A stretch of 64,000 nucleotides of DNA from Mermis nigrescens (taxonomy: Eukaryota > Nematoda > Enoplea > Mermithida > Mermithidae): assembly GCA_036768485.1 (NCBI GenBank), contig JAVLUZ010000143.1, positions 1,669,633-1,733,632 of the forward strand, given 5' to 3'. Below are positions 1-64,000 of this stretch, piece by piece. Made by a program: the position numbers and the translations under genes. The notes under the pieces were generated by a model that made no database searches, had not been told where the DNA came from, and saw only the letters and a list, made by a program, of their open reading frames with translations. The first letter of the stretch is position 1, and each line of letters starts with the position of its first letter.

Positions 1-752
1 ACTACGTTAAAAAAAATCATTAATTTGCGAGTTCGGAGCATCATTTCCAGATCGAAATAGCGTGCTGTTGCGATAAGCATTCAAGACAGCGCGAACTTGA
101 TTTCCAAAAAATTCCGTAAAATTAAGATTGCGACCAAAAATTTATCACTTGACGCAAAACAGAAGCACTATAGATTGTTTTACATAGGTCAGGACACCAA
201 TAATTGCAATCATTGCACTGAATCTCACGTTCTTACAAAGCTGATCACGTAATCGATTTTACTGCATCATATCCGGCCAAGGTAAACAGATCGTGTGAAT
301 TTCATTTAAAATACCTAGCAGAATGAAATAAAAATTTATGCTAGATTACTTATCCTGAAGTTGAACTATGTACAGAATGATTATCTCGCAAGTACTCGTA
401 TGTTAATGTCGAAATCAATAAACATACCTACTCAGCAGCTAAATTTTGATTTTCTTTCTCTCCCATAACAAAAAAAGTCAAACACGCTGGACGTAATCAC
501 CCAAGTTAGAAAAACATCAGAGTATATAGTTTTGCTAACGAGACAGTCCAACTATCAAATTTTATTATTTGAATTCATCTGATTATTGAATACACGATTT
601 GAGCGCATCCTTACAATTGTCTACATTAGTTTTTTAGAAGAGAAACTGCGATTTTTTATTCGCGATTAAAAATGTTTGGCCTCGGCCGCGGGCAAGCCTT
701 GGGACATCTCCTCATCAAAAGTGAAACCTTGCTTGGAAACGAGCCAAAGAAA
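1..752. other. AT-rich sequence, no gene seen
   Basis: No convincing coding region, RNA gene or recognisable repeat is seen here. Reading frames are short and full of stops. Confidence 0.4.
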
Positions 753-760
753 CTGACGGA

Positions 761-938
761 CAGGGGCGGATTTAGAGGGGGCGGGTGGACGGCCGCCCCC
801 CCCCCTTTGCCCCGGAATAGTGCGCAAAATTGAGCATTTTTGAACGATTTTTAGCGATTTTCGGGTTAAAACGGCCAATTTTTCCGTCCAAGACAGGGTT
901 CCGCCCCCCCCCTTGGGAAAATCCTGGATCCGCCACTG
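761..938. mobile_element. hAT-like MITE, family B (copy B1)
   Basis: This 178-bp non-autonomous element has termini CAGGGGCGGAT on the left and ATCCGCCACTG on the right, an imperfect terminal inverted repeat, with G/C runs just inside. It is flanked by a perfect 8-bp target duplication, CTGACGGA, at 753-760 and 939-946. An 8-bp duplication together with CAG-type ends is the signature of the hAT superfamily. There is no coding capacity; short frames across it are chance. Confidence 0.85.
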
Positions 939-946
939 CTGACGGA

Positions 947-1530
947 TGTGGATAATATGTATCAGAGACGCATAGTAAAAACATAGAGGGCGTCTAAAAT
1001 ACAGAGAAAATATTAAACGAGCCTCGCTAAAACTGTACGTATAATGCAAACTGGTTCATTAAACACCTAAATCGTAAGCTACAAAATCGGCGGCCTACGC
1101 AGTGTAAAGTAAACAAATTAAACAATACATGGCGCCATTTGACTCGGCGAGTTTATATTTGTCAAAGGCTTTTTCTTTTCACACAATTTCGAACAATGAC
1201 AGAAATCTGAAAATTTGAAAACTTTAAACAAAAAATGTGGGCCAAGCCAACATATCGGCATTGTACGCGAAAAAAACACGGCCAGGTACCAGGAACCGAC
1301 GCCATTATGTTTACAAAGTCATTTTCACGGGACATTTCATTCTAACCATTTTTTAAGTCGAAACTCCCGGCAGCAGAAAAATTCGAATTTCAACGCTGAA
1401 GCTAATACGAGTAAAATACGGACGTCAGGCCGCGCGTACAGTGAAAATAAAATTTATAAAAAACAGAATGCACGGAAATATACAATATGATGTGCAGATA
1501 AATAAATATTCACCATTTTCACATGAATAG
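947..1530. other. No gene recognised
   Basis: AT-rich sequence between B1 and the first family D repeat. A 91-codon plus-strand frame (1215-1490) is present but shows no recognisable family or motif, so I do not call it a gene. Confidence 0.35.
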
Positions 1531-1539
1531 ACCAATATT

Positions 1540-1925
1540 CGTATGTGATCTTAGGGGGGAAGACGGAGTAGCAAAAAATTTTCTCACCCCCCCCCCCCCC
1601 AAATGAAATTCGCGATTTTTCAAGAGTTTCCGAAAGATTCATAGTAAAGGTTCTGTTTTAGGTTTTTTAGACATCCTATTTGCTCAAAAGCGTCAAATTT
1701 TCAACGCTTCGCGCCAATACACTCATTTATTGACCATGTTTCGTTCAATGTATTAGAATGTTATATTTTCTAGCAAAATTTTTTTCTCGTTTTTATGCTA
1801 TAGAAGGATAGAGCATCGTCAGCAATGCCAGCCGAAAATGGATGTTTTTGACCCACATCCACGATTTTTGAGGCCGAAAGAAACACTTCGAAAATTTCAA
1901 CCATGCCCCCCATACTGGGTTCCTA
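1540..1925 (+). repeat. Family D dispersed repeat (copy D1)
   Basis: A ~0.4-kb repeat bounded by C-rich runs. Its core includes the hairpin-like GCTTCGCGCC followed by a segment reading 'atgctatagaaggatagagcatcgtc' in broken form, and it ends near CCCCATACTGGGTTCC. The same order of motifs recurs at 3500-3890 and 59160-59530 and, inverted, at 2745-3185. Boundaries are approximate; no target duplication was identified. Confidence 0.5.
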
Positions 1926-2744
1926 TGTTGTGCACGCCTGCCTATATTTCAGACTTATCCAATGTCACATTTTTAGAGATTATTCGCGATTTTTTCAACG
2001 GATGAAGTTATTTTATGGTAGAAGGGGCGAAACGTGTGAATACGAGATTCAAGCTGAAGCCCGCACCTCATTGTACTGGAGCATGGGCAGCGAGAAAACT
2101 CGAGGGGGGGGGGTGAAGTCGCCAAAAACTGCCAAAAATGTTCCTAAAAATAGAATTCTAGGGTCTACAGTAATCTGCGGGTTTCAGCTTCTGCGGGGGT
2201 ATATACCCCAGACTTCCACGCCCAAGTATGAATGTACTTCGTTCGCAGTTTGTAGGATCTTAATCGCGGAGGAATGATTCATAGCACACAGAAAGTAATA
2301 TCCGAAGATTTTCTGTTAGAACTCAGAGTTTTATCTTCCGTCCTGAAAAGAATTTGTTGGCCAAAGAAGCACGATTGCTACCAAAGGTGCGCGTCAAGCC
2401 CGAGTTAGGGCAGGTGCACAGTCTCTGGGAAAATGAGAGTTCGGACCACCCCCCCCCCACCAAATTCAGGAAAATCGGAAAAACGGGACTTCTTAAACGT
2501 TATTGTTGTGCTGATTTTCGGCGTTTTTGGGCTTAGTCCCACCCCCAAATTGGTGTTGGTCCCCCAAAATAGGACGGCCAGCTACGTGCCTGATCTAGGG
2601 AAGTTAAGTCGGGAGCTTTTTACGCTGAACAACTTCCAAAACTAATATAAATTCTAAAATAGCGTGAAAAACTTCGTTATTTTCGCAGTTTCTGGTCAAT
2701 TTCAAGCACTTTGAAAAACAATTTCGCATTCACTTTGTAACTTT

Positions 2745-3185
2745 TCACCACAAAATTTCCCATTTTTCCATTGAGTAGTCTCCAGACTCCCCAGCCTCCC
2801 ATGTGCACGTCTGGTAAACAGACATGCACAGCATGAGAATTCTAGGGAAAGGGAGGTGGAACTTAAACTCACATTTTTTGGGCCCAAAATGGCAGGTACG
2901 CGTTAAAAACATCACTTTTCGGTGTTCCTGACAATGCTGTATGCTTCTAGAGCATAAAAACATTTGGAATAAATTTGAAAAATTTTTAAAAAATAAAAAA
3001 ATTGAATAAATTGAAACAGATGTAGTCAAAAAATGTGTAATTTTATGACACTTTGAGAGAGCAGATGGAATAAAAACGCTAATAACAGCACTTTTCCTTT
3101 GAACTTTTTGGAGTTTTTCGGAAAATCGCAAATGCTACGGGGTTGAAAACTTTTCTGGTGGGGGAAGGGGGGCTGAGAACATCCC
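2745..3185 (-). repeat. Family D dispersed repeat (copy D2, inverted)
   Basis: Inverted relative to the 3500-3890 copy. It carries the complement of the GAATTCCCATGCTGTGCA end (2818-2850) and of the 'tctagagcataaaa' segment (2945-2960), and ends in G-runs near 3160-3175. No coding function is seen. Confidence 0.5.
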
Positions 3186-3499
3186 AACTTTCTTACAGGT
3201 TCACTGTATGCTGGTCACTGCCGACCAAATCTTAAACCATACCTATAAAATAGCCAAGAATACCTCAACACTAAATCGCGTTATTCGCACTAAATTACTT
3301 TCGGGGAAAGATAAAGCTGCTACAAAAGCATTGTCTACAGATTGATTTTTGTAAAATCGATATTAATCGAATAAAACGGTTCGAATTACTGCATAGACTA
3401 CCTTTTTGTACAACAAAAACTTCCTATCGTAAATATTGCGCAAATTATATACATCTACCATGCTACGCTTTGAACCATGTGAACGATTTGTTGCCATAC

Positions 3500-3890
3500 A
3501 TGATCTTGGGGGGTTTTCACCCACCGCAAAAATTTTTCACCCCCCCCCAGAATTGGCGATTTTTCAAAAGTTTCCTAAACTTACCTGAAAATTGGCAGAA
3601 AAAGTGTCTTTTCAAGGGTTTTTGGCTATTCTATTTGCTCAAAATCGCCAAATTTTCGGCGCTTCGCGCCATATATTCATGTTTTAAGCGATATATTGGT
3701 CAAATTATTCGACTTTTTCGAAATTTTTTTCATGATTTTATGCTCTAGAAGGATAGAGTATCGTCAGAAACGCCAAAAAACGATGTTTTTTAACGCGTAC
3801 CGGCCATTTTTGGGCCCAAAAGGCACTTTAGGTTTTCCACCCCCCCCTCCCAGAATTCCCATGCTGTGCATGTATGTTTATTACTGCAGA
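3500..3890 (+). repeat. Family D dispersed repeat (copy D3)
   Basis: This is the clearest D copy. It has C-rich ends, GGCGCTTCGCGCC at 3658-3670, a 'tgctctagaaggatagag' segment, and the terminal motif GAATTCCCATGCTGTGCA. It looks like a MITE, but no target duplication is obvious. Confidence 0.55.
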
Positions 3891-4196
3891 CTTATGGAGT
3901 GAGCTTGCTGGAAAAATAAGCATACTGGACAGAATTTTCTGGCAGGGGTCGGTACTCAAAATTTCCCACTTAGTGTCAAAATTGTCCGAAAAGTTCGTAT
4001 ATTTTACTTAAAGTATCAGTTTTTCGCCATCTTTTGATAAACAAAATTATTTCTGTTGATAAACAAAATCATTTTTGTTGCTAAAAAAAATTATATCTTC
4101 GAAATTTTCAAAAGTTTTTTACAAGAAACTCCGCAAAATTGATTTAAAAAACCAACATAAAGCTCCTAAAAACACACGAGATATCATAGTAAGAAC

Positions 4197-4375
4197 CAGG
4201 GGCGGATTTAGGGGGGCGGCGCCCCCCCCACCTACATTGGCCCAAATAGTGCACAAAAAATTAAGCATTTTTTGAGGCGATTTTTAGCGATTTTTGGGTT
4301 AAAACGGCCAGTTTTCCCGCCCAAGTCGGAGGGGTTCCGCCCCCTCCCCTTAGGAAAATCCTAGATCCGCCACTG
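4197..4375. mobile_element. hAT-like MITE, family B (copy B2)
   Basis: 179 bp with ends CAGGGGCGGAT and ATCCGCCACTG. Flanks GTAAGAAC and GTTAGAAC form an 8-bp target duplication with one mismatch. Same family and orientation as B1. Confidence 0.8.
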
Positions 4376-4593
4376 GTTAGAACTAAAAGATAAGTAAATA
4401 CTAAATATCACTAATGATTACTATCCCGCGCCGGAAAAATTGTAAAAGTCATGATAGAAATGGCTAAAATCATCCAAAAAATACACACAAATCTTGGACG
4501 AATATTTTTCTGACGAGCGAAGGGAGGGAGGAGACGGCCGCCGCTTTCCCCTCAAACCGCCCTTGGTTGGACGCGAATAAGACAAAGCCAAAC

Positions 4594-4785
4594 CAGTGGC
4601 GGATCCAGGATTTTTTTAAGGGAGGGGGGCGGTACCCCTAAGGGGGGGGGGCGGAACCCTGACTTGGGCGGAAAAATTAGCCGTTTTTACCCGAAAATCG
4701 CTAAAAATCGCTCAAAAATCCTTAATTTTGCGCACTGTTTTGTTTTGAGCCAATGGGGGGCAGCCGCCCCTATCATCCGCCCCTG
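4594..4785. mobile_element. hAT-like MITE, family B (copy B3)
   Basis: 192 bp, opposite orientation to B2: begins CAGTGGCGGATCCAGG and ends CATCCGCCCCTG. Flanks AGCCAAAC and AGCCAGGC match at six of eight bases, so this copy is probably older. Confidence 0.72.
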
Positions 4786-5253
4786 AGCCAGGCGAGACAA
4801 AATACTTGGGTTAAAGAACTTTATTAAAATATTATAACTGGCAAGAGAAAAATTTTAAAAAACAATTAGTCGAAATATTGCCTACTGCCAAAATTCAATA
4901 CTGCCAAACGCCGCGTATTTAAAAATTCGGCGGTTACTGTAGCTGGTATCTAAAGCTAACGCCATCCATACGGATTATTTATTCAATTTGTTTACTCTTG
5001 GTCGGAATCAAAATAAAATCGACCAATCCGACGTCGCGTAATGCGCTATTTAAATCAAACGCTATCGCGGTGTTTGCTCGGACGCAGTGTATACAATGAT
5101 AAGATCAATTGCTCGTTGGATTGGGAAGACGACGACTGACAAATTTGTTGTTGTTGACAAACCTTCAACAAAATTTCCCTCAACGTCGCCTCGGGGCTAA
5201 TGCGTAAAAATGTCTTTTGGTTGCGAGGTAAATCGATCGATATTCGAACCGTG

Positions 5254-5353
5254 NNNNNNNNNNNNNNNNNNNNNNNNNNNNNNNNNNNNNNNNNNNNNNN
5301 NNNNNNNNNNNNNNNNNNNNNNNNNNNNNNNNNNNNNNNNNNNNNNNNNNNNN
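5254..5353. other. Assembly gap (100 N)
   Basis: Exactly 100 unknown bases. It abuts the start of a tandem repeat, a common reason for scaffolding gaps, so the true length is probably not 100 bp. Confidence 0.99.
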
Positions 5354-6060
5354 AGTAATATCAGATTTACAAATCCGACTAGATTCCTTTTAAACTCGGT
5401 GGTTGTGTAGAGTTTACACTGCTAATTAATCTTCGTTCTAGAGCTTTGCGAAAACCTGAATTTTTTGCCTAAATCTGAAAATTAAACATGAAATTAAATG
5501 AGGGACGTCAGCTGGGCGCGTTCGTTTACACTCAATAGTGATAAAGTGGTTTACATCTGTGTCTATTTGTTCTTAAACCGTTATGGAGACGTAATTTTTC
5601 AATGAATGTTATCGTAATATCCGAGTAATATCGAATTTACAAATCCGACTAAAATCTTCTTTACACTCTGTTGCTGGTAAAGTTTACACTATATGACAAG
5701 CTCCATTCTAGAGCTTCACGGGAACTTATTTTTTCCTAAAGTCGTAGAATATATATGGAAACAGATGTGATACGTCTGCTAGGGGCGCATGAAGAGTAGT
5801 GTAATAGTGATTAACACCTAATGTTAATTTGTTCTTAGAACATTATAGAGGTTTCATTTTTTAATAAATGCTGATCGTTATATTAGAGCAATATCGAAAT
5901 TGTTAATCCCACTAAAATTCTTTACACTCTTGTGTAAAGTTTGAAATGCAAATTAAGTTTAGCTCTAGAAAGTTTTGGAAGCATATTTTTTTACAGGATG
6001 TTCTACGTAACATAAGAATTACTAATCAGAATGTTTGTTTCTTCTACAACTAGTAGCTTT
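5354..6060 (+). repeat. ~267-bp tandem repeat (about 2.5 copies visible)
   Basis: Units start at 5354, 5622 and 5888, each with 'agtaatatc', then 'tttac..atccgac/cacta', a GTAAAGTTTACAC-like palindrome, 'ctagagcttt', and in the first two a gacgt/acgtc-ctgc-gcgc segment. The array begins at the assembly gap, so it may be longer. Diverged units of the same repeat occur in opposite orientation at 20.9-21.6 kb. Confidence 0.7.
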
Positions 6061-6152
6061 GTAAAGTTTAAACCATTCAATTATTAGAAGAACCGCACAG
6101 TAAATGAAATCTAGTCTTGTATTTCCAAAATCTTGCTAATTAAAAATAGGAT

Positions 6153-6748
6153 ACTAGCAAAGAAAAATGCTCGATGGAACAAAAAAGGGAATATACTTGG
6201 GATTGTAGAATTATCGAGAATGTAAAAGGAGGGGACTAGAAAAATCTCCCTATGTTATAGTCAAAACCGCAAAATATACTAGAAACCAGACTTTTCTAAA
6301 CAATGCAAAAAATCGAAGTATATTCTGAGGCCTTTGAAATAATGTAAAAGTTTAGTAAACAATTGTTGTAGACATGTAAAAGAGTATCTACATAAGGTCT
6401 GTTGCACGTCAGCTTCCGTGTTTCCTACTGCTTTGAACCAACAATATCATCGATTGTCTTGAATGCATCGATATGTACTATTTCATTCAATTCGCTTAGC
6501 TACTGCATTGCTAATTCGCTGCTTTTTCCAATCAATTTTTTGGTAAATAGTTTATTTCTATTGGGAGGCCGCAGAATATACTTCGATGTTTTTGCATTGT
6601 TCAGAGAAAGTCTGGTTTTTAACACATTTTGCGATTTTTGGCATATAACATAGGAGATTTTTCCTAGTCCCCTCCTTTTACATCCTCGATAATTCACAAA
6701 TCCCAAGTATATTCCCTTTTTTGTTCCATCGGAGCATTTTTCTTTGTA
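6153..6748. mobile_element. Long-TIR non-autonomous element, family F (copy F1)
   Basis: Nearly 600 bp with inverted arms of roughly 180 bp. The left arm starts ACTAGCAAAGAAAAATGCTC; the right arm ends with the complement, GAGCATTTTTCTTTG. Inside the arms are complementary stretches around 'aaaggaggggactag' and 'aatcgaagtatattctg'. The centre is short and non-coding. A clean target duplication was not identified. Confidence 0.7.
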
Positions 6749-6811
6749 AAGTAAAATGTTCTGGGTAGATAATTTTCAAACAAAACTATTTTGACAAAAA
6801 AAGTTGTGATA

Positions 6812-7775
6812 TTTGGGTCTACGCTGTTTTGGTGCCGCCCGTTTGGCGCATCCGGTTTGGTGCCGCCGGTATGAGCGTCGCCCTTTTGGCGCCGCCAGTT
6901 GGGCGCCAACCTGTTTTGGCGCCGGAATGGGACATTTTGGCGCCACACTCTTGTAATATTATTAATTATTTGCATTTCATTTATGATTAAACTGATAATA
7001 CAGATTCTGTAGCCCATTAAATTCCCTACGTGATGGTATAAGTTACTTTTAGAATATCTTCGAATTTAGTGAGATAATTAAATGCATCTTTAAATTTTCT
7101 TCTAATTTTCCATTTTTCTACAGTTTTTCAGTCGTACACAAATGAATACTATCGAATCGAATAGAACAATATGCTGTTTTGTAGCTTGTAGAAAGTGCTT
7201 TTTGATTATATATTTATTTTAAAATTGTTCGTACACAATGGAATAGAGGACCCGTGCTTTCTAGTTACAGAATGTACTAGGTACAAAATGAAGATTCGGA
7301 TCTTCTGAAGAAAGGGATTGAAAGAATCACGTTCTCTATAAAATTTTCTAGCAAAGCGAGTAAGAGTCGTGCCCAGAAAGAATACATACTTTGTACATGC
7401 TGCGAAAAGGCAGTGTCCTGATTCAAAAATTATGCCGGTAAAAATTGAAACTTTTCTGCTTAAAATCTGCATTCTTCCACGGTGATAACATCTCGCATAG
7501 GAATAGGGAATTCTGATCCTTCTCTATAGTGGTGCCAAACTGTTTTGGCGCCAAACCTGGTGCCAAAATGGATTGGCACCAAACCGGCGGCGCCAAAACG
7601 GCGGCGCCAAACGGCGGCGCCAAAACGGCGGCGCCAAAACGGCGGCGCCAAAACGGCGGCGCCAAAACGGCGGCGCCAAAACGGCGGCGCCAAAACGGCG
7701 GCGCCTAACCGGCGGCGCCAAATTGGCAGCGCCAAACCGGCGGCACCAAAACTGGCGGCGCCAAATCGTCCCATT
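6812..7775. mobile_element. Foldback-like element with GGCGCC-repeat arms, family H (copy H1)
   Basis: Both ends are tandem arrays of a ~13-15-bp unit centred on the palindrome GGCGCC (GTTTTGGCGCC on the left, GGCGCCAAAAC on the right). The left arm spans about 6830-6955 and the right about 7530-7770. Candidate flanks are a perfect 8-bp repeat TTGTGATA at 6804-6811 and 7776-7783. The AT-rich centre (6957-7500) is homologous, inverted, to that of H2 at 9.25-9.79 kb. Inverted arms of short tandem repeats are the layout of Foldback/Galileo-type elements. The open frames across the arms come from repeat periodicity and are not genes. Confidence 0.72.
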
Positions 7776-7789
7776 TTGTGATAGCTTAA

Positions 7790-9150
7790 GTCTACATGCA
7801 AGCAATTTCAATTGCCTGGAATTAGTGAAGAATTCAAATTTTTTTTGATATGGCCGCCAGGAAGGCTGTCATACTGTAACTTTTGATGTTTTCAGCTATT
7901 ACTTTGCGAGTTTCCTGGCATTTTTACAAAATTTTTTGAAGTAAATGACTAGAAAATTTAATGCTCTTCTAATGAGCTTATGTCGCATGTTCTAAAACCT
8001 GCGCAGTTCTTTCAGGAAAGTTCAAAAATTCCCAAAATTATTCATTGTATCGTGAAAAACGGCGTGATATTTGGGTTCTATCGCATTTTCAGCCAGGGGC
8101 TAAACTCCCGCTATGCCTGTGTGTGAACACAGCACGTTAGCTGGACTGAGGGTCGGGTCTATCGGAATGGAGCCGAAAAACTTGAACTGACTTTTCAAAA
8201 GGGCAAAAGCTACATGCCATACTGATGAGTCAATTTCAAGCTACCTCTAGCAAAAAATGATTGTTTTGTTCGTTTTGGCATATATTCTGCCTTATTTTTC
8301 CCAAAAAATTTAACATTTTCCCTTCTTAGACTATGACTCCCCAACCCTAAAACCACGGTTGGTCTGGATTTAATCAGAGAAGCACAGCCACGACACGATG
8401 TGAAATACACGATATCAACTCCTAAAATAGCATGAAGCAATCTAGTCTTTAACCAATTAAAGAGCTTTTGTAGCATTGTAGTTTCTGATTTGAATTCCGG
8501 ACCTTAAGTTTATTTCAACTCTCATCTCCTGAGAAAGTTTCGTTTGTAACGATTAATTTCATTGTAATTTCTGGCAAAGCCCCTACCTGCTGTAGAAGCC
8601 GTTTAGAAGGAACACAACTGGAAACTTCTTGTGATGCTTATTGATCAGACCATCCATCCAATCAAAAGAAGTTCAATTAATCAGACTTCGAGACACAGCT
8701 CATTAAAAGAGAAAATAAAATAGTCTAGCTATTTATTCTGAAAAATTTTGAAATATGTTGGAACAAACCACAAATTGTTATAAATGAAAGTGTATTAAAC
8801 TGCAATAATTTTCCAGGTTACCTACATGTGCTATGAAAAATACAAATTCTTTATCAAACCAACAAGATTAATCATTTGAGAGCCTTTTGTGCGCTTTCAA
8901 ATTGTGCTGAAACATTTAATAATATACAATCTGTGGCGTGTGAGTATGCATTGCCTAATGGGGGCAGCCAGTATACTGGAAAAAATTATAAATGCGTTAG
9001 TAGAGTGAACATCAGGCTTAAGAGAAAAACCGAAAAATGAGCATTTCAGAGGATGTCGAAACGCAACTTTTTTGCTAGCTTTCAGCATAATATCACAAGC
9101 TAGTAAAAAATGCGGCAATTTTGAAATTTCAGTCGTTTTTGCTATGTACA
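7790..9150. other. No gene recognised
   Basis: Intergenic AT-rich sequence. No repeat family defined elsewhere in the window was recognised here, and the frames are short and unconvincing. Confidence 0.35.
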
Positions 9151-9229
9151 TACCTATAGTCTGTTTCACATAACTTCGTGCATAAATGCTAATTTTCATC
9201 GACAGTAAACCGAGGGTTACGATAATTAT

Positions 9230-9801
9230 CGGTCTACGACGTTTTGGCGCCGCCATTTTGATGCAAGCAACTTATAAATTATTCTAATTAAATCAATTTT
9301 GGAGCAATTTTAATATAAATTATATATTCTATTCATAAAGCAAGTTCTACAAGCTACAAAAAAGCGTATTGTTCTTTTCGATTGGATGAGTATTCATTTG
9401 TGTGCGACTGAAAAACTGTAGAAAATTCAGTGTATTTTTATTTGCATTTAATTATCTCGCTGAATTCAAAGATATTCTAAAAGTAATTTACACCATCACT
9501 TAGAGAATTGAATGGGCTTTCAGAATCTGCATTATTCTTTAATCATAAATGAAATGTAAATGATTAATAATCAGTGGCGGATCCAGGATTTTCCTGAGGG
9601 GGGCGGTACCCCCAAGGGGACCGAATCCTGACTTGGGCGGAAAAATTAGCCGTTTTAACCCGAAAATCGCTAAAAATCTGTCAAAAATCCTTAATTTTGC
9701 GCACTATTTTTTGGCCAATGGGGAGGCGGCCGCCCCCGCCCCCCGGCCGCCTTAATCTGTCCCTGTTAATAATATTACAAAAAAGGTGGCGCCAAAACGG
9801 G
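9230..9801. mobile_element. Foldback-like element, family H (copy H2), nested
   Basis: Inserted into MITE A1 with duplicated TAATTAT at 9223-9229 and 9802-9808. It begins CGGTCTACGACGTTTTGGCG and ends GGCGCCAAAACGGG, so each arm carries only one or two GGCGCC units, against many in H1. Its centre, read in reverse, matches H1 from about 6945 to 7220. It is itself interrupted by MITE B4. Confidence 0.78.
9572..9765. mobile_element. hAT-like MITE, family B (copy B4), doubly nested
   Basis: 194 bp, CAGTGGCGGATCCAGG to TCTGTCCCTG, flanked by a perfect 8-bp duplication TTAATAAT (9564-9571 and 9766-9773). The target is the internal sequence of foldback element H2; the uninterrupted target can be read in H1. 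Confidence 0.88.
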
Positions 9802-9899
9802 TAATTATATGTCAGATCAATGCTATGATTGCAATCTGCCAGCTTATTGTCGGACATAGTTTTAAATTTATGACCAAAGTTGTGTGAAACGTAGGTACT

Positions 9900-11655
9900 A
9901 TACATAAGTGTAGCTACAAAAATTGAAAGTTTTTCGGCAAAACAGTTTAATTTTTTGCTTTGTATGTAGAAAGCTTTACTTTTTGAAATTGGTTCGGCGG
10001 TTCTTGAGATAGAATCAAAGACTGTATCTGATACTTTATTGGCATCATTTGTGGCTTTGTGTGGTTTCACATTATGTTATGTTTATTAGTTAAAAAGATT
10101 AGAAGTAACTGTAGCGAAATATGTATACATATATGTATGTATCATTCAGAAGGAAATTTAATTCTCTTTCTCAAGTCTGTTCCATTCCAAATGGCTCTAT
10201 TTTCGCTATAAAGCTTATTACTGGAGCTGAATATTTTACGGTTTAGATTGTTACAGCAGCCTGTTAAATGCGCCACATACTAACCTAAGCACATTAAACA
10301 TGAGTAAGAAGAGTTTAAAGCAACGAGCCGCTACGCGAGTGAAACGGTCTGCTGCCATTGGACGCCTTGGCCGTTTGATTGGTTCATGATCCAGATCAAT
10401 GAAGTGGATCAATGTCGTACCGTACATGTGTTCGTTACTGTAGGTTTAGGATATGTTGAATAATCAGTTAGCTAATGATTGTATAGGTATACCTACTTCA
10501 TTAGTTAATATACCTATGTACAAGGTATGTGTGTGTGGTTATGATTGGTTAGAAATACTCCGCCTACCCGGTAAGAGATTATATAGACCTAAATTCTCTA
10601 ATAAAGTGGCATTCGGGTAATTTAGAGGTTATATAGCATGTACCTAAGTAGCAGTAGGCTTGGTAACATGTTATATTTGTGAGTCAACTAAGGGAATTTA
10701 TCCCAGGACCCCTCTCGCACCCAATGTCCTCCACGGCTTAAAAAAAGGGTCAGACGTTTATGCCCGTCAACTTGACGGCGTTTCACTTTGAATTTGACTT
10801 CTGTTTTTCGGGGGCTGGAAGTCGCCCGGGAATCTGAAATTATTTTGCAAATTATACTAATTTCTTGATTTTAATTTCATTACTAATTTGTAGATTTTTA
10901 CTGGCCCTTTTCTAGAGAAATGTGCAGCCTGAGTTTTCGATTTCTTACCAAGTTTTGCATTAATTTTTGTCATTTGATTTCTTGCTTGAAGCGTTGCTGT
11001 TGTGTTTCTCACTACATTATTGCTCATTTTTGTAATCCTACTTTCATATCTTCTGGACGTTCAATTTTTCCATTTAATTATTCGCTTCACTGAATTGTGC
11101 TCAATTTCGCAACACGTCTGGATACAAAACCCATATATTAAAAGTAGTATAATCAACACTCGAATCGATTTCGCCTCGATGGACCGGAAATGTCAACAAA
11201 GTACTGTAAGCGACCTTTTGGCCTTTGAACAAAGGTTACGGAAATTGAACGTAAATGTATAAGGAAAACCTCTAAATATTTGAAAATTGTCTTTAAAAAT
11301 GAAACAATCAGTAATTCACATCGTAGTTTTCTTTGATTAATGTTATGCTTAAAATTTGGACTGGAAATTCGAGAAAATTGCTTGATTTTTTTCCGATTAT
11401 TCAGCGTCCTTTCTAACGAATATAAACTAAGTACATATCGATGTAGGGAAGCAGATGCCAACTTCCCCCGATAAAGCTACCTACTGCTTTATGCATATAT
11501 ATATGCTGTTTCTTTTTTCCTTATTTATTTATTTTTATTCCTGCCACGGTCGGGCGCATTATTCTAAAGTTAAGCGCCCGAAATTTTATCGTGTAATAGC
11601 TGTGTTTTCGCTTTTCGGTCAATACCTATAATAAGAATTTCAATCGCTTATAATA
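9900..11655. other. No gene recognised; one short dispersed repeat
   Basis: 10336-10480 is a dispersed repeat with another copy at 19823-19970 (shared 'gccattggacgcctt' and 'ttggttcatgatccagatca'). 10635-10670 is repeated at 22861-22900 ('tgtacctaagtagcagtagg'). A hydrophobic 86-codon frame at 11002-11262 has no ATG at its start and no homologue I recognise. Confidence 0.4.
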
Positions 11656-11946
11656 ACTATATTAGCAAAGAAAAATGCTCCTATGGAACAAAAAGGTCAG
11701 GGCCGTGCTTAGAGGTTTAGCGGCCCTGGGCGAAACTTATTTTGGCGGCCCCCATAATTTTTAAAACTGGTATTATAGGCATCATAATTATCACTTATGT
11801 ATATCCTTTACATATGTACCTATATGATCGCAGTTTGCATCTTACTGTAAATTTACTAACAAAATATTGTGCTACATTATTTTTAGTAGGTATCGTATGT
11901 TTTTTCTCAAATAATTTACCTATTTCGTGAATGATGACGTGCTTTA

Positions 11947-12321
11947 TTACAAAATAACTTGCCTAGCTTTCTGAGCGGCAAACTGGTCAATCAATTGCAA
12001 AAAATCTAACGAAGATGATAAATCCTTTTCAATTGAAATAATCGCTAGTGCACTTAGACGAGAATCAGTCATAGTTGACCGCAAATATGTCTTTATTAAT
12101 TTCAGTTCCGAGAAGGAACGTTCTGCTGAGGCCACAGCAATAGGTATTGTAAGTAAAATTCTGAAATCAATTATAAGGTTCGGGAAAACATCCTGGAAGT
12201 CATTTGATAGATATTTAAGAGTAGCTAGTGGCGAAGTTAATTCATTTGGACTTGATCGAGCAAGAACTTTTAGCTCAGTGTACATGTCTGGTCCATGTGC
12301 ATGACTTGAGCGATTCATCAT
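11947..12321 (-). pseudogene. hAT transposase, C-terminal dimerisation domain (fragment)
   Basis: This 124-codon fragment carries the hallmark of the hAT C-terminal (hATC) dimerisation domain: residues PIAVASAERSFSELK followed by 'LRSTMTDSRLSALAIISIE'. In this family that segment belongs to a transposase that cuts and pastes DNA in the nucleus using an RNase-H-like catalytic core. Here only the last ~100 residues of a protein usually 500-700 long are recognisable. The BED-finger DNA-binding domain and catalytic core are not seen; upstream sequence is interrupted by MITE material and stops. The first Met is arbitrary. The gene lies antisense with its 3' end toward the left terminus. It cannot be functional as it stands. 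Confidence 0.85.
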
Positions 12322-12349
12322 CTTCCCATGTTTTTAAAGCTGGTATTCG

Positions 12350-12477
12350 TGGGTAGTGCTCAATGAGAAACCTTGAAAACGGTATTTCTTAGCCATACCA
12401 TCATTTTTAAGACCATTTTTCGACCTCTAAAAAACCTTGCACCTACCTCCCCGGGATTTTGTTGCTGCCCACATATG
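12350..12477. mobile_element. Family E MITE fragment
   Basis: Matches the right part of family E: 'gtgctcaatgagaaac', 'agccataccatcatttttaa', 'cttgcacc', and the end TGCTGCCCACATATG. The left end is missing. It lies within the hAT remnant just upstream of the transposase fragment. Confidence 0.65.
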
Positions 12478-13389
12478 CTGCGGGGGTCTTAGGTGGCGCG
12501 GTCAAGCGTTCCCTGCGGGGTCCGGGACAGAGTCCCTACAAATTTTGTAAAAAAGCATTTTAATGTCAAATAATAACGTTAAAATTTTCGCGAAAACGGC
12601 CGAATTTCGGTCCTGAATGGAGCCCAAAAACACTCAAAATTTATGAACTCTTACATCTCACAAAACTTCTGAGCTGAAATGCGTTTTTCGACCTCTGCTA
12701 ATTACATAGCGCAGCAACGGGTCGCTGCCAATAAGATATAGAAAAATGTATAAATTGAAGTTTTTGTTCTTACTCTTTTCAGGCCTATTTAAGGCCTTCT
12801 TATTAAGAAGATGCAGCTCAGAAAACAGGAAATGCACAAAAACATAAGAAAATTTGGCCATTTCTTTCATTCAAAATAGGATTGTGTCCTTGTAAAGAAA
12901 GACAAAAAAGCAAAGAATAGACAAACTGGTACACACTCATTTTCGCACTTTTAGTTTTATGCTCAACAAGCATGCGCACTTTCATTCAATGAACAAATAG
13001 TGCATTAAATTACTAGTGATGTGAAGTGCTAGATTATTTCAGCTGATTCAAGCTTTTGAATTCATTTGATCTATGGCTCGGTGCAAAGCGCCGGAAAATT
13101 TTGACATTTTAGCCTTTTCGAACTCAATTTTCTGGACACACATTATTGCAACAGAAAAATCAACAATATGTCTGAAAAATGAGAACAAGTACAGCTCAGT
13201 CAGCGTTCTCTTAAAAATGCAAGTAAAGATTTTTAACTGACTGTGTTTGCATTTAGAACGTCGAAAAATCGATCTTTTTGAACGTATGTATCGAATTATT
13301 GTAAGAGGGCCGCCAAAAAATGAATTCAATACGGCATGCACTACAAATTTTTTAGCGGCCCATAATTTTAGCGGCTTCTGTGCGGCCGC

Positions 13390-15040
13390 AAGAGGGGACT
13401 AGGAAAAATTTCCCTATATGCGCAGAAGCCATAGGAATGTGTCTAAACAGTTAGACTTCCTCTAAACAACGCAACAATCGAAGTATATTCTGCGGCCTAT
13501 GCGCGTTTCCGCAGATTTTCCGTAATAATTTCAATTATGATGGCAAGTATTTTGATTACTTCATTTTGGAAAATTTAGAGAAACCTTTTGTGGTTTTTCA
13601 GGAAAGCTATTCAGTTGGCCATGTAGGTGTAAAGTTTACACTATTATCTTTTACTCCAGAGCATTGTGGAAAGTCAAGATTTCATTAAATAAATAATACA
13701 TTGATTATTTAATAGTCATGAAAGTGTCTTCAATGCTCTTTCGCGAAACACTTAAATACGCTTTGTGACCACACCCTCATTTTTCACAGGCCGCAGAATA
13801 TACTTCGATTTTTGCGTTGTTTAGGGAAGTCTAACTGTTTAGCACATTTCTATGGCTTCTGCGCATATAGGGAAATTTTCCCTAGTCCCCTCCTTTTAAA
13901 TCCTTAGCAATGAAGAAATTCAAGTATATTTACCTTTTTTGTTCCATCAAAGCATTTTTCTTTGCTAGTTCCCTTCTTTTATTTAATAATTCAGGCCATA
14001 TATCCATAGGTGGGCTGCGCCAAAATTCTGGGGGTGCAATTAGCTGAAGAAATTTATTTTTTCGTCTCTCGAACCCTTTACATTAAAATGATCACAGATC
14101 AAGAAATTTCGCGTTGAAAAGAGAAAAAAATTATGTTTTGAGATATTGTAGCCCTCTACATTATAAAACCAATTGGACCGCACATAAACCAAAATTGAGC
14201 TAGATAAGCTTTAGGACACGCTAACAGTAAAACACCCGTATACTTTACACTTTTGAGCAACAATCATTGAGTGTAAATAAATTTTAAGGTCAAATTCGTA
14301 ATCGACAATGCAGAGGCAAAATTTAAAAAACATTGGCTCTCCGCAAATTGTTTGATACCCAATGCTCTGGGCGGAAAAAATGCTTCTCGGTGTAAACTTT
14401 ACACTTGTGCGAATACCGCAATATTGGGTGTATAGAAACAGCTATGATCTGTAACGCTAAGGTCAGGGCATATTTTAAGCATAATTAACATGTTCCGCCT
14501 ACTTAGCGGAGTAGTTGGAGAAATTTTGTTTTTCGTCTCGAACCCTTTCCACTAAAACGATCACAGATCAAGAAATATTGCGTTAATAGAGAAAAAATTC
14601 GGTTTTGAGATATTGCAACCCTCTACATTACTGCACAGAAACCAAAAATTGAGTTACATAAGCTGAAGGACACGCAAAGAGTAAAAAACACGTATACTTA
14701 ACACTTTTGTGTAACAACTATTGAGTGTAAAGAAATTTCAAGTTCAGATTCGTAATCTACAATTCGGGGGCAACATTTAAAAAATTGGCCCTCCGCAAAT
14801 TATTTGATTTTTCGGTTTACACTTTACACACTCATTGCTAACTCGGTATTAAGTGTAAACAAAAAAAGACGAGCATCGAATTTTTTAATTATCCATCGAT
14901 TAAAAAAACCGCAACTCCCAGCTGTGTGCCGTTGTTGCTGTGAAGGGGACACAAACTTCGCACTCGATGTGATAAACATATAAGAAAAAGGATGGCCAAG
15001 TATATTATAGGTAGCGCTATCGCGCTACCTATGATGTAAA
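13390..15040 (+). repeat. Left arm of an inverted duplicated block (F + E + G segments)
   Basis: In order: an F body (13392-13969), a shared flank 'agttcccttcttttattta', the start of a family E element (CATAGGTGGGCTGCGCC at 14004), then ~1 kb of family G sequence ending in a near-perfect palindrome at 15006-15034. The same order, inverted, occurs at 23530-27190, where additional insertions separate the parts. No coding region is seen. Confidence 0.68.
15006..15034. repeat. Perfect hairpin palindrome at end of family G
   Basis: ATAGGTAGCGC, then a TATC loop, then GCGCTACCTAT. The same structure terminates the G copies at 23530-23562 (14-bp arms) and, slightly changed, at 22834-22862. Its conserved position suggests a functional terminus of this repeat family. 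Confidence 0.75.
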
Positions 15041-15780
15041 GATACACGAACTTCATTTATCACATGAATTCTCGAAATTTAAAAAGGCGAAGCATACCTT
15101 AACTTCCAACACATGAAAGTATGAACCATATTTTGAAAAGTGAGCTTGTCAAGCGAGAGTTGTAAACCAAGAGAAAAACTTAAAGTTTAAACATACCATT
15201 AAATTATGAAGAGAATTATAAAAGATTTTAAGAAATATAATTTCTTGAATATTTAACCATATTCCAAGAAACCGACACTAACTTTCTAGAATTCTGAAAA
15301 TATCATTCCCATTACGCAATTATCATTGGTGTCAGCTACTTAAAAAGCGATTTAAAAATTCATGAAACTTTTAAAAGTTCCAAAGTTAAATTGATTGCCC
15401 AAAAGAACTGTCTTAAAACTTCAGAAAATCTATCAAGAGATTATTCTCTGTCTAATTTAATGACCTCTGAGCTGGAAACTTAATTCTTTTACATTCATCA
15501 AACGGGCTCAAAAGGTTAAAACACATTTTTCATAAGAGCTTACTTACAATGTTAAAAGGTTCTTGCAAAGTCTTTTGCAAAGTTATTTCGGATAGAGAAC
15601 TTTGGATTTGATACAAGTCCAAGTTTGCCCGGAGGGACCCCAAATGTTCGAAACGGCCGCGAAAGTGTCCCTTGGAGCAACACAAGGTGAGATTGATAGA
15701 AAACTTCTGCTCGATTTTTGATTTAAGCGGATGAAACGCAAACTAAGAGAGGAAATTAATGGTTTTTGAAAAACGGCCGT
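15040..15780. other. AT-rich sequence, partial dispersed repeat
   Basis: 15125-15240 is repeated at 20262-20390 (shared 'agcgagagttgtaaaccaag'). The rest has no recognisable feature. On the minus strand, 15600-15700 contains a GC-rich stretch 'ttggggtccctccgggcaa' of unknown meaning. Confidence 0.4.
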
Positions 15781-16440
15781 TAGATTTTAAGAATAGAAAG
15801 AAAGAAATAAGTTACCTGTAAGGTTTGAATGGTCCACGTAGTAAAAGTTTTCGAGCGTTGATCAGCTGTGGCATAATAGCTAATAATAGCTGGCAAGCTG
15901 GGCAATTCGTCACCGTCGGCCGACTTTCTCGGCGAATTCCTTGGTAAGGCGCCTTTGGAGTAAGAGATAATCACGTCCGATGAAGCTTAAGCCGCCCGGA
16001 AATTATTAAGCTAGCTAAAACTTGATAATGGATAGTATTATCATACGGCGCTTATTTGGTAACATCTGTTGAGTCGGCCAGCTGTTAAGAATTAACGGTA
16101 TGGGATCTATTACATTTAACTTTGCAGAACGTTTCGTGTCAGATTGTTGCAGCTAACACCTTATTAGCTTTCCGAACGACAAGTGAAGGCGGTCGGAATG
16201 GCGGGCGTCTTTCGCCCTATCGGATCAACGGGAGCCCTGTTCTTGTTCGCTCGATATTCTTTAGGTGTGCCCTGAGTTTTTCCTAGTATTTTTGGATGAC
16301 CGCCCCTCTCAAGCGTTTCTTCCACAGCGAGCGCTTTATGGTTTTTACGTGCGGTACGAGGAATTAATACAGCTTTTTCAGGTTTTTCAAGCAACGAAGG
16401 CATGGACCAATAGCCATCTTGGTCAAAATTAAAATAGCTT
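15780..16440 (-). other. Coding-like minus-strand segments, unidentified
   Basis: Two minus-strand segments look more coding-like than their surroundings. The one at 15812-15974 ends in a good 5' splice-site match (CAG/GTAACT) and encodes a Ser/Thr-rich peptide. The one at 16164-16440 encodes a Lys/Arg/Pro-rich peptide preceded by the motif FNFDQDGYWSMPSLL. I recognise neither, and no clean splice acceptors could be defined. They may be exons of a decayed gene or pieces of a retroelement related to the GC-rich ORF at 16.86 kb. Confidence 0.25.
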
Positions 16441-16857
16441 TAAGCCACTAAAAAGGAATAGGAGATAGGGGCGTCGTAACCCAAGAGGAACCGCTCGATG
16501 TTTCAAGTTTTAAAAACTACAAGTTGAAGAAAAAAATCATTTTGTTCCTTGGCGCTAACGTACAAAAAAAAACTTTGAACCGACGCTGATCTATTGAATA
16601 ATATTGTCGTATTTTTCTACAAAATGTACAACTTTATATTGAACTTTCTTGCTGATGTGTGGTGAAATTTAACGTTGATTCTTAATTTATCAAATTAACG
16701 CCCGAGTTGAATTACAAAGTGGGATGACAATTTTTAAATTTTTCCCTTTTTGGTGGCCCTTAGTTTCGCAGATGTTCCTAATCCTTAGGGGTGGCGAACC
16801 AGGACTCATTGGTCCTCAAGGCCCTCCGAAACTAACGCCGAAACTTTGCGGGTGCAA

Positions 16858-17487
16858 ATGTATGGCCGACCACGAGACAACGAGGTAAAAGGGGCCTTGG
16901 CGGCTGAATTCTGGGAAGCCATAGTCCATTGGATGGACCACAACGTAGAGGTCGAGCTATTGGTGCTCGCTTTTCGTGTTAATGCCTATCCAGATCAGTG
17001 GCTCAACGCTTTCGTATGGAATTTGCTGTCCAACGGGGCTGTGCCAATAGACATGGCGGCCAATCGTCTCCTCGAGTTATTAACCCAAGGAGGGATCACA
17101 TCCTGGGCCAAGTGGGCCCGCGGCCCCGAGCGATTGGCTTTGGGGAGCCGAATTCGGCGAATCGCCGAACCATCCGCCGAAGAGAGCCGCCGGCGACGCC
17201 AAAGAGAACGCCAGTCACGACCATTCATACACCGTGCGACGACTGGCTTCGCCCCCGAGATCGTAGTATGGGGGCCAGGCGGCTTTCCCATCGATGGGGA
17301 TGGTCATTCAACGCCGACCGATCTGGCAGAAGCGGCCATATTCACCGAAGAAGACCCAATGGCGAATGGCGACGAGGAGCGGCATACGACCCCGACCACT
17401 TTAGATTCATGGTCGGTGGTCGGCGACGGGCGACGGACCCCCGCCACCAGTATACCGGTGATCTGCGGTGGCACCTGGGATCGCTAA
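16858..17487 (+). CDS. Unidentified GC-rich ORF, possibly gag-like
   Basis: A 210-codon ORF in a GC- and CpG-rich island, in strong contrast to AT-rich flanks. The frame is open a few codons upstream, but the first ATG (reading MYGRPRDNE) is at 16858. The first ~110 residues are predicted helix-rich and Trp/Leu-rich (e.g. WLNAFVWNLLSNG). A strongly basic patch follows (SRRRRQRERQSR), then an acidic Thr/Pro-rich tail. Helical N-half plus basic patch is reminiscent of a retroelement Gag, but no capsid or zinc-knuckle motif is present and I do not recognise the family. Further coding-like sequence in another frame follows to 17731, suggesting a frameshift or intron. Several frames are open here because of the base composition, so the coding claim is tentative. 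Confidence 0.35.
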   Translation: MYGRPRDNEVKGALAAEFWEAIVHWMDHNVEVELLVLAFRVNAYPDQWLNAFVWNLLSNGAVPIDMAANRLLELLTQGGITSWAKWARGPERLALGSRIRRIAEPSAEESRRRRQRERQSRPFIHRATTGFAPEIVVWGPGGFPIDGDGHSTPTDLAEAAIFTEEDPMANGDEERHTTPTTLDSWSVVGDGRRTPATSIPVICGGTWDR

Positions 17488-17749
17488 GTGATGTCGGCCT
17501 GGGATCCCGATTAAGAAGGCGAGAATGCCTTCTTGGCCACACCATCGCCAAGAGATGGAGCGGCCAGAATCGACGGTAATTCACGCCGCCGGGTTGTTGG
17601 GCCAACTCGCCGAATTTGACAACGAGATTCTTGTTGGCCGGGGTGGCTGTTACCCCGAACGGTTTCGATTTAGCGCGGCGGCTCTCCCGAGTGTGTTTCC
17701 GGCATTAAGGAGGCCCCGATCACATGAGTAAACATCAAATCTTGTTTCA

Positions 17750-19800
17750 GAAAATTCTAATATTCGGAAAAAAGACAAAGTTATGAAAATCACGAAAGAG
17801 TGCTCTGATTCGGAGATGTACTTATTCCCATTATGCTTATCGAATTTTCCGATTAATTCTGCTTCGAAAAATATTCTTCTTTAGTACATAATATATTTAA
17901 ATCAAAAAGTTATAACGCACCAAAGATTTCTAATCAGATTTTACACGTAAAATAAGAACGCAGCATTAACGCCGTAATGTGAACTGTAATACTTGGCGCA
18001 GCGCCTATCCTATAACGTTGTAATACCATTAATAACTAATTAAAGCGTTGTAATAGTACGAACTGTAATGGCATTATCTTCAACTTTAGACGTTGATAGC
18101 TTATTTTTAATCTTAAATTATTTTACCATCTCGTGAACTAACCTAGCGACGGATTACGAGTAATTCCAAATTTTTGTGTTTTTTTTAATTTTCTGGCGAA
18201 CGATTTTCCGTTAAAATTTCATTCAATTGTTTTCTTCGAAGGGAATCGTCCCATTAATTTTGTCCCCTTTCCCCTACGCTGTATTATAGTAGTCAAATGT
18301 ATATTCCTCGTACCCGCGTAATGATTTCGCTTGCATTGCCGCGCGCTAAGTTGTAACCGACCCACATGTGTTTTCTGAAAAGATTTATGGACATTTTTGA
18401 GCCAGATTGTTTTAGACAGCGTTTTTAAAGAATTGCGCTTGCAAAAGATGCGAAAACTTGAATTTTGGTGCTCGATATTCGTTCATTTTATTATCCTTGG
18501 AAATGCAGATTTTACAATGCTATACTTTTTAAATTATCAACGCTATTTTCTCTAATTTTTGTTGCAAGAAACAAAATTTCTCATCGACAATGACTTTAGA
18601 TTTAATTGTGACGATTAGAAACGAATGAGAATAATTGAATAATTCCGCGAATTGTGTAGAATTTTACATTTAATCTCGTCTAAAGTTTTATAATTTCTCC
18701 GGAATTTAATTGAAGGAAGATCGATTTAAGTTCCATATATGTAGGCGCAGCATCATTGTAAATGGGTAACGCCGACCCGCGAAGGGCGCGCTTTTGGGCT
18801 GTGTACGTAAAATTATCTAAAATTATCTAATTAATTTAGATTCGAAATGAAACTTGGATAATTGCAAATACGAATCTATTTTGCTCAATTTGCGGTGCAT
18901 TACTAAATTTAATTCGGATTCTACGATTTATTTTTGATATTAACGCTTTCCTAATTTTATTGAATCCCTACTTGAATCTAACTAATTAAACTTCAAAGCG
19001 GAATTTTAAATTTAGGTGGGCATACCTAAAAAGTGAATTAGAAAAGTCTGAGTTATTAATCTGCGAAGGTGTATAAGGAGTCAGATGATACTCCCTTTTT
19101 GAATTGATATGAAGTCTGAAAACTCCCTGTTTGAAGTTGAAGTTATAAAGAGTCAGGGACTCTCTTTTTAGAAAAAAAGTTGATTTTCCCACGAAGATAG
19201 CTAGTTTTATTCGAATGGATCTGAGAAGCAGATCGAAAATTTAATTTTTGTCGGCGCCATGTGTTTGGATGGTTTGTGTGTAATATTGCTTGATATTTGA
19301 GCTCGTAACCTTGGAGCCGAGCTTTGTGGTTTAACTTTTCATTCTGATATTCGATTTTGAGAATTTGCCTTCAATGATTGTTTATCCATGTGGCTTGATT
19401 TTCATCTTAAGCCCATGAATCATGGGACAACTATTTTCTTTATTTCCCTAATTCCTAAAACTTATTAAAGAGTACCTGATTGAAAATAACAAAGATAAAA
19501 TTTGGCTTGAAAACAGGATTCAAATTGAGAATTGGTCAGCCTGCTGTACAGTAAATAGTAATCTGTGAACCCAAAAATAATATTTAAAATTTGTTCAACT
19601 TAAAATATAAAACTTCCGAAGCCTAAGTTCGATAGAGAACTTTAAAAAGACTGATCTACTCTTGAGTCGACACGACACCCAATTGTAGTCAAAGTGCTTA
19701 TTCTTTTACTAACATTTGCCTTTTTTGATTTTGATCAGAAAACCTCTCGATGGACGACCATACGAATGACAAGAAATTTGATACTTCTTGAGCCCGAAGT
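17750..19800. other. No gene recognised
   Basis: AT-rich with a short GC-richer spot near 18770-18800. No repeat family found elsewhere in the window is recognised until the dispersed repeat at 19823-19970. No convincing coding region or RNA gene. Confidence 0.35.
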
Positions 19801-20089
19801 TCAAGTCCAAAGAGGGAGGAGTGAAATGGTCTGCCGCCATTGGACGCCTTGACCATTTGATTGGTTCATGATCCAGATCAATGACGGGGATCAATGTCGT
19901 AATGTACATACATGTGTTAGTTACTGTAGGTTTAGGATATGTTGAATAATTAGTTAGCTATGTATGATTGATTGTATAGGTGCAGTTCACTTATAATCAA
20001 GCACAAATATTTAACCAACGAATTCACATTGCAAATCCTCACTCAATCAATACACAAGCACAATGTGTTGTGACTTTTGAAATTGAAAA

Positions 20090-20153
20090 CACCCAATTTT
20101 CAATTTTCAAATTGAAAATTGGATCAATTTTCAAATTGAAAATTGGGTGTTTG
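20090..20153. repeat. Compound inverted repeat around TTTTCAAATTGAAAA
   Basis: The segment opens with ACACCCAATTTTCAATTT and closes with its exact complement AAATTGAAAATTGGGTGT. Between them lie two copies of the self-complementary core TTTTCAAATTGAAAA. It could fold into one long or two short hairpins. Confidence 0.75.
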
Positions 20154-20469
20154 AATTTGCGATAAAGAAAATAATCAAAAGATAGTCACTTGGTTTATTT
20201 AAGCCGAGTAATAAAATAACGACCGTCCACCAATTCCAAACTAAACGCGACAAATCTGATCACTATGAAAAAGTTTTGAAAAATGAGCTTGCTAAGCGAG
20301 AGTTGTAAACCAAGAGAAACTTAAAGTTAAAACCTACCATTAAATTATTAAGAGACTTATAAAAGATTTTAAACTTTAAGAAAATGGAAAAGGCGGGATG
20401 TTGGTAAATTAGAAGGCAAAGTTTTTCGGCAAAAGTTCAAAAACTTCACGCAAATATCAAATGTAAGGA

Positions 20470-21640
20470 ACACTAACGCTTTGATTTGGTAGTAAAATAA
20501 ATTTGTAGTATAGACTACATATTAACAACAAATGAATAGTGCAAACTTTACACAACTACTAGGTGTAGAGAATACTAACAGTTAACGGCTTATTAATGTA
20601 CATGATTACAATAAAGCTGCATATCTTTGTCGACTTCTGTGCACAGTAGTGTGATTGCTGGTTCATTTTAAACCACTTTTGCAGGCAATTTACATCAATT
20701 AAACGATAGCTCTCCATGTGCAAGATTTTGTGAAACGTATTATAACCACGGCTAAGAAGGATTTAACTTTAATGCAACCCATTTAAGACAAAATTACATC
20801 TCTTCAATGATCTAAGGACACTTGAACATAATTTTTAAATCACTTTAGATTACTTTTGAGGGTAAACAAACTCACTTAATTGATGTCTCACATATGAATC
20901 CTTGAAAATTTCTTGACTTCAGTTACAAAGTCTCTGCAAGTCTATCGAATTAAGGTTAACACGTAACGTAAACTTTACACAAACACATAGCGTAAAGAAT
21001 ATTTTAGTCGGATTCGTAATTTTGATATTGCTCCCATATTACTTTCAACATTTATTTAAAAATGAGTCCATAATGTTTTAAAGACAATAAACATTAGGTT
21101 TAAACCACTTTGCAATACTGCTGAGTGTAAGCAAGCGCGCCCAACTGACGTATATATTTCATTCCCTGTAAATTTTTATATCTCAGGAAAAAATTTCGGT
21201 TTTTGCAATGCTCTAGAACAAAGGCTAACATGCAGTGTAAAAAATTACTCGGATATTATGATCAACATTTATGAAAAAATTATGTCTCTACAATGGTCTG
21301 AGGACATATAAACAATGAGTGTAAACTACTTTACATCACTGTTGGATGTAAACAAACGCACCTACGTGACGTGTCACATTTGATCCTTTGAAAACTTCTA
21401 GACTCCAGGAAAAAATTAGGTTTCTGGAATGCTCAAAAACGAAGATAAATACATACGTAGTGTAAACTTCATGTAAACACCTAGTGTAAAGAAGATTTTA
21501 GTCAGATTCGTAATTTTGATAATGTTCCGATATTACGATTAATATTTATGAAAAAATTAAGTCTACATAATGTTCTATGGGCAAACTAACAATTGGTGTA
21601 AACTACTTTACAGCACAGTAGAGTGTAAACATATGTGCCA
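20470..21640 (-). repeat. ~250-bp tandem repeat array (diverged)
   Basis: Units carry 'gattcgtaattttgata' (at about 21004 and 21504, two periods apart), 'gtaaactttacac'-type palindromes, 'ctgacg/gtgacgt' and 'ctagagc/tctaga' segments. These are the same landmarks as the array at 5354-6060, in opposite orientation. At least four degenerate units are visible. No coding function. Confidence 0.6.
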
Positions 21641-21869
21641 GACTGGCATATCAAATTTGGTTCCTGGTCCATTTCTAGACTTGATAAACGTGTCCCTGAC
21701 TCGTAACCGGAGAAGCAGGCAGAAAAAACAAGACAGAAGCGCATTTTAATCAACAAATTTTTGACTTTACACTCGCTAAATATTAATGTATAGACAATTT
21801 GCTTTGACATGCACCCGATATAAAGCTCTTTATTTTTATTCTATTAGATTTATCCCGACTTCTGGACGG

Positions 21870-22862
21870 AGAAAGTGGCGAACAAAAAACGCAACAAAAA
21901 CGTATTTTCCATCATTTAGAACACTGTAAACTTTGAAATTCCGTACCAAACTCCATATTGAGTTTAAAGAAATTCGGTTTGGTACAATTTGTAGCTTTTA
22001 AATCGTAGTACATTCCTGTGCGCCAAAATTCTGTTGCAAAAATTATTTGGTATAATTTATCAATCAAACTTCGGAAAAAAACGTGTTTTTTCGCCCATTT
22101 TTTACCTCTGATTTCGAACTTTACACCCCCATAAATAACTCAATATTGCGTTTTTTTAAATGCGGTTTGCTGCGATGTTTAGCCCCTGAGAGGCACTTTA
22201 TTAATGCTGTCTTCGATTTACACTGACTCATAAGCGGAAAAATTTGGCAGAGAAATCTTAGTTAAAATCCGTTTTTTTACACCATCCACTAGAGTGTAAA
22301 CTTTAAACCCCAGGATCTAACTCACCAAAGAGCATAGAAAACTTTGCTTATATGCAGAATGTAGCCCTTGATCCGCTCTACATTTCTGTCAGAAAACATT
22401 TAAAAAACTCATAACCGGAGTTAGTATCGGACATAGGCAGGTTGAAAACTCGACCAAAAAGTGCTTTTTCACCCCCAGATTTTCGCACTCTTTACACTGC
22501 CATTCAATAACTAATGCGAATTTCAAAAAAACAAAAAAATTTCATCTGAAGAATTCATCCCTCTATTATCCTATTCTGTTCAATCCTTCGAGTCATCAAT
22601 ACTCAGTTGTCCACATGCCGCAGTAAAAAGGTCCCAAAATTTGTCCTATGTTATAACGTTACACAAAAACTTTACACCTTCTTTACACAGTCAATTTTGA
22701 GTTTCAAGAAAAACAAAAAAACACGGGCAGCGAATTTTTTTATTATCTTTCTTTTAAAAAAAACCGCACCTTCCAGAAGTGTCCCGTTATAGCTGTAGGG
22801 GGTGCACAGGTGTTGGGGGTACCCAAGTATATTATAGGTACGCGCTAACGCGCTACCTAAGA
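21870..22862 (+). repeat. Family G repeat (third copy)
   Basis: Shares with 14.0-15.04 kb the AT-rich body and the closing block 'aaaaccgca..cc...gtg.ccgtt', then the terminal palindrome TAGGTACGCGC/TAAC/GCGCTACCTA at 22834-22860. More diverged than the other two copies. It faces the inverted copy at 23530 across a ~0.7-kb spacer. Confidence 0.55.
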
Positions 22863-23105
22863 TGTACCTAAGTAGCAGTAGGCTTGGTAACATGTTATAC
22901 GAGCATAATTGGAGAGGCTGCTTGGAAGTTAAAATCTATTACAGTAATAAGACTCTAGCTAAAAATGGGCCGTTTGGTATGGAACAGAGTGTTTCAGATG
23001 CTAATTTATTTTATCATATTAAAGCTATGTTAAAGCTAAATTTCTGGATGTAATAAAATTTCTGAAAATGAAATCACACTGGTTAAGGCGCATGAGTATG
23101 AAAAA

Positions 23106-23287
23106 CTATAGTCTGTTTCACATATGTAAGTTTGGGCATAAATTTTAAGAATTTTTTCGAAAAAGTAAGCCGACGGATAACGATAGATACCTATATCAAA
23201 CCAATGCTATAATCGCAATCTGTCGGCTTATTGTCGGACATTAGTTTCTTTGAAAATTTATGCCCACTTGTGTGAAACAGAATATAG
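23106..23287. mobile_element. TIR MITE, family A (copy A2)
   Basis: 182 bp, CTATAGTCTGTTTCACATA at the left; 'gtgtgaaacagaatatag' at the right. Subterminal 'gggcataaatttt' and 'aaaatttatgccc' extend the inverted repeat. Non-coding. This is the best uninterrupted reference for the broken copies at 9.2 and 60.2 kb. Confidence 0.8.
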
Positions 23288-23529
23288 ACTTTCTAGCAGT
23301 CAATTTTAATTTCACTTTTGCAGAACATTTACGATTTTCATCCTTTTGCAGTCTTCATTTTGTATTATATATTTCCCAATGCAATAAAAATAAGCAAACA
23401 TTTTGAAGTCATAAAACAGCGTGCTAGTTTAGTTGAAACCGCTTTCTCTTTAAAAAACCGAAATTCGACAAAATCGTTAACAGATCGAATCAACCATGCA
23501 GTTAGAGAGTAGGTAAGCTAGTGTGCATA

Positions 23530-24716
23530 TCATAGGTAGCGCGATAGCGCTACCTATGATTTGTTTATCACAGCGAGTGCGAAATTTGTGTCCCCCTCAC
23601 AGCAAGAACGGCACACACCTGGGAGGTGCGATTCTTCTAATCGATAGATAATTAAAAAACTCGATGTTGATTTTTTGATTTTTGTTTACACTCAATACCG
23701 AGTTAGCAATGAGTGTGTAAAGTGTAAATCGGAAAATCGAATAATTTGCGGATGGCCATTTTTTAAGAAAAATCTTGTTTCCGAGTTGTAGATTACGAAT
23801 CTGACCTTAAAATTTCTTTACACTCAATCGTTGTTACACAAAAGAGAAAAGTATACGTGTTTTTTACTCTTTGCGTGTCCATCAGCTTATCTAGCTCAAT
23901 TTTGGTTTCTGTGCAGTCCAATTGGTTTTATAATGTAGAGGGTTACAATATATTAGAACGCACAATTTTTCTCTTTTTACGCAATATTTCTCGATCTGTG
24001 ATGGTTTTAGTGTAAAGGGTTTGAGACGAAAAAAACGAAATTTCTTTAGCTACTCCGCTAAGTAGACGGAACATGCTAATTATGCTTGAAATGTGCCCTA
24101 TCCTTAGCTTTACAGATCCTGATTTATTTTGTTTCTATACACCCAATATTGCGTTATTAGCACAAGTGTAAAATTTACACTGAGAAGCACTTTTCCGCCA
24201 AGAACATTGGGTATCAAACAATTTGCAGAGGATCAATTTTTTTAAAAAACATGTTGCCCTTGAGTTGCAGGTTACGAGTCTGACCATAAAATTTCTTTAT
24301 ACATAATGATTGTTGCACCAAAGTGTAAAGTACACGGGTTTTTTTGCTGTTAGCGTGTCCTGAAGCTTATCTAACTCAATTTTGGTTTCTGTGCATACCA
24401 ATTGGTTTTATAATGTAGAGAGAGGGTTACAATATCTCAAAATATAAATTTTTTCCTCTTTTAACGCAATATTTCTTGATCTGTGATCGTTTTAGCGTAA
24501 AGGGTTCGTAACAAATAAATAAATTTCTTCAGCTACTCCGCTAGGTAGGCGGAACATGCTAATTATGCTTAAAATGTGCCCTGACCTTAGCGTTACAGAT
24601 CCTAGTTTATTTTGTTTCCATACACCCAATATTGCGTTATTAACACAAGTGTAAAGTTTACATTGAGAAGCACAATTTGCGGAGGGCCAATTTTTTAAAA
24701 GATGTTGTCTTTAAGT
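23530..24716 (-). repeat. Family G repeat, inverted copy
   Basis: Begins with the hairpin ATCATAGGTAGCGC/TATC/GCGCTACCTATGAT (read on the complement) and reads, inverted, as the 14.0-15.04 kb copy, including 'cactttacacactcattgct' and the GTGTGCCGTT block. It breaks at about 24716, where a tRNA-containing MITE joins. Confidence 0.68.
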
Positions 24717-25194
24717 TCCTCTTCTTTCTTATTTACTGTAGGTCGCTAAATCTCACTGTAGCTACGTAGCAAAGAAGAGTTTTTCAATAGCATTTTTGCG
24801 GCATAATTCATTCGTGTCTTCCAGCAGTACAATCAGCTTACAGATAAAAATCGCGCATTCAGCTTATCCTAAGTTGACACTTTAAACACAATAGACTAAG
24901 ATGTCAAGAAACAACGCAAACCCCCGCTTAGCCCAGTGGTAAAACGTCTGCTTGTCGTCGACGCAACCCGGATTCGATCCCAGAAGCGCACTTACTACAG
25001 TATGTCCCAGCACTGATTAAACGCCCAAAGTGGATTCATGTGGGTGAATTAGTGCGTTAAACATGGATGATTTCCAGCCAATCGCCCTCACTAAGCTGAT
25101 CTGCCGAATTATAATAATTCGTCTTGTTTCGCTTACTGTAGCCTTTGAAAAAATTCACTTAAAAGCTCCCGAATAAATGAAACAGAGTTTATAG
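24716..25194 (+). mobile_element. tRNA-containing MITE/SINE hybrid (copy 2, left-truncated)
   Basis: Matches, inverted, the element at 44250-44800: 'ttctttcttatttactgtag', 'gcggcataattcattcgtg', the tRNA-like block, 'cagcactgattaaa', and the terminus 'gaataaatgaaacagagttt'. The left inverted terminus is missing, so this copy is truncated. Confidence 0.72.
24926..24984 (+). ncRNA. tRNA-derived segment with pol III A and B boxes
   Basis: TAGCCCAGTGG matches the A-box consensus and GGATTCGATCC resembles a B box, about 40 bases apart, as in a tRNA body. No intact cloverleaf with acceptor stem can be drawn, so this is a tRNA-derived promoter region rather than a tRNA gene. The equivalent block in the other copy lies at 44470-44536 on the minus strand. 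Confidence 0.6.
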
Positions 25195-25199
25195 GTAAA

Positions 25200-26350
25200 G
25201 TAATACAGTAGGTGCATAGGTACCTATAATCTAATCCACGAACCCATGTGTATGGATTACAATTCCTGATTCAATGCAAATTGATTAAGCGGTTTAATTG
25301 AAGTAGCAATCGTGATATTGTGCATATAAAATTGTATCATGCAAAAGTATGCTACGGTCAGCTGCGTAGAAATCACTTTTGTAGCTGTTCGCTGGATCGT
25401 TAAAAATTGAATTCCATGCACAAGGTTCCGTGAAATAGACTATACATAGTTTTTAAATTATGTACATATGTTGTGCATAGATACGCTCGGAAAACATCCT
25501 TATTAAATTAGTGATCGATTTTTCACTTACTTGACAGAGTGGGTAGCAAGTTTCGAAACTGGCGGAAAAAAGTGCTTTAACGCTGTAAAATTGTGTTCCG
25601 TCCAATTGAAAAATCATCCTAAAACATTTACCTTCTTAATTCACAAAAATTTAAAACAAAAAGAAATTTGATGAAATAGAAGTGCATAAAGCGAAAAGTT
25701 TAAACCTCATTATTTAAAAAGCCAGAAGAAGTAAGAAACTTAATGATGAAGAGTGAACAAATAGAAAGTGTAAACTTCATTTCGGCCAAAATAATTTATA
25801 TGAAAATTGTGAAAAACGGGTGAACAAATTGAAATGTCGTTGTTCCGAAGTAGTCATCTCTTCACAATCCAAAATCTGAAAAACAAACCAGAAAAAATAG
25901 ATACAAACTGAGTGTAAAATCAGAATTTAAAGTGTAAAGTAAACGCTGTTATTGGTCGGCGTAAACACCTTAAGCTGTTCCGACTCTACACGGCTGATAG
26001 CTTGGAGCAGACTCACTTCTGACTTCGGGCACCTCTGTCTTACCTCTGACTTCAGGCGGTTGGTCGATCATCTGGCACCAGTCGATCGGTCTTTTATCTG
26101 CAGTTGGTTTCGCTTGTCACTGGTCGGTCCGGTGGCTTAGGAGCGGGGGATGTCAAGGAGGGGACTCCTACCCTTATGGTTTCCTTCCCCAAGGACATCC
26201 CTCCCCTAGGACGGCTGCATTCCTCACGGCTGCTTCCTTCTGTACCATTCCCATGTTTTAATGCTATTACCTTTCAAAGGATATGTCCAAACTTGCGTAA
26301 ACTCAAACGATCTTCCTTGTTCTTCATCTCCTTTGACTGGCTAGTACGGA
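25200..26350. other. No gene recognised
   Basis: AT-rich to 25.93 kb. 25940-26350 is GC-richer and pyrimidine-biased with two short open frames, but no recognisable protein or repeat. Confidence 0.35.
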
Positions 26351-26356
26351 TATATG

Positions 26357-26607
26357 CACACCTGGCTTAGATGGGTATGCACCGCCCTCTCGAGAAACCA
26401 AAATACCCCCACAGAAACCAAAATAACCCCCAGAATTCAATTTTTGAAATTTTTTTTGTTTTTTTCGCAATTTTTCCTTTCAATAGATAGTGCTAGATGA
26501 GAAACTTTTAAAAATTGTGTTTTTTCACCATACCACCATTTTTAGGGCCATTTTTTGACCTTTGAGTAATCTTGCACCCTCCAGAATTTCGACGTTGCCC
26601 ACCTATG
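26357..26607. mobile_element. hAT-like MITE, family E (copy E4)
   Basis: 251 bp. Begins CACACCTGGC and ends GCCCACCTATG, with a pyrimidine-rich 'gaaaccaaaatacccccac' block and the conserved 'ataccaccatttttagggcc'. Flanks GATATATG and AATATATG give an 8-bp target duplication with one mismatch. Confidence 0.78.
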
Positions 26608-26647
26608 AATATATGTATGGCCTGAAGTATTAAATAAAAGAAGGGAA

Positions 26648-27190
26648 CTAGCAAAGAAAAATGCTCCGATAGAACAAAAAAAGTGAATATACTTGAATTT
26701 CTTCATTGTTAAAGATGTTAAACGAGGACTATGGAAAATTTCACTATATACCCAGAAGCCATAGGAATGTGCTAAACAGTTAGACTTCCCCTAAACATCG
26801 CAAAAATCGAAGTATATTTTGCGGCCTATGCGCGTTTCTGCTCCGTAGTAATTTCAATAACGATGGCGAGTATTTTGAATACCTTATTTTGGAAAATTTA
26901 ACCGAATTTTCTGTGGATATTCATGCAAACTATCGAGTTGGCCATGTAGGTGTAAAGTTTACACTTTTGTCTTTTACGCCACAGCTCTGTGGAAGGTCAA
27001 GATTTTAATAAATAAATAATACATTAATTAAATAGTCATGAAGGTGTCTTCAGTGCTCTCATGCGAAACACTTAAAAACGTTTTGTGACTACAACCTCAT
27101 TTTTCACAGGCCGCAGAACATACTTCGATTTTCGCGTTGTTTAGGGGAAGTCTAATTGTTTAGCACATTCATATGGCTTCTGCGCATAGT
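26648..27190. mobile_element. Long-TIR element, family F (copy F2)
   Basis: Starts ACTAGCAAAGAAAAATGCTC. Contains 'cgaagtatattttgcggcc' and its inverted counterpart near 27111-27130. The right arm is cut short at about 27190, followed by a small 'agtaacatgaa' duplication. The left flank matches, inverted, the right flank of F3. Confidence 0.68.
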
Positions 27191-27348
27191 AAGTAACATG
27201 AAGTAAGTAACATGAACATATGAAGTTGTGTAACATATACAGTAACATGAACATATTTGGCTTCCCAGCGATTCGTCTGTGTACCAAAAATTTAGATTGC
27301 CTGCCTGAAACAGAAAATTATAATTAAAGCCTTTTTTAATCTATTTAC

Positions 27349-27548
27349 CAGTGGCGGATCCAGGATTTTCCTAAGGGGGCGGTACCCCTAAGGGGGGCGA
27401 AACTATGACTTGGGCGGAAAAATTAGCCGTTTTACCCTAAAATCGCTAAAAATCACTCAAAAATCCTCAATTTTGCGCACTATTTTGGGCCGATGGGGGT
27501 GGGGGTGGGGGGCGGCCGCCGCTCCCACCGCCCTTAAATTCGCCCCTG
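27349..27548. mobile_element. hAT-like MITE, family B (copy B5)
   Basis: 200 bp from CAGTGGCGGATCCAGG to TTCGCCCCTG. Flanks CTATTTAC and CTATGTAC form an 8-bp target duplication with one mismatch. Confidence 0.82.
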
Positions 27549-27838
27549 CTATGTACAATGCTGCTCCTCTGCTCGACCGACGACCTGCTATATATAATCT
27601 GCCAAGCATGAAAAGATGGGATGTCACAGTAAAAAAGACACTTGGTTTTCATGCGATTTCATGCATTAGCTCAAAAATAGACGTGTGCTAATTTCGCTCA
27701 GCAATATTAAGTCCTTAAGACAGCTATTTATGTGCATTTAAAAAAATAGTATTTACTGTAATACATGTCATTTGAATCAAAACGATCGTCTCGTCTATTC
27801 TTCAGTTTACAGACGAGCGCACAGCGCACTATAGTAAT

Positions 27839-28575
27839 CAGTGTTTTTTTCTGTACAAGGTCCGTTTGTACATGTACAAAGATGGTCCCCAAAAGTCTGT
27901 ACATTTTGTGCATGCAAATTTTTGTGTACTATACTATAGTACAGTAGCGATTTTAGTGTGGTTAAACAGGGTTTTCGATCTTTGGTAGTGTATTATAGCT
28001 AATTTCTGGGTTTCTGACGCCAAAAAATACTAAAAATTATCTGAAAACGGCGCGAAGCGCCGAAAAATGTTGACATTTTTCCATTCTAAATGCAAATTCT
28101 GCCATTTTAAAGATATATAGGACAAATAATTTATCAGTTCGGAGCGAAGCGCCGAAAATTGTGGGAATTTTACATCTTTTTACAGTTTTTGTCTTCCGAA
28201 AAATCTTTGTACATTTTGTACACACAAAATTTTTGGGCACTATAATATGGTATAGCAGCGACTTTAGTGTGGTAAAAACAGAGTTCTCCAACTTTTCATA
28301 GTGTGTTTTAGCTAATTTCTGGGTCTCTAAGGGTAAAAATCACTAAGAATCGTCGAAAAATTTGACATTTTTACTTTTGAAATGCAATTTCTGCCATTAT
28401 AAAGATATATAGAACACACAATTACTCATTTTGGCGCGAAGCGCCGAAATTTTCCCGAATTTTAGACCTTTTTTGCAATTTTTGTCTTCCCAAAAATCTT
28501 TGTACATGTACAAAGACGGTCCCGAAAAGTCTTTGTACATCGGGAGAAATCTTTGCCGAGTACAAAAAAACCGTG
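27839..28575. mobile_element. hAT-like MITE, family C (copy C1)
   Basis: 737 bp. Begins CAGTGTTTTTTTCTGTACAA and ends ACAAAAAAACCGTG, flanked by a perfect 8-bp duplication ATAGTAAT (27831-27838, 28576-28583). Contains three copies of the hairpin GGCGCGAAGCGCC or a one-base variant (28049, 28141, 28433). A ~300-bp internal duplication explains its greater length than the ~440-bp copies at 34-37 kb. Confidence 0.85.
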
Positions 28576-28589
28576 ATAGTAATGCATAT

Positions 28590-29020
28590 ATCTCGTCCTC
28601 TGCGGGAGCCATACCGACCTAGGCAGAAGCGAAACCGACCCAAGCGGAAGTACTACCACTCACGTAAAACCAAGCCTGAGCCTATTAAAAATAAACACGT
28701 TTGGAAAAAATTGATGTTTACGGCTGTACTTTGTATAGGTGTACAGAGCAGGTATTAAAGACGCTCGTGCCTTTTGATGCTTCGTTAAAAAGAAGAATGG
28801 TTTGTGGGCACTTGTTATTGGCCAATATTGGCCTGCAATTTTTTTAAAGGCCAATATCGGCTCCTAACGCGTGCTTCCCGCATGCGCTAAGGGCCAACTT
28901 GTGCACATTTTTAAATTCTGAAAAAAGTAAACAGCACTGGATTTCGACCTTAGCATTTTCACGTTGATAGGCGCATGCACCTGCACTGCGCCATATGCGT
29001 AACTTCAAAAGAAAAGTTTG
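28590..29020. other. No gene recognised
   Basis: Includes a duplicated 'ggccaatatyggc' motif at 28829-28862. No recognisable coding region up to the LINE remnant. Confidence 0.35.
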
Positions 29021-29027
29021 AAGAATA

Positions 29028-30460
29028 ATGCAAAAGTTGTTTTCTGATCGAGGCCGTCGATCGAAGGTCTATGCTAGACCTGATCGCACTTGGCAACAGC
29101 GCGAAACCCTTCGCCATTTGAACGCTGAATTGGCTGAAAAACGGGATTCGGGCGAGATGAATTGGTTCATCGATCGTAATTCTTATGAGTTGAAGCAGTT
29201 TAAGCGTCCTTTGCCTCCCCCTTAGGGAGTTCACGCCCCTAGTGTTCCTGTTAAAAAGCTCAATTCTAAGAAAATCAATATCAGCTGTGTTTTATTTAAT
29301 GCTAAAAGTTTGCTAAATAAGGTATCTGAATTTCATGCTCTACTTTCTTCAGAACGTTATGATTTAGTGTTCGTCTCTGAGACATGGTTACATGATCATA
29401 TCTCTGATGGCCTTATTTGTCCATATGCAACTTATTCTGTTCACAGATGTGACAGAATTGGCTATAGGGGAGGAGGTGTCACACTCTTTTTCAAGAAGTC
29501 CCTAAAAATCATCAATGTTTCTATTGTGGAAGAATTCTTGTGTCCTGAAGTATTAGTTTGTGATTTTCACTTGTGTAAAAAATCTGTCAGATTCATAATG
29601 TGTTATCGTCCACCCCAATATGACTGAGAAATCGCTAATAAGTTAAGTAAATTATTTGAACATTATGTCGAAAATGCTCAAAATTGTATCCTACTAGGTG
29701 ATTTTAATTTGCCTGATTTGAATTTGAATATTATTTCTGCTTATAGAAACCCTGTGACACAAGTATTTTATGACTGTTTTGTCAATCTTGGTCTTATACA
29801 ATTATGTTTGGACCCAAATAGAGATGAAAATATTCTTGATCTAATTTTGTGTACTTCCAGCAATCTTGTCTTCAATGTATTAACTACTGAACCTTTCTCT
29901 AATAGTGATCATTCTAGCATTGAGTTCAGTTTACCTGCGTCTGTAGTACCCAACCAAACTTCCCTTGAGTATGACTTCAGAAAAGCGGACTATGCATTTA
30001 TCGAGATTTTTTTAGCCTCTATTGATTGGCACCTCTGTTTTACCCATTGCATTAGCATTAACGATTTTTATGCTGTTTTTCTTGACATAATTAATGAGGC
30101 TATACATCGATACGTTCCTTTTAAGCATACTGTGCATAAAAAATCATTGCCAAAGTCGTGTCGTAAATTGCAACTAATTAAAAAGGAACTTTGGGAAAAG
30201 TATAAAAAGAGTCGTTGTCCTGTTATTTTAAACAAGTATAAGAAGATTACTAAAGAAATTAAATTTGCTTTGAAAGATCTTTTCACGAGGGAGGAACGTA
30301 AGCTTTTAAATTCTCGAAATGTAAAAAATTTTTATTCTTTCGTTAATGACCGTTTAAGAATGACTAAGTCAGCTTCAATATTAATGTGTGATGGCAGGAT
30401 GATAGATAATGATTTTGAAAAAGCTAAAGCTTACAATTCTTTTTTGCGAGTAATTTTGTT
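29028..30460 (+). pseudogene. LINE ORF2, endonuclease part (Jockey/CR1-type), truncated
   Basis: An apurinic/apyrimidinic-type endonuclease domain of a non-LTR retrotransposon, which nicks target DNA to prime reverse transcription. Family landmarks appear in order: FNAKSLLNKVSEF, VSETWLHD, GYRGGGV, CYRPPQ, LLGDFNLP and NSDHSSIEF, followed by the basic linker before the reverse transcriptase (RKLQLIKKELWEKYK, KAKAYNSF). Lesions: an in-frame TAG at 29223 just before the domain, a TGA at 29625 inside it, and a one-base shift in a T-run near 30440. The reverse transcriptase is absent because a repeat element joins at 30461. The 5' start is not defined. Family is assigned by motif reading; clade is less certain. 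Confidence 0.85.
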
Positions 30461-30649
30461 CACACCTGGGCAATGCCCCATATCGCCCTCAACCGGCAAT
30501 GGGCCGGACCAATCCTGCAACGGGGCGAAGGGTCTCTGGGATGGGGGCTATGTTTTGTACATGGGCATAGATACATGCTGAAGGTCGATTGACAGTCTAA
30601 ATATGACGACTTGAGAAGCAAATGAGCAAACTACTTATGCTACCTATGT

Positions 30650-32720
30650 ACCAAGTAACCTTTTTCCAAGTGCATGACAACTCACAAGATAACCCTTTTT
30701 GAGAAGCAGTCCACCTTTTTCGGGGACCGACTAATCTATTTATTAGAGCACCAACCTTTTTTGGGAACCGACCAACCTTTTTTAAGTAGCAGACAACCTT
30801 TTTTGCGAACCGACCAACGTTTTAATGGGAGCAGCCAACTTTTTTGGAAACCGACCAATTTTTTTGGGAACCACTCAATTTTTTAAGGGAGCAGCCAACC
30901 TTTTTTGGGAACCAATCAACGTTTTTTTGAGGGAGCAGCCAACCGTTTTTGGGAGCCGACCAACCTTTTGAAGGGAGCATGCAACCTTTCTTGGGGACCG
31001 GCCAACCTGTCTTAGGGAGCAGGCAACTTTTTTCGGGAAACAACCAACCATTTAAGGGAGTAGCCAAGTTTTTTTTGGGAACCACCCAACCTTTTCATGG
31101 AACCAGCCAACCTTTTTTGGGAACCAACTAACCTTTAAAAGGAACAGCCAACTTTTTTTGGGAACCAACCAACCTTTTTTAAGGGACCAGCCAACCTTTT
31201 TTGGGAACCGACCAACCTGTTTAAGGAACCAGCCAACCTTCTTTGAGAACCGACCAACCTTTTTAAGGGAGCAGGCAACCTTTTTTGGGAACCGAACAAC
31301 CTTTTTAAGGGAGCAGGTAAGCTTTTTGGGGACCGACCAACCTGTCTTAGGGAACAGGCAACCTTTTCGGGAGCCAATCAACCATAAGGAGCAGCCATGT
31401 TTTTTGGGGAACCACCCAACCTTTTCATGGAACCAGCCAACCTTTTTTGGGGACCAACCAACCTTTTCATGGAACCAGCCAACCTTTTTTGGGAACCGAC
31501 CAACCTTTTCATGGAACCAGCCAACCTTTTTTGGGGACCAACCAACCTTTTCATGGAACCAGCCAACCTTTTTTGGGAACCGACCAACCTTTATAAGGAA
31601 CCAGCCAACCTTTTTAAGGGACCAGCCAACCTTTCTTGAGAACCAACCAACCTTTTTAAGGGACCAGCCAACCTTTCTTGGGAACCGACCAACCTTTATA
31701 AGGGAGCAGGCAACCTTTTTTGGAAACCAGCCAACCTTTTCATAGAAGCAGCCAACCTTTTTGGGAACCGACCAACCTTTTTAAGGAGAGCACGGACCAA
31801 CCCTTTTTTGGGAACCGACCAACCTTTTTCAGGAACCAGCCAACCTATTTTGGGAGCCAACCAACCTTTTTAAGGAACCAGCCAACCTTTTTGGGAACCG
31901 ACCAACTTTTTAAGGGAGCAGGCAACCTTTTTTGGGAACCAACCAACCTTTTTGGGATTAAGGGACCAGCCAACCTTTTTTGGGAACCGACCAACCTTTT
32001 TAAGGGAGCAGGCAACCTTTTTTGGGAACCAACCAACCTATTTTGGGAGCCAACCAACCTTTTTAAGGAACCAGCCAATCTTTTTGGGAACCGACCAACC
32101 TTTTTAAGGGAGCAGGCCAACCTTTTTTGGGAACCGACCACCCTTTTTCAGGAACCAGCCAACCTATTTTGGGAGCCAACCAACCTTTTTAAGGGACCAG
32201 CCAACCTTTTTTGGGAACCGACCAACCTTTTTAAGGGAGCAGGCAACCTTTTTTTGGGAACCAACCAACCTTTTTCAGGAACCAGCCAACCTATTTTTGG
32301 AGCCAACCAACCTTTTTAAGGAACCAACCAACCTTTTTTGGGAACCGACCAACCTTTTTAAGGAACCAGCCAACCTTTTTCACGAGCCAGACAACCTTTT
32401 CTCAAGAACCAGGCAACCTTGTTTAGAAAGCAGACAACTTTTTATTCTAAAACCAGACTATGTACCATTTTTCAGAAATCAGGGAACCTTTTTCAAGAAC
32501 GAGGGCAACTTTAATGAACCGGGCGACCTTATTTCAGAAAACAGAAAACCTTATTTTCAAAAACCAGGCAACTTTTCCTCATGAGCCAGACAATATTTTC
32601 TTCAAAAATCAGACAACCTTTTTCTGGAACCAGTCAGCCTTTTTCAAGAAGCAGGCAACCTCTTCAGGGATCAGGCAACCTTTTTTCAGAAACCAGATAA
32701 CCTCAAAAAAACAGGTAACA
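30650..32720 (+). repeat. Long 21-bp minisatellite array
   Basis: About 2 kb of alternating 21-bp units of the types AACCTTTTTTGGGAACCGACC and AACCTTTTTAAGGGAGCAGGC, roughly 95 copies, degrading toward the right. Because 21 is divisible by three, several frames stay open for long stretches and appear to encode 7-residue repeats such as PTFFGNR. This is a consequence of the period and not evidence of a gene. Confidence 0.9.
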
Positions 32721-32732
32721 TTTTTTAAAATC

Positions 32733-32805
32733 CAGGCCTATTCTTGACTGTTTTTGAAATAGATGGGGCACTGCCATCCTTAGGAAAATCCTACATCCGC
32801 CACTG
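32733..32805. mobile_element. Family B right-end fragment
   Basis: The last ~70 bp matches the right end of the long B copy at 34780-35854 ('gactgtttttg', 'cttaggaaaatcct', ATCCGCCACTG). No left end is found; it abuts the 21-bp array. Confidence 0.6.
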
Positions 32806-32809
32806 ATTC

Positions 32810-33975
32810 AGAAAGTCGCATAATTTAGTGTAAATGAATAAGTTTCAAAAATTTCTGGTACTTCATGCTAGATGTAATTACGGCATTGCTTATATTCAGA
32901 AACCTGTAAAATTGAGCTTAAAAGGATTACAAAATTTTTGTAATTTTCTTGCGCTTTGCGCCAAATCCAATTTCTGTTTTGCTTATCTTCAGAGAGCTTC
33001 ACAATTGAGCTTCAAGGGATAAAATTATAAAAAAACAGTCGAAAATTCCCATTACTTTGCTGCAAAGTTTTATAATTTGCACATTGTTGCATTGTTTGTC
33101 CTGAAAAAATTGCAAAATTGAGTTCAAAAGAGTAAAAACGCTAAAATTCTTCTCAAATACTTATTTATTTTATCACCACAAGCTAAAGATATGATTCCAT
33201 GACGCAAAACACGTCAGAAAATGTCGATTTATCGCATAAGCTGGCTTATAAACGTTATATACATTTTCAAGATATTAGCCATTCTCTCTCCCTGAAATAA
33301 AATCCTGGCCAAGGGGCTGTTTAGATGTAAATCATATTATTTTTGAATAGATCCACGATTTCTAGAGGGGATGGGGTGGAGTAGAAATAATTTTCTCGAA
33401 AAATAGCAAGAAATATTTTCAGCGATGTCAAAATTTATACTCAAACCAGCGACGTTCACAGTCTAAGAAGTTTGTCCTACTATGATTTATGTAATACTGC
33501 TTCTGAAACAAACAAGGATCAAAACAAGTAGAATTTTTAACATTTCAGGTCGAAATTCAAAGTTTTTCGTCGCATTTTAAGTATTGGCTTCAGAGTAAGT
33601 ATTTTGAAAACGTTTAAAGTTTAAATGCTTAGAATCTCAATAAAGCAATAGTCCGACCTTAAATGTCAAAAATTTTGAAAATTAAGTCTTAATGGCACCC
33701 ATTTACATCACATATTTTTATTTTGCAAATTATGTTGGGCTATTGCAAAATAACGCCGAATCTGCGCTTATTTTTGAGAGCACTGTTTATTTTGTTTGAA
33801 GCTGGTTTATACTTGAGTAACCCAGCTGTGTAGCACTAAGCACGATACACTGCACGTCATCTAATCTCTCGTCTACTGCTCATATATATGTAGAATTTTG
33901 CTAAGTAAGATTTACGCGTTAAAATTAAATAAAATTAAGTTATAATTAGTGCGACCGACGTTTGTTGCCTCAGTT
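32810..33975. other. AT-rich sequence, no gene seen
   Basis: Contains degenerate 'gcgctttgcgcc' (32950) related to the recurrent hairpin motif. No protein or RNA gene recognised. Confidence 0.35.
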
Positions 33976-33980
33976 TAAAC

Positions 33981-34438
33981 CACGGTTTTTTTGTACTCGG
34001 CAAAGATTTTTCCCGATGTATAAAGACTTTTCGGGACCGTCTTTGTACATATACAAAGATTTTTGGAGAGACAAAAATTGCAAAAAAGGTCTAAAATTCG
34101 CAAAAATTTCCGGTGCTTCGTGCAGAAATGAGTAATTGTGTGTTCTATATATCTTTATTATGGCAGAAATTGCATTTCAAAAGAAAAAAATGTCAAATTT
34201 TTCGGCGCTTCGCGCCGTTTTAAGACGATTTTTATGATTGTTGCCCTTAGAGATCCAGATTTAAGATTTTAGCTAAAATACACTACCAAAAGTTCTAACA
34301 ACTCTTTTTACCACACTAAAATCGATACTGTACCATATTATAGTACCCAAAAATTTGTGTGTTCAAAATGTACAAAGACTTTCGGGGACTATCTTATCTT
34401 TGTACATGTACAAACGGACCTTGTACAAAAAAACACTG
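33981..34438. mobile_element. hAT-like MITE, family C (copy C2)
   Basis: 458 bp, CACGGTTTTTTTGTACTCGG to TTGTACAAAAAAACACTG. Flanks GTTTAAAC and GTTTAACA form an imperfect 8-bp duplication. Contains GGCGCTTCGCGCC at 34204-34216. Confidence 0.75.
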
Positions 34439-34779
34439 GTTTAACACCTTCGGCCCAGCTTTTTTTAGCACGACCCGCATTAGCATTGTTGCTAACTAAT
34501 ATTTTTTCCATTAGCATAGAATGACACGCTCTTTTTTACCTGTATAACACATATGGTGTCAAAAGGTGCATGTTCTTTTGTTTTTCAATACAGCTGTTTG
34601 AGAATGACGTGATATTCTGCAGATCAATGGTTTGTTTGTGTTATTGTCAGTACAATTAGATTTGGAGCAATCAAAAAATTCACGCTAAGTCACAATTATT
34701 GACTACTTAATGCTCAGTGGACACAAAAAGCTGAGACTTTCGTATCTATCACCACATCAGAAATGAAAAGGCAGTTGCC

Positions 34780-35854
34780 CAGGGGCGGATTTAAGGGGGT
34801 GGCGGGGGAGGGGCGGTCGCCCCACTCCCATTGGCCAAAAATATTTGGCGAGATAAAGAATGGATATGCAATTTGCAATGATTTTTGGCCATCAATGACC
34901 ATAATTTCTCGAATTTTTCCGGGGCTACGCGCCGGATGATACCTATTGATGACATTTATTTACTTTCTTGGCGACCTGGAAACACGGTTTTGTTTTGTAT
35001 TCGGCAAAGATTTTTCCCGGTGTACAAAGACTTTTTATGACCGTCTTTGTACATGTATAAAAATTTTTATGAAGACATAAACTGCAAAAAAGGTCTGAAA
35101 TTCGCAAAAATTTTTGGCGCTTCGCGCCAAAATGAGTAATTGTGTGTCCTATATATCTTTATAATAACAGAAATCGCATTTCGAAAGGAGAAATGTCAGA
35201 ATTTTTCCGTTTTAAGACGATTCTTAATGATTTTTGCCCTCATGAAACCAGAAATTAGCCAAAATACACTACCAGAGGTCGAACAACTGTTTTTACCACA
35301 CGAAAGTCGCTACCATACTATATCATAGTACCCAAAAATTTGTGTGTTAAAAATGTACAAAGAGTTTTAGGGACCATCTTTGTGCCTGTACAAACGGACA
35401 TTGTACAAAAAAATACTGCCTGGAATTTTCTGTTCATGTATATAGGTTTCAAAACAATTTTAACAGCAGAAACAGATATTTTTGCATAGTTTTCTTCTAT
35501 TTTCAATTAAGATTTTCGATGTTTTGTATCAAATGCTATAAATACAGGAAATCAAGCAATAAATCACGCTTCTAGATGTCTATCCGCCTCAGTTTTACAA
35601 ATTTTCTGGCGCTTCGCGCCAGATTTTTGTTAAAGTCAAAAAATTAATGATTTTTTCGCACAAAATTGTCTAAAATTCTAACAGTTTCAGAAAAAATATT
35701 GCGTCAGAAGTGATTTTATGTAAAAGTATACAATGTAAAACACTGAAAAAAAACGCTATTTCGCGCGTTAAGGGCAAATTTTTGGACCTATTTTCGACTG
35801 TTTTTGGAAATGTTGGGATACCGCCCCCTTAGGAAAATCCCAGATCCGCCACTG
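34780..35854. mobile_element. Long hAT-like element, family B (copy B6)
   Basis: 1075 bp with family B ends (CAGGGGCGGATTTAAGG, GATCCGCCACTG) and a perfect 8-bp duplication CAGTTGCC (34772-34779, 35855-35862). Includes GGCGCTTCGCGCC at 35608-35620 and a nested family C element. A second, deleted copy is at 38625-39335. It is non-coding. Confidence 0.85.
34983..35418. mobile_element. hAT-like MITE, family C (copy C3), nested in B6
   Basis: 436 bp, CACGGTTTTGTTTTGTATTC to TTGTACAAAAAAATACTG, flanked by CCTGGAAA/CCTGGAAT. The corresponding position in the related copy at 38.78 kb is uninterrupted, which confirms insertion into a pre-existing B element. Confidence 0.85.
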
Positions 35855-35862
35855 CAGTTGCC

Positions 35863-36690
35863 ATATACTAATTTAATCTGACAACAGACGCTACTGCGCT
35901 TTCTGTATGAATTGAATGATAAGTAAACAAACATTAGGAAGCTAATTTTGTTTTCAATGAGCAGATTTTGTGCTGGAAACCTTTAAACAAATAGACGAGG
36001 AAAATGCATAACCATTTAGATTACAAGAAGATTGACTGTGGAGTGTTTAAATCGTGCAGTTGGGGTTAAATAAACAGTAAATATAATACTCGGCGTTAAG
36101 CGCCAAAAATTTCTTGGGATTTTCGCTGAAAAATACGTTAAAAAAGCATAAAAATTACTACACTTTTGCCCAAAACGGACTTTGTATCCGTGTGGTGTTA
36201 AAAACCGTGCTCCAACCAATTTTTCGTTTTCCGTTTGCTGGAGGCCAGGAATCGAAAAACAGCAGAAGCCAGAGCCAGAACCAGAGCTCCGGTCAATCCC
36301 TAATAAACATTGACAAAAATTTACGAATTCATCAGGGTCCAGTTTCGACCTTACGACTCACATGTTGAGAAATCAGCCATGAAGTTAATTTAATCATAGA
36401 TTTTTATGTCTGACTACGAAATTGAGCATATAATTTTGATTTATTTGCAATTATTCTGTTTCATTGAAAATTTCTTGCAAAGAAGTGCTGAAAATGTTTT
36501 TATTATTGCGTATACTAATTTTTTACGATAGCCAAGCAGGCCCTTTTCCAAAACAGACCGCCTTCTCTCCAAAATAAAAATTTTTTGAATTCACAAGTAT
36601 CTCCCGAAAGAAAAAATGATAAATTCCTGAATTGCGTCTAAAACATCGCCAAAACAGGTTTTTGAGGTAATTTTGAGCAAGAAAACGCAA
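35863..36690. other. No gene recognised
   Basis: AT-rich. A short GA-rich stretch near 36238-36295 gives an 84-codon frame without recognisable features. Confidence 0.35.
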
Positions 36691-37110
36691 ATATTTTAGG
36701 CGCTTCGCGCTGAATTTATTGTTTATAGTGTATACAGTTTTGGTCTTCTAAACCGCTCAAAATCACTCAAATTTGAGTTAGACACCGAGAGCATGTCAAT
36801 TTTTCCGGCGCTTCGCGCAGGATTTGTTTTTCTGGTGTAGTTTTTATCTTCTAAATTGCTCAAAACCGATCAATTTTAAGATATGATATGAAAAACATGA
36901 AGTTTTTTCCGGCGCCTTGCGCCGGATTTATCGTTTATCTATAGCTTCTGTCTTCTATTCGATCAAAACTGCTCAAATTTGATTTATGACATGAATGACA
37001 TAAATTTTATTCCGGCGCAATTTTTTGTTCATGTATAGTTTCTGTCTTCAATCCCGCTCAAAACCACTCAAATTTGAGTTGGACATGGAGAAAATGATAA
37101 ATTTTTTTAG
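36690..37110 (+). repeat. ~105-bp tandem repeat, four units, each with a hairpin
   Basis: Each unit carries a GGCGC-type hairpin (36699, 36807, 36911, and a partial one at 37013), then 'gttt.tgtcttcta', 'gctcaaa..c.ctcaaatttgagtt' and an 'acatga' segment. It ends at family C copy C4. Confidence 0.72.
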
Positions 37111-37120
37111 CACTCTGCAC

Positions 37121-37558
37121 CAGTGTTTTTGTTTTGTACAAGGTCCGTTTGTATATGTACTCGTACAAAGATGGTTCCTAAAAGTCTTTGTACATTTTGC
37201 ACACACAAATTTTTGGGTACTATAATATGGTACAGTGGCGTTTTTAGTGTGGCCAAAATAGAGTTACTCAACCTTTTGTAGTGTGTTTCAGCTCATTTCT
37301 GGGTTTCTTAGGGCAAAATCACTAATAATCGTCTCAAAACGGCGAAATTTGATATTTTTCCTTTCAAAATGCAATTTCTGCCATTATAAAGATGAGCACA
37401 CAATTACTCATTTTGGCGCGAAGCGCCCAAAATTTTTGCGAATTTTAGACCTATTTTGCGATTTTTGTCTTCCAAAAAATCTTTGTACGTTTACAAAGAC
37501 GGTCCCCAAAAATCTTTGTACACCGGGAAAAATCTTTACCGAATACAAAAAAACCGTG
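37121..37558. mobile_element. hAT-like MITE, family C (copy C4)
   Basis: Begins CAGTGTTTTTGTTTTGTACA and ends CAAAAAAACCGTG. Left flank CTCTGCAC and GTCTGCAC two bases beyond the right end suggest an 8-bp duplication with a small end difference. Contains GGCGCGAAGCGCC at 37415. Confidence 0.72.
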
Positions 37559-38624
37559 CAGTCTGCACCGAATTATCCATTTCCAAGAAATTGTTTGTCG
37601 ATGGAATGGTAAGAAATCACTTGTACAGATAGTTTAAACGATAGAGATTTGTTTCGTATGAGAATAAAATAAAGTTAAAATTTTTTTGAGATTTTTTAAA
37701 TAGTTTTTCTTCGCCATTGTGTAGAGCTCGCCAAGATACGGGAAAAATGCCTTTATTTTAGCCCATCTCCAAATAATTCTCGAGATATCTGACTTCAAAA
37801 ATCCCCCCCCAAATAAAATCCTGAATATGGACCAGTATCCGAGTATCCAAAAATTAGGCAACCTTTTTTGAAAAGTGACCAACCAACCTAAAAATTGGAT
37901 GCCGCAACGGGGCGAAGCTCTGGCTATTGCCCAGGTATGGTTGGGAGTAACTTTAAGAATATGGTAATTTTTGAATACTTTTTGAAATAAACTTTCAGAA
38001 AAGCGGAATTACTTTCGCCTTCAGTACTTAGAACATGCTGAAAGAAAGCGCGGAAAAAAATCTCCATCCGTCTATGATCAATATTACAAAAGCTATGGTT
38101 TTTGTTAATAAGCCTCTTCTTGACTCCAAGCAAGCATCTTCTCGATCCTAAGCTATTTGAAGATTCAAACAGCTTAATGCAGAATCACATGCAGATTAGG
38201 GATGTGCCGGTTAACCGGGACCGGAACCGACTGGAACTGACCATTTTTTGGAGCCGGAACTAGAACCGAGAACCGATTTTTGATATTCTAAAACACGGAA
38301 CTGGAAACCGGAACCGATTTTGCGGATTTTCTAAGAACCGGAACTGGAACCAATCTTTTTGGAATCGTTTCTCGTTTTTTAAAAATTGAGATTAAAAAAT
38401 CGAACTTCATAAAATTTAGTGAAGACATGAGGCAGCAATTCAATCTTTTTATTATCCAAAAGTTTACAGACTAAAACTTTGTATTGTTTCAGGCAAATTA
38501 TATTTTAAAAATAACAGTCGTTCTGCTTTTTCGCCATGTAGCCTGTTTCTGAGAGGGTTGTAAATGATTCCAGCGCAACTGAGCAGCTGTTCCAATGGAA
38601 CACTTGTAGCTGGCCGCATGCAAG

Positions 38625-39335
38625 CAGGGATTTGCCAAAAATATTTTGCGAGATAGAAGAATGGATATACAATTTGCAATTATTTTTTGGCCCTCAGTGA
38701 CCATAATTTCTCAAATTTTCCGGCGTTACGCGCCGAATGATACCTATTAATGACATTTATTTACTTTCTTCTTCACAGCTGCCTAGCCATTTTCTGTTCA
38801 TGTAGGTTTCAAAACAATTTTATCAGCAGAAACAGCTATTCTTGCATAGTTTTCTTCTATTTTTTCAATTAAAATTTCCATGTTTCGCATCAAATGCTAT
38901 AAATACAGTAAATCAAAAAACGCCGCAAATCATGCTTCTAGACGTCTGTCCATCTTAATCTCACAACATTCTTCGGCGCTGCAGCACACGGTTTTTGTAT
39001 TCGGCGAAGATTTTTCCCGATGTACAAAAGACTTTTGGGGATCATATTTTGTACATGTCAGACGTACCTTGTACAAAAAATACTGCTTCTGCGCCATAAT
39101 TCTGATAAAGTCAAAGAATTTTAGTGATTTTTAGCACAAAATTATCGAGAATTTTAAAATTTATGAAAAAATATTGCGTCAAAAGTGATTTAATGTAAAA
39201 GTATACATTCTAAAACGCCGAAAAACGCTTCCCCGTTCCGCCGCGTTAAGGAGCAAGTACACGGATCTCTTCTTGAATGTTTTTTGGAAAAGTTGGGATA
39301 CTTCCCCCTAAGGAAAATCCTACCATCCGCCACTG
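38625..39335. mobile_element. Family B element (copy B7), nested and partly deleted
   Basis: The left end is shortened (CAGGGATTTGCC) relative to B6, but from 'aaatattttgcgagata' on it follows B6 closely to the right end ATCCGCCACTG. Flanks CATGCAAG/GCTGCAAG are an imperfect duplication. It sits inside the TAGGGATG element and itself holds copy C5. Confidence 0.72.
38987..39085. mobile_element. Family C MITE (copy C5), 99-bp deletion derivative, nested
   Basis: Keeps only the two ends: CACGGTTTTTGTATTCGGCG and CCTTGTACAAAAAATACTG. It splits the GGCGCTTCGCGCC hairpin that is intact at the same place in B6 (35608-35620). Confidence 0.8.
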
Positions 39336-39842
39336 GCTGCAAGATACTGCTTAGCTGGTAAAACACGAGAATCGGCAAAATTCTTAGACTTCTCTTTCCA
39401 CCATTGTAGCAGATCTTCCGTCATGAATTAAGCATTTCGATTTTGTGCTAAGCCTCCAATTAAGAAAAACATCGATAATATTCAGTGATTTATAAGTGAA
39501 ATTGTCAACTAAACATAAAACTTATTTGGTAGCGTGCAGTTCCCAGATTGAAACGACTTCCTGAACAATTTATCTTTCAATTACGTCGATCATATGTTCG
39601 GTGAAGTCAGGATGTCAAAAGCGTGCGTTACTTTAACACAGGAACCGAGGACCGAGACCAGAACCGACGGTTCTCTAGTTGAAAGAACCGGAACCGGTGG
39701 CCGGAACCGGCGGTTCCAACTTGCGCAAGGGTCGAACCAGAACGGAACCGAAATTCTTGTTTTCCAAGAACCGGAACCGGAACCAATTTTTTTGAAAAAC
39801 CTGGAACCGGAACATCCCTAATGCAGATACTCCAACTTAATC

Positions 39843-40010
39843 GGACCTAAGCATTTATACATCCACCTAAGCATCTATACATCGACCTAAGCATCTATAC
39901 GCCGACCTAAGCATCTATACATTCGACCTGAGTATCTATACATCGATCTAAGCATCTATACATCGATCTTAAGAATCTAAATATCGACCTAAGCATCTAT
40001 GCAGCCGACC
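39843..40010 (+). repeat. ~21-bp minisatellite (about eight units)
   Basis: Units of CGACCTAAGCATCTATACAT with small variations. No spacer/repeat alternation, so not CRISPR-like. Directly to the right of the TAGGGATG element. Confidence 0.85.
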
Positions 40011-41270
40011 TGGCCGGGAGCAACCTCGACCTGGGCAGCTTAAGAAATACCTTTTTTAGATATACTAAGCCTAAGCCTAAGTACAATAGGAGCAAAAACT
40101 TAGGTTTTTGTATATATCTTGTCCAGCAGGAACCGAAAAAAACATGCAAAAAAATATGAAAATTTTTTTAAGTTTTTTTAAAAATTTAAAAAACAGCTTC
40201 TCGCGCCTTTTTCTCCCTTTCTCCTTCATTGCTATGCTTCCTCCCGTGATTTCAGGCCATATTATTTATTTCTGCCAAATGTGTAAGTCCTTGGATCGAG
40301 CCGTTTAATCGTTTCACCCGAGGATGGAAAAAATCCAGATTTGAAAATTTCGAATTTTTGGGTTTTTGGATTTTTGGAGTTTTTTGGTGGGTTTTTTTTT
40401 GGGTTTTTTTTTGGTTTTTGGGTTTTTTTTTGGGTTTTTTAAGGGTTTTTTATGGGTTTTTTTTATAAAAAAAATTATAGCTCGAGCTATAGATAGTAGC
40501 TGAGAATACTTCAACAGCTTCAAGACACAAAACAAAACAAGTAAACAACAACTTTATTCAGCTAATACACAAAATTCAACGAGAAAACGGTCATTCACAA
40601 GCACAATCCATGCTGTTTGAACAGAATGAAAAATTGGGCAGAGCAATTTTTAAATGCATAATATTGAAATTTCTTCATAAATTCTGCTCTGCTTCAAAAA
40701 AAAACAAAAAAATTTGCCATATTAGTAAAAAAATCCATGCCACATTGCCACATAGCCTTTATTGGGCGGCTTTTCCAATTTGAAAAGTATATACTATAGG
40801 AGAAAAACAGCAACAGGGAAGGAGGAGAGGATGAGAATGGATGGACACTTAACCTAGTGCATCGCAAGCAATTGTAAAAGGAACAACCATGATACAAAAA
40901 CATTGACAATACACAGTTTTTAATTCCATTACAAATAAATTCTTAACCTGTGAATAAAAAACCCTAAAAACCCAAAACCCAACGACTTCTTGCACCCAAA
41001 AAACGCACAAAAAAGCCAAAAACCCAAGTTCAAAAAACCCAGCCTTGCCAACCCTGGTCCCACCCAACACTCACATAGAGAGTTGCCTGCAACTTTGCAA
41101 GTATGGCTCAGATTTTCCGCAAATTTTTTCCGCGCTTCAATTTATCCTGTTCTACCATTTTGGCAAAAAAATTTTGGCATTTTGCTCCTTTTCTAAAAGT
41201 ACCATATTCTTAAGTTTAGCCTTACACGAAGCGCCGGAGAATTTTAGAATTTTCAGAATTTTACCCTTCT
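40011..41270. other. Low-complexity and AT-rich sequence, no gene
   Basis: 40335-40470 is dominated by T8/GGG runs. 40930-41040 has 'aaaaccc' runs. No coding region supported. Confidence 0.45.
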
Positions 41271-43051
41271 CTGTCCGTGCCTCTTAGGGCCAGCGCTACC
41301 GGGTGCCACTAACAAAAAATAAAAAACGAAATTTATCTTATGTTTTGTTTTCATACACGGTCGCGCATAGCAGAAAACAAGGATTGTTTCGTTTTTCGTT
41401 TCGGTCGCGCGTTTTCTAAAACGAAAAGTTATACTGCATTTTCGTTTTTCGTTTCGGTCGCGCGATTCGAAAAACGAAAAACCATACTGTAGATTTTCGT
41501 TTTTTGTTTCGATCGCGCGCTTTTAAAATCAAAAATCCATACTGTAGATTTTCGTTTTTTATTTCGGTCGCGCGATTCGAAAAACGAAAAATCAACTGAA
41601 GGGGGTTTAGGGGCTCGGAAACGGGGTACCCCATTATTCATATGTGGATCTGACCCCGGTTCCGTCAAGGGTTTCTCCGCCCTGGGAGCGGTCCAAAGTG
41701 GCGGAACCGGGGTTGGTTCCCCAAGTAGGGCCCATCAGGGTCAACACCTCCAGCCCCGTTTCTGTCAAATTTTCTCCAACTGATGAGGGGGTTTAGGGGC
41801 TCGGAAACAGGGTACCCCATTATTCGTATGCGAAGGTGACTCCGGTTCCGTCGGGGGTTTATCCGCCCTGGGGAGCGGTCAAAGTGGCGGAACCGGGGTT
41901 CCCCAAGTAGGGCCCATCAGGGTCAACGCCTCCAACACCCGTTTCCGCCAAAATTTCTCCAACTGAAGAGGGGTTTAGGGGCTCGGAAACGGGGTACCAC
42001 ATTATTCATATGTGAATCTGAACCCGGTTCCGTCAGGGGTTTCTCCGCCCTGGGAGCGGTCCAAAGTGGCGGAACCGGGGTTCCCCAAGTAGGGCCCATC
42101 AGGGTCAACACCCCAACCCCGTTTCCGCCAAAATTTCTCCAACTGAAGGGGTTTAGGGGCTCGGAAACGGGGTACCCCATTATTCATATGTGAATCTGAC
42201 CCAGGTTCCGTCGGGGTTTCTCCGCCTGGGGGCAGTCCAAAGTGGCGGAACCTGGGTTCCCAAGTAGGGCCCATCAGGGTCAACGCCTCCTTCAGTTCCG
42301 CCAGAAATTTCCACAACTGAAGGGGGTTTACGGGGCTCGTACCAGGGTACTGAGTTGTTCATTGTGAAGCTGACCCCGATTCCGTCGGGAGTTTCTCCGC
42401 CTTGGGGGCAGTCAAAGTGGCGGAAGCGGGGGTTCCCCAAGTGGGGTCCATCAGGGTCAACACCCCTTCAGTTAGAGAAATTTAGGCGGAAACGGGGATG
42501 AGGGTGTTGACCCTGATGGGCCCTATTTGGGAACCCCGGTTCCGCCACTTTGGACTGCTCCAGGGCGGAGAAACCCCGACGGAACCGGGGTCAGATTCAC
42601 ATATGAATAATGTGGTACCCCGTTTCCGAGCCCCTAAAACCCCCTTCAGTTGTGGAAAATTTGGCGGAAACGGGGTTGAGGTGTTGACCCTGACGGGCCC
42701 TACTTGGGGAACGACCCGGCCATTTTGGACTGCTCCCAGGGCGGAGAAACCGGACGGAAACCCCTGACGGAACCGGGGTCAGAATCACATATGAATAATG
42801 GGGTACCCCGTTTCCGAGCCCTAAATCCCCTTCAGTTGATTTTTCGTTTTTCGAATCGCGCGACCGAAATAAAAACGAAAATCTACAGTATGGTTTTTTG
42901 ATTTTAAAAGCGCGCGACCGAAACAAAAAACGAAATAATCCTTGTTTTCTGCTATGCGCGACCGTGTATGAAAACAAAACATAAGATAAATTTTGTTTTT
43001 TTATTTTTTGTTAGTGGCACCCGGTAGCGCTGGCCCTAAGGGGCACGGACA
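41271..43051. mobile_element. Foldback element with ~180-bp internal repeats
   Basis: Terminal inverted repeats of at least 200 bp: left from TGTCCGTGCC and 'agggccagcgctaccgggtg', right ending in the complement. Both arms then contain 'gcgcgaccgaaa'-type repeats. Inside are five direct units of ~180 bp (starts near 41602, 41785, 41963, 42147, 42322) and, from about 42480, two units in inverse orientation. A 5-bp CTTCT flanks both sides (41266-41270, 43052-43056). Overlapping open frames are by-products of the repeats. Confidence 0.78.
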
Positions 43052-43573
43052 CTTCTAGAACCACATTTTTGCATTACGAAAACTTTCCGCAATGTAATCT
43101 AGAACTAAAATTTTTTTCACATTCCGAAATTTTGGTTCACGAAAACCACAAAACGCGGAGAGAGAAAAAACGTTGCACACCGCACCGACTCGGCTACGCA
43201 GCTGAAAGATCAGCTTAGTACAGTAAATCCTAATCTGCTGTAATATGAAAACCACAATAGCTTGATTAATGATTATAAGAAGTTCAATGTCATTCGAACC
43301 AAAAGTGAACTGAAATATTTTATTGCATGTGCGCGCAACAATCATAAGAAATACAAAAATATAATATATTGAACATGTGTTGTCGATGAAACAAGCGACG
43401 TAATGCAAAAGGAGGCAAGAGCTTTTAAAAAAATCTTGTACACAAAAATTTATTCCTATAGTCTATTCCATTCCAAACGGCCTATTTTTGCTAAGGTATT
43501 ATTACTGTATTACTTTTTAATTGCAAAAAATGACCCCTTCTGTTCTGCTCTCGTAGCGGCTGATTGCTCCAAA

Positions 43574-43738
43574 CTATAGTCTGTTTCTACACAAATTCAG
43601 TCATAAATTTTAAAATTATCTCCGACAATAAGCTGGCAGATTGCGATTATAGCATTGATCTGATATATAAATATCGTAACCCTTGGCTTACTGTCGAGAA
43701 AATTCTTAGAATTTATGCACGAAGTTACGTGAAACATA
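43574..43738. mobile_element. TIR MITE, family A (copy A3)
   Basis: Begins CTATAGTCTGTTTC and ends 'cgaagttacgtgaaacata', where the LTR begins. The outer bases of its right terminus are missing, suggesting the retrotransposon joined inside or at the end of this MITE. Confidence 0.72.
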
Positions 43739-44178
43739 TGTAAATACAGTGCCTCCCTATGTCTTCAAAGAATCAACATAGGACGGGTGTATTTGCCTTC
43801 GAGACTTACTTAGGTACGTAGGTACTTAGATCTGCACTTAGCGCTGGCCCCGATCGCTTAGCCTGGGATCGCTTCGATCCTTGGACCCTCACAGACCTTA
43901 CGGCTTCGATCCCCTCGGTCCTAATATTGCTGACCGCTTCTCGTCGGGTGATCTCAGCAGCTACGCCCTAAGACCTAAGGCTACCTATGTACCTAGTCTC
44001 GAAATTGCCGCGGAGGTCAGTTGACCTATCTCAAAGCTCAAGTTGATTGTTTAACTTATTTTCAAGATTCGATTCCAACAGAAATGTTTTTTGGTTCCTA
44101 ATGTGTATAGCACAATAAACTTTGGAAACAACAACAACGAGCTCTATACTGATCAATCATCCTTAAAGATTAAATAAT
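43739..44178 (-). repeat. 3' LTR of the Gypsy element
   Basis: Direct repeat of 57261-57684, ~98% identical by eye outside indels. Contains a short hairpin, CCTATGT...ACATAGG, near one end. An AATAAA at 44114 lies on the strand opposite to gag-pol, so it is probably not the element's own poly(A) signal. Confidence 0.85.
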
Positions 44179-44249
44179 TGTAAATGTAGAGCCGCCCTAT
44201 GTCTGCAAGGAATCGGCATAGGACGGATACATTACCCTTTGAGATTGAC
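44179..44249 (-). repeat. Second, diverged LTR-end fragment
   Basis: About 70 bp resembling the first 70 bp of the LTR ('tgtaaat..ag.gccgccctatgtct', 'cataggacgg'), directly abutting the complete LTR and cut on the other side by a MITE. No polypurine tract lies here, as would be expected at a normal internal/3' LTR junction. Confidence 0.65.
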
Positions 44250-44800
44250 CTATAGTCTGTTTCATTTATTCGAGAGCTTTTTAGTCAATTCTTTCAAGGG
44301 CTACAGTAAGCTAAACAAGACGAATTACTGTACTCCAGCAGATCAGCTCAGTGAGGGCGAGTGGTTAGAATTCTTCCATTTTTAATGCACTAATACGCCC
44401 AAATAAATTTGATTTAGGCATTTAATCAGTGCTGGGACATACTACAGTAAGTGCGCTAAACAAAAAGCTATCGGCTAGAATCGAACCCGGGTTGCTTCGA
44501 CTACAAGCAAGAGGTTTTACCACTAAGCTATGCGGCAGTTCGCGGCGTTTCTTAGCATCTTAGTCGATTGTATTTAAAGTGTCGACTCAGGATGTGATGA
44601 ATGCGCGATTTTTATCAGAGTTAATTGATCTGCTGGAAGACGAGAATAAATTATGCCGCAAAAATGTTGTTGAAAAACCCGTCTTTATCACATAGCTATA
44701 GTTAGATCTAGTGACCTACAGTAAATAAGAAAGAAGGGGTTACTGTAAGCTCCGAAAACATTCGCTGAAAAAGCTCTCGGATAAATGAAACAGAGTCTAC
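44250..44800. mobile_element. tRNA-containing MITE/SINE hybrid (copy 1, complete)
   Basis: ~550 bp with inverted ends: CTATAGTCTGTTTCATTTA, 'ttcgagagcttttt' on the left and 'aaaaagctctcggataaatg', 'aaacagagtctac' on the right. The ends resemble family A. On the minus strand at 44536-44470 is a tRNA-like block with A box TAGCTTAGTGG and B box GGTTCGATTCT. It lies inside the 3' part of the Gypsy element. Confidence 0.78.
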
Positions 44801-45515
44801 AACGCTTCTACTACTCGGCACTCTGGCGTTCGCAACGCCTCTACTCTGGCGTCCGCAATGCCTCATCCTGAGCGAACGTGAAAAACGAAAATAAAAGAAC
44901 AAAAGAATAACAAATAGCGATAACAAATAACGGTCAACGCATGACCTCGTTCGCACTCAGGAACCTCTCGAGCAACACTCTGAATGGCGCTAGGTGAAAC
45001 TATATTGTTGCCCGAGTAATGATGAACTCCGGTCTTGGACAGCATAGCATAATATTCGATCATGCTGTCTTTTTAGCCTCCTTCAGTCCCCGGGTAATGA
45101 GAAAAAATTTTGAATTGAAAAAGTTTTAAGATTGGGTATAAATTAACCCCTTGTCCGTTAAAGAGTTAAGATACCATAATAGTAATACCGCTATTGAGCA
45201 AAAATTTAAGACACGGAATGATAAGGCAAGATTATGCTGAGCAAAAATTAAAGACACTGACGAGTTAAAACACGAGGTAATGATAAAACGAGGAATGGCA
45301 AATTATGCGAGATAACGAGGAAGAGAAAAATTAAGCACCGTCAATCAAAAATTACAGCAAGAAAAAATGACAAGAAAAAATTACACAGAAAATAAACAAA
45401 ACGCGATGTCCTGGAATCCACGTCAGGACAAAAAACAAAAAACGACAAAAAAGCTGCTGGTCGAATTCGACGCCTGGCGCAGAGTTCAAAAAGTTCTGTA
45501 CGTCGAACTTGTAAA
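44801..45515 (-). other. 3' untranslated part of the Gypsy element
   Basis: Between the last extra ORF and the MITE/LTR. No long frame and no recognised motif. Confidence 0.5.
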
Positions 45516-47346
45516 TTAATAGCGATCCTGATAATTGGCTTTCGAGCCACGCGGTTTTCCGCGACGACGTTGTCGTTGAAAATAGTCACGATCCGATTCG
45601 GGTTCGCGACGCGTATTTGAATGCTCGCAATATTGATATGGCGAATGCCTACGCCCGTACATATGCTGGCGTAAGCGTTGATGTGGGTCGACTGGACGAC
45701 TATCATCCTCATCATCGTCATCGTCCTCGTAGTCATCCGCGTAACGACGCGGTGTGGGTGGCACCGGAGTGGAAAATTGATCCGGATGAAAACCAAACAA
45801 ATCTTTGCGTGAAGTTTCACGTGGGCGCTGTTGTGGTTGCGTAACAGGCCACGGTTTGGGCAATAGTGGACCCGGTCGAGGTTGTGGTTGATAGACCCCG
45901 ATGGCTGATTGATCTTGACCCAGACGGTGATCGATACGATTGATCCCATTGCTGTCGTTGACGCGATTGCGACCGGCCCTGATGAGCTCCGCGGTTTGAC
46001 TGTGGCTGACGGCTATATTCATAAGGCTGCTGCTGTCGCGGGCGCAACAGATGACCAGCATCCGCCTGTGAATATGCCTCGGAACGCGGACGCGATTCCG
46101 TAAATTGATGCTGCCGCAGTTGGGTCTGCGGTCGTGTGTGAGTCTGTGTGTGTGGTTTTACTGGTGCCTGTGATTGTACATGTGATTGTGAACGGTGATG
46201 CATTTGTGCATATCTTTGCCGGGATGACTGCGGTTCTTGCCGCCCAGATCCCCTTTGGCTTGCACGAGCTCTTAATTTTGCTGTGACTTCCGCGCGAACA
46301 AGCCTTTTGACTCGTTCTTTTTCCAAATTTTTCAACCGACGCAAAGTATGCTCGGATTTTGTGTCATAAAATCTGTTCAATCTTTCCTTATGCTCATCCT
46401 CAGACATATGGCGAATGCCTGAAGTTTCAGCGAGAGAGCCGGCGGCGCGTAATTTTGACGCATGCCTGGGCATCTCAGAAGCAAGATTTGCACGATCGCG
46501 TTGTTCGATCGTCATGCGGGCTCTACGCATTTCAATTTGAGCATCAAGAGATAGATCGACTTTGGGCATTTCAAGGCTCGCCGAGGACCCTGTAGGATCT
46601 TGCAAGGATGCCTGTTGTCTCTCTTTACGAATTTTCTCCAAATCACCTTCGATACGGTGTTTAAGGTAAAAGACGGATTTTTGGCGACCTCAAAAACGGT
46701 CAAACTGAACCGGTACTTCAAGGGCCGGATTGGTTGCTAGCCGAATTTGGCGAATCATGTTGTGCAAAACGGTTGGATTTTCGATTCGCCTGGTCAACTC
46801 CGGGAATTCCGGAAAAGCCTCACTTGGCGAAGGTGTGTACGATTCGCCAAGGAAAGCTACGCGCAACATACGACGTAGCTGTTCCACCATGCGCCAGCCT
46901 ATCGCGGCATTGCCGTAGGCATACGCATAAAAGTGAAACTTTCGGTCTAAAAATTCCAAAAGCACTTTGGCGTGCATGACGTCTATTGTTGAAAAGATCG
47001 TCAAAAATTGATACTCCGATTCGTATTCAGATTGAAACTCTCGGAAGGTATCAAAAATATCGACCATTTGACGCGTCAATATTAGTATTGGCGCTAAATG
47101 ATCAGGCGCCGGGCACATTTGGTGCGGTAAAAATTCTGGTCGAATTTGGTGCGCAATTCCATCAGTCACCACACTCGGTGGTTTGAGGTGTCGGTGAACT
47201 ACCAAGTACTGTAACGGCACTTCGTACAGCATCATTCCGGTTGTGATAAAAAACCGGTTGCGCACAAAAAACTGGTCAGGATAAAATAATCGGTTAAAAA
47301 CGCTCATTTGACTGATAAATCGAGGTGCAGGCGCACGATCAGACAT
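45516..47346 (-). pseudogene. Gypsy element extra ORF4, unknown function
   Basis: Starts with an ATG at 47346 whose first bases overlap the stop of the preceding ORF (ATGTCTGA), suggesting coupled translation. The first ~218 codons (to 46690) look globular, rich in aromatic and hydrophobic residues. An in-frame TGA at 46690-46692 follows, then a charged, probably helical segment (HTLRRLKNLEKERVKRLV), a Gln/Arg/Ser-rich low-complexity stretch and, after a frameshift near 45.9 kb, an acidic run (DDYEDDDDDEDD) and an Arg/Gly-rich tail ending at 45516. The total would be about 600 codons. I recognise no domain. It lacks the signal peptide and membrane anchor expected of an envelope protein. The composition suggests nucleic-acid binding, but that is inference. 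Confidence 0.6.
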
Positions 47347-49673
47347 CAGTCAACGGTTGTGCAAGTGTAGTCCAAACTATGGGACGCGCAGGTGTGTCAG
47401 TCGTGGACGCGTAATGTAAGTGTGCTGCGTAGACCCGGTCGAAATGCACTTGGGCAATTTCGATCAACTGGTCGTACAAACGCGTTCCTTCGACTTCACC
47501 CAAATAAGTGCGCAAATTGTGCAAAACGTCAGGGGCGACGTAGCATGGCGCTTCGCGTGTCATAGTTTCCATCATATGAAAGAAATGTTGGACGTAACGC
47601 GAGCGATTTTGAACTCTCGAGCTTTCTTCTGCAGCTACGCGTTCACGTATGGCTTGTAAGTACGGAGGGACTGCCACCTCCACATTTGGTGGTAAATTTT
47701 GAATATTCTGTGGTTGAATGGTTGCCACAGTAGTCGACACACCCGTCATGGCCATTGGTGCCGTAAAACGAGTTTCAGGTGCCGATGAAGTTGACACGCC
47801 TTGTGGCGCGGATTGGGATGCGATTTGCGTGGACAACGCAGCTTGCTGTGTTTCCTGGGGTGGTAGCGTGCGTTGTGCAGGCGGAGGCAAGCCTATGATA
47901 TCCGACATGATAACGTCAGGGTCGGGTTGACGTTCTGCCAAATCCGGCTGAGAAGTCGGTAAAGGTAGTAACAACCCAAAACCCAAGGGTGCCTGCTGAT
48001 CCGCCGCAAGCGATTGTGGAGCAATCGGTTGCGAAACGGTAGTGGCCCCTTTTCGCGCCAATGCAGCGCGTGTAGTACGCGGTAGGCGACAAATTAGCTT
48101 GCCTTTCGGCCTCAGCATCCGATAATGCCATTACTAAACGTTTTGGAGACAAATTGGGTTCTTCCGAAGATACGGATTGTTCAACTCCAACCATAGGGGA
48201 ATCAAATGGAATATCAGTTTGCGAAGAGATTGCAGAGGCTGGTGTACTTGTACTGGTTGGTTTAGATTTTGGTTCAGTGTCAGGCGCTATAGCCGGGCCC
48301 AACACTATGTCGGCAACGGCCTGCAAACCTTGAACTTTTAAGTCGGGATTATCAAAAACATTAGCATGGGCCAACGCTTCCCTTACAGAGGCAACGGTGG
48401 TGGCTGCGGCTATAGCCACTGGTGGTTGCGGAGCTGGTCCATAGAAGTCTTCTACTGTAACCAATTCACCGCCGTCCAAATCAACGGTGACTTCAGTCGC
48501 CAAACTGGTCGACTGGCCCCGTGATGGCGTACGAGACAACGGCATACGCCGTCTGGTTTTTGGTTCGCTAGCTTTAACTTGCAATTCGTCGCCTTTAAAC
48601 GAAATTGGTATTGGTTTTCTATCCGCGGTAATGCGGTTATTTTGCGAGTAGCCTTCTATCAATATGAAAACATCGATAGTGATCAAGGCATCCATCGCCA
48701 AATAATACTGCATATCACGAGTTAGCGTTAAACTCCACGCCTGCCCAAAATTATCCGGCGCAGTTGGATCGATATACATGTCAAAGAAAAATTCAGCCAA
48801 GCGCTTTAAAGTGTGTGAATGCGCTGTAATATGGTGACGGCGAGTGAATGTTCTCGCTAAAGGCTGTATATCGATAAAATTCGCACTAAACGGATCTTTC
48901 CAATGCCGTTGTTGTCAAATCTCGACATCAGGGATTGCCAAGATTTCTTCGAAAGTTGGACCGTAAACATGAAAATACGCAAGTCTGTCTTGCGTTGGGT
49001 CATAACAGACCATAAATACATTCGGTAGACGCGTTTCAAGCAGCTGATGTAACCCAAACGGAGGTTTTGGGAACTTAGCAATGTCCCAACAGAACACGTG
49101 GCCGTTCGCGCTAGCAACTTGGACATAGCGTACGAATGGGCCATGGAGGTCCTGGTAGGTAGGACATAGCTGCTGAAAACGCAAATCCCAAGTTTTGTAA
49201 CTTCTGCCTTTACGGTCATTCACAAATTCTGAGTCATAGCCCAAAAATAAGGTGCCATTTGTCATGTTTGATGGCTGAATTAAAGCCAAAATAGCCCCAA
49301 AAGACTGCTGGTCGTTGGTGATTAATACAGTCGGTAGAAGTCTCTTCTTTGGCACGCGAAGGGTAGCCAAAGGGAATCTACCAAGACTGTTCTCCCACCA
49401 GAGCTCTTGGTCATTTATACGTCTACGATGATTTTTTGCCTCATGTGATGTTTTATACTCTATCATTTTTGCGCTTAGTGAGTCTAGACCGCTAACACGC
49501 TGGTCATCATTCTGTGGCAGCGGGTCTGGGAAATCCAACCCCCGCTCCAAAGCCATATCAGTCAAAGCCGAACGAAACTCATCTAGGGACGCGGGATCGC
49601 GCCCCTCAAATTTGAATCGGCGACCAGCTGCTGCCAGCAATGCCTCCTTGCTTGGGGTACCTTCAGCAGCCAT
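47339..49673 (-). pseudogene. Gypsy element extra ORF3: DEDDy 3'-5' exonuclease-like domain plus Pro/Ser-rich tail
   Basis: The ATG at 49673 has a strong initiation context (CCATGG) and overlaps the end of integrase by 91 bases in another frame. Residues 143-151 (FLGYDSEFV) match exonuclease motif I, Asp147 and Glu149 being the metal-binding pair. A second strand (YVQVASANGHVFCWDI) and motif II (VFMVCYDPTQDRLAYF, Asp229) follow. After an in-frame TGA at 48915-48917 the same frame continues with motif III, WSLTLTRDMQYYLAMDALI, giving the Y-x3-D of DEDDy enzymes (48704-48690). Order and spacing fit the RNase D/WRN/Exd2 family, which removes nucleotides from 3' ends. A long Pro/Ser/Thr-rich linker follows, then after a frameshift near 48.1 kb a helical C-terminal region. 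This sits where env would be; I know of no Gypsy element with such a domain. The TGA and shift make this copy inactive. Confidence 0.68.
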
Positions 49674-52600
49674 GGGTCTGCAAAAGGGAAAACATTAGAT
49701 AATGGTACGGCATGTGCTGTTTTAGAACCATTTAATAAACGTATAGGCGCGCAGTCCTTAGCTTTTTGCTCCCTGCCCGGTAAGTCCTCAAAACTTATTA
49801 CTACTGCCGGGGCAAGAGGGCGATGTGGTAATTTTACCAAAACAAAATCGCCAGGGACATACGCGTGCTTTTCAACAATTAAATCTGAGTAGGGTAGTTT
49901 GGGCTCAGGCAAAAGTCTATTCCGGTGAACAAGATGAGTGATTAGAGGATTATAGACATAAGCGATTTTCGCAGTTTCAGGAGTAGGTAAGTCAATAATT
50001 TGGTACGGACCAACACGTTTTGGTGATAATTTACCTATTTCAGGTTGAATTACTGAAGTATTATTGAGGTAAACAATATCCGAGAGAGAAAAATTTGTTT
50101 GAGTTACGGATTTATCATATTGAGATTTTTGCTGCTTACGCGCTTGAGCTAAATTTTTAGATGCGATTTTGTGTAGATCTTGTAAAGTCAACTTTAAGTC
50201 AATAACATATTTTTCCGCAACAGATGGTAAATTCGGATTCATCACAAAGTCATTTATGAGTAGAGTGTCTAGGGGAAATGCTGGTTCGCGACCATATAGC
50301 ATTTCAAAAGGTGATATATTAGTTGATGATTGTGGAGTCGCGCGATATGCGAATAACGCGAATGGTAAGAATTGCTCCCAATCATACTGGGATCGCGCGC
50401 TCAGCTTGGACAATCCATCAATTAATGTGCGATTGTAGCGTTCCACTAACCCATCACACTGGGGGTGATATGGGGTTGTAAATATTTTTTGAACGTTTAA
50501 TAGTTTACAGACTTCCGAAATTAGGGTAGATGTAAAATTTGACCCCTGATCTGTCAAAAATTTTTGGGAACTCCATAACGTGGGATAATTTCTCTTAATA
50601 ACAAATTTGCAATTGTTGTTGCTTTTATGTCAGAAACAGCAAAAGCTTCCACGTATTTGGTAAAATAATCCATAAAAACTACAATTTGATCATTTCCGGA
50701 GGGGGATCGCGGCATATGCAAACAATCACACGCAATAAGTTCAAAAGGTGCGGATACTTCGATTGGTTGCAATGGAACAGATGTGGAATTTAATGCGACC
50801 TTACGTTGTAAGCACACATCACAATTCCGACACCACGCGATCACATCATTTTCCATGCGCGGCCACCAATAACGCATTTGAATGGCGGGCAAGATTTTGC
50901 GCGATGAAAAATGAGCTCCAAATATAGAGTCATGAAATTCGGTTAATATAAAACGACGCAAAGATTTGGGTATAACGATTTGATGAACGACAGTTGGTGA
51001 ACGTTTAGGTTGGAATCTACAAAAAAGTACATCGTTTACGAGAAAAAATTCGTCACAATATTTTTTCGTTGTTAAGTCATTCAACGCGATGCGAATTTTA
51101 TGTAATTCGTCATCAGCACGTTGCTCTGCGAGTAAGCGCGCAGGTGTTAGCATTTTGGCTTTCTCAGCATCAGTAAGCAACATGCGTTCGCGAAATGTAG
51201 GTGGTTTATGATTGATAGGGTCGATTGGCGCAGTAGAATTATTATTTTGCGCATTAGGATGATTAATTGATGCATCAGGCGCTTTATCGCGCGATCGGTC
51301 AGGTGGAACCGATTCATCATCTGATTCAGAGTCTTCCGATTCTAAATTTGCGATGTTAACAATATTTTTGCGCTCGAGTTTATATTTGTGCTCTGCATCA
51401 TCATATTTAGGGTGTCGTGAAAGAAGATCAGCTGCGCAGTTATATGCGCAAGGAACATAAACAATATCATATTCATATTCTTGTAATTTGAGACCCCAAC
51501 GGCGTAAACGACTCGATGGGTCTTTAACGTTTACTAGCCAAGTTAGTGCTTGATGATCAGTTTCGACAACAAATTTTTTACCGTAAAGATAGTGTCGATA
51601 ATGCTTGATGTCCCACACTACCGCTAATGCTTCCTTTTCCGAAGTAGCATAGTTACATTTGGCAGAATTTAGCACACGACTAGCGTAGCCAAGAATAAAA
51701 CGACTTTTAGATGGTAAGTGTTTTTGGGTCAAAATAGCACCTAACGCATAATTGCTTGCGTCAGTTGTTAAAATAAATTGGTGCTCATCGTCGAATTTTG
51801 GTAGTTGCAAAATAGGTGGAGATGTAAATGCTTTTTTCAAAAGCTCAAATGCGGTTTGGTGTTCAGCCTTCCAGCGAAATTCGACATCTTTACGAAGAAG
51901 ATGGAATAATGGTTTAGCGATTTTAGCAAGATCTTTAACGAATTTTTTAAACCATTGGACTAAGCCAAGGAATTTCTGCAAAGATTTGACGGTTTTCGGT
52001 ACGGGAAACGAGATTAAATCTGCGACTTTGGACATATCAGGAGCGATGCCCCTTGCACTTATATTGTGGCCAAGAAATTTTACTTCGGCATGAGCAAGAT
52101 GGCATTTATCAGGCTTTACGCGTAAGTTTGCGTTTTTTAGAGCAATAAAGACATTTTCAAGATCTTTTAAATGTTCTTTAAAAGTGCGTGAAAAAATAAT
52201 TATGTCATCGATGTAAACAAGACAAGATTTCCAATTTAGACTTGCGAGCACGAGCTCCATTAGTCTTTGGAAATCTGCTGGCGCATTTTTTAAACCAAAA
52301 GGTAAAACTTCAAATTCATAGTGGCCAACAGGGCATATAAATGCGGTTTTTTCGCGAGATTTATCATCAAGAGGAATTTGCCAGTAACCAGATTTTAAAT
52401 CTAACGTGCTAAAATATGCAGCATTGCCTAAAGTGTCGAAATAATTGTCTAATTGTGGAAGAGGATAAACTTGCGTTTTAGTTACATCATTTAACCGTCG
52501 ATAATCGACGACCGGCCTAAGGGAACCGTCCTTTTTTCCTATGAGAAATAGTGGACTTGCCCATGGGCTGGTTGTAGGTCGAATAATTTTGTCTGCAAGC

Positions 52601-53600
52601 ATTTCATTTATAATCTTTTGCATTGATTCTCTTCTAGAATGTTCGACACGATAAGTTTTTCCAACAACGGGCGGATTATCCCCTGTATCAATATGATGTT
52701 TCATCAAGGGGTACGTCCGAGAGGTTCATTTTTTAGAGCAAAAATTGAGTCGTATTTTAAAGAGAGTTCACGAATTTGTTGCTGTTGTCGAGAATCAACG
52801 GCGAAGCCGTTTAAAGCTTTATTTATTGATGCAAAAAGTTCTGGTGTCCTATCATCAAAGTTTGAGACATGTGACACAACTTCGGCATCAGTGGTTAAAG
52901 AACCTATTATTTCACCAGAGTCAATGCGAATTGGTGCTTTAGAGATGTTACAAACGCGAACAGGTATTATAGGTTGTGAAGCATCGACTATAGACGGAGC
53001 AACAAAAAGTGAAGTTTTTTCCATAAAGTCGGGATTCGGTTCAAATAATGCGAAATCGAAATTGCAAGAGCCATGACTTATATAGCCAGGTGTAATTACT
53101 TTGTGCCTAGGTTGTATTATAACCGGCTCAGGTAACGAAACATGCACACACACAACACCAGAGGTAGTTGTGTTGGATTTCGCGCGAAATTGCAATTTTT
53201 CATGAGATGAGAGTAAATTAATCTTTATGCCGTTTATAAAAGCACAGCGCTCAATAGGATTAACCCACATGAGTGCGGATTCGCAAAAATCATATCCTAA
53301 GAGCATGTCTTCCGGCAAGTGATCAATTATAGATACTGAAGTGGAGATAGATTGTTCCGCGATAGTAAGAGTCATATTTACTTTATAACGAACTACTGCG
53401 GTGATTTCGCCTATGCCATGTACAACTTGTGAGACTTGTTTAGGTGGTAAATTAAAACCTAGCCGCAAAAATGCAGACGTGGTCATCATGGTGACCTGTG
53501 ACCCCATATCAATGAGAGCGGGTACATCAACGCCATGAATTTTAACAAGAATAGTGGGCAAATTTGCAAATTTGTCCCAGCATGGCTTACAATAGGAATA
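49583..53600 (-). pseudogene. pol: Gypsy pol: protease, reverse transcriptase, RNase H, integrase
   Basis: Protease at 53600-53200 has the flap-like and LLGYDF motifs, but its active-site triad reads D-M-G instead of D-T/S-G (IDMGSQVT). The next frame (52707-50554, 717 codons) has RT: LDLKSGYWQ at residues 102-110, VLPFGLKNAPADFQ, and YIDD at 165-168. RNase H follows with TTDAS (Asp316), EKEA and TDHQAL (Asp384). The integrase zinc finger is His592, His599, Cys629 and Cys632, and its first catalytic Asp is 661. After a one-base shift at 50554 in a T-run, TDQGSNF and GLVERYNR complete a DD35E core. Another one-base shift at about 52704, in a C-run, separates protease from RT. In an active copy these proteins mature Gag, copy RNA to DNA and insert it. 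This copy cannot make an intact polyprotein. Confidence 0.93.
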
Positions 53601-56600
53601 TTAGAGTCTAAAGTTTTAGATGGAGGTAAATTGAGTTTTTCATAAGTCGCGAGACGACGCTGTAAACGTTTGTACTCTTTGAGAAATTCTTGCGACGCGA
53701 ATAAATTAGGACGCGCGCTAGCCTCTGGCCCTTTCGCAGTAACCGTGTTTACATCATGAGGAGATGTAAGGGTTGGCTGCGGTGGGGGCGCATTCATGGT
53801 GGGTTGGTTATCTGCGGTATATGTGACATATGGGTGATTAAAATTGTTGTCGCTGCGGTAATTGGAGTTATAATATGTACCACGCTGTTCATTTGGGAAT
53901 TGCACAAAAGGTGTATTTTGTCGCGATTGATTATTATGATGATTATCGTAACGCGAATTTGATAATTGGCATGCAAATTTTGGTAATAATCATTACGATT
54001 TTGCCTATAATTTGGTCGTGCTTGCTTATGTTCAAAGCGGTTATCATTATTCGCATAGTTAGATGAACGATGTTGACTAGAGTTACGATATCGTGACTGA
54101 GATCGATGTCTATTTTGCGAATTTGAACGCGATGGCGAACGATTTTGGCGCGAAAAAGAACGCAACTGGCTGCGATTGCGAGCCATAGAGTTGTTATTTC
54201 GATCGGGCTGGGTATTATAATTAGCATTATTAGACGCTTCTTGTCTCTGACGCGTAAAACATTCCTCATAAATGTGACCTATGCGCTTGCAAAAGGTACA
54301 ATATTTACGAGAGGAATTTTCTGGCTTCTCAGCACGTGACGAGCGATGGAACGTTCTATGACGCGAATGATCTGAGTCATTTTGGTTAGACGCACGAGGA
54401 GTATCTTTAGGTACTACGCTGCCTACAGGAGCAGCTGTTACCAATACATATGGTGTTAATGCTTTTTTCTCCTCAAATTCCTTATTAGCAAATTCAGCGC
54501 TTAGCGCATTGTCCAAAAATTCAGCTAATGATGCTCTAGGCTTTTTGTGATATGCCTCTTTTGAAATATGTGGTAATAAACCTTCTTTTAATTGATGTCA
54601 CATCAAATTATTGAAATGGTGCGAGTCAACTTCAAGATAAGGGTCAGATTTTATTAATTCTTCGCGAAGCAAGAGATAATATGATTTAACCAATTCGTTA
54701 GGCTGCTGTTTATGTGTCAAAAAATGAGTAAAGAGCGCACCGGTGTCCATTGGGCAGAATTCGGCTATTAGCGCTTGTTTAGTTTTCGAATAAGATTGTT
54801 GTATGTCAGCAGGTAACGAACGGTATAAACGTGAAGCATAGGGATCTAGAAATCCAGTCATAAATTTTAGACGATCAGCTTTGTCGATATCATAGGTATC
54901 GGCAAGTGATTTGAATTCGGCAAAATATGCTTTTATATCTGTTTTATCGCCATCAAACAATTTTTTATTTGCAATTGCAATTTGCATTTGTGCCATAAAT
55001 GGTCCGCGATTCAAGGAATCAGCGAGATGTGATTCACCATGCGAGCCTTCAGATGAAGAATCTGAACTATAAAGATTACATCGTCGGCGCTGATCTACTT
55101 TTGTGACGCGAACGACGGCTGCACAGCATACGTGGGCAGCAAGAAAATTCTGGGGGGTCCAAGATTTTTTGAAGGTCAAAAAATGGCCTTAAAAATGGTG
55201 ATATGGCGATAAAAACACCATTTTTCAACGTTTCTCATCAAGCACTATCCATTGGCATCAAAAAATTGCGAAAAAAACGAAAAAAGTTTTCAAAAATTGA
55301 TTTCTGGGGGGGGTCTTTTGATTTCTGGGGGTCTTTTGATTTCTGGGGGGTTCCAGACCCCCCCAGATCCCCCCACGCCCATGTGTGCTGCACAGGCGAT
55401 CATAACTATTAGATGAGCTTTCATCAGAAAATTTTACATGTCTTCTTCTACTAGATGATTCAGGGAGAGGCGCAGATTCGTTTTGCAAATTTGCAGGTTC
55501 GTGATTAATGCCAGATAAATTTATCTCAACAGGTTGCGTTTCGATATTAGAAGAATGTAAAATAGGATTATTAGGTGGTATTTCCACATTCACGGGATTA
55601 GGTACATAATTATTTGGAAAAATTTCTCCTTGAGGTGGAAAATATTGCAGTGGTGGTGGATTTAACTGCTGCTGCAAATTCGTATTTGAAGAATTAGGTA
55701 CAAAGGAAGGCACATTACGATTTAAAGACAGCACCGGCCGAGATCATGACATCTGCAAAATCGGTACTGATGGCTGCAAAATCGTAGGTATATTTTCCGA
55801 AAAACCCGAGTTTTGCACTGATTGCAAACCCATGTTTAAAGGATTTTGTGATAAATTAGATAACTCTGGCGCGCGGTTCGTACAACTTTGAGCGATATTT
55901 TCTGGAATAGCTTCCGAAGGTGAGCATGAATTAGATGCGCTGTTGCCAGTGGACAACAATGAAGATGCACGATGCGTACTTTGCGCACGATTCGCACTTT
56001 GCCCATTAAATTCAGAAAAATTTGCACTATCGATTGAGTGGTTAACGCGCTCAGATGGATTATTTTCAATGCAATTCGAAACTGGTTGGGGTTTAAGCAT
56101 AGTGCTTAGCTCCAGACGCAGTTTACGCATTTCATCCGCATTTTCCTTTTTATCTTGATCAACGCACGTAGAAAGATCCGAAAATTGCAAATGAATAGCT
56201 TGTAACGCTTTTAGAATAAGATCATTAGTCACATTAGCACTAGCACAATCTTCGTCGGCATTTCTGCTATGACTATGATTACTTTCAATGTCAGAATCGG
56301 GATTTTCGCGCTCCGAACTGGTTTCAGGATTATTTGCCGTGTTAAGAGTAGTCGTATTATCAATCATTGTATGATTTGATGAATTATCAATGTTAGGGTC
56401 CGATCTAGTTACCAAACTTTGATTAATGCGTGCTTGCACGGTAGTCAATAACAGTTCATCTTCAGACTGTGTATTGCTGGCGGCATTTAGTGACGTGGGT
56501 AATTGATCATTATTTGCCTTACTAGTTACGTCTTTGTTATTAGTGTCATTACTCGCAGAATTACTCGCGCTATTAGAGTCAACAGGCGCGGTGGGCAATT

Positions 56601-56676
56601 GGCGAGATGAAGTAGGTGGCGTAGAAGGTTTTTTCAATTTAGTGGGCGGTGTCCGCAAAACCTTTTTTCCTGCCAT
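53486..56676 (-). pseudogene. gag: Gypsy gag (capsid and zinc-knuckle nucleocapsid)
   Basis: Starts at ATG 56676 after a ~585-base leader. The N-terminal ~310 codons are Ser/Thr/Asn/Pro-rich. The capsid-like segment (about 55050-54600) has the typical retrotransposon Gag pattern (YFAEFKSLADTY, FMTGFLDPYASRLY, AEFCPM). One CCHC zinc knuckle, CTFCKRIGHIYEEC, lies at about 54300-54259, followed by an Arg/Ser/Asn-rich RNA-binding stretch. Lesions: TGA at 55744, a 261-bp MITE at 55127-55387, a frame change near 55.08 kb, TGA at 54598, and a frameshift near 53.96 kb. The final frame change into protease could be a natural gag-pol shift or damage; it cannot be told apart here. In an intact element Gag forms cytoplasmic particles that package the RNA. 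Confidence 0.88.
55127..55387. mobile_element. hAT-like MITE, family E (copy E1), inside gag
   Basis: 261 bp, CATACGTGGGC to GCCCATGTGTG, with a perfect 8-bp target duplication CTGCACAG (55119-55126, 55388-55395). Internal landmarks match the other E copies ('gcatcaaaaaattgcgaaa', 'atttctgggggg'). It inserted after the retrotransposon and adds 269 bases, which also breaks the reading frame. Confidence 0.9.
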
Positions 56677-57260
56677 TTTTAGGTATCAAAAACGTCGAAA
56701 AATATGACCTTGGGTAAAAGAAATTTCAGTACGTCGAAATTTTGCCCAAAATAAATGTTTCGAATTTGGCCTTTGTCGTTCCAAAAAACAGGTTTTTTCA
56801 CGTGAATAGTATTTGCTTACGTGAAGTAAGATATACCTGACGTGAAATGATTGAAAACAGGTAGGACTAAGCCTAAGGTACAAGAAAGTGTACGTGGTTA
56901 GAAAAAGAGGTAGGTGACAACTTTTGTCACCTAGGTTTTTACCGAGAGAGAAAAATGATGAATCGTCGCCTGAGGGTCGACGTTTATAGAAAAATGCGAG
57001 CGTGTTAGCTGCCTTTGTCGATAGAGATCCGACGGAAATAGAAAAAATAACGATGACTTTACCACAATACACAAAATCTTTACCACGGACGCTTACTTAA
57101 ATTGCGCACTGCCACGATCGCGGTCAATACAACAACAAGGGTGAACAAAATGTTACACATATCTTAGATGGCCAAAATAATGATTTTTGGATCGAAAAAT
57201 AATTTTACGATGATTGATCAGTTCGGCTGTAGCTAGCAGCCTTAAAGAGGGACTATCCAG
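56677..57260 (-). other. 5' leader of the Gypsy element with candidate primer-binding site
   Basis: Between LTR and gag ATG. Immediately inside the LTR the minus strand reads CTGGATAGTCCCTCTTTAAG. The TGG one base from the LTR end is where a tRNA primer-binding site is expected, but I cannot match it to a specific tRNA. An overlapping 128-codon frame has no recognisable content. Confidence 0.45.
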
Positions 57261-57684
57261 TGTAAATACAGTGCCGCCCTATGTCTTCAAAGAATCAACA
57301 TAGGACGGGTGTATTTGCCTTCGAGACTTACTTAGGTACGTAGGTACTTAGATCTGCACTTAGCGCTGGCCCCGATCGCTTAGCCTGGGATCGCTTCGAT
57401 CCTTGGACCCTCACAGACCTTACGGCTTTGATCCCCTTGGTCCTAATATTGCTGACCGCTTCTCGTCGGGTGATCTCAGCAGCTACGCCCTAAGACCTAA
57501 GGCTACCTACCTAGTCTCGGAATTGCCGCGGAGGTCAGTTGACCTATCTCAAAGCTCAAGTATTTTCATAGATTCGATTCCAACAGAAATGTTTTTTGGT
57601 TCCTAATGTGTATAGCACAATAAACTTTGGAAGCAACAACAACGAGCTCTATACTGATCAATCATCCTTAAAGATTGAATAATG
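57261..57684 (-). repeat. 5' LTR of the Gypsy element
   Basis: Direct repeat of 43739-44178. Two of the differences between the LTRs are CpG to TpG/CpA-type changes. Lacks a 4-bp 'tgta'-type insertion and a ~13-base stretch present in the other copy. Confidence 0.85.
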
Positions 57685-57689
57685 TTTTT

Positions 57690-59150
57690 GATCGATTTTA
57701 GGTTTAAGAAAAGAATTAAGACTTTCGAACAAAAGTACCAATCATATGGAATTTACCTATCCGTCCACTCTGAGAGTCGAAATCCTCGACGTTGGAAACT
57801 CCGACCTAACCCTCGGTATATCCGAAACCCCTGGGTAGGTTTTTTCTAATTTATTTCAATGTAGAATACACGACCAAGTTGCCGGACAACAAAATAACAC
57901 AAAAGAAAAACAAAACGCTCTCCACTATACAAGCGAGCAACTCCCCACGAGACTAACTACGATGGCCTCATAGGACCATTACAGTAAAATAAACAAACGT
58001 CAAAATAGCATAATACTGGAACTCTTTTAAATCACAACGAATGTTCTAGATTAATACAAGCGGTATGCATGAAACGATCACTATTATCATATACTTAACT
58101 CTATGTTACCGGACAAGTATCTTATTGTTTTTATTATTGAAAATTGGGGAAAATGTGGGAAGACCGAAGGCATAGCCCACAGTACACTATCGTAGATAGC
58201 TACTAGTATTGGCTATGTAGTGGCTACCGCGAACTGCTAAGGCAAGTTCGCCAAAACGTGTAACTCTCGTAGTTACACATACCATAGTGCTTTCTTCAGT
58301 ATGTGGCGCGTCAAACAAATTGCTGCAATAATCTAAACGGTAAAATATTCCACTACCGTAGTAAGCCGTGCGATAACGGGCCTTTTGGAATGGAACAGAC
58401 TATAGGATATAAAGAGGTGTCCAAATATTCGCACCAACATAATTTCGCTTAAAGGCTTTCTGCCAACCTTATTTGCTGTATCATATATAATTTCATGGTC
58501 GCCACTCGCCACCATAGGTGGGCCTTTTTTGGCCCACTCTGTAGGATAGAGTGCGAAATAGGGTTGCTATAGTTAACGATTTTAAAACGAAAAATATCGT
58601 TAACGACGTGGTTTTGGGTCGTTGTTTACGAAACGATATCTTTTTTCGGGAGTCGTCGTCAACAAAAACGATATTAATTTTGGTAAATAATATCGTGAAA
58701 ATAAGGTTAGTATTTCTGTACATGTGTACATTTGATCCTGTTGCCGATCCTCGGAGGCGTTTTACCCACACGTATGTATATGTACATTAGGCGTGGGTAG
58801 TTGGGAGCTCAAGTATGGGACATCTGTGTTCTGAGGGAGCCAAAAAATTTAAAAAATGCTTTTAAGGCTAAAAACCAATGGGTATCACTACCTACACGTC
58901 TAAAACACTGTTATTCAACGTTTCAGACACTTTTTTCGAGAAAACAAAAACAAAAAATATTGAAAAAGTATGTAAAAATTGAGTGAATTGAAAAGAAATA
59001 TAGTCAACAGATGTGTATATGGCGCAAAGCGCCGAAAATTAGTGACTTCTGAGCCAAAAATGAGCTAGAAAAACGTATAAAAGGTCACACTTTTCACAAT
59101 ATTCACAAAAAAGCGACAACTCAAGAGGTTGCTCGCAGCGCAGTCACACA
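57690..59150. other. No gene recognised; small repeats
   Basis: 58376-58402 carries a family A-like terminus ('ggaacagactatagg'). 58513-58541 is a small E-type hairpin (CATAGGTGGGCC..GGCCCACTCTG). 58560-58715 has AT-rich 'aacgatatt' motifs that recur at 60825-60940. No gene seen. Confidence 0.4.
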
Positions 59151-59159
59151 GAATCTTGA

Positions 59160-59960
59160 AAGGGGGTTGTGGAGGAGATATTTTCATCCCCCAGAACATT
59201 TTGACACTGGAAAAATTTTTTCATCCTCAGAATCTGCGAGTTTTTTACAAAAGTTTCTTAGAATTTCGAAGAAAAGGTGCTGTTTTAAATGTTTTTAGTC
59301 ATTTATTTGCTCGAAAGCGTCAAATATTTGGCGCTTCGCGCTATATACCCATGTTTTAAATATATTTTGTCCAATTTGTTCGACTTTTTTTCGAAATTTT
59401 TTATTTTTATGCTCTAGGAAGAAGAAAATCGTAAGAAACACCGAAAAACAATGTTTTTGACGCGTACCCACCCACCATACATATATATACAGCATGGGAA
59501 TTCTGGGGGTTCCGGCCCTTAAATTTTTTAAAAAGTGCCTTTTTTGGTCGAAAAACGATAAGTTCACGTAAAAAAACATTGTTTTTTGACATTTCAGACA
59601 ATCCTCGCTCTTTCTAGAACACAAAAACGTACAACAAATTTTAATTAAATTTGGAAAAATTGAGTAAATTGAAAATAAAGTCAAAAAATGTGCATATGGC
59701 ACGAAGCGCCAAAAATTTGAGATTTTTGAGTTAAAAATGAGCTAAAAGCGCTTAAAAAAGCACATTTTTTACAACTTTCACTGACTTTCACAAAAAATCG
59801 TTAATCGCAGCCATTTTGCGGGGGGTCAGCTGCCATTCTGGGGGTCAAAACCCCCAGAACACGTCTGGTACCCACTATTTTTAGGTCCTAAAAGGCACAA
59901 ATTTCACCCCACCTTAGAATTCCCATGTTATGCATCTCTGAACATAGCCATTTCGCAGAG
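59160..59960 (+). repeat. Family D dispersed repeats (copies D4 and D5)
   Basis: 59160-59530 follows the D3 order, with GGCGCTTCGCG at 59330, 'atgctctaggaag' and CAGCATGGGAATTCTGGGGG. 59530-59950 is a second, inverted-then-direct set ending GAATTCCCATGTTATGCA. Boundaries are approximate. Confidence 0.55.
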
Positions 59961-60059
59961 TGAGGGGTAAAATGCCATTTTGGAAGTCAAATCCCCAAAC
60001 CTACCCCCAAGAAAACGTTATGGCTTACTCCCTAGAATCTGAAAAATCCACCGCTAAGA

Positions 60060-60154
60060 TCAATGATCCCCAGAATTGAATTTTCGGCATGCTTTATTGT
60101 TTTTTTTGCCGATTTTAACCCTCCCTCAGAATTTAATTGCTGCCCACGTATGGT
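60060..60154. mobile_element. Family E fragment (right end)
   Basis: Begins 'ccccagaattgaattttcgg' and ends GCTGCCCACGTATG, ten bases before MITE A4. Internally deleted relative to full copies. Confidence 0.5.
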
Positions 60155-60164
60155 CTTAACACCT

Positions 60165-60609
60165 ATAGTCTGTTTCAACGGGTTTGGGCATAAATTTAAA
60201 AAAAGTTTGCCCGACAAGAAGCCAACAGATTGCGATTATAGCATTGATTTGATATATAATTATTGTAATCCGTCGGCTTACTTTCGAAAAAAATTCTTAA
60301 AATATATGTTCAAACTTATGTGGAACAGACCATAGGTGGGCAGCACCAAAATTCTGGGGGGTGCAAGATTTTTCAAAGATCAAAAAAGGGTCTTAAAAAT
60401 GATGTTATGGCGAAAAAACACCATTTTTCAAAGTTCCTCATCGAGTACCATCTATAAGCATCAAAAAATTGCGAAAAAAAAACAAAAAAATTTCCAAGAA
60501 ATGAATTCTGGGGGAGGATTTCGGTTCCTTGGGGGGACGTATTCGAACTTCTGGGGGTGCATATCTCCCAGCTCCCCTCCCCCACGCCCACGTGTGAAAC
60601 AGACTATAG
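60165..60609. mobile_element. TIR MITE, family A (copy A4), interrupted by E2
   Basis: CTATAGTCTGTTTCAACGG at the left, 'aaacagactatag' at the right. The internal order matches A2 and A3. The family E element lies in the right terminal repeat. Confidence 0.78.
60331..60596. mobile_element. hAT-like MITE, family E (copy E2), nested in A4
   Basis: 266 bp, CATAGGTGGGCAGCACC to CACGCCCACGTGTG. Flanks GAACAGAC/AAACAGAC are duplicated A4 terminus sequence with one mismatch. Same orientation and internal order as E1. Confidence 0.83.
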
Positions 60610-62040
60610 GCCACATGCGAAAAATGCGTTGCTCAAAATATTATTCATTTGTACCCAACATGATCGGTTGGTAAGAAAGCTATCGCTTCTTTCGCTTACG
60701 CTGATTGGTTGATTTGTTGATGCTTTTAGATCGCCTTATTGTAAACAGTCTCAAGAATTTTGAAACAGACTAAAGAACAACGATAAAAAGATGAAAATAG
60801 GAAAAATGCTACATATAATTTAAAAAACGATATTAATATCATCAACGATATTTTTTGAGGTCGTCGTTTATGTTAACGAAACAAAATTTTTTCTGAGAAA
60901 ATATCGTTTGCGACAAAACGATATTTTTTCCACTAAAGGTAAGAACGCTTGTGCGAAAACTTTAAATAGGTAAAATACGGTTGATGGCCTTATTTATAGT
61001 CTGTTTCAAGTTTGGGTACGACCTCGAATATTTTCATGAGTGGATCCGTGATTAGCGCCAACGTTGATTTACTCCCTCCCTTGAAAATTCATAAAAATTC
61101 TTCTCCAATCAATAGAGCATGAAAGCTATACTCGAAGTTATTGACTAAATTGTTTCTTATTTGTCGATTCAATGAGTCGAAAATTGAAATATTAAAGGAG
61201 AAATGAAATAAAAATGTTGTCTCTGAAGGCGAATAGTGAAAAGATTTAGATCCGGGCAGCAAACATTACATTTGCATGAAACACTATGTGATTTGCTATC
61301 CACAAGTAAATGGAAAAGACCCAATTGAGCAAAAGATCGTGCAAGTGTGATAAATACCTATACATTTGTACTAGCTACGAATAAATTCATCGAAGTGCGA
61401 AAAAACAAAAAAATTTTAAAAATTGAATTCTGGGGGAGTATTTTGGTTTCTGAGGGGGTATTTTAATTTCTGGGGGTGCATACCCCTACCCTCCGACGCC
61501 CAGGTATGATATAGGGTCGGTCGGTACCTACTTAAATTATATGTACATTTAGACTTATTGCTGGACAATGTATTCATTATGTATACACATTCAGTAGACT
61601 TTTTCTGTTTAATAACTTTTTTGAAAATATCTATATTGCGCGAGCGTTAATGCTGGAAAAAACATCATTTTCGGAACGAGTGAGTTACATATTGTAGGTA
61701 AGTTAGAAATTGTTTTTCGCTGTAATGCTCGCTCGCCATAAAAGATATTAATATTTTCGTGTAGGTACGTATACTTGTGTTTAATGCATATGTGCAATGC
61801 TAAATGTCAACTGAGCAAAACGTATGAGAAAACTTGAAAAGCCTATAAAACAAAATATTGCTTGCATACATTCGCTCCTAGATGAAATTCGATATGAACA
61901 GCCGGTGAAAAAAGCTGCATTCGCGATCGAGCTGGCTGTTTAGACACGAAGAATAGCTCAATTTATTTCCTAGTTCGCCTGTGTTTAAATATTTCGACCC
62001 TGGTAAATATTTTGAATTTTTCGGTGAAATTATTCGTGGA
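60610..62040. other. Upstream region of the host-like gene; MITE fragments
   Basis: Contains family A-like fragments ('gaaacagacta' near 60760, 'tatagtctgtttcaagtttg' at 61000) and a family E right-end fragment (about 61399-61508, ending GCCCAGGTATG). From about 61860 to 62042 no repeat is recognised; this would hold the promoter and 5' UTR of the gene beginning at 62043. Confidence 0.45.
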
Positions 62041-62042
62041 TC

Positions 62043-63468
62043 ATGTCAGGTACAGCACTTGCAGCAACTCAACAAAAACTTCAACTCGGTGAGCAACGTC
62101 GTAACTGCAAGAACATTTTTATTTTATAGAATTGTATCAAATTTTATTCACCAATTCGTAAATGTCGTATTGGTAGTAAAAACGCCATGAGCGTTGATAT
62201 TTGTAATTGTTCTATCTGAAGGAGAAAGGATGTTGCGTGAATAAATATGAAAAAATAAGTGCCAAGTGCCGAAAAAATGAGAAATCAGATTTTACCATCG
62301 GATCGTTGATAATCAAATTTGAGTGTAGCATTATATGCTGTTTTAAACATATGAAGCTCGATTAAAGTCCTTAATTATTTTAGAAAGCCAAAAATGTTCG
62401 GGTTTTCTCTAGCCCCACGCAACCTGGCCCTTCTGAAAATTTGCAAAGTTTTTAAACTTCGCCCTTGCATGTTAGACGCGGCATGCAGCTTTTCATTGTC
62501 AGAGACATAATATCATTGGTGAATAACATTTAGAGTTGGGCATATATGTAGCTTTATTTTTACGCTGACATAATTAGATTTTGCTTCGTAAAATACGCAT
62601 ATCAATTTTTGGTGTATGATCCATATTAACCAGCTGTTTCTTTCCAGAAATGTCCAACTTTGCTCTTAAATTCGTAATGTGATCTGAGTAATTTTCATCA
62701 TCACTCTGATGTACATACGTAATGCTATACTAATTCGCAGAAAAATATAATTTGCTTTCTTCGAATTCGGCAATTTGATAATAAAACGAATTCATCAATA
62801 TGATAAAAATATAAATAGATTAAAAATTTAAACATGAAATTTTTTAAGATAAGTCCGTCCGATAAAGTTCAGTGTCGTATAAATTCATGTTGCAAGTGTA
62901 CAATATTTTTTAGGTCGCTTAAAAAGCTTGATAAATAAATACCTAATGATATTTAAATGAAAACAATATTAAGATATCACTAAAAGCAGAATTTCGGGTG
63001 TTGCTGTCATGATCAATTTAGTCTCAAAATCGCCTTTTGAGGTGCCAAACGACTATCACCGAATGATGTACTGTAATTTTTGGCTAGCAAATCATGAATA
63101 GTGATGCCAAGAACTGGCAGAAAATCATTTTCATTTCACCAATATTCGTAGTTTGAACTAAAAACCAAATGTGTCCTTTTTCCGAACACTCTATTGTACA
63201 TGTTTTAAGCAACGTATTTAAATGCTTGTCATTGTTATAATAGTTATGCGAAAGATGAGCTTCCGGTGAATCAGACATTGATCTAGTGCGTCAAAACTTT
63301 GCTAACATTAACTTGTAACTTTAGATGCAGCTAAACAAGAAATTGGCAAAGCATACGCTATTTTGATGAACGGTTATCAAAAAGCCGACTGGAAGGTCAC
63401 TAGTCAAATATACGGACCAAACTGCTCCATCTTGGCACCTGGAAAAGCGACCATTAAAGGCAGGGAAG
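62043..63468 (+). CDS. SnoaL/NTF2-like protein, exons 1 and 2 (gene continues off the right edge)
   Basis: Exon 1 (62043-62088) starts at ATG and encodes MSGTALAATQQKLQL, ending in phase 1 before a good donor, G/GTGAGC. Exon 2 (63325-63468) follows an acceptor 'aactttag', keeps phase (the split codon becomes Asp) and encodes 48 residues, ending again in phase 1 before G/GTGAAT. The joined 63 residues begin with a helix (AKQEIGKAYAILMNGYQKAD), then W, then IYGPNCSILAPG and IKGRE. The pattern Y-x(2-3)-C/A-x-hydrophobic-x-PG-x(4)-GRE is typical of the SnoaL-like/DUF4440 branch of the NTF2-like cone-shaped fold, usually small proteins of ~120-150 residues. The substrate is unknown for most animal members. 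The remaining exons lie beyond base 64000. Gene structure is inferred from splice signals and phase only. Confidence 0.62.
62089..63324 (+). other. Intron 1 of the SnoaL/NTF2-like gene
   Basis: 1236 bases, GTGAGC at the donor and CTTTAG at the acceptor. AT-rich; none of the window's repeat families is recognised inside, in contrast to nearly everything to the left. Confidence 0.55.
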
Positions 63469-63570
63469 GTGAATCTGACTAACTTACAGTATATTTTTCT
63501 CACAGTTTGAGAAAAGCAGTCTGGGTCATAGATGCGTAGCATGGCCAATCTGGGGGGTAGGGGTGGTCAG

Positions 63571-63989
63571 CACACCTGGGAGTGGGGAGTTTGGCGGGGA
63601 CGCACCCCCTCCCCCGAGAAACCAAAATACCCCTGCCCTTAGAATTTGATTTTTGAATTTTTTTGGTTTTTTGCGCATTCTTTTGATGCCAATAGATAGT
63701 GCTCGATAGGAAACGTTGCAAAATTATGTTTTTCCGCCATACCACCACACCTGGGTGTGGGGGGTTCAGGCACCCCTGGAAACCAAAATACCCCCGAGAA
63801 ATCCAAAATACCCCCAGAATTCAGTTTTTGAAATTTTTTTCGTTTTTTCGCAGTTTTTTGATGCCAATGGATAGTGCTCGATGAGAAACGTCGAAAAATA
63901 GTGTTTTTTCGCCATAACACCATTTTTAAGGCCATTTTTTACCTTTGAATAATCTTGCACCCCCAGAATTTTGGTGCCGCCCACCTATG
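63571..63989. mobile_element. hAT-like MITE, family E (copy E3), with duplicated left end
   Basis: 419 bp, CACACCTGGGAGTGGGG to GCCGCCCACCTATG, flanked by a perfect 8-bp duplication GTGGTCAG (63563-63570, 63990-63997). A second left end, CACACCTGGGTGTGGGG, occurs inside at about 63746, so the copy has one and a half units. It lies in intron 2 of the host-like gene. Confidence 0.85.
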
Positions 63990-64000
63990 GTGGTCAGTCA

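What the first reader, a model, noticed from the sequence alone, without database searches (positions are those of the whole stretch)
47339..49673. Gypsy-type retrotransposon carrying a DEDDy 3'-5' exonuclease in the env position
The first ORF after integrase shows all three RNase D/WRN-type exonuclease motifs in order: Asp-Ser-Glu in FLGYDSEFV, Asp229 in motif II, and Y-x3-D in QYYLAMDAL, each in a matching secondary-structure context. Retrotransposons acquire env-like or other ORFs at this position, but I know of no Gypsy element with a 3'-5' exonuclease. It could trim cDNA or tRNA-primer ends, counter host RNA decay, or act on target DNA ends. The ORF has its own strong start site overlapping integrase.
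Basis: partly seen in the sequence, partly recalled or inferred. Interest (0 to 1): 0.88.

Follow-up and report, generated by a model that had tools for sequence, protein, structure and literature searches.

The report
Nematode retrotransposon carrying a 3'-5' exonuclease
A mobile genetic element in a nematode genome carries, where retroviruses keep their envelope gene, a gene for a nucleic-acid-trimming enzyme whose cutting site evolution has strictly preserved; a similar gene was already known in mobile elements of rotifers.

The parts
43739..58277 (-). LTR-retrotransposon insertion, flanked by 4-bp target duplication TATG (58278-58281 and 43735-43738, read on the minus strand)
   Evidence: LTR ends found by comparison with relatives and with each other; flanks read
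57261..58277 (-). 5' LTR, about 1.0 kb, TG...CA
   Evidence: of three relatives examined two show a full LTR pair (1,064 and 1,047 aligned bases, 98.2% and 97.4% identical), the third only a 228-base match
43739..44178 (-). remaining 3' part of the 3' LTR (94% identical to the 5' LTR with 19 gap positions); its first ~0.6 kb is replaced by an unrelated insertion (44245-44799) and a diverged LTR-end fragment
57249..57260 (-). probable primer-binding site (CTGGATAGTCCC) directly after the 5' LTR
   Evidence: sequence; tRNA not identified
53797..56676 (-). gag in broken pieces (weak Retrotrans_gag match 3.8e-05, CCHC knuckle), interrupted by a ~0.25-kb repeat at about 55119-55414
52704..53600 (-). 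protease
   Evidence: Pfam aspartyl protease 6.8e-11
50554..52725 (-). reverse transcriptase, RNase H, integrase zinc-binding domain
   Evidence: Pfam RVT_1 1.3e-36, RT_RNaseH 4.1e-34, Integrase_H2C2 1.9e-19
49583..50629 (-). integrase core and C-terminal part (different frame from the piece above: decayed copy)
   Evidence: Pfam rve 0.00019, below its curated cut-off
49674..49698 (-). splice-acceptor-like tract CTAATGTTTTCCCTTTTGCAG/ACCC directly before the ORF3 ATG
   Evidence: CAG/ACCCATG in 48 of 48 loci
48915..49673 (-). ORF3 piece 1: N-terminal extension and exonuclease motifs I and II; ends at TGA 48915-48917
47916..48914 (-). ORF3 piece 2, same frame: motif III (QYYLAMDAL), then P/S/T-rich linker; out of register with ORF3 of a relative after about 48045
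47339..48130 (-). ORF3 piece 3, another frame (codons ~532-774 of a relative)
45817..47349 (-). ORF3 piece 4, another frame with an in-frame stop at 46690-46692; part of ORF3, not a separate ORF4 (codons ~775-1248)
45516..45923 (-). ORF3 piece 5, R/Q-rich C-terminus (codons ~1249-1383)

Best explanation
ORF3 of this Gypsy-type retrotransposon family is a large auxiliary protein (about 1,385 aa in unbroken copies). Shown by sequence and model: it holds a WRN/RNase D-type DEDDy 3'-5' exonuclease fold with the five active-site residues; the domain is under strong purifying selection; it follows integrase in every copy examined; no membrane-anchor-like stretch was found in the copies examined. Inferred: it is translated from a spliced subgenomic RNA through the acceptor just before its ATG, and it is an active, metal-dependent exonuclease. 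Least certain: it joins the element's ribonucleoprotein, perhaps by its R/Q-rich tail, and trims 3' ends of element RNA or cDNA during replication. The window copy itself is decayed. Step by step: fold and family 0.95; catalytic activity 0.8; spliced expression 0.7; acting on the element's own RNA or cDNA 0.4.
Against: No transcript, splice junction, protein or activity was seen. A profile of ten copies of this family alone finds nothing in the PDB at E up to 1, and the modelled copy's domain stays below the Pfam cut-off (13.6 against 23.6 bits), so homology rests on the intermediate families and on the model. TM-scores are moderate (0.57 to Rrp6, 0.61 to WRN, query-normalised; EXD2 rows superpose badly, rmsd about 18). 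The model's stretch 126-146 is below pLDDT 50. Of six ORFs of other families looked at, three (L060, L062, L065) show no evident acceptor just before the first ATG. Domains of this fold can serve in RNA binding. Best-scoring, unbroken copies were used for dN/dS, which favours low values.
Confidence: 0.75

Rival explanations
1. The exonuclease counters host small-RNA silencing: it trims or destroys the 3' ends of host small RNAs or their precursors, working like a corrupted MUT-7/Nibbler.
Against: Best matches are spread over the whole DEDD family and do not single out Nibbler. No small-RNA data were available.
Confidence: 0.2
2. The domain is an RNA-binding adaptor, like the exonuclease-like domain of Egalitarian, and carries or packages element RNA without cutting it.
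For: Egalitarian is the fourth row of the profile search (1.9e-9) and appears in the fold searches, including an entry titled as a complex with I-factor mRNA (title only; that I-factor is a retrotransposon is recalled).
Against: All five catalytic residues are kept in the eight other-family domains aligned and the domain is the most constrained of the three ORF3 parts measured.
Confidence: 0.15
3. ORF3 is an env-like entry protein and the exonuclease-like motifs are a chance resemblance.
For: Its place after integrase and the splice acceptor are those of env genes (recalled).
Against: Conservation, profile and fold results; no membrane-spanning-like stretch in the copies examined.
Confidence: 0.02
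4. A passenger host exonuclease fragment captured once, not under selection.
For: ORF3 region has higher G+C (47-49%) than pol (39%).
Against: dN/dS 0.06 in the domain; present in 49 of 49 pol copies examined; related ORFs after integrase in other elements.
Confidence: 0.03

Closest known systems
DEDDy ORF3 of the Juno and Vesta LTR retrotransposons of bdelloid rotifers (Rodriguez et al. 2017, PMC5408684; passages, section 3.6 and Discussion read)
   Same: LTR retrotransposon; RNase D-like DEDDy exonuclease ORF downstream of pol; DEDDy ORFs said to lack coiled-coil and transmembrane domains; several families in one genome; the paper states that ORF3s of LTR retrotransposons are typically expressed from spliced messages
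DEDDy ORFs of rotifer Terminons / Athena (PMC6431247 and PMC5408684, passages read)
   Same: DEDDy exonuclease as accessory function of a retroelement
   Different: Penelope-like RT, described as endonuclease-deficient; this element has LTRs and an integrase
WRN exonuclease domain and relatives (Rrp6, RNase D, Nibbler, EXD2, Egalitarian)
   Same: fold and active-site pattern
   Different: 10-21% identity over the aligned parts in the rows shown; cellular proteins; different flanking domains (recalled)

Membership tests
DEDDy 3'-5' exonuclease (DnaQ-like, WRN/RNase D branch) | D-x-E in motif I, D in motif II, Y-x3-D in motif III | tested here: met
   invariant in 18 sequences (10 of this family, 8 of others); 47/47, 47/47, 47/47, 39/40, 39/40 readable copies of 48
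DEDDy 3'-5' exonuclease (DnaQ-like, WRN/RNase D branch) | DEDD exonuclease fold | tested here: met
DEDDy 3'-5' exonuclease (DnaQ-like, WRN/RNase D branch) | match to Pfam PF01612 over cut-off | tested here: inconclusive
   L005 domain 13.6 bits against cut-off 23.6; 16 of 18 members of A2 match PF01612 at E<=1, best 5.4e-11; window pieces none
DEDDy 3'-5' exonuclease (DnaQ-like, WRN/RNase D branch) | catalytic activity | not testable with these tools
   -
Ty3/Gypsy-type LTR retrotransposon | LTRs TG...CA, target duplication, PBS, order gag-PR-RT-RH-IN | tested here: met
   gag and integrase-core matches are weak in this decayed copy
Ty3/Gypsy-type LTR retrotransposon | RT clade placement against named Gypsy lineages | not tested
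   no named reference tree was built; relatives are mostly unnamed
Bdelloid Juno/Vesta DEDDy-ORF3 elements | dUTPase domain between PR and RT | tested here: not met
   Pfam scan of the PR and RT frames of the window copy finds none at E<=1
Bdelloid Juno/Vesta DEDDy-ORF3 elements | ORF3 downstream of IN with DEDDy exonuclease | tested here: met
Bdelloid Juno/Vesta DEDDy-ORF3 elements | ORF3 groups with rotifer ORF3s rather than with cellular exonucleases | not testable with these tools
   no rotifer ORF3 sequence was at hand
env glycoprotein | transmembrane segment | tested here: not met
   maximum Kyte-Doolittle 19-residue mean 1.3-1.4 in five C-terminal pieces and 1.68 in one N-terminal part, the latter in the motif III helix; a crude test

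The most novel reading that the evidence does not exclude
A retrotransposon-encoded 3'-5' exonuclease kept active by selection as a counter-defence: it erodes the 3' ends of the nematode's small RNAs or their precursors, so the element carries its own silencing suppressor, and several Gypsy-like families of the genome share this weapon.
Probability: 0.15. Interest if true: 0.85.

Novelty: new variant of a known kind. Interest (0 to 1): 0.5.

Why it matters
The 2017 rotifer report left open whether its exonuclease ORFs matter to the elements that carry them. Here a family with at least 150 scored copies shows the exonuclease domain constrained almost as tightly as integrase. That suggests the enzyme is needed for spread, and it shows the arrangement in what appears to be a second animal phylum. 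It makes an open question testable: what does an LTR retrotransposon do with its own 3'-5' exonuclease?

Tried and rejected
Single-sequence fold of window piece 1: pLDDT 38, useless. Protein database searches with piece 1 and with an alignment of seven other-family ORFs: no hit at E<=1e-3. Viral-contig scans with RT and with piece 2: no relative. Profile of ten copies of the window family alone against the PDB: nothing at E<=1. A separate ORF4 at 46690-47349: rejected, it is part of ORF3 in a relative. A second LTR belonging to another element just inside the 3' LTR: rejected; three relatives show that the first ~0.6 kb of the 3' LTR is replaced here by an unrelated insertion plus a short diverged LTR end. 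Programmed readthrough of the TGA: dropped, since 37 of 48 copies examined are open through codon 420. Arthropod host: Pfam cuticle family PF00379 gave 0 candidates, but no control genome rang, so this is weak. Nematode host: TTR-52 (PF01060) gave 34 matches over its cut-off, again with no control genome ringing; that this family is typical of nematodes is recalled. Host name: the assembly is 523,963,438 bases in 860 contigs; the M. nigrescens paper gives 524,220,005 bases in 867 scaffolds (PMC10989877, passages); this is an inference from size. Trees of exonuclease and integrase over few taxa do not decide between shared inheritance and exchange.

Searches behind the statement that I found no earlier report from nematodes: (open-licence PMC papers only). 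Of the papers listed I looked into PMC5408684, PMC6431247 and PMC5718144; the others I saw as titles and abstract starts only.

Full report
What is there. The window (G000 contig C49, 1669633-1733632) contains on its minus strand a Gypsy-type insertion, 43739-58277. By comparison with relatives the 5' LTR is 57261-58277, begins TGTAAC and ends TTTACA; a 4-bp duplication TATG flanks the element. The 3' LTR is cut short: 440 bases remain next to an unrelated insertion. Protease, RT, RNase H and integrase follow in the usual order; gag has a weak Retrotrans_gag match (3.8e-05) and a CCHC knuckle. The copy is decayed: gag holds a ~0.25-kb repeat, pol is in three frames, and ORF3 has two in-frame stops and three changes of frame.

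The observation. But in this copy motif III is separated from motifs I and II by a TGA at 48915-48917, and 47339-49673 is not one ORF. ORF3 runs from 49673 to about 45516. Taken alone, the window copy gives weak evidence: no Pfam exonuclease match, no PDB match for piece 1, and one PDB match, EXD2 at E 0.02, for the second half.

Relatives settle it. A search of the host genome with piece 1 gave 1,711 first-look candidates; the 150 scored all matched, 83-100% identical; 10 of the 150 carry a stop inside the match and 28 have an open frame of 1,371-1,421 aa (my counts). I took the window locus, the next seven best loci and 40 others picked by hand at roughly even steps down the list: 48 loci. 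Integrase lies upstream in 48 of 48, and the bases before the ATG are CAG/ACCC in 48 of 48, behind a pyrimidine tract and a CTAAT-like sequence (CTAAT 43, CTGAT 2, CTGAC 2, CTAAC 1). 37 of 48 are open through codon 420. Starting from pol instead, the 62 best copies of 5,422 candidates were listed; 41 have an ORF3 row at the right distance (my comparison of the two lists, window included); of the other 21 I examined 8 and all 8 have ORF3; 13 were not examined. These are the closest relatives of the window copy; more distant copies were not tested.

Selection. Over 37 unbroken copies the domain (codons 117-346) has mean dN 0.036 and dS 0.631, ratio 0.06; codons 1-109 have 0.24 and codons 347-381 have 0.22. 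Integrase in 29 of these copies has 0.04, the domain in the same copies 0.06. The catalytic residues are kept in all readable copies but one, which is out of frame. Copies were chosen by score and by openness, so the ratios are somewhat flattering; the contrast between the domain and its flanks comes from the same copies.

The rest of ORF3. In five natural copies the part after codon 400 is 984-986 aa. It is P/S/T-rich at first, then ordinary in composition, then R/Q-rich over the last ~280 residues, with no Pfam match in the two copies scanned and no membrane-spanning-like stretch by a simple hydropathy scan. By these tests ORF3 is not an env glycoprotein.

Splicing. The acceptor-like tract is constant in this family. 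In six ORFs of other families, L052 has one directly before its ATG, L055 and L064 have a TAG about 12 and 8 bases before it, and L060, L062 and L065 show none evident. No donor was assigned and no transcript was seen.

Host. TTR-52, a family I recall as typical of nematodes, gave 34 matches; the arthropod cuticle family gave none; neither had a control genome that rang. COX1 copies read with TGA as Trp are present. Assembly size and contig number are close to those of Mermis nigrescens (PMC10989877, passages). I take the host to be a nematode (confident) and M. nigrescens (likely).

How it probably works. Genomic RNA makes gag-pol; a spliced RNA makes ORF3. The exonuclease trims 3' ends with two metal ions, as in its relatives (recalled for WRN, RNase D and Rrp6). 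What it trims is not known. I favour 3' ends of element RNA or cDNA (0.4), then small RNAs of the host (0.2), then RNA binding without cutting (0.15).

Known or new. DEDDy ORF3s in LTR retrotransposons were described in bdelloid rotifers (PMC5408684: most of the abstract, passages, section 3.6 and Discussion seen) and noted in later reviews (PMC6431247, PMC5718144: passages). What is added here: apparently a second phylum, a ~1,385-aa ORF3, no dUTPase in pol, and measured purifying selection on the exonuclease. [quoted passage not shown] I found no report from nematodes in the searches. I rate it a new variant of a known kind.

Noticed in passing
44245-44799: A repeat with inverted ends (GTCTGTTTCATTTATCCGAGAGC...), containing a stretch that looks tRNA-like to me (ARAGORN called no tRNA), inserted in the 3' LTR region; a copy lies at 24718-25199.
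   Followed up: partly
41272-43051: Large fold-back structure with many internal repeats of about 180 bases; arms up to 140 bases, 94% complementary.
   Followed up: no
30714-32584: Long array of 21-base units, open in several frames.
   Followed up: no
29628-30581: Endonuclease part of a LINE-like element (Pfam Exo_endo_phos_2, 4.3e-6, just below its cut-off).
   Followed up: no
L082 (G000:C61:36162539-36163888): A near-complete COX1 with neighbouring mitochondrial-looking reading frames inside a 48.8-Mb scaffold, either a nuclear copy or a misassembly.
   Followed up: no
ORF3 codons 121-360 in 29 copies: Synonymous differences are higher in the exonuclease part (pS 0.25-0.37) than in integrase (0.11-0.27) of the same copies; this may reflect exchange of ORF3 between subfamilies.
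   Followed up: partly
L051-L070: Further groups of Gypsy-like elements in the same genome carry DEDDy ORFs, with open frames of about 285-550 aa in the copies read, after integrase.
   Followed up: partly
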